Origin: Lacihabitans soyangensis
GTDB taxonomy: Bacteria > Bacteroidota > Bacteroidia > Cytophagales > Spirosomataceae
Direction of reading: 5' to 3'
NCBI RefSeq assembly: GCF_024343775.1
Contig: NZ_RJUF01000181.1
Coordinates: 1-64,000, forward strand
Length of the DNA stretch: 64,000 nt
Both the position numbers and the translations under genes were made by a program. Below, piece by piece: positions 1 through 64,000 of the stretch. Under the pieces are notes generated by a model that worked only from the letters and a program-made list of their open reading frames with translations, made no database searches and was not told where the DNA came from. Position 1 is the first letter of the stretch. Each line of letters begins with the position of its first letter.

Positions 1-1131
1 ACTGCTAAAAAAGAAGTATCCCCAGACGAAAAAATAGATTTGGCCAGGAAGTACATTGGTCTGGGGTTAAGCAAATGTCTGGTATTTAGCTTATTAAGAA
101 TCACCAAGCATCAGTATTATTATAAGTCAAAGTTAACTGATAACCGAGGTTTGAAACCAACAGAAACTACCCTCAGGATAGATTCAAAGGGTAAGTTACA
201 GCCTATTTCGAATCAAATTGTAGTAGAAATGATGATTAACACCTTATTCTTGCCAGAGACCAGCTATGGTTACAGAGCTATGACTGCCAGCCTGCAACAT
301 GATGGCCTTATCATCAATCATAAGAAAGTTTATCGACTTATGCGGGAGTACCAAATACTTAATGACCGCAACCAAAGACCTGCCAAAAACTATGTCAAGT
401 ATCGAAGAGTGTATCCCAATCAACCTCTGGAGGTATTAGAGATGGATATTAAGTTTCAGTGGGTGAGTGAACAGGCACGTTATGCATTCATTTTGACGGT
501 TATCGACTGTTTTACCAGAAAAGTGCTGTATTGGGAGGTTGCGTTTTCAATTAAGTCAGCCCAAGTAAAAAAGGCTTGGGAAGAGATAATTCTCAACTAT
601 CTGCAACCCTATCAAATGCTTAAAAATGATATCACCGTCGAAATAAGAAATGATAATGACACCCGATTTGCTGCCAAAGAGATTCAGACGTTTTTTAAGG
701 AAAACTACCTTAATCAGGTATTTACTCACCCCTACACTCCACAAGAAAACGGACATATCGAAAGCTTCCATTCCATACTGGCAAGGTCGTTAAATGCCAA
801 AGCTTTCAAAACATTAAACGAGCTAGAAAAACACCTGATGAATTTTTATAAAATATACAATAACAGCAGATTACATGGAAGCCTCGATCACCTCTCGCCA
901 GTAATTTTCTGGAAATTGTGGAATCAAAACTTAATAGAAATGATAGAAGAACAGAACAAGCCAAAAAGATTTAATCTAAAAATTCCCCACTACCTGCTAT
1001 CGGGGAATGGAAGCCTGAGGGAAGTTTCTCCCGAGCTCGAAAAGCTCACTATCAAAATGCACGGGCCCGATACACTTGATCTACTTTCGGTGCAAAGGTC
1101 ACCGTCGGTCGTTTCTCCATCACAAAATTAG
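1..1131 (+). CDS. IS transposase, integrase-core (DDE) orfB-like, 5' end outside window
   Basis: The reading frame is open to the first base of the window, so the true start lies upstream; the first usable start in view is a TTG at 40. Counting from that TTG, an HTH_21-like region (about residues 65-105) is followed by a retroviral-type integrase core. The catalytic triad is visible as D136 (in LEMDIKF), D205 (in RNDND) and E241 (in ENGHIESF), a DD(35)E spacing typical of IS3-family orfB proteins. The protein would cut and join the ends of its insertion sequence. About 70 residues after the core are rich in basic and Ser/Pro residues and match nothing I recognise. The upstream orfA and both inverted repeats are not in view. 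It lies inside the integrated element that ends near 3375. Confidence 0.85.
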   Translation, partial: TAKKEVSPDEKIDLARKYIGLGLSKCLVFSLLRITKHQYYYKSKLTDNRGLKPTETTLRIDSKGKLQPISNQIVVEMMINTLFLPETSYGYRAMTASLQHDGLIINHKKVYRLMREYQILNDRNQRPAKNYVKYRRVYPNQPLEVLEMDIKFQWVSEQARYAFILTVIDCFTRKVLYWEVAFSIKSAQVKKAWEEIILNYLQPYQMLKNDITVEIRNDNDTRFAAKEIQTFFKENYLNQVFTHPYTPQENGHIESFHSILARSLNAKAFKTLNELEKHLMNFYKIYNNSRLHGSLDHLSPVIFWKLWNQNLIEMIEEQNKPKRFNLKIPHYLLSGNGSLREVSPELEKLTIKMHGPDTLDLLSVQRSPSVVSPSQN

Positions 1132-1178
1132 TATATTGCAGTACACATTAAATTAACATTTAAAAAATAGTCCGAATT

Positions 1179-1904
1179 TCAGGGGGCTAAACCAATGACA
1201 TTAAGAACATATTCAATATTATTAATAATTGAGTTTAATTGTTCAAGTTCTTTCGTTCCAAATGGTTCTTCATCTATTAGATCACATGTTATAGTCTCGA
1301 TAATACTTGCTTCTCCTTCGTAAGTTTTGAAATAATAATCTATGTCCAGTTTTAACTGTTTTATAAACTTATTTTGCCAAACTTTCCCAGTTTTGGGTTC
1401 ATCAAAGAATAACTTTACTCTTTTCAAACTTAAAAGATAATTACCAAGTATAGTATTTATTTTATCGAATTTTTCGAAAATACCCTCTAGCTCTTCATTT
1501 TTTGCACTAGAATAATCAAATTGAAATTGTGCATTATAGAGATGAAAAAAAGATTTTCTAACCATTTCCTCACTGACCTCTTTATCTATTTGTTCTGTTA
1601 TTTTTCTTTCGTTTATCGGTGAGAAAAAATTTTCCTTTTCATTGGCCTCAAGTCGTGACTTTAGAATTTTATACTTTTCTTTCGCAAGATTTGTTTCGAA
1701 ATCTTCCATACTCGAAGAATAATTTTGAAATCTCGGTGAAGGCTTTTTTGAAGTTATGTCTTTGAATACCTTTAACATAGAGTTGTAATCTTCAATGTCG
1801 AAGTGATAAACCTCGTTAAAAATGAATTTATCAATATCGGTATGGAAACAGTATATTTTGTAATCTAATAATTTAGTAAAATTATTTAATAAATTTTCAC
1901 TCAT
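1179..1904 (-). CDS. Hypothetical protein, integrated-element cargo
   Basis: This 241-residue protein has no signal peptide or obvious membrane segment. It is rich in Lys, Glu, Phe and Tyr and looks largely helical, with charged stretches around residues 60-120. I recognise no family. It sits between the transposase and the integrase, reads in the same direction as the integrase, and starts 62 bases after the integrase stop. Genes in this position of Bacteroidota islands are often poorly conserved cargo. A match to RteC-type regulators was considered, but no motif supports it. Confidence 0.6.
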   Translation of the reverse strand: MSENLLNNFTKLLDYKIYCFHTDIDKFIFNEVYHFDIEDYNSMLKVFKDITSKKPSPRFQNYSSSMEDFETNLAKEKYKILKSRLEANEKENFFSPINERKITEQIDKEVSEEMVRKSFFHLYNAQFQFDYSSAKNEELEGIFEKFDKINTILGNYLLSLKRVKLFFDEPKTGKVWQNKFIKQLKLDIDYYFKTYEGEASIIETITCDLIDEEPFGTKELEQLNSIINNIEYVLNVIGLAP

Positions 1905-1966
1905 ATTTTTTCAGAAATTGAGATTTAACGAAGTCTAATATTTAGTATTTCGCACCATTTGAAGTA

Positions 1967-3211
1967 TCAGGTACGGTTATACAACCGCTCCATATAATCG
2001 AGTAACTCCGATGTTTTGTCTATACTTCCTTTCCCGATATAATCAAGGAAGGCTCGTTCGGTAGTGTGACCCGTTTGCACCAATAATAATGCAATAGGTA
2101 CTTTACCATAATAGTTTGTAGCGAATGACCTTCGGCCAACATGTGAGGTTACCAATTGCCATTTTTCATAAAAACCATCTATCCCTCTTTTAGTAGTTGC
2201 ATCATATAAGGTACCTTCTTCAATGTGAGTGAGGCCAGCAATTTTACATACCTCCTTGATGTATTCATTATACCTTTGATCTGATATTGGTCTTGGAAAG
2301 TCACCGTCTCGCTTAGCTAGATATTCTTTGACCTTTTCAAAAACCCCAACCATTACAGCCTGGTCAGTTTTCTTTTGCCTTATGTCAACCAGCATTTTAT
2401 TACCATTCATCACAATGCGTTTTTTAGAACACCGCATTAAGTCCGAAACTCTTTGACCTAGATGACAGCTGATAACTAACCAATCTCGAGCGTTTTCAAG
2501 GCTCTCGGTAGGCATGGGGGCTTCCTCGATAAGCCTTAGTTCATCCTCGTTCAGATAAGTTTTGAAAGCTTTCTTATCTTTTGATTTTATACTATCAAAA
2601 TTAGTACTAGTACTATAACCTAAATCCTTAAAATACTTCCCCACCATCTTAATAAACTTTACATTTCTGAAAATATAACTTTGCTTATAGTTTTCACTTC
2701 TTAAGAATTTTTCAAAATCTGACATCCAATTGACATCTACATCTAAAAGGAGAAATTTTCTTCTTTTCTTTGTTTCATATCTTTTCACTAATGCTTGAAC
2801 AGATTTTGTTTTTTTTAACAAAGATAACTTTGTTTCAGAATTTGTTTTTTTTTCATCGTGGTATACATCAAAGCAATTCTGTAAATAGTGGTCCTGGTCT
2901 TTGGCAAGTATTACTTCAGGGGTGGAAATAACTTTTTCAATCCATTCCTTTGTGATTATTATTGTTCTCTTAGAATTGTTAAGCTCTGTAATTATCTTAC
3001 TCCTTATAGAAAACAGCTCACTCATAAGAGACTTTCCATTTGCATCTTTTATATTCTTAGGTTGTTTTTTAGATTTGCTCCAATCATTTGGACTTATAGA
3101 ATATGAAGTTTTGAACTTAATATCAGCGTTTCTTCCATTTCGAAGTCTTAAATAAATTGGAGATGGATTCTTATCAGATTGAATTAAAAATTGTACAGTT
3201 GCCATATTCAA
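1967..3211 (-). CDS. Tyrosine site-specific integrase
   Basis: This 414-residue tyrosine recombinase would integrate and excise the element it sits on. The N-terminal 55 residues form the arm-type DNA-binding domain seen in Bacteroidota integrases (MATVQFLI opening). A SAM-like core-binding domain spans about 100-200, and the catalytic domain about 215-405. The catalytic residues are all readable: R254 (GQRVSDL), K281 in the beta-hairpin, H357 and R360 (HVGRR), H382 (GHTTE) and the nucleophile Y391 (LDYIG). The start is ATG at 3211, with ATG at 3205 as an alternative. The gene reads away from the putative attachment site 150 bases upstream, the usual arrangement for an integrase at the edge of its element. 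It appears intact. Confidence 0.92.
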   Translation of the reverse strand: MNMATVQFLIQSDKNPSPIYLRLRNGRNADIKFKTSYSISPNDWSKSKKQPKNIKDANGKSLMSELFSIRSKIITELNNSKRTIIITKEWIEKVISTPEVILAKDQDHYLQNCFDVYHDEKKTNSETKLSLLKKTKSVQALVKRYETKKRRKFLLLDVDVNWMSDFEKFLRSENYKQSYIFRNVKFIKMVGKYFKDLGYSTSTNFDSIKSKDKKAFKTYLNEDELRLIEEAPMPTESLENARDWLVISCHLGQRVSDLMRCSKKRIVMNGNKMLVDIRQKKTDQAVMVGVFEKVKEYLAKRDGDFPRPISDQRYNEYIKEVCKIAGLTHIEEGTLYDATTKRGIDGFYEKWQLVTSHVGRRSFATNYYGKVPIALLLVQTGHTTERAFLDYIGKGSIDKTSELLDYMERLYNRT

Positions 3212-3315
3212 TAGTTTTAAAATTTTTTAGCCCACATTTAGCCCACAAATGTCAATTTTAAAACAATTCAATCCAAGCGATTACAAGAATATATTTTATA
3301 AGTTATTGATATAGA

Positions 3316-3350
3316 GATTGTTTAAGATTGTATTTGATTGGATTAGATTG
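3316..3350. repeat. Four GATTG direct repeats phased at 10 bp
   Basis: GATTG occurs at 3316, 3326, 3336 and 3346, so four copies sit exactly 10 bp apart on one face of the helix. They lie between the integrase gene and the putative att core at about 3363-3379. Direct repeats in this position are often arm-type binding sites for integrase or sites for an excisionase. The regular spacing is seen directly; the binding role is inference. Confidence 0.5.
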
Positions 3351-3362
3351 CCTATATGTAGA

Positions 3363-3379
3363 GCCTGCGTCTCCACAAA
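3363..3379 (+). other. Putative attachment site: 3' end of a tRNA or tmRNA gene
   Basis: The bases GCCTGCGTCTCCACAAA resemble the last T-stem and acceptor bases of a tRNA or tmRNA. CGTCTCC could pair with a 5' GGGGACG, giving the G3-U70 wobble typical of tmRNA and tRNA-Ala, followed by A. The remaining T-loop and body are absent just to the left, where element sequence begins. The plus-strand terminator that follows has no gene of its own. Together these suggest the element entered the 3' end of an RNA gene whose intact copy lies beyond the left edge. The identity of that RNA is uncertain. Confidence 0.45.
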
Positions 3380-3383
3380 TACT

Positions 3384-3424
3384 AATCGTAACTATTTGAT
3401 TATTAAATAGTTGCGATTTTTCTT
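3384..3424 (+). terminator. Orphan intrinsic terminator next to att site
   Basis: A 14-bp stem (3384-3397 with 3405-3418, one G-T pair) with a 7-base loop is followed by TTTTTCTTCTT on the plus strand. No plus-strand gene precedes it in the window. It is best explained as the original terminator of the RNA gene interrupted by the element. Confidence 0.75.
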
Positions 3425-3472
3425 CTTAAACCTAGTCCGTATTTAGTCCAGATCATGATTAAAATCTATCTA

Positions 3473-4555
3473 TTACTTAAACTTATGTTTGAGTTTGTTG
3501 ATAGGATGTTCGAAGAACCTGAATGAAAACCAACAGAATCCCAGCAGTAAAACCAATTTGAGAACAAAGAAAATAATCTTTGTTTCTACGTTTGAGGTGG
3601 GTATGCTAGCAAAAAAGGCCGAATGTAAGGTTAAAGCGTTGAAGCCTAGGTTCCAAACCCACGGAATTATGCTGTGAAAAAGATAAACTCCATAACTTAT
3701 TTTTCCTACAAAAATCAGAAATGAATTCTCCAAAATAAACTTATGTACAAGGGTATCTTTGTATTCTATCGCAAAAATAATTAATGCCAGTGCAATAATG
3801 GAGATAAAGGTTCGGTTTGAAATTATCGGATCAAATTGGAATATTTCTCTCGCTAAAAAAAAGAAAAAACAGCCTACTCCTACTTTTACAAAAGTACTTT
3901 TTAATTTTTCGATTTTATCTACCTTATAGACCCTTACATAGGCCCAGATGCCACCCAAAGAGAAGGCATCAAAACAAGTGGGGGTGAGTAAATCGTGGAA
4001 TTCATTACCCGGGAAAATGGCTTTTATGACAAAAGTCGAAAGTATTCCCAGCAAAAAGCTCCCAATAATGACTGCTAGGATGTGCTTTCTCGGAACAAAA
4101 ATAATTAACCATGGCCAGATGAGGTAAAATTGCTCCTCAACCGCTAAGGACCATAGATGCGAAAGCATTCCATCCCAATTTTGAGTATTAAAAAATAGAA
4201 TATTTGAAGTGTATGTAAGATAATAAACAAGGTTTTGCTCAATATTGGTGTAAGTATACTTTGCAAATACAGCCAAAGTGATAATAAGAAGATAATAAAT
4301 CGGAAATATCCTTAGGGATCTTCTGATTATGAAGTTTTTTAGATGTACAAACTTGGTTTTTATATTGTTTTCGTCTGATTCCTTTTCTTTTAGAAGATTG
4401 TGAGTTATCAGAAAACCACTCAAAACAAAGAAAATGTCAACACCGACATAGCCGAAGTGAAACACTTTTACAAAATTAAAAGGCAACCAGTGAGAAAGAA
4501 TAACTAAAAAAACAGCGATTGCTCGAATAGCATCTAAAGTTTTGTAATACTTCAT
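3473..4555 (-). CDS. Acyltransferase 3 family membrane protein (OafA/YrhL-like)
   Basis: This integral membrane O-acyltransferase of the Acyl_transf_3 family (about 360 residues) has about ten hydrophobic segments and ends with a Lys-rich tail. Members move acetyl or other acyl groups onto sugars of surface polysaccharides or peptidoglycan. The N-terminus carries the family hallmarks: LDAIRAIAVFLVILSHW with the catalytic histidine, then GYVGVDIFFVLSGFLI. I chose ATG 4555 (MKYYKTLD), because the upstream ATG at 4588 only adds a Phe-rich extension that breaks the family's usual start. It is the first chromosomal gene after the element boundary and has no operon partner. The acceptor cannot be told. 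Confidence 0.88.
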   Translation of the reverse strand: MKYYKTLDAIRAIAVFLVILSHWLPFNFVKVFHFGYVGVDIFFVLSGFLITHNLLKEKESDENNIKTKFVHLKNFIIRRSLRIFPIYYLLIITLAVFAKYTYTNIEQNLVYYLTYTSNILFFNTQNWDGMLSHLWSLAVEEQFYLIWPWLIIFVPRKHILAVIIGSFLLGILSTFVIKAIFPGNEFHDLLTPTCFDAFSLGGIWAYVRVYKVDKIEKLKSTFVKVGVGCFFFFLAREIFQFDPIISNRTFISIIALALIIFAIEYKDTLVHKFILENSFLIFVGKISYGVYLFHSIIPWVWNLGFNALTLHSAFFASIPTSNVETKIIFFVLKLVLLLGFCWFSFRFFEHPINKLKHKFK

Positions 4556-4853
4556 TTTGAAGAAGACTCCGAATAATAAAAAAAACAAAACTAATGCAAT
4601 ATAAGTATTAAACCAACTTTAAATATTGGGTAACTTTAGGGCCTGGTTGATATTCAAGATATACCAGAAACTATTTCTGAAATTATTGAAACTAATCTCT
4701 TCAATTATAAAATTTCAGAGTTTTTGATTTTCAAATAGGCTTGAGAGCCACTGTTTTTGTTGGAATCCTTAAATTTGGCACACTATGTGTATATGTGTTG
4801 GATGTGTAATAAAATTATTCAAAGGCTACTATCTTTGAAATACTCCTAATAAA
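4556..4853. other. Divergent intergenic region
   Basis: This roughly 300-bp region separates the acyltransferase from the plus-strand glycosidase. The only signal I see is a TATCTTTG -7 box at 4830-4837, 16 bases before the glycosidase ATG. No RNA gene or clear repeat is visible. Confidence 0.5.
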
Positions 4854-6455
4854 ATGAATACTTTTAAGTTTTTTCTATTCTTTTTAGTCCAATTGGTGAT
4901 GCATTCGATAGAAAGTTCAGCCAATGACAAATTCCTAACATTGACACACTCGGCTATTGTACAAATTAACAACCCCGACGAGATAGAAGTTGGTAAATGG
5001 ACCTTGCTACCAGGAAGTATATTGGTCATTAAAAAGACAAATAACACCTTTTGGCTAATGCAAACCGACAAAGATAGAAGCTATTATGTGGTTAGAGGAA
5101 TGAATTTCTTGTATGACTCTAATGTTCAAGTTACCAAACCCATTAACCGAAATAAATTGTCAAATGAAATTACCGCAGAAGGTGGCCTGCTACCTGCTAA
5201 AAACGGGAGTTTACCAACAAAATGGGAGTCTGAATGGTGGAGATCTAATGGATATATCAGAAATAATATTGGCGAATTTGTAAAAAACAATATCACTGAG
5301 GTTAGCCCGCCTGTCGTGATGGACACTACTAAAGTTACACCTCCTGTGGTGGTGCAGCCAGTTCAAGTAGACCCGATAAGTTCGTCTGATAAAATCAAAA
5401 TTCCGGTAGGTGCAATTATGTGGGATGGCTGGTATAGAGATTATTGGAACGATGAAAATCCTAAATATGACCTCCTGATAAACCACGTTTCAAAATCGAG
5501 ATTGGTGGCTACCGAGTATATGGATCAGTTCAGAGTTGTACCTTTCTATGGCCAATATCACGAGCCGGAAATTATTAAAATCAGATATAATGTAAAATGG
5601 AGTCCAGAACTCGGACGCAATACTTATGACGAAATGGAGCGTGCTGTTCAAGTTAGATATGACAAAACCCAGGCGGATTGCGATCGAGAAATACAATATT
5701 ATGCCGAAGCTGGCTTTGATTTCTTCTGTTTCAATTATTACAATAATGATAGCCCACTAAGCGAGGCTAGGTTACAATTTGTAAACTCAGAAAACAAACG
5801 TGGTGTTAAAATGACCTTTATGTTGGCTTCTAATCGCAGTGACACTGAAATTAACTACATTACCGATTTGATGCTTAAAGATTACTGGTTTAGGATAGAC
5901 AATAAGCCTGTCTTATACTTCAATAACAGAGACATGCAAGATTTGCCCAAATATAGAGCTGCCTATTCGGCAAAAGGTGGTGGTGATATCTATGTAGTTT
6001 ATTACAGCATGGGTGGAGCTCCGGGAGACTTTGGTCAATATATGCAATTTAGAGCCAATGCTGGAAGTTCTTACACACTTTTCGTAGGTCAGAAGACCGC
6101 AGAAGAATTTATACAGGCTGAAGTAGAAGCCAGAGATACTTGGATGAGACAATTTAAAATAACAGATATTAATCTTATACCTACAATTTCTACGGGTTTT
6201 GAGAATTTACATAACCGAAGTTCGCTTGATTTAGATAAGGCTGTTACTGTTGGCAAGGCTTCTCTTCCACAAATTGAGCAAAAACTAGAACTTATGAAAA
6301 AATTCATAAAAGAACATCCCAACAAAGTACCTGCTGTATTGTGGTATGCGGGTAATGAGATTCTTGAAAGTGGCAACCCGATAGTACCAACCAAAGGAAG
6401 AGACGGAAGGATTGATACAAGCATGTTAGATACCATTAAAAAACATTTAGAATAA
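4854..6455 (+). CDS. Secreted WbsX / GH99-like glycoside hydrolase
   Basis: This 533-residue protein carries a C-terminal WbsX-like (GH99-like) TIM-barrel domain, about residues 183-530, a family linked to cleavage of complex glycans. Hallmarks are GAIMWDGWYRDYW near residue 187, an FDFFCFNYYNND segment, a DKPVLYFNNRD-like region (here NKPVLYFNNRD) and VLWYAGNEI near the C-terminus. A signal peptide covers about residues 1-23. Residues 25-145 form an extra N-terminal module of unknown type, joined through a Pro/Val-rich linker (about 150-174). A TATCTTTG box lies 16 bases upstream of the ATG, and an intrinsic terminator follows, so it is probably transcribed alone. The substrate cannot be deduced. 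Confidence 0.8.
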   Translation: MNTFKFFLFFLVQLVMHSIESSANDKFLTLTHSAIVQINNPDEIEVGKWTLLPGSILVIKKTNNTFWLMQTDKDRSYYVVRGMNFLYDSNVQVTKPINRNKLSNEITAEGGLLPAKNGSLPTKWESEWWRSNGYIRNNIGEFVKNNITEVSPPVVMDTTKVTPPVVVQPVQVDPISSSDKIKIPVGAIMWDGWYRDYWNDENPKYDLLINHVSKSRLVATEYMDQFRVVPFYGQYHEPEIIKIRYNVKWSPELGRNTYDEMERAVQVRYDKTQADCDREIQYYAEAGFDFFCFNYYNNDSPLSEARLQFVNSENKRGVKMTFMLASNRSDTEINYITDLMLKDYWFRIDNKPVLYFNNRDMQDLPKYRAAYSAKGGGDIYVVYYSMGGAPGDFGQYMQFRANAGSSYTLFVGQKTAEEFIQAEVEARDTWMRQFKITDINLIPTISTGFENLHNRSSLDLDKAVTVGKASLPQIEQKLELMKKFIKEHPNKVPAVLWYAGNEILESGNPIVPTKGRDGRIDTSMLDTIKKHLE

Positions 6456-6488
6456 TACGAACTCACTAATCCCATCCACTTGATCAAG

Positions 6489-6525
6489 GCCATTTAGCAC
6501 TAATAAAGCTGAATGGCTTTTGTTT
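6489..6525 (+). terminator. Intrinsic terminator after WbsX-like gene
   Basis: A 10-bp stem, GCCATTTAGC (6489-6498) with GCTGAATGGC (6508-6517), is followed by TTTTGTTTT. It ends the glycosidase transcript and separates it from the oxidoreductase at 6594. Confidence 0.8.
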
Positions 6526-6593
6526 TATGGGGTGTTATTTGCCAAAGTTATTTTTTAATCATAATTTCATGAACATTTATTCAAAACCTTAAT

Positions 6594-7889
6594 ATGAATC
6601 GTAAATCTTTTCTCAAAGCAACGGCTTTGGCCGCTGGTGCCGTTTTTACTCGTCCACTTATTACGTTTGCTTCACAATCGAAATATAGATTGGCTTTAAT
6701 TGGCTCGGGCTGGTGGGGTACCAATATTCTCAGGGAGGCTTTAAAATCAGGCGAATGCCAATTGGTAGCTCTTTGTGATGTGGACGAAAGACAAGTTAAA
6801 AAATGTCTGGAAGAAGCTAATAAACTCACAAACGATCAGCCCAAAAATTATAAAAACTACGAAGAACTACTACATAAAGAGAAGCCTGAAATTGTTATAA
6901 ATGCTACTCCCGACCACTGGCACGCTTTGATTGCCATTGATGCTATGAAGGCCGGAGCCCATGTGTATTTAGAGAAGCCGATAAGCCATACCGTTAACGA
7001 AGGAAAGGCCATTTTGAAGACAGCTAGAGATACCCAAAGAATATGTATCACTGGTTTTCATAGAAGATATTCACCTCATAATGTTAGCGGGCAAGAATTT
7101 CTTAAATCTGGAAAAGTAGGGCAAATTAAAGAGGTGAAAGCATTTGTAACTTATAATTTTGGACAAGGCAAAATAGTAGCGGATGAACCTGTTCCACAAG
7201 GCCTTGATTGGGATGCATGGTGCGGACCAGCCCCACTCGTTGCCTATAATCCAACCATTCATCCACGAAGCTGGAGACAAAGAACGGAATTTGCTAACGG
7301 CCAACTAGGAGATTGGGGACCTCACTGGTTTGACCAAATCCTTTGGTGGTCTGAGGAAACGGCTCCTAAGAAAATATTCTCATTGGCTTCGGATAAAATC
7401 AACACTAACAACAACAATGCTCCCGAAAGTCAGGTAGTTGTTTATGACTTTGAAGGATTTACATGCACTTGGGAACATAGCCAATTAAATGGCCGACCAA
7501 CTTCCAAAACTGAAAACGTTGGTGTTTATTTTCATGGCACCGAAGGCACTTTTCATATGGGATGGATGGGCGGTTGGTCATTTTATCCAAAAAACAAAAA
7601 TACCGAAATTATTCACCAAGATGCAAAACTGAATCAACCAGATCAACAAAACATTGATTTGGTTTGGGCGGATTTCTTAAATTCTATTAAAACCAAGAAA
7701 CTGCCTTTTGCAGATATTCAGAAGGGATATGAGGCAACAAATATGAGTTTGCTCGGTATGGCTGCCCTGAAAGCTGGAAAAAGTCTGGATTGGGACGGAA
7801 AATTGGGAAAAATAACCAACGATTCAGAGGCCAACAAACTGCTGGAAAGGCAATATAGGAAAGGATATAGTTACCCAAAATGGAAATAA
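6594..7889 (+). CDS. Gfo/Idh/MocA family oxidoreductase, Tat-type export signal
   Basis: This 431-residue NAD(P)-dependent sugar oxidoreductase begins with a Tat-like signal (NRKSFLK, then a hydrophobic Ala-rich segment to about residue 27), which suggests export together with its cofactor. The Rossmann motif GSGWWG is at residues 37-42 and the family lysine motif EKPISH at about 127-132. DHWHAL and the Trp-rich middle are typical of the Gfo/Idh/MocA branch found in Bacteroidota and Planctomycetota. Such enzymes oxidise or rearrange sugars and sugar derivatives. The twin arginine is RK rather than RR, so the export route is likely but not certain. It stands alone on its strand. Confidence 0.88.
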   Translation: MNRKSFLKATALAAGAVFTRPLITFASQSKYRLALIGSGWWGTNILREALKSGECQLVALCDVDERQVKKCLEEANKLTNDQPKNYKNYEELLHKEKPEIVINATPDHWHALIAIDAMKAGAHVYLEKPISHTVNEGKAILKTARDTQRICITGFHRRYSPHNVSGQEFLKSGKVGQIKEVKAFVTYNFGQGKIVADEPVPQGLDWDAWCGPAPLVAYNPTIHPRSWRQRTEFANGQLGDWGPHWFDQILWWSEETAPKKIFSLASDKINTNNNNAPESQVVVYDFEGFTCTWEHSQLNGRPTSKTENVGVYFHGTEGTFHMGWMGGWSFYPKNKNTEIIHQDAKLNQPDQQNIDLVWADFLNSIKTKKLPFADIQKGYEATNMSLLGMAALKAGKSLDWDGKLGKITNDSEANKLLERQYRKGYSYPKWK

Positions 7890-7907
7890 GTATCTAAGTT
7901 TAGATTC

Positions 7908-9011
7908 TTAAACATCCATAGAAGCTAATCTTTCTTTCATCGAAATCGCCATACCTTTATCCAATAAGTTCGGTAATTGTTGGAGAGCTTTTACTTTAAG
8001 CTCTCCAGCCACTTCGATATTGCCATGTAGCAATTCAAGAATGGCCTCAGCCATAAAAATCTGACCTTTCGGTACAAATGGACTGGGTGAAAACTTGTCC
8101 CAAAACTCTTTACATTTCTCAACGTCCTTTCTTGCCAAACCGTAAAAAATAGAGGCATCTAACCAACTGACTCCTCTAAATGCTTCCGGAATTTCCTGTA
8201 TTTTATCTAGATATTGATTTAAATAGCTCTCAGCTTCGTCATAATCTTTTTTATCAAAGGCATGGTGGAACAAATAACTTAAAAGATAAACCTTAAATGG
8301 GTCATTCAGCTTTTCTGCTAATTCAAAAGCTCTTTTCAAGTCATTTGAGTTTAATGCGGCATATCTCTGGCCTGAAGTAGTTTTGGACATTATTTTTAAG
8401 AACAAGATTTCCATTTCTGAAGTCTCATCATTTTTAAGCAACCTCAATATACGTCCACCATCTGAATAGAAAGTACCTGCCTTAAACGGTACAACTGTTA
8501 CCAAGAAAATCAGAAAAGAAAGAAATGAGGTGACCAACAAAATTACTCCAAGAAGACTTTCGAAATGATTAGATGAGGAAGATTGAACCAAGAAATAGAC
8601 AATCAGAGAAATCAATGTAAGTATCAAACTTGCCGATGGACCTCCGGCGGCATATTTCATAAATTTCTCGCCTAAATTATGATCTGCTGTTGGCGTACAA
8701 ATCACCATTCCACCCGACAAATTTAGACTTTTGTTCCATTTGAATTTCCAGTTCTGATTTTCCTTTTCCCAAAAAAATGGCCCGATAATGTACATCCTAA
8801 AATCAAAGCCAACCCATTTCCCGGCCACGGCGTGTCCTATTTCGTGAAATCCGACCACTATAAAATATATAGGAATCAAAGCTGCTAATAATGCAATCAA
8901 GTAGTTTTTGGGCAGGTCTTTTGGTATTGAACTTAATCCATATTTGCCAAATAGATAACCCAAAAAACCTCCAAAAAGTAACATTATGACGATTTTGAAA
9001 ATTTTGTTCAT
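7908..9011 (-). CDS. Site-2 protease-like (M50) membrane protein
   Basis: This 367-residue membrane protein has the M50 zinc motif HEIGH near residue 56 and the second metal motif SDGGR near residue 188, with about six hydrophobic segments in the first 220 residues. The last 150 residues are soluble and helical, with TPR-like character (AFELAEKLNDPFKVYLLSYLF and similar). Site-2 proteases cut transmembrane segments, often of anti-sigma factors, but no sigma or anti-sigma gene is adjacent, so the target is unknown. It is convergent with the oxidoreductase and appears monocistronic. A second, unrelated M50 protein lies at 29893-31023. Confidence 0.8.
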   Translation of the reverse strand: MNKIFKIVIMLLFGGFLGYLFGKYGLSSIPKDLPKNYLIALLAALIPIYFIVVGFHEIGHAVAGKWVGFDFRMYIIGPFFWEKENQNWKFKWNKSLNLSGGMVICTPTADHNLGEKFMKYAAGGPSASLILTLISLIVYFLVQSSSSNHFESLLGVILLVTSFLSFLIFLVTVVPFKAGTFYSDGGRILRLLKNDETSEMEILFLKIMSKTTSGQRYAALNSNDLKRAFELAEKLNDPFKVYLLSYLFHHAFDKKDYDEAESYLNQYLDKIQEIPEAFRGVSWLDASIFYGLARKDVEKCKEFWDKFSPSPFVPKGQIFMAEAILELLHGNIEVAGELKVKALQQLPNLLDKGMAISMKERLASMDV

Positions 9012-9134
9012 AGCGATTAGGTTATATTTTTTGCAAATAAACTATGTACTCAATTAGTTTGTTTTTTTAAGTGATAATCGGATGCAATTAAGTTTGACGC
9101 TATCTTATAACTTTTACAATCGATGTGTGATTTG

Positions 9135-9165
9135 TTTGAAAGCTTAATGAATTGAATTTTCTTTG
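9135..9165 (+). promoter_or_regulatory. Bacteroidota-type promoter for the DUF6984-like gene
   Basis: TTTG at 9135-9138 and TTTCTTTG at 9158-9165 are separated by 19 bp, close to the TTTG-N19-TAnnTTTG consensus. The expected transcript start falls a few bases before the ATG at 9184, which decides against the in-frame TTG at 9163. Confidence 0.65.
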
Positions 9166-9183
9166 CGTAGTCAAATAAAAGAA

Positions 9184-9522
9184 ATGCAAGAAAGACGAAA
9201 AATAAAACCGGAAGAAAAAGCTTTGATTGAGTTTCTATTAAGCAAAGTGGGTCTCAATTCGGAAGAGTATCCAATAGCAGACTTGGTGGATGAATACGAG
9301 GGCTATGTGATGGGAAGCATCGGATTAGGCGACCCCGAACTTGCTCCCTACGCTGGTGATTTAATTCAGGCGAAATACACCGATACAGACGGAAAAGAGG
9401 TGGTCATTACACTTACCATGGATGAAAACGGTCAACTGTTAGATTTAGATTTTTGGAAAGTAGATTTCTCTAAACTGATCACTTATCCAAAACCTGAGAA
9501 TTTATTTTTTGAAGAAGATTAA
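9184..9522 (+). CDS. DUF6984-like hypothetical protein
   Basis: This is a small soluble acidic protein of 112 residues from ATG 9184. An in-frame TTG at 9163 lies inside the -7 box and is rejected as a start. It has no signal or membrane segment. The order helix (EEKALIEFLLSK), GLGDPELAPYAGDLIQAKYTD, then DLDFWKVDFSKLITYP resembles small proteins annotated as DUF6984, whose role is unknown and which are sometimes found near toxin-immunity genes. Nothing adjacent supports such a role here. It is convergent with the giant ThuA protein, with an inverted-repeat element between them. Confidence 0.7.
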   Translation: MQERRKIKPEEKALIEFLLSKVGLNSEEYPIADLVDEYEGYVMGSIGLGDPELAPYAGDLIQAKYTDTDGKEVVITLTMDENGQLLDLDFWKVDFSKLITYPKPENLFFEED

Positions 9523-9533
9523 CAACATAAAAT

Positions 9534-9614
9534 GAAAAAGTATTAGCAGTGGTTTCTGAAACGGTTTACCCAAATCGATACTTGTTTTGTGAAACAAACA
9601 CTACTAATACTTTC
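9534..9614. repeat. Imperfect 18-bp inverted repeat flanking a 45-bp centre
   Basis: Arms at 9534-9551 and 9597-9614 match at 16 of 18 positions when one is reverse-complemented. The 45-bp centre holds another small palindrome, TTGTTT-TGTG-AAACAA (9582-9597). It lies between two convergent genes. It could act as a bidirectional transcription stop or be a tiny non-autonomous element; there is no strong T tract. Confidence 0.6.
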
Positions 9615-9631
9615 TCTAGCCATTTAAGGTT

Positions 9632-12600
9632 TTATTTTACCACTTTCATGGTACCATTCATCAATCTCCAGTGTCCCGGGAATGTACACACATATGGATA
9701 ATTTCCAACCGCTTCTGGGGCTTTGAATGTCAACTTAAAACTTTGATCTGGCGTAACGAGTGGAGTTGAGAATAGGACTTCGGATAATCCTGGCACATAG
9801 TTTTTCTCTGCACCCTTTTCGTCCATCATCATCTTATCGGCGGCTATTCCAACCTTCTCCATTGTTTTTGGCTTCACTATTACCAAATTATGCTGCATAG
9901 CATCTGGGTTCTCAAAGGTCAACTCCACGGTCTGTCCTCGCTTAACTGTAAACTCAGTCAAATCGTATTTCATTGCTTCTCTTATAGCTTTGATTTTAAC
10001 AATTTTAACCTCACCATTTGGTTTTGTATCTTCAATTACTTTCCATGCAGTTAGCAATCTGGTTAGCCTTGTATCAGGTGTTTTGTACAAATTTGTTAGA
10101 TATACCTTATCAGCTGGTTTAACTTTTACATCTTTAAGTCGGTAGTTCCAACCTTCAGAAATAGCTTTTAAAACTGAATTTTTACCTTGTAAATCTAGAT
10201 TCTGAGAACGTTTTATTAAAGCCACCAAAGAATCCACTGGGGCAGTTGAAGCATAAGAACGAATTGATCTCTCTAAAGCAAAAGAATTCATATTTGCAGG
10301 TGCCGAGAAATTAATTTTCTTGCTTGCTGTATTGTTTTTCTTGTTGGCCTCATTTATTTCGTTGTTTTTGTCCATCACCACTCTGAGATTATACTCACCG
10401 ATGATATCAGCTGAAAAAGAGATATTTCCAACCCATGGTCCGTTGATGTTTTTAGAAATAGAAACTGTTTCTCCCGCTTTTATTCCATCTTTATAATTCT
10501 TACTCAATTGATCAATCTTGATTCCCACACCTTCGAAAGTGAGGTCAAGTTGTATCAGTTTTTCAGCAGGTAAATCTTGTGTTCCTTGATTTTTTACATC
10601 TACTACCACTGAAACTCTTTCTCTAGCTGAAGGATTGGCTGGATCGATTTTTATCTCTGAAATCACCAAATCAACACCCTCTACTTTTGTTTCTGCCTTG
10701 GCCTCATGCATCATTTTGCTGTGGTCATGAGCCATGGGAGCTGCTGCCACTGGCTTAGCCGCTTTTGCTACCTTAAGCTGATTCGAGAAATGCTTTTTCA
10801 TTAGTTTGCCGTTGTTTGCTGACAATACGGTAGCAAATGCATCTGGCAACCATCTGTCTTCCACTTCGTTAGACTTGGCCATTCTTTCGAAAAATACCTT
10901 CTCTGCTGCGGCGTTTAGTGGAGATTTTGAAAGTAGTAAAAGGGTATTCAAAACTACCAGTGGTTCTTCGTCATTTAGAAGGTCGTTTTTGATGACAGTT
11001 TCAACAGATTTTGCAGAAAAATCCATAACTTTTAATCCATTTTTGCGAACATCAGCAGAAGTATGATTTAATGCAATGTCAATCACATTTTGGTCAATAG
11101 CATTTAGACCTTTCAATGTCCAAAGAGCATGAATAGCAGGAGCATTGATACCAATTTCATCCAAAGTTTGGTCCTTCAAAATTTCGATTAATGCCGGAAC
11201 TACATCTTTTTGGCCTCTTTCAACCAATAGTCTTTGGGCCTGCATTCTCCAAAACATATTATCGTTTTTCAACGTGGCTAACAGTTGAGCACTATTATTT
11301 TTAGAAAGTGTTATCGGAGTATATGCAGGAGCCTCCTTGGCCGAAACTCGATAAATTCTACCGTGTGTAAAATCTCTCAAGTCCGTTTCGTATGCATTTC
11401 CTGCTCCGTTTTTGAAGTCTTTAGGCACTGGATTGTGCTGAATAATGTAACTGTACCAGTCTGCCACCCAAACCGCACCGTCCGGACCTGTCTCTGCAAA
11501 AACGGGAGAAAACCATTCATCGGCTCCAGCCATGAGATTGAAACTTTCTTTATCGAAATAATCAGTACCTTTTTTAATCAAATTGTTCTGGTGTAGCACA
11601 TGACCTGTTGGTTCTGCTACGAAGGCCATTTTGTTCCAATATTTTTTTGGAAATGCCCTTGCCGTGTAAAAATTATGTCCGGCAGCGGCAGTAAAACCAC
11701 CAAATGCATCAACTTGTCTTACTTTTGGAGTAATTGGTTTCATATCGCGATGCGTATCCGTGCTTCTACTTCCATTGTCCACATTATTTTTTGAACTAAA
11801 ATAACTGTGTGGAATGGCCATATACCAGCCGTGAGAGTTGTTGGCCGTTGAACCAAAAACATCGTTGGTTTCATTAAAACTCATACCCCAGGTATTGTTT
11901 GAAGTAGTTGTCATCCATTCCATCTTACTGCCATCAGGCAAAAATCTGAAAAATGCCTGGCCAAACTTTAAAGAATCTGTTTGCGGTAGTTTGCCGTTAA
12001 ACCCAGAATAGCCTACACAACCCCAAATCCAGTTATCGAAGCCATAATGGAGATTAGAGGGTCCAGCATGTGTATCAAAAGTACCAAATCCAGTGAATAA
12101 AACTTTCTTTACATCGGCTTTATCGTCGCCGTCCGTGTCTTGTAAAAATAACATATCGGGTGCCTGCGAAACCACTAAGCCGCCATTGGCGAAGACCATT
12201 CCTGTGGGAATACTCAGGCCGTCCGCCCATTTTGTAAATTTATCAGCCTTACCATCTTTATCTGTGTCTTCGCACATTAAAATATAATCGGTACCTCCTT
12301 CTGGTTTTCTTTCGTTGGGATAATCTTTGGTGATCAACACAAACAATCTGCCTTTTTCATCCCATGTAAGTGCAATGGGGTGCATCACATTCGGTTCTGC
12401 AGCAAACATTTCCAACTTAAAATCTACCGGAATCTGAATATGCTTCATAGATTCCTCAGGCGTAAGGGGAAACTGCTGAAGTTGAGGCCCGGGACGTTGC
12501 TCGTAGTTAGGTAATTTGGCTTCACGATATTTGAAAGGCTCGGGATTTCGGTCATTATAAGCAGCAAGAGCCTCATCGTTTACAGCCCATAAAATTGCTC

Positions 12601-13276
12601 TGTAAAGCATTTCTTGGAACCCATCGTTTGACCAAGTTCGGTCATCGTGTCCGTAGGCCGTATAAAAAACTCTGCCTTTTCCATGCGTTCTTGTCCATGT
12701 ATAAGGCTCGATTTTGGTATCTGGTTTATCTTTAAATTGGTCAGCTTTAATTTCTCTTGTGGCCAAAATATTATTGTCCGCCTCCAATTTTGTATGCAAG
12801 TATGTTTCATCAAAAACCGTGAAAGGTTTCAGACCTTGCATAATTGGATGGTTTGACTGAACGGTTTGGGTGGTAATGGAATCCATGGTGTGTCTCCAAA
12901 ACTGCCCTCCTACTAACTTTATAAATTCTGGCGAGTTTCTAAAACAATAAGAAGCACAATGTATGGGCAAAAAACCTTTCCCAGAGGCCACAAAGTCAAG
13001 CAATGCTTTCTCTTGTGATGTACTGATTTCGTCCCAATTGGCAAAAAGCATCAAAGCATCATATTTGCCCAATGTTTTTGAGTTTAAATCGCTCAAGTCA
13101 TCGGTATAAGTTACGTTAATGCCTTTAGGCCCTAAAGCAGCCATCAAAGACGGCACTCTTTCGATGGGTCGGTGATGACCGTTGTCTCCAAGAAAAAGCA
13201 CCTCAAGCCTTCTCGCTTTTTGAGCAAAAGTTGAAACGAACGAAATGGTAAATAGAAAAATGAGTATTTTTCTCAT
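9632..13276 (-). CDS. ThuA / PVC-type dehydrogenase / CARDB / cupredoxin fusion protein
   Basis: This 1214-residue exported protein has a signal peptide at about 1-19. The domains in order are a ThuA glutamine-amidotransferase-like domain (22-235), a PVC-type sugar dehydrogenase propeller (about 280-640, with several calcium-type loops such as DTDKDGKAD), HEAT-like repeats (680-850), a CARDB-like beta domain (about 890-1010) and a C-terminal azurin-like cupredoxin (about 1105-1214). The copper ligands are readable as H1129, C1197, H1202 and M1206. There is no CxxCH, so electrons would pass to copper rather than haem c, unlike the paralogue at 41872-44859. It is the last gene of an operon with a Gfo/Idh/MocA enzyme and a sugar isomerase, which suggests periplasmic oxidation of a sugar or glycoside. 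Confidence 0.85.
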   Translation of the reverse strand: MRKILIFLFTISFVSTFAQKARRLEVLFLGDNGHHRPIERVPSLMAALGPKGINVTYTDDLSDLNSKTLGKYDALMLFANWDEISTSQEKALLDFVASGKGFLPIHCASYCFRNSPEFIKLVGGQFWRHTMDSITTQTVQSNHPIMQGLKPFTVFDETYLHTKLEADNNILATREIKADQFKDKPDTKIEPYTWTRTHGKGRVFYTAYGHDDRTWSNDGFQEMLYRAILWAVNDEALAAYNDRNPEPFKYREAKLPNYEQRPGPQLQQFPLTPEESMKHIQIPVDFKLEMFAAEPNVMHPIALTWDEKGRLFVLITKDYPNERKPEGGTDYILMCEDTDKDGKADKFTKWADGLSIPTGMVFANGGLVVSQAPDMLFLQDTDGDDKADVKKVLFTGFGTFDTHAGPSNLHYGFDNWIWGCVGYSGFNGKLPQTDSLKFGQAFFRFLPDGSKMEWMTTTSNNTWGMSFNETNDVFGSTANNSHGWYMAIPHSYFSSKNNVDNGSRSTDTHRDMKPITPKVRQVDAFGGFTAAAGHNFYTARAFPKKYWNKMAFVAEPTGHVLHQNNLIKKGTDYFDKESFNLMAGADEWFSPVFAETGPDGAVWVADWYSYIIQHNPVPKDFKNGAGNAYETDLRDFTHGRIYRVSAKEAPAYTPITLSKNNSAQLLATLKNDNMFWRMQAQRLLVERGQKDVVPALIEILKDQTLDEIGINAPAIHALWTLKGLNAIDQNVIDIALNHTSADVRKNGLKVMDFSAKSVETVIKNDLLNDEEPLVVLNTLLLLSKSPLNAAAEKVFFERMAKSNEVEDRWLPDAFATVLSANNGKLMKKHFSNQLKVAKAAKPVAAAPMAHDHSKMMHEAKAETKVEGVDLVISEIKIDPANPSARERVSVVVDVKNQGTQDLPAEKLIQLDLTFEGVGIKIDQLSKNYKDGIKAGETVSISKNINGPWVGNISFSADIIGEYNLRVVMDKNNEINEANKKNNTASKKINFSAPANMNSFALERSIRSYASTAPVDSLVALIKRSQNLDLQGKNSVLKAISEGWNYRLKDVKVKPADKVYLTNLYKTPDTRLTRLLTAWKVIEDTKPNGEVKIVKIKAIREAMKYDLTEFTVKRGQTVELTFENPDAMQHNLVIVKPKTMEKVGIAADKMMMDEKGAEKNYVPGLSEVLFSTPLVTPDQSFKLTFKAPEAVGNYPYVCTFPGHWRLMNGTMKVVK

Positions 13277-13287
13277 TAGTTTTTTAT

Positions 13288-14412
13288 TTAAATGTTGAAA
13301 AAATCTGGTACTCGTATAATTTCACCTCCTTGCATGGCTGATTCGTGGGCCAAAATACCTACGGAAGTCCAATTAGCAGATTGAGCAGCATTTGGAAAAG
13401 GATCACGATCTTCGACCAATGCAGTTAAAAATTCGTGAGCCAAATGTGGATGCGAACCACCATGACCGCCACCTTGGGCAAAACTCAAATGTGTATTTTC
13501 GTCGTGATCATAAACACCTTTCCCTGTAAAAGATTGGATTTCTTTGGGTAAAAGGTGTGCATAATCTGGCGTTTCTACTTTTTCAGGAATCTCAGGCTCA
13601 GGTTTTTTAGCGGTATGAATTACATTTGGTTCGCCTTCAATCAATGCCCACTCAAATGATTTTTTCGAACCATAAACCTCAAAACTTTCACGATACTGAC
13701 GAGCTACATCAAAAAGTGACCGATACACGTATGCACTCAAGTCGCTGTTTTTGAACTTTATATGAGCCGATTCTACTGCAAAAGGCGAGTTATGAATCTT
13801 TACCAAATCTTCTGAAATAGTACCTGACCCAAAGCAAGAGACATACTCCGCTTCCAGTTTTAGCAAGCCCGCCACTGGACCAACACAGTGTGTGGCATAG
13901 TGCATGGGTGGTAAGCCTGGCCAGTAGTCAGGCCAACCTTCCATGTCTTGTTGATGGGAAGCTTTTAGAAATTGAACCTTTCCTAATTCTCCTTTTTCGT
14001 ACAATTCCTTGACAAACAAAAACTCGCGAGCATAAACCACGGTCTCCATCATCATATATTTTTTGCCTGTTTCCTGAGTAGCCTTCACAATTTTCATGCA
14101 GTCTTCTACGCTGGTAGCCATTGGCACTGTACATGCCACGTGCTTGCCTGCATATAGAGCTTTCAAAGACTGTTCAGCATGATTTGGAATGGGCGAATTG
14201 ATGTGAACTGCATCAATATCAGGGTCATTGAGTAGTTCGTCGTAATCAGAATAGCGTTTTTCAATTCCGAATGTGTCACCAATTTTATTGAGATTCTCAA
14301 CATTTCGTTGGCAAATGGCATACATGTTAGCGTTTGGATGACGCTGATAAATTGGAATAAATTCCGCTCCAAATCCTAGGCCTACAATGGCGATGTTTAT
14401 TTTTTTACTCAT
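13288..14412 (-). CDS. Gfo/Idh/MocA family oxidoreductase
   Basis: This 374-residue cytoplasmic NAD(P)-dependent sugar oxidoreductase has the nucleotide motif GLGFGAEF near residues 12-19. The lysine normally found in the EKP motif is replaced here: the region reads KHVACTVPMATS (about residues 89-100). GGGHGGSHPHLAHEF near residue 325 is a conserved His-rich part of this branch. Its start codon overlaps the stop of the upstream isomerase gene by four bases, so the two are translationally coupled, and the ThuA fusion follows 11 bases downstream. The three probably process one sugar. The missing catalytic lysine may mean a changed chemistry. Confidence 0.85.
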   Translation of the reverse strand: MSKKINIAIVGLGFGAEFIPIYQRHPNANMYAICQRNVENLNKIGDTFGIEKRYSDYDELLNDPDIDAVHINSPIPNHAEQSLKALYAGKHVACTVPMATSVEDCMKIVKATQETGKKYMMMETVVYAREFLFVKELYEKGELGKVQFLKASHQQDMEGWPDYWPGLPPMHYATHCVGPVAGLLKLEAEYVSCFGSGTISEDLVKIHNSPFAVESAHIKFKNSDLSAYVYRSLFDVARQYRESFEVYGSKKSFEWALIEGEPNVIHTAKKPEPEIPEKVETPDYAHLLPKEIQSFTGKGVYDHDENTHLSFAQGGGHGGSHPHLAHEFLTALVEDRDPFPNAAQSANWTSVGILAHESAMQGGEIIRVPDFFNI

Positions 14413-15242
14413 TTTATTATACTTTTAAGATATTCATAACTGTCTTTCATTAACTGTTCTTCTGATTCAAACATTTTCCGCCAGATGTTTGCGGCTGCAA
14501 GCTTTTCACTAAAAGCTTCAATGCTCAACATTCCATCATAATTGATGGATTTTAGGGCTTCTATGACTTCCGGAATTTCTACTCTGCCTTGGCCTAAAGT
14601 TCCTCTGTCATTTTCAGAAAGTTGTACATGCACCAACTTCTCCCCTATTTTTTTGATGGCTTCAGCCATGTTTTTCTCCTCTATATTGGCATGAAAAGTA
14701 TCAAACATGATTTTACATGCTGGGTGATTTACATAATTTACCAATTCCAACAATTCATCGGCACAAGATACCAGATAGCTCTCAAAGCGGTTTAAATATT
14801 CCAAACCAAGCGTAATTCCCAAACTATCTGCATATTCGGCTAAATCCCAAAGTCCTTCTTTGGCCCAAAGTTTTTCTTGTGAAGTAGCTTTTGAGCCAGT
14901 AAAAACTCCTAAAGCGGAGTGATAAGGTCCGGTTAGAAGGTCTGAGCCCAATATCATAGCACAATCCAAGGCTTTTTTATTACGTTCGAGGGTATTTTTC
15001 CTCTCTTGTGGATCTTGACTGATAAAACTTTCTCCCGGTCCATTTATGGTAACGGCAACTCTCGCCAGCCCAAGTTCATCTAGTTTTTTTCTCCATGCGT
15101 ACCAATGCTCTGGGTTTGTATTGAATATCGGAACTTCAACGCCATCGTAGCCGATTTCTTTTATTTGTTCCAATACTGGAAATAAACGCTCGTCTATTTC
15201 GGTACCCCAAAGTAGCAGGTTCATTCCTAATTTGTTCTTCAT
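14409..15242 (-). CDS. Sugar phosphate isomerase/epimerase (AP-endonuclease-2-like TIM barrel)
   Basis: This 277-residue protein has the Xyl-isomerase-like TIM barrel fold. GYDGVEVPIF at the N-terminus, GLEYLNRFESYLV in the middle, IMFDTFHANIEE and HVQLSENDRGTLGQG, then YDGMLSIEAFSE carry the usual metal-binding Glu, Asp, His and Glu residues. The pattern is closest to D-tagatose/psicose 3-epimerases. It is the first gene of the operon and overlaps the next by four bases. The AraC regulator reads away on the other strand 135 bases upstream. Together these suggest a pathway for a keto sugar released in the periplasm. Confidence 0.85.
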   Translation of the reverse strand: MKNKLGMNLLLWGTEIDERLFPVLEQIKEIGYDGVEVPIFNTNPEHWYAWRKKLDELGLARVAVTINGPGESFISQDPQERKNTLERNKKALDCAMILGSDLLTGPYHSALGVFTGSKATSQEKLWAKEGLWDLAEYADSLGITLGLEYLNRFESYLVSCADELLELVNYVNHPACKIMFDTFHANIEEKNMAEAIKKIGEKLVHVQLSENDRGTLGQGRVEIPEVIEALKSINYDGMLSIEAFSEKLAAANIWRKMFESEEQLMKDSYEYLKSIIK

Positions 15243-15377
15243 AAGTGTATAGTCTATTTAAGTACAATATTATAGAAGAAAATTGCAATTTTGTTCCTTA
15301 ATCTTTGCCACTACTTCCAGTATTTTGACTATTTTTGTTTTAATTCTAAATTTGTCGAACAAAAAACTGTACCTATT

Positions 15378-16244
15378 ATGCCAGTTGTTCTTGAAAAAAA
15401 CGTTGGAAGTCAACAAGAATCCGTCACGGTGCTGAGCTTGAAGGAAAACTTCTTTGATCCCAACTGGCATTTTCATCCTCATTATCAACTATTTACAGTT
15501 TTAGAAGGAACTGGTACGAGGTTTATCGGCGATAGCATTCAATATTTCGAGCCTGGTGACACCGTATTTCTCGGGCCAAATCTTCCGCATCTTTGGAGAA
15601 GTGATAAAATCTACTTTGAAAACAACTCCGAACTCAAAACCCATGGTATCGTACTTTATTTCACTGAGGATTTTCTAGGTAAAGATTTTTTCGGAAAATT
15701 CGAGATGGCGGGCTTGAAGGTCTTTTTAGAAAATTCAAATAGAGGCATGGTTTGGTCAGGAAAAACACAAGGCCTAATTGTTGAAAAACTTCTTGAATTG
15801 GTGAATATTAAAGGTTTTAAACGAATCTTGTCTCTACTTGATTTGCTTCATTTCCTTTCACAATCAAAAGACTATCAGTTTATTACAAACGAAAACTACA
15901 CCAATTTGCACAAACTCTCAGAAACCGAACGTATGCAAAAAGTGTATGAATATGTGAGTAAAAATTTTAAGGAAAGTATTAAGCTGGGCGATATTGCTGA
16001 AAAAGTAAATATGAGTGAGGCTGCGTTTTGTAGATATTTTAAGAAACGTACCAACAGATCATTCGTCGATTTTGTGAATGAGATTCGTGTCGGAAATGCT
16101 TGTAAGCTACTCAGTCAAAACAAAATGAATGTATCTGAAATATGCTATGACAGCGGCTTCAATACCATTTCGAATTTCAACTTTCACTTTAAAAAAATAG
16201 TCGGAAAAACGCCTTCAGAATACGCCAGAGAGTTGAAAAATTAG
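15378..16244 (+). CDS. AraC-family transcriptional regulator
   Basis: This regulator has 288 residues from ATG 15378. An upstream in-frame extension to 15291 is hydrophobic and overlaps an AATCTTTG -7-like box at 15300-15307, so it is rejected. The N-terminal half is a cupin sensor domain (DPNWHFHPHYQLF, then FEPGDTVFLGPNLPHLW). The C-terminal 100 residues hold two helix-turn-helix motifs (LGDIAEKVNMSEAAFCRYF, and ISEICYDSGF-like VSEICYDSGF). It is divergent from the isomerase operon and most likely controls it in response to a sugar. Its stop is two bases from that of the convergent VF530-like gene. Confidence 0.88.
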   Translation: MPVVLEKNVGSQQESVTVLSLKENFFDPNWHFHPHYQLFTVLEGTGTRFIGDSIQYFEPGDTVFLGPNLPHLWRSDKIYFENNSELKTHGIVLYFTEDFLGKDFFGKFEMAGLKVFLENSNRGMVWSGKTQGLIVEKLLELVNIKGFKRILSLLDLLHFLSQSKDYQFITNENYTNLHKLSETERMQKVYEYVSKNFKESIKLGDIAEKVNMSEAAFCRYFKKRTNRSFVDFVNEIRVGNACKLLSQNKMNVSEICYDSGFNTISNFNFHFKKIVGKTPSEYARELKN

Positions 16245-16246
16245 TT

Positions 16247-16456
16247 CTATGCCTTTTTTTTAATTTCTTTGATATACAATTGCTCCACTTTTGTTCTGGC
16301 CCACGGTGTTTTTCGGAGAAATGTCAAGCTCGATTTTACGCTTGCATCAAATTTGAAACAGTTGACTTTTACTTCTGCGTACATGGCTTCCCAGCCAAGG
16401 TTTTCTATCAAATAGATTAAAATTTTTTCGAGCGTGACGCCGTGTAATGGATCCAT
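16247..16456 (-). CDS. VF530 (DUF2132) family protein
   Basis: This 69-residue basic protein opens with MDPLHGVTLEKIL and contains LGWEAMYAEVKVNCF and SSLTFLRKTPWARTKVE, the signature of the VF530/DUF2132 family. Members are small helical proteins proposed to bind DNA on structural grounds; their role is not established. It is the third gene of the operon, with its start codon directly abutting the stop of the DUF3307 gene. The neighbouring SatD-like regulator and DUF3307 protein are its likely functional partners. Confidence 0.82.
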   Translation of the reverse strand: MDPLHGVTLEKILIYLIENLGWEAMYAEVKVNCFKFDASVKSSLTFLRKTPWARTKVEQLYIKEIKKKA

Positions 16457-17161
16457 TTATATCAATTTTAAAAGTTTTTGATAACCTAAGGCAATTCCAA
16501 TCGCTATTCCGAAGCTCAATAGTGTACCTATCAGTATATATTCTGTTAGCCTAACTTCATGGCTTTTGGTCAAGTCTCCAAACCTAAAAACAGACTTGGC
16601 AGCCAATAAAAAACCTACGCCTTCCCAATGGTTCAAAACGATAAATACAAAAACCAGAATCCGCTCCATCATTCCGATGTATTTACCTGCTGCGTTGGTG
16701 GTTTCGTTTTCTTGTTTCCATTTAGAAATCAATATCTTTATAACCACAGAGGCTACGTAGCTTATTGATATAAAAGCTATTAATAGTAATAATACTTTTG
16801 CCTTAAATGCCTGAGAAAAGTCAACTTGGAAAGAGAAATATAGCTTGGTTATTAAAAATATTACGAAGAAATGTAAGGCTTGGTCTATAAAAAACAATAT
16901 TCTTGTCTCTATTTTCTTTCTCAAAAGAAGCTTTCCCAAATCAATCACATAATGTGAAATCGGAATTAAAATCAATGCCGCCCAATATTTAAAGTCGAAC
17001 GCTAAAACCAACAAAAGCAATACAAAATGTATCAATACATGAAAATAGAGATACTTCGACCTGTACGTTTTACGATTTTTGTGCTCAATCCATTTGTCTG
17101 GTTGCAACATAAAATCTCCTAAAAGATGTGCGAGAGTGAGTTTTAATACCCAAGCTATCAT
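16457..17161 (-). CDS. DUF3307 integral membrane protein
   Basis: This 234-residue membrane protein has about six hydrophobic segments. The N-terminal LTLAHLLGDFMLQPDKW and the later HVLIHF and ISHYVIDLGKL carry the conserved histidines and aspartates of DUF3307. Those His and Asp residues lie at the ends of membrane segments and could bind a metal, but the function is unknown. It overlaps the upstream SatD-like gene by four bases (ATGA) and abuts VF530. DUF3307 and SatD genes are often paired in genomes, which suggests one system. Confidence 0.85.
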   Translation of the reverse strand: MIAWVLKLTLAHLLGDFMLQPDKWIEHKNRKTYRSKYLYFHVLIHFVLLLLVLAFDFKYWAALILIPISHYVIDLGKLLLRKKIETRILFFIDQALHFFVIFLITKLYFSFQVDFSQAFKAKVLLLLIAFISISYVASVVIKILISKWKQENETTNAAGKYIGMMERILVFVFIVLNHWEGVGFLLAAKSVFRFGDLTKSHEVRLTEYILIGTLLSFGIAIGIALGYQKLLKLI

Positions 17162-17760
17162 AATTCATTGATTTTGAGTTTATAATAATCCATAAGTTTA
17201 TGAAGCTCGTCGTAGCCGCCTCTTTTCAATCCCTCACTTATAGTTCCTTGGGCCGTTTTGTTTAGCATATTAGCCAACTCTTTTTGATTGGCCGTCGGGT
17301 TTTCAATTTTGAGTTTGATCAATTTAGCAGCGGTTTCCGTCCACCTATCTATGGTAAGCGAGGCCAACTCTATCATTAAATTCAGTGTGGCGTTCAAGTC
17401 CTTATTGGGTGTTTTTATTGCCAGTGTTTGTTTTTTTAGCTCCTCAAAGCATTCGCCCGAGTTCAAAAAAGCAGTGCCGTTGGATTCCGTAATTTTGGCG
17501 GCTGGATAGGTGATTTCTCCCAGGCCGATTCCTATCCTAACGTCCAAGTCTTTCCATTGTTTTATCTCTGCTTTTATTAGAAGTGCCGCCATGAGGGCGT
17601 CTTCAGGCTTGGTATTTAGCTGAAAACTATCACCCCTGAATATCTCCCAATTCTTTGGCTCCTTACCGTACTTTTTGAGCACTTTTTTCAAGGCTGGCAT
17701 CCATTCATTGGGCTCTACCTGCCTTGAGTTTATCAAGTCTCCTGTTATTATTGCTTCCAT
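17158..17760 (-). CDS. SatD-family protein: cyclase-like domain plus helix-turn-helix
   Basis: This is a 200-residue protein of the SatD family. What I see is GDLINSR at residues 7-13, RGDSF at 42-46, a helix, RIGIGLGEI at 75-83 and FLNSGECFEEL at 98-108. That order matches class III nucleotide cyclases (metal Asp, GD motif, RIGI-x-GE, then the N of the NxAxRLE motif). Residues 153-182 (NPTANQKELANMLNKTAQGT and onward) form a helix-turn-helix. I infer a nucleotide-sensing or degenerate cyclase domain that controls DNA binding. It heads the operon with DUF3307 and VF530. A full-consensus promoter lies 18-48 bases upstream, with four palindromes beyond it. Catalytic activity is unproven. Confidence 0.8.
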   Translation of the reverse strand: MEAIITGDLINSRQVEPNEWMPALKKVLKKYGKEPKNWEIFRGDSFQLNTKPEDALMAALLIKAEIKQWKDLDVRIGIGLGEITYPAAKITESNGTAFLNSGECFEELKKQTLAIKTPNKDLNATLNLMIELASLTIDRWTETAAKLIKLKIENPTANQKELANMLNKTAQGTISEGLKRGGYDELHKLMDYYKLKINEL

Positions 17761-17777
17761 AATATTTGAAAAACATC

Positions 17778-17808
17778 CAAATATAATACCAGAAAGCTTA
17801 TTTTCAAA
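17778..17808 (-). promoter_or_regulatory. Full-consensus promoter of the satD-like operon
   Basis: On the minus strand TTTG (17808-17805) and TATATTTG (17785-17778) are separated by exactly 19 bp, an exact match to the Bacteroidota primary-sigma consensus. Transcription should begin about ten bases before the ATG at 17760. Confidence 0.8.
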
Positions 17809-17810
17809 AA

Positions 17811-17916
17811 ATATCGGCTAATTAGCAGATATTTTAAATTATCGGTCAATAAGCCGATATTCTTCATTATCGGCTTTTAAGCAGATATTTGTCATTATCG
17901 GCTCTAGAACCGATAT
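17811..17916. promoter_or_regulatory. Array of four 22-bp palindromes at exact 28-bp spacing
   Basis: Near-perfect palindromes of the form TATCGGCT-N4-AGCCGATA lie at 17811-17832, 17839-17860, 17867-17888 and 17895-17916. Their centres are 28 bp apart each time. Each keeps ATCGG on the left and GAT on the right, with one or two changes. The first begins three bases upstream of the -35-equivalent TTTG of the satD-like promoter; the last is about 85 bp before the helicase -7 box. Such an array is an operator cluster for a dimeric regulator; the SatD-like protein with its helix-turn-helix is the obvious candidate. Confidence 0.85.
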
Positions 17917-18000
17917 TTTTCAATTATATGCCTTTAATTGAATTTTAGGCCATTTTTTATTCAAAATTCCCATTAAATAGGCATTGGTTGTTCTTCGCCT

Positions 18001-18008
18001 TATCTTTG
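18001..18008 (+). promoter_or_regulatory. -7 box for helicase gene
   Basis: TATCTTTG lies 18 bases before the helicase ATG and matches TAnnTTTG. No TTTG is found exactly 19 bp upstream, so an activator may be needed. Confidence 0.5.
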
Positions 18009-18026
18009 CACCAAAAAACATCCTGA

Positions 18027-19904
18027 ATGGATTATTTCAAAGATTTAGCGGAATTACTAAAAATAGAGAAGCTTGAAGACCAAGCACAATATAAAAAGCT
18101 CACCGAATCTGCATCAATAGGCGAACGACGAGCCAGTGGCCTTACTTGGTATCCAGTGGCCATCAGAGGGCAAGAATTGGGCAGAGGAGATTATTTGACA
18201 GTAGAATTTGAACGCACCACACATCAGGATTTGCCTCATCAGTTCAGATTCGGGGTGCCAGCAGTTTTGTTTTCAAACCACGACGCAAAGACTGACAGAC
18301 TCGAAGGCACCATTACTTATCAAGGTGGCAATAGACTAAAAATTAACTTTAGAACGGATGAATTGCCGGACTGGAGCCGAGATGGTAAATTGGGCATTGA
18401 TGTACTTTTTGATAATAATAGCTATGAAGAAATGTTTTCTACCCTAAAAAAAGCAGAAAATGACGAATCTGACATTTCAAGAGTTCTGAAAGGAGAAAAG
18501 GCCCCAACATTTTATCTTCAAGAAAATAAATATCACAACGCCCAACTAAATACTTTTCAGAACGAGGCCGTCAATAATGTACTCAACGCCAATCATTTGT
18601 CTATAATTCATGGACCTCCAGGAACAGGTAAAACTACGACTATCGTACAGGCAATTAAGGCACTAATAGATAAAAAGAATGAAAAAATCTTAGTGGTTGC
18701 TCCGAGCAACACTGCCGTGGATTTATTGACCGAAAAATTGAGTGCAGCAGGTTTAAATGTAATTCGCCTCGGAAATCCAGCAAGAGTTTCGGAGGAACTT
18801 CAAGCACAAACTGTGGAAGGAAGAATAAAAAACCACCCATCGTTTAAAGATATCAAGACTTGGAAAAAGCAAGCCAATGAATACAAAAACATGGCTCACA
18901 AGTACAAGCGAAACTTCGGAAAAGCAGAAAGAGACCAGCGGAAAGCACTGTTTGATGAAGCACACAAACTGATGAAGGAAGTGGAGAAAATTGAAGAATA
19001 TATAATTGAGGATTTATCAAATAAGGCTCAGGTAGTTACGGCCACACTGGTGGGTTCTAATCACTATTCTATGAAAAACATCAATTACGACACCGTAGTG
19101 ATAGATGAAGCTGGTCAAGGAATAGAGCCTGCATGCTGGATTCCTATTTTGAAAGGCAAGAAATTGATTCTGGCCGGTGACCATTGCCAGCTCCCTCCTA
19201 CCATTAAGTCGCAAGAAGCATCTGCCAAGGGGCTTTCTAATACACTGCTCGAAAAATTGACTGTAAAATATCCAGAGGCAGTCACACTTCTGCAAACGCA
19301 ATATCGCATGAATGAACAGATTATGGCCCATTCATCAAAAACATTTTATGGTAATCTTTTAAAAGCACATGAAAGCGTTGCCAATCATCAATTGAGTACT
19401 GCACATCCGCCTGTTCAATTTATAGATACCGCTGGCTGCGGATTCGAAGAAAAACTCGAAGGTACAAGCTCAACTAACCCAGAAGAAGCTGCTTTTCTAG
19501 TTAAAAGATTAGAAGAGCTCGTGAACAATTTCTCCGAAATGACGATGCCGAGTATAGCTGTTATCAGTCCGTACAAACAGCAGATTCAGTTATTGAAAGA
19601 ATTTATCAGTGCATCCAGTATCCTTCAGCCATGGCAAAGTTTTATAAGCATAAATACCATCGACAGCTTCCAAGGCCAGGAGCGTGATGCCGTTTTTATA
19701 TCCATGACAAGGTCAAATTCGGATGGTGAAATAGGCTTCGTGGCTGATACGCGTAGAATGAACGTGGCCATGACACGTGCCAGAAAACTGCTGGTAGTGG
19801 TAGGTGATAGTGCCACCATTGGTAACTTTCCGTACTATTCAGATTTTATTCAATATGCAGAGTCTATAGATACCTATAAAAGTGCTTGGGAGTATTTATC
19901 CTAA
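18027..19904 (+). CDS. Superfamily 1 DNA/RNA helicase (SMUBP-2/IGHMBP2-like)
   Basis: This 625-residue ATP-dependent helicase of the Upf1-like SF1B group begins with a beta-rich N-terminal domain (about 25-130). Motifs read in order: Q-motif region near 174-182, Walker A GPPGTGKTT at 196-204, APSNTAVD near 225, Walker B DEAG at 360-363, AGDHCQLPPT, QYRMNEQIM, SPYKQQI, TIDSFQGQE and MTRARKLLVVVGD. All core motifs are present, so it should be active. A charged helical insertion at about 275-330 is the 1B-type stalk. It is divergent from the satD-like operon, with the palindrome array between them, so both may share a regulator. The substrate is unknown. Confidence 0.9.
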   Translation: MDYFKDLAELLKIEKLEDQAQYKKLTESASIGERRASGLTWYPVAIRGQELGRGDYLTVEFERTTHQDLPHQFRFGVPAVLFSNHDAKTDRLEGTITYQGGNRLKINFRTDELPDWSRDGKLGIDVLFDNNSYEEMFSTLKKAENDESDISRVLKGEKAPTFYLQENKYHNAQLNTFQNEAVNNVLNANHLSIIHGPPGTGKTTTIVQAIKALIDKKNEKILVVAPSNTAVDLLTEKLSAAGLNVIRLGNPARVSEELQAQTVEGRIKNHPSFKDIKTWKKQANEYKNMAHKYKRNFGKAERDQRKALFDEAHKLMKEVEKIEEYIIEDLSNKAQVVTATLVGSNHYSMKNINYDTVVIDEAGQGIEPACWIPILKGKKLILAGDHCQLPPTIKSQEASAKGLSNTLLEKLTVKYPEAVTLLQTQYRMNEQIMAHSSKTFYGNLLKAHESVANHQLSTAHPPVQFIDTAGCGFEEKLEGTSSTNPEEAAFLVKRLEELVNNFSEMTMPSIAVISPYKQQIQLLKEFISASSILQPWQSFISINTIDSFQGQERDAVFISMTRSNSDGEIGFVADTRRMNVAMTRARKLLVVVGDSATIGNFPYYSDFIQYAESIDTYKSAWEYLS

Positions 19905-20025
19905 ATTCATTTCATATGATAAAATTAAGCTCACAAAAACTGGTATAATTATTGGAACTATGATAAAAATTGTAATTATTACATTTTAAATATAAATAAT
20001 ACCTAATAATACACAAAACAAACTT

Positions 20026-21051
20026 ATGTCGACAACAACTCCCATACCCGTAAGTGTTTTAATACCAGCGAGAAACGAAGCCAAGGGCATCCATAGAATG
20101 CTCGAATCTTTGGAAACAATTGATTATCCTAGGGAAAGTTTACAAATAATACTTGCTAACGACAATTCCACTGACGACACACTAAAAATAATGCAAAAAT
20201 TCGCCACTGGTAAGCCCTGGATTACGGTGGTGGATATCCCAGAAAGACAATCCAACGAAGAATTAAAAGGTAAAACTCGAGCATTGGCAAAAATAATGCA
20301 TCAAACCACCGGGAAATATATATTTTTTACTGATGCAGACGTGGCTTTGCCGCGACAATGGATAAATGGAATGCTTTCGGAGTTGGAAAATGAAATGGCC
20401 AACAGAGCTGGAAACACAAAAGGAATTGGTGTAATGGTGGGTGTGACTGGCATGAAACATGACACCTTTGCCTCTACCATGCAAGCATTAGAATGGTTTT
20501 GTGTAGTTACAGTCAATAAATTATTTTCTGACAGAAATATACCTACCACTGGTATGGGTAACAACATGGCCGTACTAAAAGAAGCGTATTTTGCTACGGG
20601 TGGCTACGAAAAAATTGGATTTAGTATAGTGGAAGATTACACCTTGTATAAAAAAATAATCGCTGAAGGCTACGATTTCAGACAGGTTTTTATACCTGAA
20701 GTGGTGGCTTACACCGTGCCGCCCGAGGATTATTTTGAACAACGAGATCGCTGGATTCAAGGTGCTATTGAGTCAAATTCGGGCCCCTTATACCTTGGAA
20801 TAATACAGGCCGTTTCGCTTCCATTGTATGCTTTGATTGCCTTTTTTTCGTGGAAAGCTTCTCTGACTGTATTTCTAATTACTTTTTGTTTTTACAGTTT
20901 TTTGGTATTCCGATTTGAGTCAAAACTTAAACTGTCGGGTTATTCTAAATACCTTCCGCTATTCGCATTGTATTTGCCTACCTCTTGGCTGCTTCAGTTT
21001 TTACACTATTTGTTTGCCAAAAAGATAGTTTGGAAAGGCAGAGATTACTAA
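20026..21051 (+). CDS. Family 2 glycosyltransferase with C-terminal membrane segments
   Basis: This 341-residue inner-membrane glycosyltransferase has a GT-A domain over residues 1-245: VSVLIPARNEA at the N-terminus, the metal-binding DAD at 103-105 and an acceptor-side QRDRW motif near 243-247. The last 80 residues hold two or three hydrophobic segments. The architecture resembles enzymes that extend polysaccharides or add sugars to lipid carriers. It is transcribed alone, between the helicase and the DinB-like genes. Confidence 0.87.
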   Translation: MSTTTPIPVSVLIPARNEAKGIHRMLESLETIDYPRESLQIILANDNSTDDTLKIMQKFATGKPWITVVDIPERQSNEELKGKTRALAKIMHQTTGKYIFFTDADVALPRQWINGMLSELENEMANRAGNTKGIGVMVGVTGMKHDTFASTMQALEWFCVVTVNKLFSDRNIPTTGMGNNMAVLKEAYFATGGYEKIGFSIVEDYTLYKKIIAEGYDFRQVFIPEVVAYTVPPEDYFEQRDRWIQGAIESNSGPLYLGIIQAVSLPLYALIAFFSWKASLTVFLITFCFYSFLVFRFESKLKLSGYSKYLPLFALYLPTSWLLQFLHYLFAKKIVWKGRDY

Positions 21052-21161
21052 AAAACCGTTTCAGCAATTCTTTCGAGAATAATTATTTTCTGTTTTTTTT
21101 ATGTCAAAAAATGAATTCTAAAATAGATTTTTATCATTTTTGTAAATATTTCTAAAAACGA

Positions 21162-21620
21162 ATGAGGGCATTAGAATTAATCATCGACAATCTTGATACT
21201 GTATTTCGCGGAGACGCATGGCATGGCCCTTCTGTTATGGAAATTATCAATAGTTTACCGCTGGAAAAAGTATCTCAAGTTCAGAACTTTTCTAGTCAAA
21301 CCATTGCTCAGCACATTTATCATTTGGCTGCTTGGAGGAAGTTTACTATCGAAAAACTCAATGATAATATCCATTACAGCCTAGAAACAGAAGAGGATAA
21401 TTGGGGTAACAACGAAATGACGAAGCCCGAAAATTTCAACGAATTGATAGAGTATCTCAAAAAACAACATTTTGCACTTATTGCTGAATTGGAGAAATAC
21501 GATGACGATATTTTAGAAAAAAACGTACCTGGAGAATACTATAATTTTTATAAACTACTAAATGGATTAATTCAGCACGACACCTACCACTTAGGTATGA
21601 TATGGGTGTTGTGGCAATGA
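21162..21620 (+). CDS. DinB-like four-helix protein, copy 1
   Basis: This 152-residue protein has a DinB/YfiT-like metal-binding four-helix fold. Histidines stand in IAQHIYHLAAWR near residue 50 and HDTYHLGM near the C-terminus, the usual metal triad positions. The N-terminus has the motif GDAWHGPSVMEI. Family members are often thiol-dependent transferases or hydrolases, but this branch is uncharacterised. A homologous gene follows 13 bases later in the same direction, so the pair is a tandem duplication in one transcript. Confidence 0.83.
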   Translation: MRALELIIDNLDTVFRGDAWHGPSVMEIINSLPLEKVSQVQNFSSQTIAQHIYHLAAWRKFTIEKLNDNIHYSLETEEDNWGNNEMTKPENFNELIEYLKKQHFALIAELEKYDDDILEKNVPGEYYNFYKLLNGLIQHDTYHLGMIWVLWQ

Positions 21621-21633
21621 AAACCTTGTTAAT

Positions 21634-22188
21634 ATGGCAAACAATACAAACATTAACATCGAGAACTTAAAAAATCTTCTTAATACCGCATTTCATGGAG
21701 GGGCATGGCATGGTCCTTCAGTTTTAGAACTTGCCAAAGGTCTTACTGTAAAAGAAGCATCTTTTTCGGCGGGAAATATTCATAACATTGCTGAGTTGCT
21801 TTATCATATTACCAGCTGGAGGTTATTTGCAGTAAAAAAAATGCAGGGTGACGAAAACTATAATATTTCGGATGAGAAAGCAAACTGGGGGAATATTGGT
21901 AAAATTGACCAGTTTGAGTTAGAAACGCTCATGATGGAACTCACCCTCAGTCACGACGAACTTATTAAAGAATTAGAAACCAAAGAGGATTCTTTCTTGC
22001 AAGAAATTGTTCCTGGTGCAGAATATAACTTCAATACACTTCTGAATGGTATTATTCACCACGATTTGTATCATTCTGGTCAAATAGCCATCATCAAAAA
22101 ATTAGCTAGCAAAGGAGGAAAGGCAGTAGATGATGATTACACAGAAAGCAGATATTTCGAGGATGATTTAGAAGACGATTTTATCTAA
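21634..22188 (+). CDS. DinB-like four-helix protein, copy 2
   Basis: This 184-residue paralogue of the preceding gene shares GGAWHGPSVLEL, LLYHITSWRLF, KANWGN and HHDLYHSGQ, so the metal-binding histidines are kept. It has an extra acidic tail of about 30 residues (DDDYTESRYFEDDLEDDF-type). The sequences have diverged well beyond the motifs, so the duplication is old. The short gap shows co-transcription with copy 1, and an intrinsic terminator follows. Confidence 0.83.
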   Translation: MANNTNINIENLKNLLNTAFHGGAWHGPSVLELAKGLTVKEASFSAGNIHNIAELLYHITSWRLFAVKKMQGDENYNISDEKANWGNIGKIDQFELETLMMELTLSHDELIKELETKEDSFLQEIVPGAEYNFNTLLNGIIHHDLYHSGQIAIIKKLASKGGKAVDDDYTESRYFEDDLEDDFI

Positions 22189-22203
22189 AAATTATAATTC
22201 ATA

Positions 22204-22243
22204 AAAAAGCCTTCCAAAGTGTAAAAACTTCGGAAGGCTTTTT
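22204..22243. terminator. Bidirectional intrinsic terminator
   Basis: A 12-bp stem, AAAAAGCCTTCC (22204-22215) with GGAAGGCTTTTT (22232-22243), plus an inner AAGT/ACTT pairing, has A and T tracts on both sides. It serves both the DinB-like genes and the convergent DUF2147 gene. Confidence 0.85.
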
Positions 22244-22264
22244 AGTTTTCGGTGATTCTAAAAA

Positions 22265-22693
22265 TTAGTCTGCCTTTGTAAACTTTGAAGTTTTGCCAAT
22301 CAGCGAAATTCCTATATAACCTCTTACATCCAACTGAGTTGGACTAACCAATTTCATATTACTAGAGTATGTTTTGCCACTTTTCGGGTCATATATCGTC
22401 CCATCTTTCCACTCTTTCTCACCGTCTTTCTGAAAATTCTTCAAAAAAACTAGACCTAAAAGTGGAGCACTTTTAAGTTTGTCGTTCGGGTTAAATTCGT
22501 CGGTTCTCGGCTTTCCGTTTTTGTTGGGGTCTTTCAGCCAAACTATTTTACCGAATAACTTGCCATTTGTTTCGTAGAATTGAAGTTTAGCATTTTTTTC
22601 TTCATTATACCAAGTGCCTTTGGTGATGTCCTGTGCAGACAACTTAAACACAAGTGCTAGAACGAGGACAAACACTGAAAATACTTTTTTCAT
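22265..22693 (-). CDS. DUF2147 domain secreted protein
   Basis: This 142-residue exported protein has a signal peptide over about residues 1-20 (cleavage after KLSA). The mature part matches DUF2147: GTWYNEEKNAKLQFYETNGKLFGKIVW, then DPKSGKTYSSNMKL and a final GYIGISLIGKTSKF strand. This is a small lipocalin-like beta barrel of unknown ligand. It overlaps the PAP2 gene by four bases and is the last gene of the trpS operon. Confidence 0.88.
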   Translation of the reverse strand: MKKVFSVFVLVLALVFKLSAQDITKGTWYNEEKNAKLQFYETNGKLFGKIVWLKDPNKNGKPRTDEFNPNDKLKSAPLLGLVFLKNFQKDGEKEWKDGTIYDPKSGKTYSSNMKLVSPTQLDVRGYIGISLIGKTSKFTKAD

Positions 22694-23238
22694 TTGGTTA
22701 TTGATTCGTTTATTTTAAAAATACAGGTTGATATTAAAATTCCTAAAAGCCCTCCAAACAAAACATCTAGGGGAAAGTGAACTCCGAGATATATACGACT
22801 GTAACTAACGATTATTGCCCAGCACAAAAGTGTATAGGTCCAGAAATGCTTCTTGCCAAATATTTTATAAATACTAAAAAATAATGCAAAACTATTGGCT
22901 GCGTGTGAGCTTGCAAATCCATATTTCCCTCCACAGTTTCCAACCAGCGTCATTTCGCTCAGAAAATCATAACATGGCCTAAGTCTCTGAAAATAAGGCT
23001 TCATAATGCCTGAAGTTATAAAATCGCTCATGCACACTGCCAAAATAATCAAAGCAATGAACCTAACCCCATCTTTTAATCCGAAGTTTCGGAACAAATA
23101 AAATACAATGATTAAATACAACGGAATCCATACTTTAGATTTTGAAAAAAACAGCATCAATGTATCCAACCAAGGCCTGTGGAAACCATTGAGGAACAAG
23201 AATAACTGTTTGTCAAATTCTAAAATAGTTTCAATCAA
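22690..23238 (-). CDS. PAP2-superfamily membrane phosphatase
   Basis: This 182-residue membrane protein has about five hydrophobic segments. The three-part phosphatase signature is present as QRLRPCYD, FASSHAANSF and YSRIYLGVHFPLDVL, with the catalytic histidines in the second and third parts. Proteins of this size in Bacteroidota act on lipid pyrophosphates such as undecaprenyl pyrophosphate or on phosphatidylglycerophosphate. It starts two bases after trpS and overlaps the DUF2147 gene. Confidence 0.88.
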   Translation of the reverse strand: MIETILEFDKQLFLFLNGFHRPWLDTLMLFFSKSKVWIPLYLIIVFYLFRNFGLKDGVRFIALIILAVCMSDFITSGIMKPYFQRLRPCYDFLSEMTLVGNCGGKYGFASSHAANSFALFFSIYKIFGKKHFWTYTLLCWAIIVSYSRIYLGVHFPLDVLFGGLLGILISTCIFKINESITK

Positions 23239-23240
23239 TC

Positions 23241-24215
23241 TTATGCAAATTTTAGGAGTTTTCTTACTTCATTCATTGTTTGCGAGGCTATTTCTTTTGC
23301 CTTTTCTTCACCATTTCTGAGCTTAGCTTCTAATTCATCTGGATTTTCCATGTAAAAATTAAAAACCTCTCTTTGCTTTTTATACTTGGTTAGAATCAAC
23401 TCTAAAAATTCTTTTTTTGCATGACCATAACCATATCCACCAGCCATATATTTTTCTCGCATTGCTGATATTTGACTTTCATCAGCCAATAGGGCGTATA
23501 ATTTAAAGACAAGGCAAGTATCAGGATTTTTCGGTTCCTCTAGAGGTGTAGCGTCTGTTACAATTCTTTTAATTTGTTTATCAAGTTCTTTCTCAGGCAA
23601 AAATATATCAATGTAGTTATTGTAAGACTTACTCATTTTTTGCCCATCAATACCTGGAATTGTCATCACCGACTCATTTATCAAAGGCTCAGGCAAAACA
23701 AAAACTTCCCCAAAAACTCTATTGAAGGTCGCTGCTATGTCCTTTGACATTTCTAAATGTTGCTTTTGGTCTTTACCAACCGGCACAAAATTGGCTTGGT
23801 AAAGGATAATGTCAGCTGCTTGAAGAACGGGATAAGTAAAAAGTCCAGCATTGACATCCGAAAGTTTGTCAGACTTTTCTTTAAACGAATGTGCGTTGGC
23901 GAGCATGGGATATGGCGTAAGACAGCTCAAATACCACAAAAGCTCGGTATGAAATCCTGCTAATCGTGATTGTCTGTAAAAAAAGTTTTTTTCAGCGTCA
24001 AAACCACAAGCGAGCCAAGCCGAAGCCACCGCAGCTGTGTTAGACTGCAACAAAGCGGGGTCTTTTACGGTTGTAAGTGAGTGTAGATCGGCAATGAATA
24101 GGAAGGACTCATTCTCTGGCTTTTGTGACAGAGCCACTGCTGGTTCTATCGCACCTAAAATATTACCCAAATGTGGTCTTCCGCTCGCTTGTATTCCAGT
24201 TAAAATTCTAGACAT
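23241..24215 (-). CDS. trpS: Tryptophanyl-tRNA synthetase
   Basis: This 324-residue class I aminoacyl-tRNA synthetase charges tRNA-Trp. The HIGH-type signature appears as PHLGN (residues 14-18) after GIQASGR, and KMSKS is present in the segment GQKMSKSYNNYI. Size and order are normal for bacterial TrpRS. A TAATTTTG -7 box lies at 24258-24251, 36 bases before the ATG. It heads an operon with the PAP2 and DUF2147 genes, two bases apart. Confidence 0.96.
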   Translation of the reverse strand: MSRILTGIQASGRPHLGNILGAIEPAVALSQKPENESFLFIADLHSLTTVKDPALLQSNTAAVASAWLACGFDAEKNFFYRQSRLAGFHTELLWYLSCLTPYPMLANAHSFKEKSDKLSDVNAGLFTYPVLQAADIILYQANFVPVGKDQKQHLEMSKDIAATFNRVFGEVFVLPEPLINESVMTIPGIDGQKMSKSYNNYIDIFLPEKELDKQIKRIVTDATPLEEPKNPDTCLVFKLYALLADESQISAMREKYMAGGYGYGHAKKEFLELILTKYKKQREVFNFYMENPDELEAKLRNGEEKAKEIASQTMNEVRKLLKFA

Positions 24216-24250
24216 TTTTTATTTTTCGCTTTTTTAATCTTACTTTTTCA

Positions 24251-24258
24251 CAAAATTA
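24251..24258 (-). promoter_or_regulatory. -7 box for trpS operon
   Basis: The minus strand reads TAATTTTG, matching TAnnTTTG, 36 bases upstream of trpS. No clear upstream TTTG at the ideal spacing. Confidence 0.5.
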
Positions 24259-24270
24259 GACATTTATTAT

Positions 24271-24939
24271 ATGATAAGAGAAGCTACTTTTGAATTTTTG
24301 AGAAATTTAGAAGAAAACAATAACCGCGAGTGGTTCAATGAAAATCGAGCTTTTTATGAAGAAGCCAAATCCAATTTTACAGATTTTAGCGATATTTTAC
24401 TCACTAAACTAAAAGGAATAGAGCCTGATTTTGCAAACACCCAGATTAAAGACTGCATCTTCAGAATAAACCGAGACGTGAGATTCTCAAAAAACAAAGC
24501 ACCTTACAAAAACAACCTCTCCGTGGCGTTTGGTCCAGGCGGAAGACATTCGGGGAGAATTGACTACTATTTTCAATTACAAAACAACGAAACATTTATT
24601 GGTGCTGGTATGTGGCAACCCTCACCCGGCAATCTCGCCAAGTTTCGTCAGGAGTTGGATTACAATCCTGAAATCTTGAAGGGTATTATTGAAGACCCCA
24701 AATTTAAAAGTACGTTTCCTACTGTTCATGGGGAAAAGCTGAAAAGGCCTCCAAAAAATTACACAGAAGATCATCCAGAAATAGAATTGCTGAAATGCAA
24801 GGAATTGTTTTTTATTCGAAATTACCAAAACAGCGAGATAATCAAATCCGGCTTTGCAGACGTACTATTTGAGCATATGAAAGTTATCAAACCTTACATT
24901 CATTACTTAAACGACCTGTTTTTCTTGGAAAACGACTGA
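24271..24939 (+). CDS. DUF2461 domain protein
   Basis: This 222-residue soluble protein matches DUF2461: FLRNLEENNNREWFNENR at the N-terminus, RINRDVRFSKNKAPYKNN near residue 70, then GGRHSGRIDYYFQL. These are well-conserved family blocks, but the biochemical role is unknown. It is divergent from trpS and transcribed alone. Confidence 0.87.
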   Translation: MIREATFEFLRNLEENNNREWFNENRAFYEEAKSNFTDFSDILLTKLKGIEPDFANTQIKDCIFRINRDVRFSKNKAPYKNNLSVAFGPGGRHSGRIDYYFQLQNNETFIGAGMWQPSPGNLAKFRQELDYNPEILKGIIEDPKFKSTFPTVHGEKLKRPPKNYTEDHPEIELLKCKELFFIRNYQNSEIIKSGFADVLFEHMKVIKPYIHYLNDLFFLEND

Positions 24940-25035
24940 AACAAAATATAATATTGCTTTTGATAAAAATTGCCAAATTTCTTATAAAAATCCAGTTTAG
25001 CAATTACACAAAGCTTTATGAAGAATTTTTCACTT

Positions 25036-25081
25036 AAAAACCACAAAAAAGCATTTTTTTACTAAGAACATCGTGGTTTTT
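25036..25081 (+). terminator. Possible terminator hairpin with long loop
   Basis: AAAAACCAC (25036-25044) pairs with GTGGTTTTT (25073-25081) around a 28-base loop that itself can fold on an A/T run. It may end the DUF2461 transcript about 100 bases downstream. The long loop makes this uncertain. Confidence 0.35.
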
Positions 25082-25201
25082 TATTGCACTATTTCAATTT
25101 TTTTATATATTTTTCAAATTATAGTCATTTTTTCAACCTATTTTTCGACTTTTTGCCAAAATTATATTTCGATTTATTTGGAAATAGCCAAATCAATGAT
25201 T

Positions 25202-25209
25202 TAAATTTG
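25202..25209 (+). promoter_or_regulatory. -7 box for small membrane protein gene
   Basis: TAAATTTG matches TAnnTTTG, with TTTG at 25177-25180 and a 21-bp gap. It falls inside the longer possible frame and so points to ATG 25231 as the real start. Confidence 0.55.
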
Positions 25210-25230
25210 TGTCAACAAAACGACATAAAT

Positions 25231-25521
25231 ATGAGAAATTCAATAGAAAAAGACGGTTACAGATTTTTGTTTGGCATACTAATATTTTTTGGGGTAGTTT
25301 TAGCTATCGTCTCAACATTATTATTCATTGATTTGAAAGGTTTTGCACCAAAGACTCTGAGTGTTTCAACATCACTGCTTTTCTTATTGATTGGAGTTTC
25401 TTTGTGGTTGCGTACAGAATATTTGAAACTTTATAATATCAATCAATATCAGACTAAAAGAATTCCAATGTGGTTCTCAGCTGGTGCATCTATTTTGGTT
25501 GGTTTATTCATTCTAGTATAA
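25231..25521 (+). CDS. Small membrane protein, three helices
   Basis: This protein has 96 residues from ATG 25231. A longer in-frame start at 25084 would place a -7 box inside the gene and adds a Phe/Asn-rich low-complexity stretch, so it is rejected. Three hydrophobic helices are visible: FLFGILIFFGVVLAIVSTLL, SVSTSLLFLLIGVSLWL and the C-terminal MWFSAGASILVGLFILV. I recognise no family. A strong terminator follows. It is transcribed alone. Confidence 0.65.
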   Translation: MRNSIEKDGYRFLFGILIFFGVVLAIVSTLLFIDLKGFAPKTLSVSTSLLFLLIGVSLWLRTEYLKLYNINQYQTKRIPMWFSAGASILVGLFILV

Positions 25522-25547
25522 CCTATTTTACCTATATATTGAACTAC

Positions 25548-25571
25548 AAAGAGGCTTAGGCCTCTTTTTTT
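25548..25571 (+). terminator. Intrinsic terminator
   Basis: AAAGAGGC (25548-25555), loop TTAG, GCCTCTTT and a run of T follow the small membrane protein gene by 26 bases. Confidence 0.85.
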
Positions 25572-25645
25572 ATGTTTTTTGTTTCAAAATTAAAACCTCC
25601 TACCCTGTATTTTGGTTATAACGGTTCAATCATTATACATCTAAA

Positions 25646-28078
25646 ATGAAACACTTTCTTACAATTACATTTTTATTTCTTACTCTAACTATATTTGCTC
25701 AAAAAAATGGTAGCATAACAGGTAAAGTGGTAGATAAAAATACCCAAGAGATTCTTCCTTTTGTTAGTTTGCAGATAGTCGGCACTCAAAAAGGTGGCAC
25801 TACTGACGAAAATGGTAGTTTTCGTATAAGTGATATACCAGTAGGTACTTATAATATTTTATTTAGCTATGTTGGGTACCAAAACTTCACACTTTATAAT
25901 GTGGTGATCAATACTGGTAACGAAAGTACCTTCCAGGTAGAATTAGAAGCCCAAAAGAACGACCTAAAGGCCTTGGAAGTAACTGCCAAAAAAGAAACTG
26001 CTTTTACAGGTACTTTGGAGTCTCCATTGAGTATTCAGAAACTCACTACCGAAGAAATCAGAGCCAATCCGGGTGGGAATTTTGATATTAGTAAGGTTAT
26101 TCAGATTCTCCCTGGCGTTGGTGGTGGAGTTGGTGGAGGGTCGTTTAGAAATGACATCATTATTCGCGGTGGTGGTTCAAACGAAAACGTCTTTTATCTT
26201 GACGGAATAGAAGTTCCTGTAATTAACCATTTTCAGACACAAGGAAGCAGTGGCGGGCCTCAAGGAATGCTAAACGTAAGCTTTATTGAGGACGTAAAAC
26301 TGAGTTCGTCGGCATTTGATGCCCGATACGATAATGCACTTAGCTCTGTCTTTCAGTTCAAACAAAAAAATGGTAATCCAAACGAACTACAGGGCAACAT
26401 CAGATTAAGTGCTACGGAATTAGCTACTACTTTTGAAGGTCCATTATCTAAAAACACGACTTTTCTGGCCTCTGCCCGTAGATCTTATCTTCAGTTGCTT
26501 TTTAAGGCCATAGATTTACCCATAAGACCTAATTACTGGGATTTTCAGACGAAAATCAGTCATCAAATAAACAAAAAGACTTCACTTACTTTTGTAGGTT
26601 TGGGTGCCATAGACGAGTTTAGTTTTGCTATTTCTGATGAATATTCGGCTGAGAAAGCACAAACTATCAATTCCGCCCCAAACATAAACCAATGGAATTA
26701 CACAGTGGGAGCCTCACTTAAGAGATTGATAAACAATGGTTATTGGAATCTCGCACTGAGCAGAAATATGTTCAATAATGACATTGTAAAATTTGAAGAC
26801 AATGAGAATCCTGAAATCTCACCCAAGACATTAGATTTGAATTCCAGAGAAGCAGAAAATAAACTTCGTTTTGACGTGAATCAAACCTTAAATGGCTGGA
26901 AATTAGCCTATGGACTATCCACTCAGCTCGTAAAATATACCAATCAAACATTTAATCTTATCAGAAAACAGATACTTGATGCCAACGGAAAAATAATACA
27001 ACCCGAGCTAAGCATCAATTTTGAAAGCCCGATAGATCCATTTATGAAATACGGAGCATTTGTTCAGGTTGGCAAAAGATTTGAGAAACTTGGCGTTAGC
27101 GGTGGAATCAGAACAGATGGAAACAGCTTCACTGACAACGGAATGAATTTTTTGAACACCCTTTCACCTCGAATTTCCTTAAGTTATTTCCTAAATAACC
27201 AATGGTCAATTAATGCTTCGGCTGGTAGATATTTCAAACTACCACCTTATACTATCTTGGGTTTTGCAAATACTGCTGGCACTTTATTAAATCAAGACGC
27301 TGAATATCAAATCAGTAATCATTTGGTTTCTGGTTTAGAATTTATTCCAAACGAAAGTTTAAGATTCACTTTGGAAGGTTTTTACAAATTCTACCAAAAC
27401 ATGCCCGTTTCTAAAAATTCAGGTATTTCTTTGGCCAATTTGGGTGCTGATTTTAATGTTTTAGGCAATGAGGAAGTTCTTTTTAACGGAGATGGTAAAA
27501 CTTACGGAATTGAGTTTTTTGCCCAAAAGAAACTTACAAAAAGGTTTTTTGGCGTTTATTCTTACACATTTTACAGGAGCCTTTTTAGTGGTTTGGATGG
27601 TAAGCTAGTATCGAGTTCATGGGACAATAGACATTTGATGAGTTTTGCTGTAGGTTACAAATTTCGTAGAAATTGGGAAGCTGGTTTGAAATTTCGTTTG
27701 CAGGGTGGTGCACCTTATTCTCCAATTGACGAAAATGCATCAAGACTTAATTATATCACTCAAGGCGTAACTGTTTATGATTACTCTAGACTGAATACCA
27801 TGCGTTTGGGTTCATTTAATAGCAGTGACATCAGAATTGACAAGAAAATTAACTTCAAGAAAACGGCTTTAGACTTATACATAGACATAACGAACTGGTA
27901 TCTAGCCAAATCACCAGTTGTTCCCGAATTTACCCTTAAAAGAAACGAAGCCAATACCGGTTTTGCCACAACAGATGGCGGTCAAATTAAACAAGATGCA
28001 TCAAATGGAATTCCAGTAATTTTGACGGAGCCTTCGGCCTTGGTTACACCAACTATCGGGTTTATTTGGGAGTTTTAA
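25646..28078 (+). CDS. TonB-dependent outer-membrane receptor
   Basis: This 810-residue outer-membrane receptor imports a ligand using TonB energy. A signal peptide covers about 1-18 (FAQ cleavage). A carboxypeptidase-D-regulatory-like domain follows (about 22-105: GSITGKVVDKNTQEILPFVS). The plug (about 125-235) contains IIIRGGGSNENVFYLDGIEV, and the rest is a beta barrel ending in GFIWEF with terminal Phe. No SusD-like partner is next to it, so glycan uptake is not indicated; iron chelates, peptides or cobalamin remain possible. A bidirectional terminator follows. Confidence 0.93.
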   Translation: MKHFLTITFLFLTLTIFAQKNGSITGKVVDKNTQEILPFVSLQIVGTQKGGTTDENGSFRISDIPVGTYNILFSYVGYQNFTLYNVVINTGNESTFQVELEAQKNDLKALEVTAKKETAFTGTLESPLSIQKLTTEEIRANPGGNFDISKVIQILPGVGGGVGGGSFRNDIIIRGGGSNENVFYLDGIEVPVINHFQTQGSSGGPQGMLNVSFIEDVKLSSSAFDARYDNALSSVFQFKQKNGNPNELQGNIRLSATELATTFEGPLSKNTTFLASARRSYLQLLFKAIDLPIRPNYWDFQTKISHQINKKTSLTFVGLGAIDEFSFAISDEYSAEKAQTINSAPNINQWNYTVGASLKRLINNGYWNLALSRNMFNNDIVKFEDNENPEISPKTLDLNSREAENKLRFDVNQTLNGWKLAYGLSTQLVKYTNQTFNLIRKQILDANGKIIQPELSINFESPIDPFMKYGAFVQVGKRFEKLGVSGGIRTDGNSFTDNGMNFLNTLSPRISLSYFLNNQWSINASAGRYFKLPPYTILGFANTAGTLLNQDAEYQISNHLVSGLEFIPNESLRFTLEGFYKFYQNMPVSKNSGISLANLGADFNVLGNEEVLFNGDGKTYGIEFFAQKKLTKRFFGVYSYTFYRSLFSGLDGKLVSSSWDNRHLMSFAVGYKFRRNWEAGLKFRLQGGAPYSPIDENASRLNYITQGVTVYDYSRLNTMRLGSFNSSDIRIDKKINFKKTALDLYIDITNWYLAKSPVVPEFTLKRNEANTGFATTDGGQIKQDASNGIPVILTEPSALVTPTIGFIWEF

Positions 28079-28100
28079 TGCCGAAAATGGCTTAAAATGA

Positions 28101-28133
28101 AAAAGCACATGGAGCGAGGCTTCAAGTGCTTTT
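28101..28133. terminator. Bidirectional intrinsic terminator
   Basis: AAAAGCAC (28101-28108) pairs with GTGCTTTT (28126-28133), and inner bases GGAGC/GCTTC extend the stem with two mismatches. It separates the convergent TonB receptor and MetZ-like genes. Confidence 0.7.
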
Positions 28134-28157
28134 CTGTATAAACCAATCCTCCGATTC

Positions 28158-29330
28158 TTAATTTGACCCTTCAATTGCTTGGGTGAAATCTTCAATGAGG
28201 TCTTCGATATCCTCTAAACCTACTGAAACTCTCATGCTGCCTTCAAAGATTCCTAGCTTGGCTTTGTCTTCCTTCGATACTTTGGCGTGTGTTGTGGTAT
28301 CTGGATTCGTAACAGTTGTCCTACTGTCTCCAAGATTCGAGGTCAAGGATGCAATCTTTAAGAGTTTGGTAAACTTCACTACTCGTTCAAATCCACCTTC
28401 CAACTCGAAAGTTACCAAAGCACCGCCGGCGGTCATTTGTTTTTTGGCGAGTTCATATTGCGGATGTGATGGTAAAAACGGGTAATTTACTTTTTTTACA
28501 CCTTTAACACCCTCCAAGGCTTTGGCCAATTTCAGTGCGTTTTCGCAATGTCTGTCCAAACGTAAGCCCAAGGTCTCTAAACCTTTGGTTAGCACCCAAG
28601 CGTTAAATGGTGCCAAAGATGGCCCGGTTTGACGGCAGAAAAATCTTACTTTCTCTATCAGTGCCTTTGTACCAACTATGATGCCCCCCAAAACTCTTCC
28701 TTGACCGTCAAAAAACTTTGTGGCTGAGTGAACAATGAGGTTAGCCCCATATTCTGAAGGAGTTTGAAGCATTGGAGTTGCAAAACAATTATCAACAAAA
28801 TAAATTAGATTATGGTTTTTAGCCAATTCGCCAACCATTTCCATATCCACCAATTCAAGGCCTGGATTTGATGGCGTTTCCAAATAAATCATTTTCGTAT
28901 TTGGCTGAATGGCTTTTTCCCATTCCTCTTTGGGTGCTGAGGCGTCAATGTAGGTGTGAGTAATTCCCCAATTTGGTAAAATTTGAGTGATAATTTGGTG
29001 TGCTGAACCAAAAAGAGCCTTTGATGAAACAATGTGATCGCCAGACACTAAGTTAGCCACAAAGCCGGCAAATACAGCAGCCATACCTGTAGCTGTTGCA
29101 ATTCCCTCGTCTGCATCTTCCAACATACATACTTTATCTACAAATTCCTGAACGGTTGGGTTCGAAAAACGTGAGTAAATATTACCTTCGAGTGTGTTGT
29201 CAAACAAATCTTTGCCCATTTGAGCATCTTCAAAACAAAAGCTACTGGTCAGGTAAAGAGGCGTTGAATGCTCCCTAAACTGTGTTTTTTCTGTCTGAAT
29301 ACGAATCAATTTGGTCTGCTTTTTCATCAA
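28158..29330 (-). CDS. metZ: O-succinylhomoserine sulfhydrylase / trans-sulfuration PLP enzyme
   Basis: This 390-residue PLP enzyme of the Cys/Met metabolism family has the PLP-lysine in HSATKFFDGQGR (K205), with YSRFSNPTV near residue 52 and ETPSNPGLELVD at 151-162. LEGNIYSRFSNPT and the lack of longer insertions fit O-succinylhomoserine sulfhydrylase (MetZ), which makes homocysteine from O-succinyl- or O-acetylhomoserine; cystathionine gamma-synthase is the main alternative. The symbol is by family resemblance. Its start overlaps the PlsC-like gene by four bases at the end of a six-gene operon. Confidence 0.82.
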   Translation of the reverse strand: MMKKQTKLIRIQTEKTQFREHSTPLYLTSSFCFEDAQMGKDLFDNTLEGNIYSRFSNPTVQEFVDKVCMLEDADEGIATATGMAAVFAGFVANLVSGDHIVSSKALFGSAHQIITQILPNWGITHTYIDASAPKEEWEKAIQPNTKMIYLETPSNPGLELVDMEMVGELAKNHNLIYFVDNCFATPMLQTPSEYGANLIVHSATKFFDGQGRVLGGIIVGTKALIEKVRFFCRQTGPSLAPFNAWVLTKGLETLGLRLDRHCENALKLAKALEGVKGVKKVNYPFLPSHPQYELAKKQMTAGGALVTFELEGGFERVVKFTKLLKIASLTSNLGDSRTTVTNPDTTTHAKVSKEDKAKLGIFEGSMRVSVGLEDIEDLIEDFTQAIEGSN

Positions 29331-29896
29331 AAAATATCGTTTTTATAATTATTTATCCAGTTTTTCTGAAATCCTCCCATTTTTTCAAAGAAAGGAATAA
29401 AGTACTTTTTCATATCTGCTGCAAAGTCACCGCTTGGATAAAATGGCTCAGCAATGATTACTTCTTTTTTAACTAAATCAAAACCCACTCTGATTATAGG
29501 AATATTGGCTCCGACTGCAATGTAATAAAAGCCGGTTTTGAGTTTATCTACGTTTTTGCGAGTTCCTTCTGGTGCAATTCCAATCAATATTTTTTCAAAC
29601 GAATTGATAACGGCCACTTGACTATCAACCATATTCATTTTTTCTGACCTGTAGACTGGAGTTCCACCCAAAGCTTTAAAAATAAACCCGAATGGTGGCT
29701 TAAAAAGTTCTGCTTTACCTAGGTATTTAATATCTAATCGCATTTCTGCTCTCGCACTAATACCCACTAGAAAATCCTTCCAGCTGTTATGAGGAGCTAC
29801 TGAAAGTATTGCTTTGTTTATGCTGGAATCCACATTTCCGATGACCTTCCAACCCAAAAGCCTAAAGAATGTGCGTAATAAGAAGTTCATTTTCAA
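29327..29896 (-). CDS. PlsC-like 1-acyl-glycerol-3-phosphate acyltransferase family
   Basis: This 189-residue lysophospholipid-type acyltransferase has the HX4D catalytic motif as HNSWKD (about residues 34-39) and the substrate motif APEGTRK near 108. The short length and the absence of a long N-terminal membrane anchor resemble the compact PlsC-like proteins of Bacteroidota, which may act on phospholipids or aminolipids. It overlaps the site-2 protease gene and metZ by four bases each, showing coupled translation. Confidence 0.83.
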   Translation of the reverse strand: MKMNFLLRTFFRLLGWKVIGNVDSSINKAILSVAPHNSWKDFLVGISARAEMRLDIKYLGKAELFKPPFGFIFKALGGTPVYRSEKMNMVDSQVAVINSFEKILIGIAPEGTRKNVDKLKTGFYYIAVGANIPIIRVGFDLVKKEVIIAEPFYPSGDFAADMKKYFIPFFEKMGGFQKNWINNYKNDIF

Positions 29897-31023
29897 TTAA
29901 TTGGATTAGGTGAAAAACAAATAATGAAAATTAGTATCGCAATCCAGCCAAGAATCTTTCTTGTGATACCCAGTGGCTTTGAATCAACCGTTTCAGGATG
30001 ATAAACACCCAAAACTCGGCCAATTAAAAAACCGAATGCTAGAAATCCCGAATAACCGGAAACTTCAGGTAAATATTTTGAAAATGACAATTGAATGAGG
30101 ATTACCGCAAGTGCGAGAATCAAACTATTCAATTTTTTGTCAAATATCCTTGAAAAGCACAGATAATTGAAGTAAACAAAAAATAAGAATTGCAAAAGAA
30201 GAGTTCCTTGTTCTTCAGAGTAAGCCATTGTAAAATCGGTCAGTTTAAACATTCCAAGACCCGAATAAGAAACCAGTAGCACTAAGAAAATCGGTGAAAC
30301 TACATCAAAAGCTTTTTTACCAATAAGTGCAAAAAGAATATGCCCGCCGTCTAATTGCCCGATGGGCAGGAGATTAAGAGCAGTAAAAAGCAAACCCAAG
30401 AAACCTGCCAAAATTAGTGGATAATGAGTAATTTCATATTTGTGAGGTATCAAAGATGGATCAGCCAATTTGCCTTCTAAGAAATTATATATCAAGCTTT
30501 TACCTAAAGTTATTATTTCGCCATTGGTCTGATATGTATCTAAGAAGGCTCTGTAATTTCCTTGAAAATTTTTGTATTCAGGGTGAATGGTGTAGATGTA
30601 ATCGTCGGTCGGAAGAAAATAAAACCCACACGCCAAAACAACCACTGCAACTACGAAACCAGCCAATGGGCCGGCTATTCCGATGTCAAAGTAATCATTC
30701 TTAGAGTTGATTTTTTCTTTAATCTTTATGAATGCACCAAACGTACCGATCGAAGTCAGAACCACAAACCACCCAGGAATATAATAGGGTAAAGTAACAT
30801 CAATCTTTCGGATTTTGGCCATAAAATAGTGGCCGAATTCGTGTGTAGTGAGAAAACCCAAAAAGGGAATAGAAAACCACAGTCCTTGCTTAAATTCAGC
30901 CCAACCCGTCATGTCACTCTGAAAAAAGAAGGATTTACCATATATCCACTCAGCCCCAGCAAGTGTAGTGGTAATAAATGTAACCACAAAAAGAATGATA
31001 TTGATGTAAGGGCTTTTTAGCAT
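29893..31023 (-). CDS. Site-2 protease family (M50) membrane metallopeptidase
   Basis: This membrane protease has about 376 residues from ATG 31023 (MLKSPYINIIL). The longer start at 31059 would overlap the HAD gene by 34 bases and is less likely. The zinc motif HEFGH lies near residue 73, and the second motif LNLLPIGQLDGGHIL near 230. About eight hydrophobic segments are present. The order and size match site-2 proteases of the type seen next to accA-containing operons; the substrate is unknown. No PDZ domain is seen. Confidence 0.86.
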   Translation of the reverse strand: MLKSPYINIILFVVTFITTTLAGAEWIYGKSFFFQSDMTGWAEFKQGLWFSIPFLGFLTTHEFGHYFMAKIRKIDVTLPYYIPGWFVVLTSIGTFGAFIKIKEKINSKNDYFDIGIAGPLAGFVVAVVVLACGFYFLPTDDYIYTIHPEYKNFQGNYRAFLDTYQTNGEIITLGKSLIYNFLEGKLADPSLIPHKYEITHYPLILAGFLGLLFTALNLLPIGQLDGGHILFALIGKKAFDVVSPIFLVLLVSYSGLGMFKLTDFTMAYSEEQGTLLLQFLFFVYFNYLCFSRIFDKKLNSLILALAVILIQLSFSKYLPEVSGYSGFLAFGFLIGRVLGVYHPETVDSKPLGITRKILGWIAILIFIICFSPNPIN

Positions 31024-31025
31024 TT

Positions 31026-31658
31026 CTAAAGAATATGTTCTAAAATTTCTGTAAAACAATCAGGCGGATTTATTTTTATACACTTTATGCCCAGATCAGT
31101 AGCGGCGTCTATATTGTCTTGGTTATCGTCCAAAAAAAGTATTTCTTCTGGCTTACAGCCAATGTTGCCAATTACCGCATCATATATCTTATAATCAGGC
31201 TTCCACAACCCCATTTTGTAAGACAAAAAAGTTTTACTAAAAATGGTTTCGAAGTTCGGAATACCGAATTTTGTTCTAAAATATTGCTTGCACTGCTCAA
31301 TATGAATATTGTTGGTATTGCTGAGCAAGTAAATCGGATATATCATTTTCAGAGATTCCAAAAAGTCTAAGCGTTTTTTTGGAACGTCTAGCAAAAGAGC
31401 GTTCCAAGCTTGGTCAATCTCTTGATCATTAAGTGGATAGCTCAATACCTGCCTAATCACATCCCGAAACTCGTCGTCTGAATAAAATCCCGTCTCATAT
31501 TTTTTGAAAACCTCGGCATCCGTAAAAAGTTGTTTTACTCTTGCTGGTGACTTGAATGTCAACTCAGAAAAGGCCGACATGGTCTTCTCAACATCAATAT
31601 TGATGATGACATTTCCAAAATCAAAAACAACAGCTTTTGTGGTAGTTTTAGAACACAT
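31026..31658 (-). CDS. HAD-family hydrolase (subfamily IA)
   Basis: This 210-residue HAD phosphatase has motif I as VVFDFGNVIINID at residues 10-22; the second Asp of the usual DxD is replaced by Gly-Asn (DFGNV), as in YihX-type phosphatases. Motif II is LLSNTNN near residue 115, and motifs III-IV are KPDYKIYD and LFLDDNQDNID. It probably acts on sugar phosphates. It begins one base after the accA stop, and the next gene starts two bases after its own stop. Confidence 0.85.
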   Translation of the reverse strand: MCSKTTTKAVVFDFGNVIINIDVEKTMSAFSELTFKSPARVKQLFTDAEVFKKYETGFYSDDEFRDVIRQVLSYPLNDQEIDQAWNALLLDVPKKRLDFLESLKMIYPIYLLSNTNNIHIEQCKQYFRTKFGIPNFETIFSKTFLSYKMGLWKPDYKIYDAVIGNIGCKPEEILFLDDNQDNIDAATDLGIKCIKINPPDCFTEILEHIL

Positions 31659-31659
31659 A

Positions 31660-32613
31660 CTATTCTACAACTACACCCATTGCACAAAACTTATCTATCC
31701 TTTCTGAAATTCGTTCTTGAGGCGTTAGTTTTTCAAGCTCCGAAATTTCCTTAATTATGGTTTTCTTCAAGATATCTGACATTTCATCCCATTTAAGATG
31801 TGCCCCACCCTGAGGTTCGGCTATAATTCCATCTATCAAGCCATTTTGTTTCATATCCACGGCAGTCAGCTTCAAAGCTTCCGCAGCCTGCTCTTTATAC
31901 TCCCAAGTTCTCCAAAGAATTGTTGAGCAGTTTTCAGGAGAAATTACTGAATACCAAGAGTTTTCGAGCATTAATACTCTATCACCAATAGCAATTCCCA
32001 ATGCCCCTCCAGATGCTCCTTCCCCTATTATTATACAAATAACTGGCACTCTCAAAGTCATCATTTCTTTAAGATTTCTTGCGATAGCCTCACCTTGCCC
32101 TCGCTCTTCAGCTTCCAAACCAGGAAAAGCACCTGGAGTGTCAATTAAAGTAACTATTGGCAAGCCAAATTTTTCGGCCAATTTCATCAATCTCAAAGCC
32201 TTTCTGTATCCCTCAGGATTCGGCATTCCAAAGTTTCGGTGTTGTCTTTCCTTCGTTTTTCTACCTTTTTGCTGTCCGATAATCATCACACTGACCCCGT
32301 CTATATCGGCTATTCCACCTACCACAGCCGGATCGTCTCTCACGGTTCGGTCTCCGTGCAATTCATGAAATTCGGAACAAATTCTCTCTATATAATCTAA
32401 AGTATAAGGTCTGTCTGGATGTCTCGAAAGCTGAACCCTCTGCCAACGAGTAAGGTTTTGGAACGTTTCAGCTCTAAGGGTATCAATTGCAGATGATAGG
32501 TTTCTAACAGCGTCACTTACGTCAACGTTATTGTCTTCGGCCAATTTTTTCATGTCCTCAAGTTTGGCTTCTAATTCAGCTATTGGTTTCTCAAATTCTA
32601 ATAAAGTTCTCAT
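31660..32613 (-). CDS. accA: Acetyl-CoA carboxylase carboxyltransferase subunit alpha
   Basis: This 317-residue protein has the size and layout of AccA, which with AccD moves carboxyl from carboxybiotin to acetyl-CoA at the start of fatty acid synthesis. Conserved blocks are [23 protein letters not shown], the oxyanion-hole region [15 protein letters not shown] and [14 protein letters not shown]. It sits ten bases after the beta-CASP gene, in the same transcript. AccB, AccC and AccD are not in the window. Confidence 0.96.
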
Positions 32614-32623
32614 TGAAGTCTAT

Positions 32624-34042
32624 TTATAATTCAAATGATTGGTTTTGATTAGGTAATTCTACGTTTTCGTAACCTTTCGTTTCTAAAATTTCTTTAAAGT
32701 TTGTCATGGCGTCAAAATCACCATGAACCAAAAAAAGTTTTTTCAGCTTGCTCTTATCTTGGTTTTCTGCAAAGCTAATCAAATCGTTTAAATCTCCATG
32801 CCCACTAAACACATCTATTTTTTTTATGGCGGCATTTACAGCAAATTTCTTATTTCTGATCTGCAAATCTTTCAGATCTCCAGATAGCAACCTACCTCCT
32901 ACCGAGTCTTCAGTAGCATAACCTACCATCAAAATTGTGGCATAAGGATTTTCAATGTTTTTCTCCACATGATGTTCTACTCTACCGCCTTTGATCATGC
33001 CTGAGGAAGAAATAATGATGCAGGATTCGGTATGAATAGAGGCAGCTTTACTTTCAATATCGGTTTCAAGGTAATGCAGATTCTCGAAGTCAAATATTGA
33101 ATCCGTTTCTTCGTAAAAATCTCTGGCTTCTTTGTTTAGCTGTTTCCTGTATTTCTCATAGACTTTGGTACTTACACGAGCCAAAGGACTGTCAGTAAAG
33201 ACTTTAATCGGCTTAATGTCGTAGTTTTGGTAAAGTCTATTGAGCGTATATAATAAACATTGGGTACGACCCACACTGAAAGATGGAACTATCAATCGGC
33301 CGGTAATATCCACACAAGCTTCCTGGATAATATCTTTCAAAACTTTCTCCGGATCGCCTGCATCTGAATGGTTTCTATTACCATAGGTCGACTCCATCAC
33401 CAAGTAGTCTACCTGTGGAATAGCAACTGGATCAACCAAAAGCGGGAAGTTTTTTCGACCAATATCTCCGGAAAAACCGATTTTTTTAAACTCTCCGTTT
33501 TCTTTGACTTCAATTACGATATGAGCAGCACCCAACAAATGTCCAGCTGGATAAAAGGTCACATAGCCGTCATCTTTAAACTTAAATCTATTGCCAAAAG
33601 CAATGGGTACAAAGTTTTGAACGGCTTCATCCACTTGCCTTCTTAAATACAGCCCTTGCGTTTCTATGCTCTTCCACTTCTTAGACTTCTTATGGCTTTT
33701 CTCTATGTTTTTAACGATTTTCGAGTTCAAATTTGCAGCGTCATGCAACAATAACTCCGACAATTCCATAGTAGGGCTCGTGCACAACACTTGTCCTTCA
33801 AAACCAGATTGGTAAAGATTCGGAATTTGACCCGAATGGTCAATATGAGCATGTGTTAGAAAAACAATATTTACAAGAGAGGCATCAAATGGGAAATTTC
33901 CATATTGAAATACCTCGCGATGGTTTTGAGAGCCGTCTAATGTTGAGCCGCAATCAATAAGAATACGGTAATCATCCTCCAATTCTAAGAGAAACATACT
34001 ACCCGTCACTTTTCTGGCTGCACCATAAAATGTAAGCCTCAT
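32624..34042 (-). CDS. MBL-fold beta-CASP RNA/nucleic-acid hydrolase
   Basis: This protein has 472 residues from ATG 34042 (MRLTFYGAARKVTGS), the usual start for this family. The upstream ATG at 34084 lies in a TATCTTTG promoter box and is rejected. The metallo-beta-lactamase motif THAHIDHSG stands at about residues 60-68. The beta-CASP domain carries SFSVGRTQCLLY, SSSGMIKGGRVEHH and the C-terminal FSGHGDLNDL. These are the CPSF73/RNase J-like hydrolases; this shorter exo/endonuclease group is seen in many bacteria. It heads the six-gene operon. Confidence 0.85.
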   Translation of the reverse strand: MRLTFYGAARKVTGSMFLLELEDDYRILIDCGSTLDGSQNHREVFQYGNFPFDASLVNIVFLTHAHIDHSGQIPNLYQSGFEGQVLCTSPTMELSELLLHDAANLNSKIVKNIEKSHKKSKKWKSIETQGLYLRRQVDEAVQNFVPIAFGNRFKFKDDGYVTFYPAGHLLGAAHIVIEVKENGEFKKIGFSGDIGRKNFPLLVDPVAIPQVDYLVMESTYGNRNHSDAGDPEKVLKDIIQEACVDITGRLIVPSFSVGRTQCLLYTLNRLYQNYDIKPIKVFTDSPLARVSTKVYEKYRKQLNKEARDFYEETDSIFDFENLHYLETDIESKAASIHTESCIIISSSGMIKGGRVEHHVEKNIENPYATILMVGYATEDSVGGRLLSGDLKDLQIRNKKFAVNAAIKKIDVFSGHGDLNDLISFAENQDKSKLKKLFLVHGDFDAMTNFKEILETKGYENVELPNQNQSFEL

Positions 34043-34081
34043 TGATTTCTGTTTTTTTGGGAAAATTATGTAAAAGGACTG

Positions 34082-34089
34082 CAAAGATA
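34082..34089 (-). promoter_or_regulatory. -7 box for the beta-CASP/accA operon
   Basis: The minus strand reads TATCTTTG. The expected transcript start lies a few bases further, about 35 bases before ATG 34042, and it excludes the ATG at 34084. Confidence 0.6.
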
Positions 34090-34127
34090 GTATATTGGAG
34101 TACTATTAAAGAAAATTTTAGAAATTC

Positions 34128-35525
34128 ATGAAAATAATTTGCATAATAATCTTACAAATAAGCACTTATTCAAGTCAATTAAATACCATTATTTCACAAT
34201 ATTTAGGAAATTCGAGTACTGAAAATGTAAATGTTTCCATGAGTGTTCGGAAAATTGGCTCTGGAGAAGAAATTTATGCCTATCAATCAAAAATGGCCCT
34301 CCCACCAGCTTCTACATTAAAATTGCTCACCACTGGCACCGCCTTGGATATTCTAGGATCTGACCACACTTTTAAGACACAAATCCTCAGAAATGGGACA
34401 ATCGAAAACAATGCCTTGGATGGAGATTTGGTCATTACCTCAAATGGTGATTTTAGTTTTGGTTCCATAAGGTTAGGATTAAATTCTTTGAAAGAAATAG
34501 TTGATGTTTTGAAATCAAAAAATATCAAGAAAATTACGGGTAAAATAGAAATAGAAGAAAATCAGCATTTCGATATTCCTTCTGAATGGCTTATGGGTGA
34601 TCTCGGCAATTATTATGGTGCTCATCCTAAGCAATTTAACTACAATGAAAATTTTTACACAGTTTACTTCAATGGAGGAGAAAATATTGGTGATTCGGCC
34701 ACAGTTAGTGGAATTTTTCCCAATTCTGAAAGTTGGAAAATTGAAAATCTGGTCAAAACTGCCGAGAAAGGATCAGGAGATCAGGTAAATATCGTCAACC
34801 TAGCACCCTCAAATGAGATAGTTCTGACAGGCACCGTTCCGCAGCGGAGTGTAAATTTTGAGGTAAAAGGCTCTACTCCGAATATCAATGAGGTTTTCAT
34901 AGGTCTTGTTAAAAACGAATGTTTAAAAAATGGAATTGAGATACAAGGAAATGAAATGCAAGTGAATCTTAGAAATGATACTTTGGCTGTATTAAACTCT
35001 CCACCACTTTCAATTATAGCAGAACATTGCAACTTCAGAAGTGTGAATTTCTTTGCTGACGGAATATCGAATTTCTTAAAATCTATGGCAAGTGACTCAG
35101 TGGAAAATTACGATGACTTTCTGAAATCGTATTGGAAAACCCGGGGTTTAAACTTATCAAATTTCAAATTTCTAGACGGTAGTGGCTTATCTCCTTTAAA
35201 CACACTTTCTACTCAAGCCATGACCTCTTTTCTAAGCAAAATGTATTCAAGCCCACAATTCGGTTCATTTCTGAAGACCATTCCGAGAGTTGGAAAGACA
35301 GGAACAGTGGTTTCCTTAGACCCCAAAGGTATAACAGATGGTAGAATTTATGCCAAAAGTGGTTCAATATCAGGAACTAGGAATTATGCAGGCTACTTTT
35401 TGGATGAGAAAAACGAAATTTATGCTTTTTGCATTTTTCTCAACGGCTTCAATGATACCGCTCAATTATTTTCCCGCCAATTACTGCAAAATTTAATGTT
35501 TAAGATGATTGATTTAAATCAATAA
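34128..35525 (+). CDS. dacB: D-alanyl-D-alanine carboxypeptidase/endopeptidase (PBP4, DacB-like)
   Basis: This 465-residue S13-family penicillin-binding protein has a signal peptide at about 1-17 and the catalytic SxxK as STLK at 62-65. The SxN motif is SVN (in FRSVNFFADGISN), and the K(S/T)G motif is in YAKSGSISG, near residue 420. These enzymes trim or open peptidoglycan crosslinks. The gene is divergent from the beta-CASP operon and stands alone. Confidence 0.92.
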   Translation: MKIICIIILQISTYSSQLNTIISQYLGNSSTENVNVSMSVRKIGSGEEIYAYQSKMALPPASTLKLLTTGTALDILGSDHTFKTQILRNGTIENNALDGDLVITSNGDFSFGSIRLGLNSLKEIVDVLKSKNIKKITGKIEIEENQHFDIPSEWLMGDLGNYYGAHPKQFNYNENFYTVYFNGGENIGDSATVSGIFPNSESWKIENLVKTAEKGSGDQVNIVNLAPSNEIVLTGTVPQRSVNFEVKGSTPNINEVFIGLVKNECLKNGIEIQGNEMQVNLRNDTLAVLNSPPLSIIAEHCNFRSVNFFADGISNFLKSMASDSVENYDDFLKSYWKTRGLNLSNFKFLDGSGLSPLNTLSTQAMTSFLSKMYSSPQFGSFLKTIPRVGKTGTVVSLDPKGITDGRIYAKSGSISGTRNYAGYFLDEKNEIYAFCIFLNGFNDTAQLFSRQLLQNLMFKMIDLNQ

Positions 35526-35679
35526 TATTTTTATTTGCCATCAAATTATCGATGTTCCCAAAAACAAGAAATTTAACGAAATCGTACTTTTCTGATGTGA
35601 ATCAGCAAGGTATTCTATGTGCTTTTTTAATAATTTAAAAGACGCTCTCTCATATTTTTCACCATAAAAAAGAAAAAAA

Positions 35680-36957
35680 ATGGGAGTATCCATCTTTGAC
35701 AAAATTCAAAAGGACCTCGGTCCTCTTGGTGCCATTTCGCATTTTGGCCACCATTATTTCAGTTATCCTATCCTCGAAGGAGACATAGGGCCTTACATGA
35801 CCTTTAATGGGAATAAAATCTTGAATTGGTCATTAAACAACTATTTGGGGCTTTCAAACCACCCAGCGGTTCGAAAGACAGACTCTGACGCAGTTGATAA
35901 GTTTGGGCTGAGCTATCCGATGGGATCAAGGATGATGAGTGCTAACTCACACTATCATGAAAAGTTTGAAAGAGACTTAGCAGATTTTTCAGGTTATGAA
36001 GACGCTTTCTTGATGAATTTTGGTTACCAAGGCATTATGTCTGTGATAGAATCGTTGGTGGATCACCGAGACGTGATTGTTTACGATGGCGATTGTCATG
36101 CCTGTTTGATAGACGGAATTAGGCTGCATAAAGCCAAGGGCGGTGCGTATTACAGATTTAACCACAATGATATGGCCAGCCTTGAACTCAACCTGAAACG
36201 GGCCACGAAGCTTTCAGCTCAAAATGGTGGCGGAATTTTGGTCATAACGGAGGGAGTTTTTGGTATGACGGGCCAAATTGGCAAAATTGACGAAATTGTC
36301 AAGCTAAAAGAAAACTTTAACTTTAAACTTCTTGTCGATGACGCTCACGGCTTTGGTGTTTTGGGGGAAAACGGAAAAGGAACTCTAGAACACTTTCAAT
36401 GTCAGGCTGATGTAGATATTTATTTTGCCACATTTACCAAGGCCATGTCAGCAATGGGTGCATTTGTGGGTGCAAGTGCTGAGGTGGTTAAATATCTGAG
36501 GTATAATGTTCGGTCTCAAATTTACGCCAAAGCTTTACCTATGGGTTATGTGCTTGGTGGTATAAAAAGGCTCGAAGTTTTGAGAGAAAATCCGCAGTTT
36601 AGACATAGACTTTGGGATATTGCCATGCGTTTACAAAACGGACTAAAAGCAGAAGGATTTAATCTTGAAACTACTAACAGTCATGTTACACCAGTGTATT
36701 TTAACAAAGATTTTACTCAAAACGAAGTAGGAAATATGATTATAGACTTAAGAGAAAATTTGAGTATTTTTTGTTCAGTAGTTATATATCCCGTTGTAAA
36801 TAAGGGTGTTGTAATGTTAAGATTGATTCCAACTTCTATGCATACCTATGAGGATGTTGATTACACCATAGAGGCTTTCAAAAAAATAAGAGCAAAACTT
36901 CAAAACGGGGATTATAACTTTGCTATACCTTTGAGAAGCGAAATATACTCTAACTAA
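35680..36957 (+). CDS. Serine palmitoyltransferase-like alpha-oxoamine synthase
   Basis: This 425-residue PLP enzyme has the PLP lysine K254 in TFTKAMSAMG and the cofactor Asp/His in VDDAHGFG (about 219-226). The N-terminal part and the SNHPAVRKTDSDA block fit the serine palmitoyltransferase branch, which condenses serine with palmitoyl-CoA to begin sphingolipid synthesis, a known trait of many Bacteroidota; KBL and BioF are alternatives. It is followed by an alpha/beta hydrolase (6-base gap) and a membrane protein, which may work on the same lipid. Confidence 0.82.
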   Translation: MGVSIFDKIQKDLGPLGAISHFGHHYFSYPILEGDIGPYMTFNGNKILNWSLNNYLGLSNHPAVRKTDSDAVDKFGLSYPMGSRMMSANSHYHEKFERDLADFSGYEDAFLMNFGYQGIMSVIESLVDHRDVIVYDGDCHACLIDGIRLHKAKGGAYYRFNHNDMASLELNLKRATKLSAQNGGGILVITEGVFGMTGQIGKIDEIVKLKENFNFKLLVDDAHGFGVLGENGKGTLEHFQCQADVDIYFATFTKAMSAMGAFVGASAEVVKYLRYNVRSQIYAKALPMGYVLGGIKRLEVLRENPQFRHRLWDIAMRLQNGLKAEGFNLETTNSHVTPVYFNKDFTQNEVGNMIIDLRENLSIFCSVVIYPVVNKGVVMLRLIPTSMHTYEDVDYTIEAFKKIRAKLQNGDYNFAIPLRSEIYSN

Positions 36958-36963
36958 AAAAAT

Positions 36964-37764
36964 ATGCCGATTATTGAACTCAAAAATGCCTCATGTAACT
37001 ATATTTTGGAGGGTGATGGAAAAGAGACAATTGTTTTTGCTCATGGTCTTTTGTGGAGCCATTGGATGTTTCATAACCAAGTATCTTTCCTAAAATCTAG
37101 ATATCGCATTTTGGCCTACGACTTTAGGGGACAAGGAGGTACAACTGCTAAAAATGGGAAATATGATCTGGATAGTCTTTTTGACGATACAGTGGAAATT
37201 ATAGAAACACTTGTAGGTAAGCCTGTAATATTTGCAGGCTTATCTATGGGTGGTTATGTTGGAATAGCTTTGGCTGCCAAAAGACCAGACTTGGTAAAAA
37301 AACTAATTCTAATGGAGTCTACCACAGATGCAGAAACATTGGAGAGCATTTCGAAATACAAAATGCTGAATAATATGGTTAAAACGGTTGGTTACTGGCC
37401 AGTTGAAAAATCTATAATGAATCTCATGTTCGGAAAAAAGTTTTTGCAAGACAAAACCAGATCTGACCAGTATGATTTTTTCTTAAAGAAACTGAAAGAA
37501 AATAACAGGTATTTGATAGTAAAAGCAACTGAAGGGGTAATTACACGATTTTCAACGGAATATCATTTACCAAATATCAAATGCAAAACCTTGGTGTTAG
37601 TCGGTCAAGATGACATACCTTGTCCTGTTGAAAAATCTGAGTATCTAGCGGAAAATATTCCCAATGCCAAACTGATGATAATTGAAGGTGCCGGTCATAC
37701 CGGGCCACTAGAGGAACCGGAGAAATATAACCAGGCCATAAAGGACTTTATTGAAAATGATTGA
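36964..37764 (+). CDS. Alpha/beta hydrolase
   Basis: This 266-residue cytoplasmic alpha/beta hydrolase has an HG oxyanion turn (AHGLLWSHW), the nucleophile S94 in GLSMGG, the acid Asp in VGQDDIPCP and the catalytic His in EGAGHTGPLEEP. The family is broad: esterases, thioesterases and epoxide or C-C hydrolases. It lies six bases after the serine palmitoyltransferase-like gene, so a role on an acyl thioester or lipid is plausible. Confidence 0.85.
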   Translation: MPIIELKNASCNYILEGDGKETIVFAHGLLWSHWMFHNQVSFLKSRYRILAYDFRGQGGTTAKNGKYDLDSLFDDTVEIIETLVGKPVIFAGLSMGGYVGIALAAKRPDLVKKLILMESTTDAETLESISKYKMLNNMVKTVGYWPVEKSIMNLMFGKKFLQDKTRSDQYDFFLKKLKENNRYLIVKATEGVITRFSTEYHLPNIKCKTLVLVGQDDIPCPVEKSEYLAENIPNAKLMIIEGAGHTGPLEEPEKYNQAIKDFIEND

Positions 37765-37793
37765 TACTTTTGGGTCAGATTTTAGCAGAAAGC

Positions 37794-38609
37794 ATGATTT
37801 TGAAAGTGTTGAAAAAAATATTGGGTGTCATTGTATTATCCAACCTCAATGTAGTGGCAGCCACAATGGTTTGTTTTGTGGCTTTTTATAAACTTCCTAA
37901 CAATCAGCCTTTTCATGATTTTTTATCTCTTGCCCAGCTTGGACTTACCTGCTGGGCAATTTATGTTTTGGATAGATTGAAAGACAATATTTCTAAACCC
38001 GAAATCAGCACTGACAGACATAAATTCCATTACGACAATCAATTCATTTTGCAGATATTGATGATTGCTGCTGTATCAATTTCAGTCGTTATTATCTTTT
38101 TTCAACCACTAAATCTGATTATTTATGGTTTCTTTATAATCATTTTAGCAGGTTTTTATCTTTATTTTATTTCACCTAAATTCCCGTATCTGAAAGAAAT
38201 CTTTATGCCCTTCATCTATACCTTGGCGGTAGTTGGGGTGCCATTTGTGCTTGATTCTAGCATAAGCCTCAGTTCGTGGATATTAGGGTTAATGTTTTTC
38301 GGAATTACGATTCAAAATACCTTTTCATTTTCATTTTTTGAATTCTTGGAGAACGAATCTGAGGAGAATATTTGCAAAAAAATTGGAATTAGAAATACTA
38401 GAAAGGTAATTAACTATATAACCGCACTCAATATTTTTGTTGTAATTTTCTTTTTTTCAAACCAAATAAACTACCCCAATCTACTTGGTTTTGTGTTAGT
38501 TACTATTTCTTTGGTTACTTCATTGATTGTAGCAGCTGCACCAAAGTTCAAAAACAATTATCGTTGGCTTATCGACAGCTTACTTTTTCTTCCCTTGATT
38601 ATCCTTTAA
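37794..38609 (+). CDS. Polytopic membrane protein, UbiA-like
   Basis: This membrane protein has about 271 residues from ATG 37794; a TTG at 37761 overlaps the hydrolase stop and is a possible longer start. About eight hydrophobic segments are visible. IYVLDRLKDN followed by RHKFHYDNQ resembles the first Asp-rich region of UbiA-type prenyltransferases, but a clear second DxxxD is not seen. It may therefore be a distant or inactive relative. It is third in the serine palmitoyltransferase-like operon and overlaps the convergent small gene by 30 bases. Confidence 0.65.
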   Translation: MILKVLKKILGVIVLSNLNVVAATMVCFVAFYKLPNNQPFHDFLSLAQLGLTCWAIYVLDRLKDNISKPEISTDRHKFHYDNQFILQILMIAAVSISVVIIFFQPLNLIIYGFFIIILAGFYLYFISPKFPYLKEIFMPFIYTLAVVGVPFVLDSSISLSSWILGLMFFGITIQNTFSFSFFEFLENESEENICKKIGIRNTRKVINYITALNIFVVIFFFSNQINYPNLLGFVLVTISLVTSLIVAAAPKFKNNYRWLIDSLLFLPLIIL

Positions 38610-38774
38610 TTTCTGAATGCCTCTTCTGTACATGGCCAGCATAACACCACCCAAGCCTAACATGAGCCAAAAATAAGTATCAGAAAAAGGCACACTTTTG
38701 TAAATAAATTGGTCTACCCAAATGACCAAAAAGCCAATACTTCCGAATAAAATTAGTGTATCTAAAAGTTTCAT
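38580..38774 (-). CDS. Small two-helix membrane protein
   Basis: This 64-residue protein has two hydrophobic segments (TLILFGSIGFLVIWV and YFWLMLGLGGVMLAMY) and a strongly basic tail (RRGIQKLKDNQGKKK). I recognise no family. It starts one base after the cytochrome b5-like gene and so is co-transcribed with it, which suggests a membrane anchor or partner for that haem protein. Its 3' end overlaps the convergent UbiA-like gene. Confidence 0.6.
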   Translation of the reverse strand: MKLLDTLILFGSIGFLVIWVDQFIYKSVPFSDTYFWLMLGLGGVMLAMYRRGIQKLKDNQGKKK

Positions 38775-38775
38775 C

Positions 38776-39012
38776 TTAATCTATTAATTTTCCAACTACT
38801 TTCATTTTGTCAAAAACACCTGCTGTGTGAGGGGCATCTTTTAGTTCATCGGTCAGGTCTTGTCCAGCCCAATGCTCATAATGTTTGCCATTTTTCCACA
38901 GTCGAGACTCAGAAACATCGAAAACCAAACCATTATAAGCTACCCAAATCTCTGGCTTATCAGTTCCATTTCTAAGTGCTAATGTTCTTTTATTAATTTC
39001 CTTTAATTCCAA
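38776..39012 (-). CDS. Cytochrome b5-like haem-binding protein
   Basis: This small cytochrome b5/MAPR-type domain reads RTLALRNGTDKPEIWVAYNG, then VFDVSESRLWKNGKHYEHWAGQDLTDELKDAPH. Haem ligands cannot be fixed: H50-like YEHWAG is conserved, while MAPR proteins often use Tyr. No ATG precedes the domain. A TTG at 39033 lies inside a TACTTTTG promoter box (39031-39038), so the next TTG at 39012 is the better start, giving 78 residues. It is followed one base later by the small membrane protein gene. Confidence 0.78.
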   Translation of the reverse strand: MELKEINKRTLALRNGTDKPEIWVAYNGLVFDVSESRLWKNGKHYEHWAGQDLTDELKDAPHTAGVFDKMKVVGKLID

Positions 39013-39030
39013 GTCTATTGTTTTTATTTT

Positions 39031-39038
39031 CAAAAGTA
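39031..39038 (-). promoter_or_regulatory. -7 box overlapping the upstream TTG of the cytochrome b5-like gene
   Basis: The minus strand reads TACTTTTG, a match to TAnnTTTG. Because it contains the first in-frame TTG, translation must start further in. Confidence 0.5.
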
Positions 39039-39145
39039 ATACAATTGATAAACCCGAAATGTTTTTGTGAGAAAATTTGGCATTTTTTTTGACTAATACA
39101 ACGAATCAAGATATATTTACGTTTTATAAAGAAAACAATTTTAAA

Positions 39146-39592
39146 ATGAACAGAAAGGTACTTTTATCTACCCTATTTGCTTTCGGAGTGTTGGTGATCA
39201 GTTCTTGCGGACCAAAAGTGCCACCAGTTTCTGAAAGAATTGCAAAGGTTTGGACTGCCGCTTCGGTTAAAGAAAATTCTACTGAAGTTTACAAAACAGG
39301 TGGAACTTCCAACGTTAAACCAGGCTACAGTACTTATAGATTAGACCTTTCAGCTCCACCTGCTGTCACGATAAGAGAAATTGATGGTGGCACTTACACT
39401 GGTACTTATAGTGTTACGGCCACAACCTTATCTATCAAAGGGCTTACTCCACAGCCAACTGGCACTGGAGGAAATCTTGAGTTTACAATAACTTCGTTAT
39501 CAGATGAAGGTAAAAATTTGGTACTGACAGGTACTACACCTTATCCAAAAACAGGAAATACAACCAATACGTACACTTTGGTAACTAACTAA
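39146..39592 (+). CDS. Hypothetical lipoprotein
   Basis: This protein has 148 residues from ATG 39146. The longer frame from 39077 puts a hydrophilic leader before the signal peptide and is rejected. The signal ends in a lipobox, LVISSCG, so Cys would be lipidated. The mature part is beta-rich (SVTATTLSIKGL, LEFTITSLSDEGKNLVLTG), resembling lipocalin-like small lipoproteins. A family cannot be named. A good terminator follows. Confidence 0.75.
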   Translation: MNRKVLLSTLFAFGVLVISSCGPKVPPVSERIAKVWTAASVKENSTEVYKTGGTSNVKPGYSTYRLDLSAPPAVTIREIDGGTYTGTYSVTATTLSIKGLTPQPTGTGGNLEFTITSLSDEGKNLVLTGTTPYPKTGNTTNTYTLVTN

Positions 39593-39620
39593 AAGTATTT
39601 AAGTAAAAATATCAATTCAG

Positions 39621-39649
39621 AGGTGTTTCGAAAGAGACACCTTTTTTTT
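39621..39649 (+). terminator. Intrinsic terminator after lipoprotein gene
   Basis: AGGTGTTTC (39621-39629), loop GAAA, GAGACACCT (39634-39642) and eight T. One G-T pair in the stem. Confidence 0.88.
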
Positions 39650-39681
39650 GTATATAGGGTCTAAAAGCCTAATTTTGTAGC

Positions 39682-40698
39682 ATGGAAAAAGAATCAATTG
39701 AAAGTTTAGGTGAGTTTGGTCTTATAGACAGAATAAAAAGCACTGCTGTTTTATACGACAGCAACAATACAAAATTAGGCATAGGTGATGACGCAGCAGT
39801 AATTGATAACGGCAAAACCTACACACTTGTGAGTACAGACATGTTGCTTGAAGGCGTACACTTTGACCTGACTTATACCCCGCTAAAGCATCTGGGCTAC
39901 AAGGCTGTGGCTATAAATGTTTCGGATATTGCTGCCATGAATGGCACTCCTAAACAAATAACGGTTTCAATTGCCATCAGTAATAGATTTGATTTGGCGG
40001 CTGTAGACGAATTTTATGAAGGTGTAAATTTAGCTTGCGAAGCCTATCATATTGACCTTGTGGGTGGCGATACATCATCTAGTAGAGCGGGTTTGGTAAT
40101 TTCAGTTACAGCAATCGGTGAAGTTGAAAAAGATAAAATAGTTTATAGGTCGGGTGCAGGTGAAAACGACATAGTTTGCGTTACTGGTGACTTGGGTGCT
40201 GCTTATTTAGGATTGCAGGTGCTAGAAAGGGAAAAGCAAGAGTTTTTGGGTAATCCCAATATGCAACCTAAAATAGATGACAAAACTTACGTAGTTGGCA
40301 GGCAACTGAAGCCTGAAGGCAGAACAGATATTATTCATGATTTAAACGAAATAGGTGTAGTTCCGACTTCCATGATTGATATCTCGGATGGTTTAGCCTC
40401 TGAAATCCTTCATCTCTCAAAGCACTCTGGGGTTGGGTTTACGGTCTTTTTTGAAAATTTCCCTATTGAGAATATTACGCTGGAAACCTGCACAGAATTT
40501 AATCTAAACCCCATTGCCAGCATTATCAGTGGTGGAGAGGATTATGAGCTCCTTATGACTTTCAAACAGGCAGATTTTGAGAAAATCAAAGCCATACCAG
40601 AAATAACTCCCATTGGATTTGTAACCAAAGAAAAGGAAAACTGGTTGGTGTTGAATTCCGGCGAAAAAACTAAAATTGTGGCTCAAGGCTGGAAATGA
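39682..40698 (+). CDS. thiL: Thiamine-monophosphate kinase
   Basis: This 338-residue protein of the AIR synthase-related ATP-binding fold converts thiamine phosphate to thiamine diphosphate. LGIGDDAAVID near residue 35, STDMLLEGVHFD, VNVSDIAAMNG-like INVSDIAAMNG and DISDGLASEI carry the metal-binding aspartates typical of ThiL. Size is normal. It overlaps the next gene (NlpC/P60) by four bases. No thiamine riboswitch is visible in front of it. Confidence 0.93.
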   Translation: MEKESIESLGEFGLIDRIKSTAVLYDSNNTKLGIGDDAAVIDNGKTYTLVSTDMLLEGVHFDLTYTPLKHLGYKAVAINVSDIAAMNGTPKQITVSIAISNRFDLAAVDEFYEGVNLACEAYHIDLVGGDTSSSRAGLVISVTAIGEVEKDKIVYRSGAGENDIVCVTGDLGAAYLGLQVLEREKQEFLGNPNMQPKIDDKTYVVGRQLKPEGRTDIIHDLNEIGVVPTSMIDISDGLASEILHLSKHSGVGFTVFFENFPIENITLETCTEFNLNPIASIISGGEDYELLMTFKQADFEKIKAIPEITPIGFVTKEKENWLVLNSGEKTKIVAQGWK

Positions 40699-41822
40699 AA
40701 AAAATAACCTTAATTGTTCTTTTATCTTTAAGTTATTGTGCCAATGCTCAATACGAGGAGCATATTGAGAAAATAAGGAAGATTTATGCACCCGACAAAC
40801 GTACAGCCATATTCGAAATAACTTATAGTCCGAATACCAACGCAATTGTAGGAAAAACCAATCTAAGGGAAGCAAAGGATGCTTTACTTTCTATCATCAA
40901 GAATGAAAACGTCAAGGATTCAGTTTTAGTACTCCCCATTTCAAACAGAAATTTCGAAAAAAATGCGGTGGTGAATGTCTCAGTGGCAAACTTAAGGTCA
41001 AAACCAGAGGAGTCTGCTGAATTAGCCTCACAAGTACTTCTGGGCATGCCTTTGTTGGTTTTAGAAAAAACTAGAGGCTGGTATCGGGTACAATGTCCTG
41101 ATGATTACATCGGTTGGATAGAGGGCTCAACTATCAAGCAATTTTCAGAAACCGAATATGTGAATTTCAAGAATAAGGAAAAAGTAATATACGTTAATCC
41201 CTCTGGATTTGCAATGAGTGATACTACCTCAAAAGCTTATTCGGTAAGAGACGTAAGTTTCGGCAATCTATTAGTTTTTGCAGCTAAGAGTGGCCGTTTC
41301 ACAGAGGTTATTTTTCCTGACGGAAAGCACGGATTTGTGAGTACAGATAATTTACAATCGTCTAAGGATTGGTTAAAAGATAGACAAAATAGCGGTGAAA
41401 AGATTGTCGAAAACGGCAGAAAAATGCTTGGAATACCCTATTTGTGGGGTGGCACTTCGTTCAAAGGGGCCGATTGCAGCGGTTTTACCCGAATGGCTTT
41501 TTTCGCTTCTGGTCTCTTATTGCCAAGGGATGCATCTCAGCAAGCCCTCATTGGCGACCCAGTAAGTATTGAGAATGACTTTTCAATGCTTCAAAAAGGA
41601 GATTTATTGTTTTTTGGAAACACAACTACCTTTAAAGTAACACATGTCGGCATTTGGGCTGGCAACAAATCCTTCATACATTCGTCCGGAATGATCCAAA
41701 TCAACAGTTTTGATGCAAATTCACCAGATTATGATGAATATAACTTAAAAAGGTTACTTTTTGTTAAAAGAATAAATCCAAAAGCCTTATATTTAACTGG
41801 TCAAAACCTTTATAAATTCTGA
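40695..41822 (+). CDS. NlpC/P60 peptidoglycan endopeptidase with SH3-like domains
   Basis: This 375-residue exported cell-wall hydrolase has a signal peptide at about 1-18. An SH3-like region follows (VNVSVANLRSKPEESAELASQ, then GWYRVQCPDDYIGWIEG), with a second SH3-like segment near 165-225. The catalytic NlpC/P60 domain (about 240-365) has Cys in GADCSGFTRMA and His in THVGIWAG, with the third polar residue in FIHSSG. It cuts D-Glu-diamino acid links in peptidoglycan. Start overlaps thiL by four bases. Confidence 0.92.
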   Translation: MKKITLIVLLSLSYCANAQYEEHIEKIRKIYAPDKRTAIFEITYSPNTNAIVGKTNLREAKDALLSIIKNENVKDSVLVLPISNRNFEKNAVVNVSVANLRSKPEESAELASQVLLGMPLLVLEKTRGWYRVQCPDDYIGWIEGSTIKQFSETEYVNFKNKEKVIYVNPSGFAMSDTTSKAYSVRDVSFGNLLVFAAKSGRFTEVIFPDGKHGFVSTDNLQSSKDWLKDRQNSGEKIVENGRKMLGIPYLWGGTSFKGADCSGFTRMAFFASGLLLPRDASQQALIGDPVSIENDFSMLQKGDLLFFGNTTTFKVTHVGIWAGNKSFIHSSGMIQINSFDANSPDYDEYNLKRLLFVKRINPKALYLTGQNLYKF

Positions 41823-41871
41823 AATCAGTTTTTATAAATCATCCGTTTTAGTTTTTAAAATTCAACCTTTT

Positions 41872-44859
41872 ATGAAAAGAATAACCATTTTGTTGGCGTT
41901 ATCGCTGTGCTCATTTTTATCAGATCAAAAAGAACCACTTTCAGCCGAAGATTATGCTAAATTGACGGACTCTGAAAAAAGAAGTGTCGAACATGCACTT
42001 GACGGCATAGAATTATTCGATCCTGAGCTCGAAATCACCCTTTTTGCTTCGGAACCCATGATGACCAACCCTACTAATATGGACATTGACGCCAAGGGAA
42101 GAGTCTGGATATGTGAAGCTTACAACTATAGGAACACCCTGAACCCAAGAAATCCTTACAATGCCAAAGGTGATAGGATTTTGATTATGGAAGATACTGA
42201 CAAGGACGGAAAAGCCGACAAATCTAAAGTATTCTATCAAGGAGAAGACATTAATGCGGCACTCGGAATTGCTGTTTTAGGAAACAAAATTTATGTTTCT
42301 TGTAGCCCAAATGTATTTGTCTTCACAGACGAAAATGGGGACGACATTCCAGATAAAAAAGAAATTCTATTCTCGGGCATTGGCGGTTTACAGCACGACC
42401 ATGGAATGCACGCTTTTGTTTTTGGACCTGACGGAAAACTTTACTTTAACTTTGGAAACTCAGGAAATACGCTTATTTCTAAAGAGGGAAAGGCTTTTCT
42501 TGACGATAAAAAACAAGTTATAACGGGAGATGGGAAACCTTACCGAGAGGGTATGGTGTTCAGATCCGACGAAGATGGCACCAACCTTGAACCATTGGCT
42601 TGGAATTTTAGAAATAATTATGAACTCGCCTTGGATAGCTATGGTAAAATGTGGCAATCGGATAACGATGATGACGGAAACCGAAGCACAAGGATTAACT
42701 ACGTCATGGATTATGGCAACTACGGCTTCAAAGACGAAATGACTGGAGCCGACTGGCGTGTTAGAAGGACCAACATGGAAGATTCGGTTTATAAAAAACA
42801 CTGGCACCTCAATGATCCTGGTGTAGTACCAAATTTGCTCCAGACTTATGCTGGTTCCCCAACGGGTATTATTTTTTATGAAGGCTCACTCCTACCTGCC
42901 AAATACCAAAATCAAATTATTCACTGCGATGCTGGGCCAAATATAGTTCGTGCCTACCCAACTGTTAAAAATGGTGCGGGATTCTCGGCTTCTGTCTTAA
43001 ACATTTTAGACGGTTCTAAAAGAGATAAATGGTTCCGTCCATCGGATATTACAGTGGCTCCAGACGGTTCTTTGTTTGTGTCTGACTGGTACGATCCAGG
43101 TGTTGGTGGACACGCCATGGGCGATTCTCTCAGAGGTAGAATTTATAGAATAGCTCCTAAAGGCGTAAAATACAAAACACCAACTTACGACTATTCTACG
43201 GCCTCAGGAGCAGCTCAAGCACTTCAAAGCCCCAATCAAGCCGTTCGATACCTAGCTTTCAATTCTTTAAAAAATATGGGTTCAAAGGCCGAAAGTTCGC
43301 TTAAAGAGTTAATACAATCAGGAAAACCGAATATGGCCGCTCGTGCGTATTGGCTTTTGGCAGAACAAAATAGTCTTTGGGTAAATCATGCCGCTGAAAG
43401 TCCAAACGAGGATTTAAGAGTTTTATCTGTCAGAATGGCCAGACAATACTTTAAGAACCCTTACGAGTTTTTGAAAGAAATGTCAGCCGATCCATCCATA
43501 CAGGTTCGTAGAGAGATTGCCTTGGCTTTGAGACATAAAAACTACGCCGATATTTGGGCAAAATTGGCTTCGGATTACAAAGGAAATGACCGTTGGTTTT
43601 TAGAGGCCCTTGGTATAGCCGCAAATCAAGACTGGGATAATTCGCTTGAACTTCTTCGGGCCAAAGAAGGTCAAAATTGGCTGCAAAAGCCTCATGTAAA
43701 GGAGTTGATTTGGAGAAGTAGAGGTGCCAAAACTATGGAATACCTCTCAGAAATCATTCAAAATGAACCTCTCGAATCAAAATGGAAATACTACCGAGCC
43801 TTTGATTTCCAAAAAGGAGCTAATAAAAATGATGTTCTTTTTGGTTTAATAAAGAAATCCAAATCTGACGTAGAGAAAGTAACAATTTTTAAACTTTTGG
43901 ACCAAACCACTATCCAGAACAATGCAAGCTTTAAAGTAGAATTTCCAAAGCTTTTGGCTGGAATAAAAAATGACCTTGATTTTATTGACTTAGTTGACAA
44001 ATTTAATGTTAAAACCCAATTTGCCCGTTTGCATAATTTGACTTTGAATTCTACCGATAGGCAGGTAGCGTCCGAAGCTGGAAGGGTAAATGTCAAATTA
44101 CACGGAGTAAAAGGCTTATTATTAGAGCTGACCAATCCAAAAAATGCTAAAAATGCCATTGACAAGTATGGTAATGTGGACAATGTGACCATTGCCAAGG
44201 AATTGGTAAAAATTTACGGAAATCCTAAATACAAAGAGGAATTACGATTGTTAGCCCTCAACGAAATGGGTGGCTGGGAATCAGAGGAAGTGCTTTGGGA
44301 GCAATTTAAATCAAAAAAAATACCCGCAGAATATGTAGAGACAGCTTTGAATATTTTGAAACGGACTTGGCATGGAGATATAAGAAACGAAGTGAACAAA
44401 ATTATAGCTACTTCCGGAGGTCAAACCATCAATATTGATAATATTTTGAAGTCGGGCGGAGACCAAGCGGCTGGTAAGGAAGTTTTCGAAACCTATTGTA
44501 TTACTTGTCATGTCGCCAAAAACTCAGGGATTGATTTTGGTCCATCTCTCTCTTTAATTGGTAATAAACTCAGCAAACAAGGACTCTTAAATGCCGTCAT
44601 AAACCCAAGTGAGGGTATTGGTTTTGGTTATGAAACCCAACAAATAACCATGAAAAATGGAGATGTTATACAGGCAATTGTAACCTCAAAAACAGAAATA
44701 GACCTCATTGTGAAATATCCAGGAAGTGCAAGCATAAATATTCTGAAACTTAAGGATGTTTCTAAAATTGAACAAAAAGCTGAATCTCTTATGCCAAAAT
44801 TTGCCCTTAATGAATCCGAATTGAGAAATTTAGTCACCTACATGGAAACTTTAAAATAG
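41872..44859 (+). CDS. PVC-type dehydrogenase with C-terminal cytochrome c
   Basis: This 995-residue exported protein has a signal sequence at about 1-18. A PVC-type sugar-dehydrogenase propeller follows (about 50-430: VWICEAYNYRNT, GMHAFVFGPDGKLYF, FVSDWYDPGVGGHAMG), then HEAT-like repeats (about 450-840). The cytochrome c domain at about 855-995 binds haem through CITCH at 876-880, with M974 as a likely axial ligand. It would oxidise a sugar or alcohol in the periplasm and hand electrons to haem. It is related to the 1214-residue protein at 9632, which ends in a copper domain instead. It follows the NlpC gene by 49 bases. Confidence 0.88.
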   Translation: MKRITILLALSLCSFLSDQKEPLSAEDYAKLTDSEKRSVEHALDGIELFDPELEITLFASEPMMTNPTNMDIDAKGRVWICEAYNYRNTLNPRNPYNAKGDRILIMEDTDKDGKADKSKVFYQGEDINAALGIAVLGNKIYVSCSPNVFVFTDENGDDIPDKKEILFSGIGGLQHDHGMHAFVFGPDGKLYFNFGNSGNTLISKEGKAFLDDKKQVITGDGKPYREGMVFRSDEDGTNLEPLAWNFRNNYELALDSYGKMWQSDNDDDGNRSTRINYVMDYGNYGFKDEMTGADWRVRRTNMEDSVYKKHWHLNDPGVVPNLLQTYAGSPTGIIFYEGSLLPAKYQNQIIHCDAGPNIVRAYPTVKNGAGFSASVLNILDGSKRDKWFRPSDITVAPDGSLFVSDWYDPGVGGHAMGDSLRGRIYRIAPKGVKYKTPTYDYSTASGAAQALQSPNQAVRYLAFNSLKNMGSKAESSLKELIQSGKPNMAARAYWLLAEQNSLWVNHAAESPNEDLRVLSVRMARQYFKNPYEFLKEMSADPSIQVRREIALALRHKNYADIWAKLASDYKGNDRWFLEALGIAANQDWDNSLELLRAKEGQNWLQKPHVKELIWRSRGAKTMEYLSEIIQNEPLESKWKYYRAFDFQKGANKNDVLFGLIKKSKSDVEKVTIFKLLDQTTIQNNASFKVEFPKLLAGIKNDLDFIDLVDKFNVKTQFARLHNLTLNSTDRQVASEAGRVNVKLHGVKGLLLELTNPKNAKNAIDKYGNVDNVTIAKELVKIYGNPKYKEELRLLALNEMGGWESEEVLWEQFKSKKIPAEYVETALNILKRTWHGDIRNEVNKIIATSGGQTINIDNILKSGGDQAAGKEVFETYCITCHVAKNSGIDFGPSLSLIGNKLSKQGLLNAVINPSEGIGFGYETQQITMKNGDVIQAIVTSKTEIDLIVKYPGSASINILKLKDVSKIEQKAESLMPKFALNESELRNLVTYMETLK

Positions 44860-44930
44860 TACAAACCAGAACAAGAGAATCATTCAAACCCTAGATTTTT
44901 TGTATTAAATCTATTTTTAAGAATAACTAA

Positions 44931-45209
44931 ATGAAGCATAAAATAACAATAGAATATTGCCCCAAATGTAACTGGATGATGCGTGCAGCTTGGCTTGCCC
45001 AGGAATTGCTCGTGACTTTTGAGGAAGAAATAGAGCTGATGAGTCTCAAACCCAGCCCTTCATCAGGTAGTTTTATAATTTCGGTCGAAGACACCATAGT
45101 CTTCGACCGAAAAACTTATGGCGGTTTTGCAGAACCCAAAGTGATCAAACAGCTAATTAGAGATTTTATTGCTCCAGACAAAAATCTGGGCCATTCTGAT
45201 AAAAAATAA
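44931..45209 (+). CDS. SelT/SelW/SelH-family (Rdx) protein
   Basis: This 92-residue thioredoxin-like protein has CPKC at 10-13, the redox motif that holds selenocysteine in SelW homologues; here both residues are Cys. WMMRAAWLAQELL and FDRKTYGGFAEPKVIKQLI match the family. It is the last gene in this direction before the convergent 45263-46525 gene. Redox role is by family; partner unknown. Confidence 0.88.
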   Translation: MKHKITIEYCPKCNWMMRAAWLAQELLVTFEEEIELMSLKPSPSSGSFIISVEDTIVFDRKTYGGFAEPKVIKQLIRDFIAPDKNLGHSDKK

Positions 45210-45262
45210 TTTAATGCCGAATACCCCTAAATCCGTTATATTCAAATTACAGAAATAGTAAA

Positions 45263-46525
45263 TTACGTTTTCAGTTTCTTTTTCTTAGCAGCTGGAAATA
45301 ATACGTTATTCAGGATAAGTCTGTAACCTGCCGAATTGGGATGTAAATTTAGATCTGTGGGTTCTTCATTTACTAAGTGTTGATAATCTTCCGGATCATG
45401 ACCTCCGTAATAAGTATAAAACCCCTTGCCTGCGGTTCCATGAATGTATCTGGCCTCGTTTGAAAGTCTGTTTTCAGCCAAAACCAGTACCTCCGATTTT
45501 ATGTATTGTTTCTTAAAGGCTGTTGTTTGGCCCATAAATCCTTTGATAAGATTCTGATGGTTTTGTGTGAGCATAGTGGGAACAGGATCATATTTAGCCG
45601 AAAATTCGAACAAAGTGAAATAATCGTTGGATTCGGTAACTCCTCTTTCTCCAGGCTGATTATCAATGTCGGAAAATTCCACTTCGTATGGATCTGGCTC
45701 CAAAGTAAAATTTTTAAAGGCAAATGTTCTGTCAAAGTTAAGCTTTGAGTTGGCCTGCGGATCAGAGCCGTCACCGTCATAAACCGACTCCACAATATCA
45801 ATACCTTGTGCTGCTAACGCCACCTCATAAGTATCTGTGGCGTTGCACATAGCAAACATGTATCCACCGCCAAGAACAAACTCGCTGACTTTTTTCGCTA
45901 CAGCTCCTTTTAGTTCTGAAGCTTTTGAATACCCAAATTTCTGGGCTATGCTTTCCACCTCTCGTTTCTGTTCTTGATACCAGGCTGCACTTTTCATACG
46001 AATGAACTTACCATACTGCCCAGTAAAATCTTCGTGGTGCAGATGTAGCCAGTCGTACTCAGGCAATTTTCCGCTCATGACCTCATCGTCGTAGACTTTA
46101 TCGAAGCTTATTTCTGCATAATTAAGAGCCAAGGTAACGGCATCGTCCCAAGGTTGGGCACTTTTTGGGGTATAAACAGCTATTTTTGGAGCTTTCTGGA
46201 GCTTGACTGCATCCATGTTTACATCAGGGTTTTTTACCAATTTTATAATGCCAGCTGCGTCAGCCTCTGATATTACATCATAACTTATGCCTCTTATTAC
46301 ACATTCGTTTATGAAAGATTGACTGGCCGGAAACATAAAACTTCCACCACGGTAGTTAAGCAACCAGTCAATTTCCGTATCGTAATTTTTCAATACCCAA
46401 AATGCCAATCCATAGGCTTTTAGGTGGTTCTTTTGACTTTCGTCCATCGGAATGAACACCTGATTTGCGAATATTCGACTGCTGAATGTCAAAAAAATGA
46501 TAAACGGCAAAATGGCTTTCCTCAT
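45263..46525 (-). CDS. Conserved exported protein, often auto-named asparagine synthetase B
   Basis: This 420-residue exported protein has a signal peptide at about 1-20. Database names for close relatives call this asparagine synthetase B, but I see no N-terminal catalytic Cys for a glutaminase and no SGGxDS PP-loop, so that name looks wrong. FMFPASQSFINEC, YDWLHLHHEDFTGQYGKF, MFAMCNATDTYEVALA and YTYYGGHDPEDYQH are conserved blocks. The ThuA-like feel of YYGGHDPED and repeated aromatic/His segments may point to a glutamine-amidotransferase-like fold, but that is a guess. Confidence 0.7.
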   Translation of the reverse strand: MRKAILPFIIFLTFSSRIFANQVFIPMDESQKNHLKAYGLAFWVLKNYDTEIDWLLNYRGGSFMFPASQSFINECVIRGISYDVISEADAAGIIKLVKNPDVNMDAVKLQKAPKIAVYTPKSAQPWDDAVTLALNYAEISFDKVYDDEVMSGKLPEYDWLHLHHEDFTGQYGKFIRMKSAAWYQEQKREVESIAQKFGYSKASELKGAVAKKVSEFVLGGGYMFAMCNATDTYEVALAAQGIDIVESVYDGDGSDPQANSKLNFDRTFAFKNFTLEPDPYEVEFSDIDNQPGERGVTESNDYFTLFEFSAKYDPVPTMLTQNHQNLIKGFMGQTTAFKKQYIKSEVLVLAENRLSNEARYIHGTAGKGFYTYYGGHDPEDYQHLVNEEPTDLNLHPNSAGYRLILNNVLFPAAKKKKLKT

Positions 46526-46653
46526 TGGCTTGTTTAATTATTTACGAATATTGTAATTTGCATTAAAAACAAAAATACCTCAGAATTATTGTTTTAGTAT
46601 GTTTTTGAATAGCCTTTATTCAAAAATAATTCCAAAGATTTAGAACAAAAAAT

Positions 46654-47895
46654 ATGAATTTAAAAGAGAATATATCTGAAGGCCTAAGGTCGATCAAATC
46701 CAATCTGCTCAGAACAGTGCTTACCGCCGCAATCATAACATTTGGTATAATGTCGTTAGTGGGCATTCTAACGGCAATCGAAGGTATGCAAGGCTCTGTA
46801 AATAAGAGTTTCGAGGGGCTTGGGGTGAATACCTTTGACATAAAAGTGGAGCAAAATAATGGTAGACGCCGAAGAGGTATTGTAAAAAAACAACCAAAGC
46901 CTATTTATTTTCGCCAAGCCTTGGATTACAAAGAAAGTTTCTCCAAGAAAACCAAAGCCATTGTGAGTATTTATACTTTTGCCTCTCAAGGCGAAACCGT
47001 GAAGTATGAAACAGAGAAATCAAACCCGAATATTATAGTTGTTGGTGCTGACGAAAACTATCTGAACTTGAAGGGTTATAAGATTCAATCCGGAAGAAAT
47101 ATTTCTGAAAATGATAGATTCTATTCCAATAAAATGGTTCTGATTGGTTTTGAAGTAGCTCAGAAGTTTTTTCCAGAAGTAAGCCCTATTGGAAAGAATA
47201 TCACATTGATGGGTGAAAAATTCAATATCGCCGGTGTTTTGGAAAAGAAAGGAAGTATAACTGGTGGTGATGACGACAGAGTTACTATCATACCACTTGA
47301 AGTTGCTAGAAATTTTGACCAAAATGGAGTATTCTCATACCAAATTACCACCTCGGTGCCTGATGCCATAGATTTGGACTATACCTTAGCAGAGGCTACT
47401 TCGGTAATGCGAATTGTGAGGGGAGATAAAGTTTATGATGAAGATTCCTTTAAAATAGAACGTTCAGACGCACTTTTAAATGACTTAAACGAAGTAACAG
47501 GCTATTTAAGAATTGGAGGCTTCGGAATTTCCATCATAACCCTTCTTGGAGCCTCTATAGCTCTTATGAACATTATGATGGTATCGGTAACAGAAAGAAC
47601 CCGTGAAATAGGTATTAGAAAAGCTCTTGGAGCCTCTCCAACAAAAATAAGGTTACAGTTTTTGATAGAAGCCATCGTGATCTGTATCATCGGTGGGCTT
47701 GCTGGGGTATTTTTAGGTATTGCAGCTGGCAATGTGGTATCGTTTTTCATGACTGGAGGTGGTAGTTTTGTAGTACCTTGGAACTGGATTTTACTTGGTT
47801 TGGTAGTGTGCGTAATAGTCGGTTTATTATCAGGCTATTATCCTGCATATAAAGCATCTAAACTTGATCCTATTGAGTCCCTAAGATACGAATAA
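46654..47895 (+). CDS. MacB/FtsX-type ABC transporter permease
   Basis: This 413-residue permease has one N-terminal membrane segment, a large periplasmic MacB_PCD domain (about 50-255) and three C-terminal membrane segments of the FtsX domain. LEIGIRKALGAS-like REIGIRKALGASPTKI and the end motif YYPAYKASKLDPIESLRYE are characteristic. These are mechanotransmission transporters that use a separate LolD-type ATPase. No ATPase or membrane-fusion gene is adjacent, so its partner must be elsewhere. Confidence 0.92.
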   Translation: MNLKENISEGLRSIKSNLLRTVLTAAIITFGIMSLVGILTAIEGMQGSVNKSFEGLGVNTFDIKVEQNNGRRRRGIVKKQPKPIYFRQALDYKESFSKKTKAIVSIYTFASQGETVKYETEKSNPNIIVVGADENYLNLKGYKIQSGRNISENDRFYSNKMVLIGFEVAQKFFPEVSPIGKNITLMGEKFNIAGVLEKKGSITGGDDDRVTIIPLEVARNFDQNGVFSYQITTSVPDAIDLDYTLAEATSVMRIVRGDKVYDEDSFKIERSDALLNDLNEVTGYLRIGGFGISIITLLGASIALMNIMMVSVTERTREIGIRKALGASPTKIRLQFLIEAIVICIIGGLAGVFLGIAAGNVVSFFMTGGGSFVVPWNWILLGLVVCVIVGLLSGYYPAYKASKLDPIESLRYE

Positions 47896-47959
47896 GACCA
47901 TTTCGTGATGTATTTGAAGAAATTAATTCAAAAATATTTCAAAAAATAATGCTTGAAAA

Positions 47960-47991
47960 CTTGGACTCTTAAAAATCATATTCTACTTTTG
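47960..47991 (+). promoter_or_regulatory. Promoter of tRNA-Leu
   Basis: CTTG at 47960-47963 and TACTTTTG at 47984-47991 are 20 bp apart, near the Bacteroidota consensus. The tRNA begins 20 bases downstream. Confidence 0.6.
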
Positions 47992-48011
47992 CACTCCCAA
48001 CACGAAGACAC

Positions 48012-48095
48012 GCCCGGATGGCGGAATTGGTAGACGCGTTGGTCTCAAACACCAATGAGGTTACACTCGTGCCGGTTCGACTCCGGCTCCGGGTA
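48012..48095 (+). tRNA. tRNA-Leu (anticodon CAA)
   Basis: An 84-base gene with a 7-bp acceptor stem (GCCCGGA with TCCGGGT, the outer pair G-T), anticodon loop CTCAAAC giving CAA (reads codon TTG), a long variable arm as in class II tRNAs and the T arm GCCGG-TTCGACT-CCGGC. The terminal CCA is not encoded. Discriminator base is A, as expected for leucine. It has its own promoter and terminator. Confidence 0.95.
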
Positions 48096-48100
48096 CAGAA

Positions 48101-48133
48101 GGCTCCTAAAGAAATTTAGGAGTCTTTTTTTTT
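48101..48133 (+). terminator. Terminator of tRNA-Leu
   Basis: GGCTCCTAAA (48101-48110), loop GAAA, TTTAGGAG and a T tract from 48125. Confidence 0.9.
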
Positions 48134-48347
48134 GTTTACAGAAATCTCAAATAGGTAATCTTCATTTTTTATTTCGGATTAAAAAAAACAATGATTTTGA
48201 CGGTAGAAACACAATAGCAGTGAGTAGTCCTTAATAAATTTGATCTTTTTTGAATCTGATCAATCGAAGTAATCTAAATAAAATAACAAGTGAAATAAAA
48301 ATCGAATCTTGGGTAGAATTATAACAGAGAAAAACTGAATAATATAC

Positions 48348-48379
48348 AAAAAAAAAGGACTGGAACAAATGTTCCAGCC
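48348..48379 (-). terminator. Intrinsic terminator of the candidate small RNA
   Basis: On the minus strand CTGGAAC pairs with GTTCCAG around ATTT, extended by a G-C and a G-T pair, then nine T (48356-48348). There is no annotated gene in front of it, so a small transcript must be assumed. Confidence 0.82.
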
Positions 48380-48458
48380 TTTCCCGCTACTAAATCCACA
48401 CAACTTTTATCTTAAATATCTTATTTCTTTCTTTACATGTCCAGCTCTTGCTGATGAC
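48352..48458 (-). ncRNA. Candidate small RNA or leaderless 17-residue peptide unit
   Basis: A TACTTTTG -7 box (minus, 48470-48463) and a strong terminator (to 48348) bracket about 105 bases. The 5' end can fold as CAGC-AAGA-GCTG. An ATG at 48460, three bases after the -7 box, opens a 17-codon frame ending at 48407 (peptide MSSARAGHVKKEIRYLR), but it would lie at or before the transcript start, so translation would need a leaderless mRNA. I cannot say whether the product is RNA or peptide. I do not recognise it as 6S, tmRNA, SRP RNA or RNase P RNA. Confidence 0.5.
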
Positions 48459-48462
48459 ATTA

Positions 48463-48470
48463 CAAAAGTA
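48463..48470 (-). promoter_or_regulatory. -7 box of the candidate small RNA
   Basis: TACTTTTG on the minus strand. The upstream TTTG is 16 bp away, shorter than the ideal 19. Confidence 0.5.
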
Positions 48471-48471
48471 A

Positions 48472-48911
48472 TCCTTTTTTTTAAATCAAAAAAAAAAACA
48501 AAAACATTTTTTTAAAAATTTCGCAAAAAGTTGGAAAATTGTTCGATATAATATCCATTTTTTTACATTTTTTGAAGACAAAAACAATCACAAATATCTC
48601 ATTTTTAGAACACTGTAAAATGACGTATCCGTTTAATAACTTTTTTTCAAAGAAAAATTATTCAGAAAAAAACTTAAAAAAAATTGATATATATCAATTC
48701 AAGGGTCTTGTAAATTGCTTTTTGAGGCCTAAAATTCATTTTTTATTAACCACAGAATAAAATTTTCTAATGTCCCGATAGAAAACCGCAGCTTTTTAGG
48801 CCAAAACTATACAAATGTATGAATAACAATATACTTTTGAATAAGTGATTATCCTAATCTATATTTTTTCTTGAAAGTCGATAATCTATTAGTAATACTT
48901 GGTTTTTAGCA
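48472..48911. other. AT-rich intergenic region, no gene seen
   Basis: About 440 bases of A/T-rich sequence with several A and T runs. A plus-strand frame at 48539-48760 is low complexity and not believed. No RNA gene or repeat was recognised. Confidence 0.6.
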
Positions 48912-49709
48912 CTAGTCTACAACTGATATTTTATCTCCAACGTTAACTTTACCTACGTTGTGAACAACCAAGTTCTGACCAAACAATATCTTGTTGCCAA
49001 ATTTTCTGATTTTTGATAATGTTAAAGAAGGCTCATTTGAAAACTTTAGAGAATCGGGATTTAAATTGGGTACATTACATCTGGCACAAGGTTTTACTCC
49101 ATAAAGCTCAACATCATTAATTTTGATCTTTTTTAGCTTATCCTCATGAAAGGCTTCAATATTTTTGACAACGATATTGGGCCTGAATCTTTCCATTGGG
49201 ATGTATTCTGGACAAACGGAGTTCAGATAATCAAGAGAGCCCTCACTAATAATTAGAACTGGATAACCGTCAGACAGACTGGTGTGCTCTTTGCCTGTTA
49301 CCGAATAATCTGGATCGATAGGCCGGATTGATTCGTTAGGCTGATAAACCAATTCTACCTTTCGCCCGATTTGATTGCTAAACCATAGGTTTATTTCGGG
49401 CGGACCAAGGGTAGCCAACACTTCATCTTCCCATATTTGCACTTTTTTATATTGATTCGATTCAATCTCAAGTGGAATGTTTATTTGCTCTTTGTTTAAA
49501 GTGTTTGTAACAATTAGACATTCTTCACTTAATGTCATTGCAAACCTTGATAAAACGGGAAGCTCTCGTTGCGACAAAAAACGATTGTTTTCATCAATAA
49601 GCATCCATCGTCTATCGTATTTCAATCCTCTTATTTCTACTGTAGAACTTTGTAGCGAAATACCGCCGAGGGATTTAATGGGGTAAATAAAAAGGCCGGT
49701 AATTTCCAT
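48912..49709 (-). CDS. MOSC domain protein (N-terminal beta barrel)
   Basis: This 265-residue protein starts MEITGLFIYPIKSLGGI, the N-terminal MOSC-associated barrel; the C-terminal MOSC domain holds the conserved Cys in GVKPCARCNVPNLNPD. MOSC proteins carry sulfur or bind the molybdenum cofactor, as in mARC/YcbX-type N-hydroxylated-compound reductases; there is no C-terminal ferredoxin domain here, so it is the short form. It stands alone. Confidence 0.87.
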   Translation of the reverse strand: MEITGLFIYPIKSLGGISLQSSTVEIRGLKYDRRWMLIDENNRFLSQRELPVLSRFAMTLSEECLIVTNTLNKEQINIPLEIESNQYKKVQIWEDEVLATLGPPEINLWFSNQIGRKVELVYQPNESIRPIDPDYSVTGKEHTSLSDGYPVLIISEGSLDYLNSVCPEYIPMERFRPNIVVKNIEAFHEDKLKKIKINDVELYGVKPCARCNVPNLNPDSLKFSNEPSLTLSKIRKFGNKILFGQNLVVHNVGKVNVGDKISVVD

Positions 49710-49894
49710 AATAAAGATTATTGGATAATTTATTTCTGTCTCTGTTTTCTCAAAATGTTGGTTTTAAAACAATTGGCTCTGAGACCAGTTTGTTTTCCGT
49801 AGACATTATCAAATAAATGATAATTATTTTCCAAAAATAGCTAACGAATTAGCTCAATTGTAGAAATAGATTTCGAAAATTGACAATAGCTTAC

Positions 49895-49902
49895 TATTTT
49901 TG
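49895..49902 (+). promoter_or_regulatory. -7 box for pyruvate dehydrogenase E1-beta gene
   Basis: TATTTTTG matches TAnnTTTG, 49 bases before the ATG at 49952. No TTTG at ideal distance (TTTC at 20 bp). Confidence 0.45.
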
Positions 49903-49951
49903 TAAACCATTTGGGGACTTTACCCGAAATTAATTTATTTATAAGCCAAAA

Positions 49952-50935
49952 ATGAGAGAAATTCAATTTAGAGATGCTGTAAAGGAGGCCATGTCAGAAG
50001 AGATGCGTCGTGATGAGACAATATTCTTAATGGGTGAGGAAGTAGCCGAATACAATGGTGCTTACAAAGCTAGCCAAGGTATGTTGGACGAGTTTGGGCC
50101 TAAAAGAGTTATTGACACCCCGATTGCCGAGTTGGGTTTTGCAGGTATTGGTGTAGGTGCGGCTATCAATGGATGTCGTCCTATTATTGAGTTCATGACT
50201 TTCAACTTTTCACTTGTAGCAATAGATCAAATTATAAACAGTGCGGCTAAAATAATGGCCATGTCTGCAGGACAATATTCTTGTCCTATAGTTTTTAGAG
50301 GCCCTACAGGCAATGCAGGCCAACTGGGAGCTCAACACTCTCAAAATTTCGAGAATTGGTTTGCCAATACACCTGGTTTGAAGGTGGTAGTACCGTCAAG
50401 TCCTTACGAGTGCAAAGGTCTATTGAAGGCTTCTATCAGAGACAATGACCCTGTAATTTTTATGGAGTCTGAGCAAATGTACGGCGACAAAGGAATGATT
50501 CCTGACGGTGAGTACATATTACCAATAGGTAAAGCAAATGTGATTCAAGAAGGCAAGGATGTGACGATTGTTTCTTTTGGAAAAATGATCCCAAGAGTAG
50601 TTTTGCCAGCTATTGAGGAGTTGACAAAAGAAGGCATAAGCGTTGAATTAATAGATTTGAGAACAGTCAGACCAATTGATTACCAAACAGTTATAGATTC
50701 AGTAAAGAAAACAAACAGATGTGTGGTGGTGGAAGAAGCTTGGCCTTTAGCTGCTATCTCTTCCGAAATAACTTATCATCTTCAGAGATATGCATTTGAC
50801 TATTTGGATGCTCCAGTTATTAGAGTTAACAACATGGATATTCCTTTACACTACGCTCCTACCTTAATAGAAGCTACCTTGCCGAACGTCGCGAGAACAA
50901 TAGATGCGGTAAAGAAAGTTTTGAACAAAAAATAA
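49952..50935 (+). CDS. pdhB: Pyruvate dehydrogenase E1 component, beta subunit
   Basis: This 327-residue thiamine-diphosphate-dependent subunit works with a separate alpha subunit to decarboxylate pyruvate (or a branched 2-oxo acid). The N-terminal MREIQFRDAVKEAMSEEM, GEEVAEYNGAYKAS and later RTVRPIDYQTV are typical. The alpha subunit is not adjacent, and the E2 gene is about 10 kb away at 60747, so the complex is encoded at scattered loci. It ends in a strong terminator. Confidence 0.92.
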   Translation: MREIQFRDAVKEAMSEEMRRDETIFLMGEEVAEYNGAYKASQGMLDEFGPKRVIDTPIAELGFAGIGVGAAINGCRPIIEFMTFNFSLVAIDQIINSAAKIMAMSAGQYSCPIVFRGPTGNAGQLGAQHSQNFENWFANTPGLKVVVPSSPYECKGLLKASIRDNDPVIFMESEQMYGDKGMIPDGEYILPIGKANVIQEGKDVTIVSFGKMIPRVVLPAIEELTKEGISVELIDLRTVRPIDYQTVIDSVKKTNRCVVVEEAWPLAAISSEITYHLQRYAFDYLDAPVIRVNNMDIPLHYAPTLIEATLPNVARTIDAVKKVLNKK

Positions 50936-50960
50936 GTTTTAGTCGGAACAAAACAAATAA

Positions 50961-50987
50961 AAAAAGGAGCAAATGCTCCTTTTTTTT
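50961..50987. terminator. Bidirectional terminator between E1-beta and ppa
   Basis: AAAAAGGAGC, loop AAAT, GCTCCTTTTT and a T run. The plus-strand T run overlaps the ppa stop codon at 50986-50988. Confidence 0.85.
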
Positions 50988-51606
50988 ATTTCAATGGATT
51001 AAAAATCAAATCCCTATAATCTTCCATTGATTTCTTAATAACCTCTCCTGCCCCTTCCTTGCCATATTCATAGGCAATCTCACAATGCTGAGGTTCGCCA
51101 GGTAAATTCTTGTAAGTCAAAAAGTAATGCTTCAATTTTTCAACAACTCCACCTGGTAATTCAGAGATATCGTTGAAATTTCCATAAATTTGGTCACCCG
51201 TAAGTACGGCTATAATTTTATCATCAGCTTCTCCTTTGTCAATAAAACAAAATCCACCAATCGGCCTTGCTTGCAACAAAATATCACCATGAGGTATATG
51301 ATGTGAAGACAAAACACAAATATCTAGTGGGTCCCCATCGCCCACTTTAATTGCTGTGGCTCCTTTTTCTCTAGCAAACTCTGCCACTTTGTCTCCACAG
51401 TAGGTTTGAGGAATAAATCCATACAAGGCAGGAACGATATTGGAATATTTTTGCGGTCTATCTATCTTAAGAAAGCCTGATTCTTTGTCAATTTCGTATT
51501 TAATGGTGTCTGACGGTACGATCTCAATAAAGGTCGTGACAACTTCTGGGGCATCTGGCCCTACCGAAATGCCATGCCATGGATGTGCTTTGTATACTGG
51601 TTTCAT
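50986..51606 (-). CDS. ppa: Inorganic pyrophosphatase, family I
   Basis: This 206-residue soluble pyrophosphatase hydrolyses pyrophosphate to drive biosynthesis. GDGDPLDICVLS carries the metal-binding Asp cluster; YGFIPQTYCGD and the preceding EIDKESG are also typical. The size is slightly above the bacterial 175-residue form. A TATATTTG box lies at 51630-51623, 17 bases before the ATG. It is convergent with the E1-beta gene, sharing a terminator. Confidence 0.93.
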   Translation of the reverse strand: MKPVYKAHPWHGISVGPDAPEVVTTFIEIVPSDTIKYEIDKESGFLKIDRPQKYSNIVPALYGFIPQTYCGDKVAEFAREKGATAIKVGDGDPLDICVLSSHHIPHGDILLQARPIGGFCFIDKGEADDKIIAVLTGDQIYGNFNDISELPGGVVEKLKHYFLTYKNLPGEPQHCEIAYEYGKEGAGEVIKKSMEDYRDLIFNPLK

Positions 51607-51726
51607 TCTCTTTTATTTTCTGCAAATATAATCCCAATTTGAACTTCAATCAGGAATAAAAAGTAGAAAAATAAAAACTTAGACAACTTTTTTATTGTTA
51701 AACTCGTAAAAGAAAATAAATAATTG

Positions 51727-51753
51727 AAAAATATTTGGTGTTCAAATATTTTT
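51727..51753. repeat. Perfect 11-bp inverted repeat in divergent region
   Basis: AAAAATATTTG (51727-51737), spacer GTGTT, CAAATATTTTT (51743-51753). It lies between ppa and the 51845 gene. It could be an operator, or a terminator-like hairpin (T run follows on the plus strand), but no plus-strand gene precedes it. Confidence 0.6.
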
Positions 51754-51844
51754 TGCACGATTTTAGTGTTTTATTTAGAATCACGGGATTAAAACAAACG
51801 AGACCTGAACATTATATAAATATTGTTTTTCTAAAAGTACAAAA

Positions 51845-52189
51845 ATGAACAAACCAAGGGCCATCAAAGATTACGCAAAGCTTTCAGATGATATGCAGGA
51901 GCAGATAAAGCTTTTCTATCCAAACGGATTTTCTGACCATCTGATTAGATTTACCGACAAAGACGGAAAAAATGTAAGTGCCTTGCCATACGAGACTGAG
52001 GATAAGTATTATTTGATTAGAATGACAAACTTACAAGCTCAAAAAATAATCAAAGATGACACAGATTATGACGATGACGGCAATTTAAAAGACGATATTA
52101 AAGATGATTACGAAGACAAATATACCGACTTGGACACCATGAGGGTGGGAAGCGGTAGAAAGTCAGACGAGGACGAAGATTACGATTGA
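51845..52189 (+). CDS. Small acidic hypothetical protein
   Basis: This 114-residue cytoplasmic protein has an ordered N-terminal half (MNKPRAIKDYAKLSDDMQEQ and the RFTDKDGKNVSALPYETEDKYY region) and a very acidic C-terminal tail of about 40 residues (many Asp, Glu, with Lys). Similar proteins occur widely in Cytophagales, but I know no function. No signal or membrane segment. Transcribed alone, from a region holding a perfect inverted repeat. Confidence 0.7.
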   Translation: MNKPRAIKDYAKLSDDMQEQIKLFYPNGFSDHLIRFTDKDGKNVSALPYETEDKYYLIRMTNLQAQKIIKDDTDYDDDGNLKDDIKDDYEDKYTDLDTMRVGSGRKSDEDEDYD

Positions 52190-52273
52190 TGTTAAAAATA
52201 TGTTAACAGCGAGGATATTGGTTTAATTTTTGTCCTGTTATCGTTGTAAAAAGTATAATTTAAAGTATTAATA

Positions 52274-52702
52274 ATGAAAAACATAGTTTTAGTCCTTTTA
52301 TTGGGCATTTCCAAAATGGTTTTGGCTCAAGATTCTGGGATAAAGTTTGAAAAGAGCAATTGGAATCAAGCAATTCAAAAAGCCAAAGCTGAGAATAAGA
52401 TAATTTTCATGGATGCTTACACCAGCTGGTGTGGTCCTTGTAAATCTATGCAGGCAAGAGTTTTTCCTGACAAAAAAGTCGGTGATTATTTCAACGAAAA
52501 TTTTATCAATGTCAAAATTGATATGGAGCAAGGTGAAGGCCCTGCGATTGCGTTAAAGTATCCAGTTAGAGGATATCCAACCTTATTTTTCATAGACCCT
52601 AAATCTGGAAAAATTGTCAATCAAGCACTAGGCTATAAAAGCACGGAGCAATTGATACAAATTGGCGAGCAAACACAGCAGAAGAAAAAAGCCTCAATCT
52701 AA
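52274..52702 (+). CDS. Exported thioredoxin-like protein
   Basis: This 142-residue protein has a signal peptide (about 1-18, cleaved after VLAQ). The thioredoxin fold follows, with the active site WCGPCK near residues 54-59 and the cis-Pro segment RGYPTLFF. It is probably a periplasmic reductant. It follows the acidic protein by 84 bases with a possible shared transcript. A terminator follows. Confidence 0.88.
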   Translation: MKNIVLVLLLGISKMVLAQDSGIKFEKSNWNQAIQKAKAENKIIFMDAYTSWCGPCKSMQARVFPDKKVGDYFNENFINVKIDMEQGEGPAIALKYPVRGYPTLFFIDPKSGKIVNQALGYKSTEQLIQIGEQTQQKKKASI

Positions 52703-52723
52703 TTTGGACACAAACGTTTTATC

Positions 52724-52757
52724 AAAAGGTAAACAAGCGATTGTTTACCTTTTTTTG
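52724..52757 (+). terminator. Intrinsic terminator after thioredoxin-like gene
   Basis: AGGTAAACAA (52727-52736), loop GCGA, TTGTTTACCT (52741-52750) and a T run. Confidence 0.9.
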
Positions 52758-52843
52758 TTATCTAAAACCCGCTAATAATATTCAATTCCAAGCATTAATA
52801 TCAAAAAATGGGTTTAGATAATCTGAAAATTCAATTCAATGTC

Positions 52844-52851
52844 TATCTTTG
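52844..52851 (+). promoter_or_regulatory. -7 box for thiolase gene
   Basis: TATCTTTG, matching TAnnTTTG, 16 bases before the ATG at 52868. Confidence 0.5.
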
Positions 52852-52867
52852 AATTTTAATAATTAAC

Positions 52868-54052
52868 ATGAAAGAAGTTTATATTGTAGCCGCAAAACGC
52901 ACACCTATTGGGAGTTTTGGTGGAGTTTTAGCCAATGTTTCAGCCGTAAGACTTGGTGCAGAGATCGTAAAACAAACCTTACAAGATTCTAAAGTAAGGA
53001 AAGAAGATATCGGTGAGCTTTATTTTGGATCCGTAGTACAGGCCAATCTGGGTCAAGCTCCGGCCACTCAAGTTGCTTTGGGTGCAGGTTTGCCTAACTC
53101 CATACCTACCACTCTTATCAATAAAGTATGTGCTTCGGGTATGAAAGCCACGATGTTGGCCGCTCAAAGTATTGCACTAGGTCAAAACGAGGTTGTGGTC
53201 TCCGGAGGAATGGAAAATATGTCTCAGATTCCTTTTTATCTAGAAAAAGCAAGATACGGATATGGATATGGTAACGGAGTTTTGATTGATGGTCTTGCAA
53301 AAGACGGATTGACGGATGTCTATCAGCAAAAGGCAATGGGTTGCTTTGCAGATGCCACGGCCAATACCTACAACATTTCAAGAGAAGAACAAGACGAGTT
53401 CGCTATAAACTCATATAAAAAAGCCGCTCTAAATACTTCCAATGGGAATTTTTCAGCCGAGATATGTCCAATTGAAATCACCGATAAAAAAGGTAATGTT
53501 ACAGTAATTTCTGAAGATGAAGAGTTTAGGAAGGTTAACTTTGACAAAATACCAACCTTAAAACCTGTTTTCAGCAAAGAAGGTACAGTGACTGCAGCAA
53601 ATGCCTCGACGATTAATGACGGAGCTGCGGCCCTGATTCTTGTTTCGGAGGATTATTTACATGAATATCAATTAGAACCTTTGGCCAAAATAATTTCATA
53701 CGCAGATGGTTCTAGAGAGCCCGAATGGTTCACTACGGCACCAATAATTGCAGCCGAAAAGGCCTTAAAAAATGGAAATTTAAATATCTCAGACATTGAT
53801 TATTTCGAAGTGAACGAGGCTTTTGCTGTTGTTCCAATGGCATTTGCACAGCATTTTGGTATAGAAGATAATAAACTCAATGCATTTGGAGGTGCAGTGG
53901 CGATTGGCCATCCACTCGGTTGCTCTGGTGCAAGAATAATTGTCACCCTGTTGAATGTACTTCAAAATAAAGGTGGAAAGTATGGAATGGCGGCTATCTG
54001 TAACGGGGGCGGTGGTGCAAGTGCAATAATCGTTGAAAATCTAAGATTCTAA
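52868..54052 (+). CDS. Thiolase (acetyl-CoA acetyltransferase)
   Basis: This 394-residue thiolase has the nucleophilic Cys C88 in NKVCASGMKA, the histidine in GHPLGCSGARI and the second Cys in CNGGGGAS. The biosynthetic or degradative direction cannot be decided from sequence; ACAT-type condensation of two acetyl-CoA is most often annotated. The 3' end overlaps the convergent hisD stop by 12 bases. No beta-oxidation genes are adjacent. Confidence 0.92.
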   Translation: MKEVYIVAAKRTPIGSFGGVLANVSAVRLGAEIVKQTLQDSKVRKEDIGELYFGSVVQANLGQAPATQVALGAGLPNSIPTTLINKVCASGMKATMLAAQSIALGQNEVVVSGGMENMSQIPFYLEKARYGYGYGNGVLIDGLAKDGLTDVYQQKAMGCFADATANTYNISREEQDEFAINSYKKAALNTSNGNFSAEICPIEITDKKGNVTVISEDEEFRKVNFDKIPTLKPVFSKEGTVTAANASTINDGAAALILVSEDYLHEYQLEPLAKIISYADGSREPEWFTTAPIIAAEKALKNGNLNISDIDYFEVNEAFAVVPMAFAQHFGIEDNKLNAFGGAVAIGHPLGCSGARIIVTLLNVLQNKGGKYGMAAICNGGGGASAIIVENLRF

Positions 54053-55303
54053 ACGAACTGTTACGGCGTTTTTATGAGCAAATAATTGCTCAGCTTCAGC
54101 CATTTTTTCTACAATCGGACCAAGATTTTTAATACCCTCTTTACTTATTTGTTGGAGGGTAATTTTTTTCACAAAACTATCCAATGAGACTCCACTGTAT
54201 GCCCTTGCATAGCCGTTGGTTGGTAAAGTATGATTGGTTCCAGAGGCATAATCACCACAAGACTCAGGCGTGTAATCACCCAAAAATATAGAACCTGCAT
54301 TGATAATTTTATCGGCAATTTCGTGTGGATTTTCTACTGAAAGTATCAAATGTTCCGCTGCGTACTCGTTGAGGATATCAACGGCAATTTCCATATTTTC
54401 AACCAAAATAGCTTTTGAATTTTCTAGGGCGAGTTTGGCTATATCTTTTCTTGGGAGATTTTCTAACTGTATCTCAATTTCAGAAATTGTAGCCTGAATA
54501 ACTTTCAAATCATCTGCTACTAAAATTACCTGACTATCTGGTCCGTGTTCGGCCTGTGAAAGCAAGTCAGAGGCAATAAAAACAGGATTCGACCTATGGT
54601 CTGCCAATACCGCAACTTCCGAAGGGCCTGCGGGCATATCTATGGCTGTACCGAATTGATTCACCAATTGTTTGGCCGATGTTACATATTGATTCCCAGG
54701 GCCAAATATCTTGTAAACTTTTGGGACCGAGGCCGTTCCAAAGGCCATAGCTGCGATAGCCTGAGAGCCGCCAATTCTGAAAACATCTGTTATCCCACAT
54801 TTGTGGGCGGCATAATAAATGGCGGGATGATTACTCGGGGAACACAAAACCACTTGTTTACATCTGGCGATTAAGGCTGGAATGCCCAACATCAAAACAG
54901 TAGAAAACAAAGGTGCCGAACCCCCTGGAATATATATCCCAACTTTCTCGATTCCTACACTTTTTCTCCAGCATTTAACACCGGGCATGGTTTCAACCAC
55001 ATTTTCGGTAATAAGTTGTGCTTGGTGAAAAGTATAAATATTCTCAAAAGCTTGGTCAATGGCCTCTACGAGCTCAATATCTAATAATTGTTTGGCATTT
55101 TGAATTTCAGAGATATCTACTTTGAAATTGTCGAGCAGAATATTGTCAAACTCTAGAGCAAATTTAATTAGTGCCTCGTCGCCTTTTTCTTTGACTTCAA
55201 GTATTATGGGCCTTACTTTCTGCTCTACTTCGTCGAACGACATGGTAGGTCGTTTGAGTATTTCTGCGTATTGTTCTTTCTTTGGAAATTCAAAAATATT
55301 CAT
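54041..55303 (-). CDS. hisD: Histidinol dehydrogenase
   Basis: This 420-residue NAD-dependent enzyme performs the last two oxidations of histidine synthesis. GIYIPGGSAPLFSTVLML, FGPGNQYVTSAKQLV, DMPAGPSEVAVLAD and LSQAEHGPDSQ are conserved. Zinc ligands lie in QAEHG and further His and Asp residues. It starts three bases after hisG, in the same operon. The remaining his genes are not in the window. Confidence 0.95.
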   Translation of the reverse strand: MNIFEFPKKEQYAEILKRPTMSFDEVEQKVRPIILEVKEKGDEALIKFALEFDNILLDNFKVDISEIQNAKQLLDIELVEAIDQAFENIYTFHQAQLITENVVETMPGVKCWRKSVGIEKVGIYIPGGSAPLFSTVLMLGIPALIARCKQVVLCSPSNHPAIYYAAHKCGITDVFRIGGSQAIAAMAFGTASVPKVYKIFGPGNQYVTSAKQLVNQFGTAIDMPAGPSEVAVLADHRSNPVFIASDLLSQAEHGPDSQVILVADDLKVIQATISEIEIQLENLPRKDIAKLALENSKAILVENMEIAVDILNEYAAEHLILSVENPHEIADKIINAGSIFLGDYTPESCGDYASGTNHTLPTNGYARAYSGVSLDSFVKKITLQQISKEGIKNLGPIVEKMAEAEQLFAHKNAVTVRLES

Positions 55304-55306
55304 TTA

Positions 55307-56164
55307 TCAAAGTATCATTTTTTCTATCGGAATTACCAAAATTCCTTGTGCCCCTGCATTTCTTAATGCTTCTATTTTTTCCCAGAATGCCTTTTCTTCT
55401 AAAACGGAATGAACTGAACTCCAGCCTTCTACAGCCAAAGGCATAACCGTTGGGCTTTTCATTCCAGCTATTATATTTATTATCTCAGGCAGTTTATCAT
55501 TAGGTGCGTTTAACAGAATGTACTTATTGTCTTGAGCTTTTTGAACGGCATTGATCCTAAACAAGATTTTTTCAAGGATACTCTTATTTTCAGCTGATAA
55601 ATTCTTGTTTCCAATTAATACAGCTTCTGACTTAAAGATCTCTTGTACCTCTTTCAGACCATTACTCAAAAGCGTGCTTCCAGAACTGACAATATCGCAA
55701 ACGGCATCGGCTAGGCCTATAGATGGTGCTATTTCCACAGAACCACTTATTTCATGAATATTGGCTTTAATGCCATTTTCTTTGAGATACTTCGACAATA
55801 ATTTCGGGTAAGAGGTTGCTATACTCTTGTTCTGCAGCGACTGTGGCCCTTCAAAACTTTCTTCCCTGGGTATTGCTATGGAAAGTCTACATTTCGAAAA
55901 ACCCAGTTTTTTCACAAGGTTTACCTTTTTAGCAGACTCCACAAGGACATTCTCTCCTACTATTCCCAAATCAGCCACTCCGTCCTCTACATACCCGGGG
56001 ATATCATCGTCTCTTAAGAACAAAAATTCAGCATTAAAGTTTGAAGAAACAGACTTTAATCTGCCTTTGCCCATGTCAAGTTTTATGCCGCATTCTTTAA
56101 ATAAATCTATTGAATCTTCGCTCAATCTGCCTGATTTCTGTATCGCAATCCTTATATTTTGCAT
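55307..56164 (-). CDS. hisG: ATP phosphoribosyltransferase, long form
   Basis: This enzyme has 285 residues from ATG 56164. A longer frame from 56269 overlaps the TAATTTTG promoter box (56202-56195) and adds an unlikely leader. It catalyses the first step of histidine synthesis. RIAIQKSGRLSEDSIDLF, then DLGIVGENVL and IVSSGSTLLSNGL are conserved. The C-terminal 75 residues form the ACT-like regulatory domain of the long form, which would bind histidine. Heads hisGD. Confidence 0.95.
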   Translation of the reverse strand: MQNIRIAIQKSGRLSEDSIDLFKECGIKLDMGKGRLKSVSSNFNAEFLFLRDDDIPGYVEDGVADLGIVGENVLVESAKKVNLVKKLGFSKCRLSIAIPREESFEGPQSLQNKSIATSYPKLLSKYLKENGIKANIHEISGSVEIAPSIGLADAVCDIVSSGSTLLSNGLKEVQEIFKSEAVLIGNKNLSAENKSILEKILFRINAVQKAQDNKYILLNAPNDKLPEIINIIAGMKSPTVMPLAVEGWSSVHSVLEEKAFWEKIEALRNAGAQGILVIPIEKMIL

Positions 56165-56194
56165 CAAAACTCCTCTGGTTGTTATATTTTGGCA

Positions 56195-56202
56195 CAAAAT
56201 TA
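56195..56202 (-). promoter_or_regulatory. -7 box for hisGD
   Basis: The minus strand reads TAATTTTG, 30 bases before hisG ATG 56164. No attenuator or His-codon leader was seen. Confidence 0.5.
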
Positions 56203-56322
56203 GTTCTGAATTGTTAAAGTAATTTATAAAAAAGGAAATATTTTCTTTCAATATTTTTTGAAAATTCAATTTATATAATTATCTTTAATGCAAGTTGTGC
56301 TTCCTAATAAAAACTTACAAAA

Positions 56323-56451
56323 ATGAAAGACCTAAAGTTGAACTATCACAAAGCGAAAACCCCTTCCTCATTGATTAATTTCAGGTGGTTTAAAATAGTT
56401 AATTTACTACTGTTATCTGCCTTGGTTTTGATGGGTTTAATGAATTTGTAA
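56323..56451 (+). CDS. Small single-helix membrane protein, 42 residues
   Basis: ATG 56323 opens a 42-codon frame with a basic N-terminal half (MKDLKLNYHKAKTPS) and one hydrophobic helix (IVNLLLLSALVLMGLMNL) at the end. TATCTTTA at 56279-56286 may be its -7 box. It reads toward the subtilase gene and away from hisG. No family recognised. The form fits a genuine small membrane protein, but coding is not proven. Confidence 0.5.
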   Translation: MKDLKLNYHKAKTPSSLINFRWFKIVNLLLLSALVLMGLMNL

Positions 56452-56548
56452 AAGAAGTTTTTTTTATTCCTTCGCTTTTACCCATTGCAGGGGTGAAATT
56501 CTTTATGCTTTTTTTGCCCGTTTTAGTATAAATAGTATCTTTATTTAG

Positions 56549-56556
56549 TACTTTTG
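56549..56556 (+). promoter_or_regulatory. -7 box for subtilase gene
   Basis: TACTTTTG, matching TAnnTTTG, 22 bases before ATG 56579. Confidence 0.5.
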
Positions 56557-56578
56557 GTTACTAAAAAAAGAATATTTG

Positions 56579-58207
56579 ATGAAGAAGGAGGTAAATTTAG
56601 TTCTGTTTTTTACGTTTGTTATTTCTTTATCTTTTGGTCAAAATAGATACTTTGTTTATTTGAAGGACAAAGCCGGTTCAAATTTCAGTATTTCATCTCC
56701 CGAAAAGTTTCTTTCTCCAAAATCTATCGAACGACGTAAGAGTCAAAATATATCCGTCAATTCGCTGGATATCCCCGTAAGTTCTACCTATATAAGTCAA
56801 ATTAAAGCACTGGGGGCCAAGGTTATTGGAACATCGAAGTGGCTAAATGCCGTTTTAGTCGATTGTACACCAGAAATTTTTAGTATTCTGAGCAAACAGT
56901 CATTTTTTAAAAGTGTAGACGGAAACCAAGATATTCGAGGAAGAAGAGTATCCAGTACATCAAATCAAAATGTTACAATGGATAAGTTTGGCTCATATGA
57001 GGAATTCAGCTACGGCAACTCACTGGTCCAAATTCAACAATTGGGCGTTGACGAAATGCACAAAAATAATTTCACCGGAAAAGGAATTTTGATTGCCGTT
57101 TTCGATGCAGGGTTTGACAAGGCCAATACAATGGATGCATTTAAACACCTTTTTTCTGCAAAAAGAATTATCAAAACCTATGATTTTGTTTCTAATGACA
57201 CCACAGTTTACGAGTCTCATTGGCATGGAACCGCAGCTTTAAGTTGTATAGGTGCCAAGCTTAACGGTCAACTAGTAGGCACGGCACCCGATGCAGACTT
57301 TGCCTTATACCGAACCGAGGATGTAAGCTCAGAAACTCGGATAGAGGAAGTTTATTGGTTATTTGCTGCCGAAAATGCCGATAGTCTGGGCGTTGATGTC
57401 ATCAATTCATCTTTGGGCTATTATTCATTTGATAATCCAGCTACAGATTACAAGTTTGAAGACCTCAACGGTGATAAAACCATTTCGGCTAGAGCTGCCG
57501 ATTTTGCAGTTACGAGAGGTATTATAGTTGTTAATTCTGCAGGTAACGAAGGAAATAATAAGTGGAATCACATCGTAACTCCAGCTGATGCCGATTCTGT
57601 TATTGCGGTAGGTGCAGTGGATTTAAATGGAAATACTGTTGGTTTTAGCTCACCAGGGCCTAACGCCAAGAATAATATAAAACCTGAGGTTTCGGCTCGT
57701 GGCTCACAAACAAGCGTAGCTATATCGAATCCGAATGCAAGTTTTTCATCGGGGACTTCATTTTCTTCGCCACTAATTGCGGGTATGGTCGCTGGTTTAA
57801 AGCAGCAATTTCCAAAATATAGTGCAATGCAAATCAGAGACCTTTTGATAAAATCGGCAAGTAAGTATGAAACCCCAGATAATAAAATTGGATACGGAAT
57901 ACCGAGTTATAAAAAAATAGTTGAACTCTCCAAAATGGTTTTGGCTACTGAGAATGATTCTGATGAAACTATTGTATTTCCCAATCCTGTAAATGACACT
58001 CAAAAGTTCAAAATCAAAATAAAAGGTGTAGAAGTTTCTGATAATCAACCAATAGAGGTATTTGACCTGAATGGCAGAAGTACAACTGGTGCTGTAGTTT
58101 CAATGGCTGAATTTAGAAATACACTTCCAAAACTGGAAGCAGGTACTTATATTATAAAAATGCAAATAACTGATATATTCTATATCAGGAAATTTGTGAA
58201 ATTATAG
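56579..58207 (+). CDS. Subtilisin-like (S8) protease with T9SS sorting domain
   Basis: This protease has 542 residues from ATG 56579 (a TTG at 56576 lies just before it). A signal peptide (about 1-20) precedes a pro-region. The S8 triad is visible: Asp in LIAVFDAGFD, His in SHWHGTAALS and Ser in SSGTSFSSPLIAG. The last 75 residues (VFPNPVNDTQ, EVFDLNGRS, LEAGTYIIKM, YIRKFVKL) are the type A C-terminal domain that directs export by the type IX secretion system. So it is an outer-surface or released protease. A terminator follows. Confidence 0.9.
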   Translation: MKKEVNLVLFFTFVISLSFGQNRYFVYLKDKAGSNFSISSPEKFLSPKSIERRKSQNISVNSLDIPVSSTYISQIKALGAKVIGTSKWLNAVLVDCTPEIFSILSKQSFFKSVDGNQDIRGRRVSSTSNQNVTMDKFGSYEEFSYGNSLVQIQQLGVDEMHKNNFTGKGILIAVFDAGFDKANTMDAFKHLFSAKRIIKTYDFVSNDTTVYESHWHGTAALSCIGAKLNGQLVGTAPDADFALYRTEDVSSETRIEEVYWLFAAENADSLGVDVINSSLGYYSFDNPATDYKFEDLNGDKTISARAADFAVTRGIIVVNSAGNEGNNKWNHIVTPADADSVIAVGAVDLNGNTVGFSSPGPNAKNNIKPEVSARGSQTSVAISNPNASFSSGTSFSSPLIAGMVAGLKQQFPKYSAMQIRDLLIKSASKYETPDNKIGYGIPSYKKIVELSKMVLATENDSDETIVFPNPVNDTQKFKIKIKGVEVSDNQPIEVFDLNGRSTTGAVVSMAEFRNTLPKLEAGTYIIKMQITDIFYIRKFVKL

Positions 58208-58230
58208 AAATTATAAACCCAATAGAAACA

Positions 58231-58262
58231 AAAAAAGCTTCCGTAATGAAGCTTTTTTTTTT
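58231..58262. terminator. Bidirectional intrinsic terminator
   Basis: AAAAAAGCTTC (58231-58241), loop CGTAAT, GAAGC with a T run (58248-58262). Between subtilase and convergent gldC. Confidence 0.85.
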
Positions 58263-58280
58263 GTAATGTACTAAAATACT

Positions 58281-58631
58281 TTAGTTCTTAGCCTGATCTT
58301 GTTTTGCCATTTCGTTTAAGTGCTGCGTCATCTTTTTTCCAGCTTCCTCCAAAATACTGATCATTTTTGAGTCTTGAGTGGAGTCTTTCAACATTTGAGA
58401 AAGGTTGCCCACGATATCAATGGCAAAATGATTCATTTCATCAACAGGCATATCTTTTGTCCATAGATTAATACCCAAGAGCCCCTTGTGATATTGATCC
58501 CATACACTTATAGATATGGCTTTTGTCTCGTTTACACCTTCGTTTGGATTCTCAGTGGCGTCCCAAAATATTTTTTCTGGTATTCTTGATTCATCCAAAT
58601 CTATAGAAAAATTGATTTCCGATTTTAACAT
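58281..58631 (-). CDS. gldC: Gliding motility protein GldC
   Basis: This 116-residue protein carries the GldC family blocks: KSEINFSIDLDESRIPEKIFWDA, then AISISVWDQYHKGLLGINLWTKDM and AIDIVGNLSQML. GldC is found with T9SS and gliding genes in Bacteroidota; its own job is not well defined. It is convergent with the T9SS-sorted subtilase. The DUF4197 lipoprotein lies 27 bases upstream, probably in one transcript. Confidence 0.9.
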   Translation of the reverse strand: MLKSEINFSIDLDESRIPEKIFWDATENPNEGVNETKAISISVWDQYHKGLLGINLWTKDMPVDEMNHFAIDIVGNLSQMLKDSTQDSKMISILEEAGKKMTQHLNEMAKQDQAKN

Positions 58632-58658
58632 ATTATTTCAATTCTGATTATTACAAAT

Positions 58659-59375
58659 TTATTTAGTACTACCAAAAACTCTTTTGAGTAATTCTGAAGT
58701 CCTGGCCAATGGATTTTCTCTAATTTTGGCTTCTTCCTCAGCTACCAGTATAAAAAGTCCGTCCACCGCTCTTTGGGTGGCATAACCTTTCAAATCAGGA
58801 TTTATTTTACTCACAAAAGGCACTTTATTGTACACATTTGCCAAATCGCTATAGTATTTGGTAGCTTGAGTATTTTCAAGAGATTTTAACATATGTGGCT
58901 CAAAAGCCTGTATCAATTGAGCTGATGTGGTCCTCTTAAGAAACTGTGTAGCAGCATCTTTTTCTCCTCTCAAAATATTTATAGCATCTCTGATAGTCAA
59001 TTGTTTAATGGCCGAAATAAATATTGGCTTAGCCTGTTGAGCTGCATTTTCGGCACCCCTATTTAATGCCAAAATGAACTTATCAACTTCACCGCCAAGA
59101 CCAATCCCTCTCAAAGTGGTTTCTACTTTTTGAACCTCAGGCGGAAACGGAATTCTGATTTTTCGGTTTTTAAAATAACCATCCAGTGCAGAGGCCTTAT
59201 CAGCTCCCAAATTTATACCAACAGATAATGCTTCTTTAAGACCCTCGCCTACCTCGGCTTCGGTAAGTGGTGCTCCTGACAATACGGAGTTAACCACGTT
59301 TCCTAGGTTAATTTTTTGTCCGCATGAAATCAAACCGAATAAAAAGAATAGAGAAAGCAACAATACTTTTTTCAT
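58659..59375 (-). CDS. DUF4197 lipoprotein
   Basis: This 238-residue lipoprotein has a signal ending in the lipobox LISCGQ, so Cys is the new N-terminus. The mature part matches DUF4197: AEVGEGLKEALSVGINLGADKASALDGYF, then KIRIPFPPEVQKVE and QRAVDGLFILVAEEE. The fold is helical and the role unknown. Co-oriented with gldC. Confidence 0.85.
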   Translation of the reverse strand: MKKVLLLSLFFLFGLISCGQKINLGNVVNSVLSGAPLTEAEVGEGLKEALSVGINLGADKASALDGYFKNRKIRIPFPPEVQKVETTLRGIGLGGEVDKFILALNRGAENAAQQAKPIFISAIKQLTIRDAINILRGEKDAATQFLKRTTSAQLIQAFEPHMLKSLENTQATKYYSDLANVYNKVPFVSKINPDLKGYATQRAVDGLFILVAEEEAKIRENPLARTSELLKRVFGSTK

Positions 59376-59488
59376 TATGTAATTTTTTTAAAATTGGATT
59401 TGTCCATTATAATTGAGAAATTCGGAATTCTTTGTATTTAAACGCAAAATTAGTGAATTTTGTAACAGCAAATAATAAACTTTTTTAG

Positions 59489-60739
59489 ATGAAAATAATT
59501 TACGCCGAAGTAGTAACCATAGGTGATGAAATACTTTACGGCCAAATAACCGACACCAACTCAAAATGGATATCGGAGGAATTAGATAAAGTAGGAATCA
59601 AAACCATTCGAAAATCTTCGGTCGGAGATCAAAAAAAGGAGATACTGAATATACTTAGTGAAAGCCTTCAAAGAGCCGATATTGTACTTATTACGGGTGG
59701 CTTAGGACCAACCAAAGACGATATAACCAAAAAGACTTTAGCAGAATACTTCAACGACGAATTGGTAATAAATCCACATGCTGAGGAATTTGTGAGAGGC
59801 TTTTTCGAAAAAAGAGGTAGGCCTTTTACAGAGCTTAATAGGCAACAAGCTGCGATTCCGTCAAAATGTACATATTTGCACAATGCTACAGGTACAGCTC
59901 CTGGGATGTGGTTTGACCATCATGGTAAAGTAATCGTATCAATGCCAGGCGTTCCTCTAGAAATGAAATATTTAATGAGTAATGAAGTTATACCTAGGTT
60001 AAAAGCGAAATTTGAACTACCTGAAATTGTTCATAAAATTATCAGAACTATTGGTCTAGGAGAATCTTTTTTGGCCGAAAGAATTGAGAATTGGGAGGAC
60101 AATCTGCCTGAGCACATCAAACTGGCTTATTTGCCTAGTTTTGGTGAAGTAAAGCTACGATTAACTGGAATTGGCGAAAATAGAACCAAAGTAGAGGAAG
60201 AGATAGAAACGGAGGTTCTCAAGCTGGTTCCGTTGATAGAAGAGCATATTTACAGCTTCGAAAACGATGAAATAGAGAAATCTATTGGTAAAATTTTAAA
60301 TGAAACGGCATCCACTTTAGGAGTTGCTGAGAGTTGTACAGGAGGTTATTTGGCTCATTTGCTCACCTCCATTCCGGGAAGTTCTGCCTATTTTTTGGGC
60401 GGTGTGGTGAGTTACTCCAATCAAGCAAAAATGGATGTTTTAAAGGTAAAACAAGAAACATTGACTAAATTTGGGGCTGTAAGTGAGCAAACGGTCATTG
60501 AGATGGCTGAAGGTGTTCGTAAAGTGATGAAGACAACCTTCGGAATTGCTACTAGCGGAGTAGCAGGACCAGACGGCGGAACTGAAGAAAAACCGGTTGG
60601 AACAGTCTGGTTAGCAGTGACTGACGGAAAACAAACATTAACAAAAAAACTAAGCCTAGGCAAAATAAGGATCGTAAACATTGAATACAGTGCCAAAGCA
60701 GCTCTTAATTTTTTAAGAATATTAACCAAAGGTAAGTAG
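59489..60739 (+). CDS. cinA: CinA-like protein (MoCF-type + CinA deamidase domain)
   Basis: This 416-residue protein has an N-terminal MoaB/MogA-like domain (about 1-170: VVTIGDEILYGQITDTNS, GGLGPTKDD), a middle linker domain and a C-terminal nicotinamide-nucleotide amidohydrolase (PncC-type) domain (about 255-415: GVAESCTGGYLAHLL, SGVAGPDGGTEEKPVGTVW). It recycles NMN and can hydrolyse ADP-ribose in characterised homologues. E2 follows seven bases later. Confidence 0.93.
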   Translation: MKIIYAEVVTIGDEILYGQITDTNSKWISEELDKVGIKTIRKSSVGDQKKEILNILSESLQRADIVLITGGLGPTKDDITKKTLAEYFNDELVINPHAEEFVRGFFEKRGRPFTELNRQQAAIPSKCTYLHNATGTAPGMWFDHHGKVIVSMPGVPLEMKYLMSNEVIPRLKAKFELPEIVHKIIRTIGLGESFLAERIENWEDNLPEHIKLAYLPSFGEVKLRLTGIGENRTKVEEEIETEVLKLVPLIEEHIYSFENDEIEKSIGKILNETASTLGVAESCTGGYLAHLLTSIPGSSAYFLGGVVSYSNQAKMDVLKVKQETLTKFGAVSEQTVIEMAEGVRKVMKTTFGIATSGVAGPDGGTEEKPVGTVWLAVTDGKQTLTKKLSLGKIRIVNIEYSAKAALNFLRILTKGK

Positions 60740-60746
60740 AGATTTT

Positions 60747-62009
60747 ATGGCAAAAGTAGAGATATTAATGCCCAGTATGGGTGAAAGTATTTTTGAATGT
60801 ACTGTTTTAAAATGGTTGGTAAACGAAGGTGACCATGTAGAAATTGACGATATGATTTTGGAAGTAGCCACAGACAAAATTGATACCGAAATTGGTTCTT
60901 CTCATTCTGGTGTAATCACCAAATTCTTGGTTAACGATGGAGATGTTGCATTAATCGGCAAGCCAATATGTGAAATTGAGACAGAAAGTGATGCGGTTAT
61001 CTCAAAACCAGTAGAAAAAGCTCTAACAGCTGAAGTAGATTACCTAGATCAAATAGAAAAAGGCTTTGAAGAAATTGTTTCTTCTCCAACGCTCGTTGCC
61101 AGCTCTAATACCAAGTTTTATTCGCCTTTGGTGCTTAATATAGCGAAAAAAGAGAACATTTCTCAAGCCGAATTAGACAATATTAAAGGAACAGGATTTG
61201 AAAAAAGGGTAACCAAAGATGATATTCTTAATTTCCTTAACTCCAAAAAACAGCCGAAAACTTTTGTCTCAGAAGACCCGGTTATAAGTAGAACGGGTGA
61301 AGATCAGATAGTAGAAATGGACAGAATGCGAAAAATGATTTCGCAAAGAATGGTAGAATCCAAGGCCATTTCTCCGCATGTGACCTCGTTTATGGAAACA
61401 GACATGACACCCGTTGTAAATTGGAGACTTAGAATCAAAGACAGTTTTATAAAAGAATTCAAGGAAAATCTGACCTTTACTCCCATCCTAATTGAGGCCG
61501 TTGTAAATGCAATTAAGAAATATCCAGGTATTAATATCCAAGTAAATGGTGAAAATATTATTTACAAAAAGGACATAAACATTGGAATGGCAGTTGCCCT
61601 TCCTAACGGAAACTTGATAGTGCCAGTTATTCATCAGGCAGATAAGTATTCCTTAAGTCAGTTGGCTGTTAAAGTTAATGATTTGGCCAAACGGGCAAGA
61701 AATAATCAACTTAAACCAGAGGAATTGTCTGGTGGTACCTACACCATTACCAATATCGGTACATTCGGAAATTTGTCTGGTACTCCAATCATTATGCAGC
61801 CACAGGTAGCCATAATGGCCTTTGGTGTTATCCGAAAACTACCATCTGTTATAGAAACGCCCGATGGTGACTTGATAGGTATCAGACAAAAAATGGTGAT
61901 TTCTCACTCTTTCGATCACAGAGTGGTGGATGGTTCTTTGGGTGGTTTGTTTTTGAAAGAAGTATCAGACTTTTTTGAAAATTTTGACAACAAAAGAGTC
62001 TTAAATTAA
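60747..62009 (+). CDS. 2-oxo acid dehydrogenase E2 (dihydrolipoamide acyltransferase)
   Basis: This 420-residue E2 subunit has one lipoyl domain (about 1-80, lipoyl-Lys in EVATDKIDTEIG), a peripheral subunit-binding domain (about 125-165, FYSPLVLNIAKKENIS) and the catalytic domain with SFDHRVVDGSLGG at the C-terminus (HxxxDG). It may serve pyruvate or branched-chain substrate. The single lipoyl domain resembles BCKDH-type or minimal PDH E2. It is coupled with cinA and the MBOAT gene rather than with its E1 partners. Confidence 0.9.
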   Translation: MAKVEILMPSMGESIFECTVLKWLVNEGDHVEIDDMILEVATDKIDTEIGSSHSGVITKFLVNDGDVALIGKPICEIETESDAVISKPVEKALTAEVDYLDQIEKGFEEIVSSPTLVASSNTKFYSPLVLNIAKKENISQAELDNIKGTGFEKRVTKDDILNFLNSKKQPKTFVSEDPVISRTGEDQIVEMDRMRKMISQRMVESKAISPHVTSFMETDMTPVVNWRLRIKDSFIKEFKENLTFTPILIEAVVNAIKKYPGINIQVNGENIIYKKDINIGMAVALPNGNLIVPVIHQADKYSLSQLAVKVNDLAKRARNNQLKPEELSGGTYTITNIGTFGNLSGTPIIMQPQVAIMAFGVIRKLPSVIETPDGDLIGIRQKMVISHSFDHRVVDGSLGGLFLKEVSDFFENFDNKRVLN

Positions 62010-62014
62010 GATAT

Positions 62015-63445
62015 ATGCTTTTTAATTCTTTCGAGTTTATACTTTTTTTCCCGTTAGTAACCTTCCTTTTCTTTGTATTTCCATACAAATATAGGTGGAT
62101 GTTACTTCTGGCATCTAGTTGTGTATTTTATGCTTTTTTTAAATGGGAGTATATTTTTATTCTCTTATTTACGATCATAATCGACTACTATGCGGGCATA
62201 TGGATTGACCAAACAAATGGAATCAAAAGAAAGTGGGCTTTAGCGATTAGTTTGATTGCTAACATTGGTGTTCTTGCTCTGTTTAAATATTATTACTTCA
62301 TTATAGACAATTTTAATGCAGTTAGTTATAAAATAAACCAAACGCATTATAATCCTCTTTGGCATTTTATTCTTCCGATTGGCCTTTCTTTTCATACTTT
62401 TCAGGCCATGTCGTACACCATAGAAGTTTATAGAGGCAATCAAAAGGTAGAACGCAATTTTGGCATATATGCCTTATATGTAATGTTTTACCCACAATTG
62501 GTAGCCGGACCTATTGAACGCCCACAGAATGTTTTACACCAGTTTTATGAAAAGTTTGACTTTGATTATGAGCGAGTAAAATCTGGTTTAAGACTCATGT
62601 TATGGGGAATGTTTAAAAAAGTAGTGATTGCTGATAACTTAAGTGTTTTTGTAGATCAAGTTTACGGTGATTTGGGGAAATATCAAGGTATGCCGCTTTT
62701 GATTGCTACCTTGTTTTACTCTATTCAAATATTCTGTGATTTTTCTGGTTACTCAGACATAGCACTTGGTTCAGCCAGGGTGATGGGATTTAATCTTATG
62801 AAAAATTTTGATAGGCCTTATTCAGCCAAAAGCATTTCTGAATTTTGGAAAAGATGGCACATTTCGCTATCCACTTGGTTTAGAGACTACTTGTATATTC
62901 CCTTGGGGGGCAATAGAGTTAGCACACCTAGAAAGTACCTCAATCTCTTTCTTGTATTCATGGTTAGCGGATTGTGGCACGGGGCAAGTTGGAATTTCGT
63001 GATTTGGGGAGCTTTACATGGTTTTTACCAAATTATGGGGCAGTTGACCAAGAACATTCAAACTAAATTCTTCGGTCTTTTTGGAGAAAAACTAAGTGCG
63101 GCATTGCAGAATATTATAACCATTGCACTGGTAGTATTCGCTTGGATATTCTTTAGAGCTCCGAAGTTTGATGATGCCAAATATGTCATCAAGAACATGT
63201 TTGCTATCAGTAGCCATAGTTCTAAGGAAATCATTAACCTGATAGGCACACAAAATTTAATTGTGGTACTTTTGGGAATCTTGATTCTTGAAGTAGTGCA
63301 ATGGATGCAGAGCACCAAAGACATGGGCCGTTGGGTAGAAAATAGGCCATCTTGGCAGCGTTGGAGTATTTATTACTTCTTTTTGTTATTTATCCTCACT
63401 TACGGCTATTTCGGAGAAGTTCAATTTATATATTTTCAGTTTTAA
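62015..63445 (+). CDS. MBOAT-family O-acyltransferase (AlgI-like)
   Basis: This 476-residue multi-membrane-span O-acyltransferase of the AlgI/DltB group has the catalytic His in GLWHGASWNFVIWG; QLVAGPIERP, FCDFSGYSDIALGSARVMGF and FWKRWHISLSTWFRDYLYIPLGG are conserved blocks. Such proteins pass acetyl groups across the membrane for polysaccharide O-acetylation. It starts five bases after E2, and a SGNH-like partner gene follows three bases later, the usual arrangement. Confidence 0.92.
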   Translation: MLFNSFEFILFFPLVTFLFFVFPYKYRWMLLLASSCVFYAFFKWEYIFILLFTIIIDYYAGIWIDQTNGIKRKWALAISLIANIGVLALFKYYYFIIDNFNAVSYKINQTHYNPLWHFILPIGLSFHTFQAMSYTIEVYRGNQKVERNFGIYALYVMFYPQLVAGPIERPQNVLHQFYEKFDFDYERVKSGLRLMLWGMFKKVVIADNLSVFVDQVYGDLGKYQGMPLLIATLFYSIQIFCDFSGYSDIALGSARVMGFNLMKNFDRPYSAKSISEFWKRWHISLSTWFRDYLYIPLGGNRVSTPRKYLNLFLVFMVSGLWHGASWNFVIWGALHGFYQIMGQLTKNIQTKFFGLFGEKLSAALQNIITIALVVFAWIFFRAPKFDDAKYVIKNMFAISSHSSKEIINLIGTQNLIVVLLGILILEVVQWMQSTKDMGRWVENRPSWQRWSIYYFFLLFILTYGYFGEVQFIYFQF

Positions 63446-63448
63446 GGC

Positions 63449-64000
63449 ATGAAATTCACTTTTAAACAACTCATTATAAGATTATTAATTTTCGGGAGCC
63501 CAATTTGGTTTCTAATTATCTCTTATATTGTTTTTGATCCATTTCATGTAATATATAGTTACGATGCCTATGGAAGTAACTTTCTAAAGACCTACAATAG
63601 AAACAGAATCAGTACTGAAACGTTTCTAAGGAATAATCCAAAATATAAATTTTCTTCATTTATATTTGGTAGTTCAAGGTCAAGTGCCTTTCTCACAAAG
63701 GATTGGTCTACCTTTATTAAAGATCCCTCTCCCTATCATTTTGATGCTTTCAATGATAACATCTCGGGAATAGCTGGTAAAATAAAATTTATAGAAAAAC
63801 AGGGTAACAAGATCTCAAACGCCATATTAGTTGTTGATAATGATACTTTTAACGAGAGTTTTGAAAAGTCAGAGTCCATAGTTCACCTAAAAGATTACCG
63901 TTGGGAGGATTCGACGAATGTCTTCCAATATCATCTGACTTTCTTTAAGTCTTTTTTCAAAAAACAGTATTTTATTTCATTTTTTGATTTAAAAATATTC
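63449..64000 (+). CDS. SGNH-like O-acetylation partner, 3' end outside window
   Basis: The frame from ATG 63449 runs to the window end (184 residues visible). It has one N-terminal membrane segment (residues about 7-30), then an extracytoplasmic part with FIFGSSRSSAF near residue 73, the GDS-like block I of SGNH hydrolases with Ser as candidate nucleophile, as in AlgX/AlgJ-type partners of MBOAT proteins. The catalytic Asp-His lie beyond the edge. It follows the MBOAT gene by three bases, so the two likely act together. Confidence 0.7.
   Translation, partial: MKFTFKQLIIRLLIFGSPIWFLIISYIVFDPFHVIYSYDAYGSNFLKTYNRNRISTETFLRNNPKYKFSSFIFGSSRSSAFLTKDWSTFIKDPSPYHFDAFNDNISGIAGKIKFIEKQGNKISNAILVVDNDTFNESFEKSESIVHLKDYRWEDSTNVFQYHLTFFKSFFKKQYFISFFDLKIF

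Follow-up and report, generated by a model that had tools for sequence, protein, structure and literature searches.

The satD-DUF3307 locus and its palindromes

The window, that is, the whole 64,000-nucleotide stretch of Lacihabitans soyangensis DNA analysed here (contig NZ_RJUF01000181.1, positions 1 to 64,000), carries a satD-like gene and a DUF3307 membrane-protein-like gene in one operon and, divergently oriented beside satD, a gene for a superfamily-1 type helicase. The satD-like protein passes the Pfam SatD model (PF16264) with 38.3 bits against a curated cut-off of 29, and is a member of this family, which is named after the secretion and acid tolerance gene satD of Streptococcus mutans. 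Pfam also confirmed the helicase. An array of four palindromes sits between the start codons of satD and the helicase gene, so its placement between the two divergent units in the initial annotation holds with the genes as assigned by Pfam (Table 1).

DUF3307 lies after satD in 208 of the 215 satD loci compared below, and it is likely the output of the operon. Invariant His and Asp residues were found across 30 DUF3307 sequences. The model of the window protein (pLDDT 91.4) gave no match in the PDB at E ≤0.001, the best E-value being 2.1. Outside Pfam, a single match fell below E 0.001, the PHROG family "membrane protein" (5.8e-14); another PHROG, annotated as function unknown, followed at 0.0016. 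PADLOC returned no match for either of the window's two proteins, SatD and DUF3307. At two loci (L081 and L091), the gene after satD is about 105 codons long and on visual inspection looks similar to the C-terminal half of the window DUF3307 protein. A VF530-family gene (16247-16456) follows DUF3307 in the window; such a gene was seen in 6 of the 215 loci, many of which end too near to tell.

The palindromes are of the type TATCGGCT-N4-AGCCGATA and were searched as TATCGG-N8-CCGATA. At up to two mismatches, the window contains five matches, namely one at 43275 and the four array sites at 17812, 17840, 17868 and 17896, whose start-to-start spacings of 28, 28 and 28 bp reproduce the exact period first described. 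Shuffled windows contained on average 0.81 matches and at most 4, and none of the 100 shuffles reached five. In an agnostic scan for arrays of any palindrome at any period from 21 to 60, the satD upstream region scored 18.2, compared with no more than 8.8 among 60 shuffles. The regularity is thus beyond chance, as had been judged from the letters. The symmetric unit is 20 bp rather than the 22 bp initially given, the outermost pair being missing from some copies.

On the minus strand, the satD promoter consists of a TTTG element, which we take to be of the Bacteroidota promoter type, and TATATTTG, separated by N19. A gap of three bases (17809-17811) lies between TTTG and the first palindrome, precisely as proposed in the initial annotation; the array therefore abuts the promoter without covering it. 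The same TTTG/array layout is present in loci L016-L019.

Table 1. Positions of the genes, codons, promoter elements and palindromes discussed in the text (window coordinates).
Feature	Coordinates	Strand	Remark
DUF3307 membrane-protein-like gene	16457..17161	-	Second in operon, overlaps the satD end; Pfam, 105.4 bits
satD-like gene, 200 aa	17158..17760	-	Cyclase/palm-like N-terminal domain and C-terminal helix-turn-helix, from Pfam, model and fold search
Codon of Glu176, recognition helix	17233..17235	-	Tracks half-site base 4
Codon of Thr173, recognition helix	17242..17244	-	Tracks half-site base 5
Codon of Asp44	17629..17631	-	D in 214/215; aligned with a conserved Ma1120 aspartate
Codon of Asp8	17737..17739	-	D in 212/215; aligned with a conserved Ma1120 aspartate
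TATATTTG, -7 type promoter element of satD	17778..17785	-	N19 from TTTG
TTTG, -33 type promoter element of satD	17805..17808	-	3 bases from palindrome 1
Operator palindrome 1 (nearest satD)	17812..17831	.	One mismatch
Operator palindrome 2	17840..17859	.	Exact
Operator palindrome 3	17868..17887	.	One mismatch
Operator palindrome 4	17896..17915	.	Exact

Recurrence of the array upstream of satD

The presence of satD is patchy, with matches in 53 of 200 genomes of the family and 79 of 395 genomes of the phylum; in two Lacihabitans relatives, SatD is 92% and 91% identical. We took all 53 family matches and 85 of the 87 phylum matches, leaving out the window's own repeat and a partial match of genome G399. 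L071, which has a truncated frame, was dropped before the counts, and L154 and L155 were dropped as duplicates of L018 and L019. A Fusobacterium record (L251) with no annotated genes and an unclear start was also dropped; its period of 32 was reached by 8 of 200 shuffles. Eighty further named loci were chosen by SatD similarity alone, two of them repeating loci already counted. Among the resulting 215 loci, one record is counted twice (L141 and L156), in neither case with an array.

The TAT-type and odd/even detectors were written after inspecting the sequences; the scan began with an even-palindrome detector. With this first detector, 81 of the 137 loci scored above every one of 60 shuffles, with a best period of 28 in 21 loci, 29 in 58 and another value in 2; the remaining 56 loci gave mixed periods (28 or 29 in 22). 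In the named set, 44 of the 80 loci beat all shuffles, 39 of these at period 28, and an array score of at least 11 was reached by 38 of the 80 upstream regions as opposed to 1 of 1324 control pieces from the same loci. At least two TAT...ATA sites spaced 27-30 bp apart were found in 161 of the 215 loci and at least three TAT-type sites in 132, of which 81 have period 28 and 51 period 29. At any other period from 20 to 60, no more than five loci had at least three such sites, and the shuffle sets gave 0.2 each. These period counts, together with the window shuffles and the agnostic score, rule out chance repeats. The 54 loci without a pair of TAT...ATA sites at 27-30 bp comprise 21 whose arrays, of a different sequence, have a period of 28 or 29 bp and beat 30 shuffles, 5 with an array at another period and 28 with none. 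The search of relatives suggested in the initial annotation thus recovered the architecture upstream of SatD-family genes, with different palindrome letters, and orthologous loci lacking palindromes, which had been named as refuting evidence, are not the rule: with all detectors considered, 28 of 215 satD loci are left without a convincing array.

A promoter of the strict type was recognisable in 43 of the 132 loci with at least three sites. In 39 of these 43 loci, the -33 element falls 0-4 bp past one of the array's site positions, counted modulo the period. Array and promoter overlap in 25 of the 43, and in 17, the window included, the array ends just upstream of the promoter; the one other locus (L024) has its recognised promoter on the upstream side of the array.

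Beyond the phylum, satD genes were found on plasmids of three haloarchaea, Sphingomonas, Agrobacterium, Vibrio lentus, E. coli and Enterobacter. The search matched 19 plasmid records, of which we examined 10; the other 9 are Agrobacterium and Klebsiella records. In these proteobacterial and haloarchaeal plasmid loci, the best period was 28 or 29 in eight of eight. Six of the eight beat all 100 shuffles, and for L246 and L249 the score was reached by 2 of 100. Two of the archaeal SatD proteins are 94.5% identical, so the eight loci amount to about seven independent cases. The arrays of the two enterobacterial loci (L249 and L250) depend on odd-length palindromes, which were allowed only after these loci had been seen; the first, even-palindrome detector gave no period of 28 or 29 for them. 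On the Halorientalis and Haloplanus plasmids (L242 and L243), DUF3307 lies directly after satD, and palindromes 29 bp apart lie upstream. The E. coli plasmid pEC34A (NC_019077.1, L249) is a mobilizable plasmid of 3770 bp that carries the satD-like and DUF3307 genes next to rop, mobA and one small hypothetical gene, an arrangement that makes the pair look like plasmid cargo; Klebsiella plasmids equal in size to pEC34A also gave satD matches. Phage records searched with an archaeal SatD gave no match, and viral contigs searched with the SatD alignment gave 23 pattern matches, none of them a relative.

Within the genus, 5 of 10 genomes match the window half-site type. Three genomes without a satD match have no array, and the other two have satD with other half-sites, so that arrays are confined to genomes carrying satD; a reversed control pattern gave one match in the genus, in genome G061. 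The window's own genome contains two-site arrays of this type at two places only, the window array and positions 12703-12750 of contig C46. The latter (L241) consists of two exact palindromes with a 28-bp spacing, ahead of a lipoprotein-like frame; the contig also holds a long tape-measure-like frame, both labels being by-eye readings. SatD may have a second target here, or the sites may be a decoy on a prophage. A large regulon of single sites was rejected, given this scarcity of two-site arrays and, for one palindrome at up to two mismatches, 208 places per strand in the own genome versus 320 for the reversed control.

SatD fold and recognition-helix co-variation

The AlphaFold model of SatD has a pLDDT of 96.6. 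Based on Foldseek, the best E-values belong to Cas10 subunits (Csm/Cmr2; 4.1e-4), which have a palm-type fold in common with SatD but superimpose loosely, with an rmsd of 12-15 A. Superposition is better with class III cyclases, such as Ma1120 (E 0.0017, TM-score 0.55 by target length, 4.3 A), and the first match of an N-terminal-domain profile was likewise this Mycobacterium avium cyclase (E 0.0021). SatD has the cyclase-like fold and both aspartates, D8 and D44, whose Ma1120 counterparts are presumably the metal-binding pair of class III cyclases; it differs from these enzymes by its fused helix-turn-helix. The two SatD residues that a manual alignment, carried past the profile match, sets against the cyclase transition-state Asn and Arg (99 and 103) are variable. 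A classical cyclase activity of SatD is therefore doubtful, and its N-terminal domain could possibly serve in nucleotide or metal sensing or in another chemistry.

The half-sites vary by clade and include TATCGG, TATCTG, TATCGT, TATAAG, TATTAG, TATGCA and TATATG, among others. Considering the N-terminal-domain tree of 116 SatD proteins less than 90% identical, all with at least three sites, the period changes 2 times, base 4 changes 26 times and residue 176 changes 31 times. The period is thus nearly constant, and half-site changes are frequent and parallel those of SatD. We ranked every alignment column by its association with bases 4-6 after removal of overall N-terminal similarity, and residue 176 came first (partial r 0.548), followed by residue 173 (0.256) and residue 134 (0.218). 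All 12 best columns beat 300 permutations, so it is the ranking, not the permutation, that singles out residues 176 and 173. In the AlphaFold model, these two residues lie one turn apart in the helix spanning residues 171-180.

Glu176 occurs with C4 (TATC) in 42 of 43 cases, Gln176 with A4 or T4 (TATA or TATT) in 51 of 52 and Asp176 with C4 in 2 of 2; the exceptions are L023 (Gln176 with C4) and L179 (Glu176 with A4). With Ala, Lys or Asn at this residue, base 4 is not fixed. Among the Glu176 proteins, counted with kinship ignored, Asn173 accompanies T5 in 18 of 18 and Ser or Thr173 accompanies G5 in 20 of 22. Independent pairs on the best tree gave, for Glu/Asp and C4, 11 concordant, 1 discordant and 4 unchanged (p 0.006) and, for Gln and A5, 3 concordant, 1 discordant and 2 unchanged among 6 pairs (p 0.63); supported branches alone leave 3 and 2 pairs, too few for such tests. 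The association between residue 176 and base 4 was reached by none of 10000 permutations among 39 proteins less than 70% identical, and it was weaker among 20 proteins less than 50% identical, where 182 of 10000 permutations reached it. At 60-70% N-terminal identity, bases 4-6 are the same in 2% of 390 pairs differing at residue 176, compared with 45% of 265 pairs in which this residue is equal. In our view, the co-variation strongly, although not conclusively, indicates that the array is read by SatD itself.

Proposed regulation and alternative explanations

SatD very probably binds the array and regulates its own satD-DUF3307 operon, as judged from the recognition-helix co-variation and from the confinement of arrays to satD carriers within the genus; the initial reading of the palindromes as an operator array for a palindrome-binding regulator is thereby supported. 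In its full form, we consider it likely that the array is the operator of this operon, bound by SatD itself as dimers in contact with one another and usually mediating autorepression. A SatD dimer would read each palindrome through its C-terminal helix-turn-helix, in which residue 176 would mainly determine half-site base 4, and residue 173 base 5. Contact between neighbouring dimers would fix their spacing at 28 bp (29 bp in other clades) and make binding cooperative. Because 28 bp corresponds to approximately 8/3 helical turns, the dimers would follow one another round the DNA instead of lining up on one face. Autorepression would probably be the usual outcome, and a nucleotide or metal acting at the N-terminal domain (D8 and D44) would tune it. 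The array, its period, the co-variation, the operon, the promoter phase and the fold similarity are established by comparison of sequences and models, and from the conserved period we infer that binding is cooperative.

A first alternative concerns the sign of the regulation. SatD bound to the array might contact RNA polymerase from upstream and so activate its own operon, or switch its effect with a ligand, and the end of the array just upstream of the -33 element in the window and in 16 further loci of the 43 is activator-like; the window layout by itself fits either sign. The overlap of array and promoter in 25 of the 43 loci, however, suggests autorepression. Additionally, satD of Streptococcus pyogenes is reported to be essential in transposon screens, yet 178 of 249 genomes have it (PMC11323703). 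An accessory gene that is nonetheless essential is what would be expected of a repressor or antitoxin whose loss frees something harmful, and we therefore regard activation as rather unlikely. The binder itself could also be another DNA-binding protein encoded elsewhere, with SatD co-varying through shared lineage. Kinship does explain part of any such association, and many SatD columns correlate with the half-site. Nevertheless, the two best columns of all lie in the recognition helix, one turn apart, relatives differing at residue 176 nearly always differ in bases 4-6, and the array accompanies satD on plasmids of other phyla and of archaea, all of which makes a separate binder very improbable.

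The position of the array between two start codons leaves the divergent helicase gene as a candidate target, alone or together with satD, and a TATCTTTG-like sequence ahead of the helicase start is kept in L016-L020. These five loci are, however, the only ones of the 215 in which the helicase adjoins satD, whereas TAT-type arrays occur in 161 and keep a constant phase with the satD promoter. The suggestion that the array controls both units therefore fails as a conserved feature, and the helicase was rejected as a conserved target; inside the Lacihabitans genus, the array may control it, and as a general account of the array we hold this explanation to be improbable. Short regular palindromes are also known from REP-like elements, terminators and CRISPR-like elements. 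A mobile or structural repeat of this sort, serving no regulator, would hardly be limited to two-site arrays at just two places in its own genome, nor would it keep a constant phase relative to a promoter and vary together with a DNA-binding protein, and we consider it extremely unlikely.

Binding of the array by SatD would give a testable function, that of a regulator binding its own operator, to a family known by an acid-tolerance name, and it links this function to a cyclase/Cas10-like domain. The available parts of two reports (PMC10326533, PMC11323703) mention SatD by name or for acid tolerance only and do not present it as a DNA-binding regulator. Our literature search, which covered few subscription papers, found no description of DNA binding by SatD or of this array; this is weak evidence of novelty. 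A fixed pitch combined with a changing operator sequence would indicate that the geometry of a protein assembly has lasted longer than its specificity for DNA, and more than 100 natural protein-operator pairs with two readable specificity residues offer a good model of how a regulator/operator code changes.

Among known systems, autoregulated toxin-antitoxin operons consist of two genes, with the first product binding DNA and repressing its own promoter. The satD-DUF3307 pair is likewise a two-gene operon with a predicted DNA-binding product and a putative operator at its promoter. A weaker fold match of SatD is OptS, the minimal CRISPR polymerase of Panoptes (E 0.027). According to the Panoptes paper, that system is also a two-gene operon with a membrane protein; neither SatD nor DUF3307 is mentioned in it. 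The Panoptes partner is a membrane effector that binds cyclic nucleotides, and the best PDB match of the DUF3307 model has an E-value of 2.1. The Panoptes mCpol is a stand-alone domain, from which SatD differs by its C-terminal helix-turn-helix and its operator array. As a tentative and at present doubtful extension, SatD-DUF3307 might be a mobile guard or toxin-antitoxin-like module, made up of two genes and shared by bacteria and archaea, in which a Cas10/cyclase-like palm-HTH protein would polymerise at a 28-29 bp pitch on its own promoter and restrain a harmful membrane partner until a nucleotide signal changes, with operator and recognition helix drifting together into a private code for each lineage.

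NanR of E. coli, which we take to belong to another protein family than SatD, has a repeated operator like the SatD array, with a different geometry. According to the NanR report, several repressor dimers assemble on its repeated (GGTATA)3 operator (PMC8012715).
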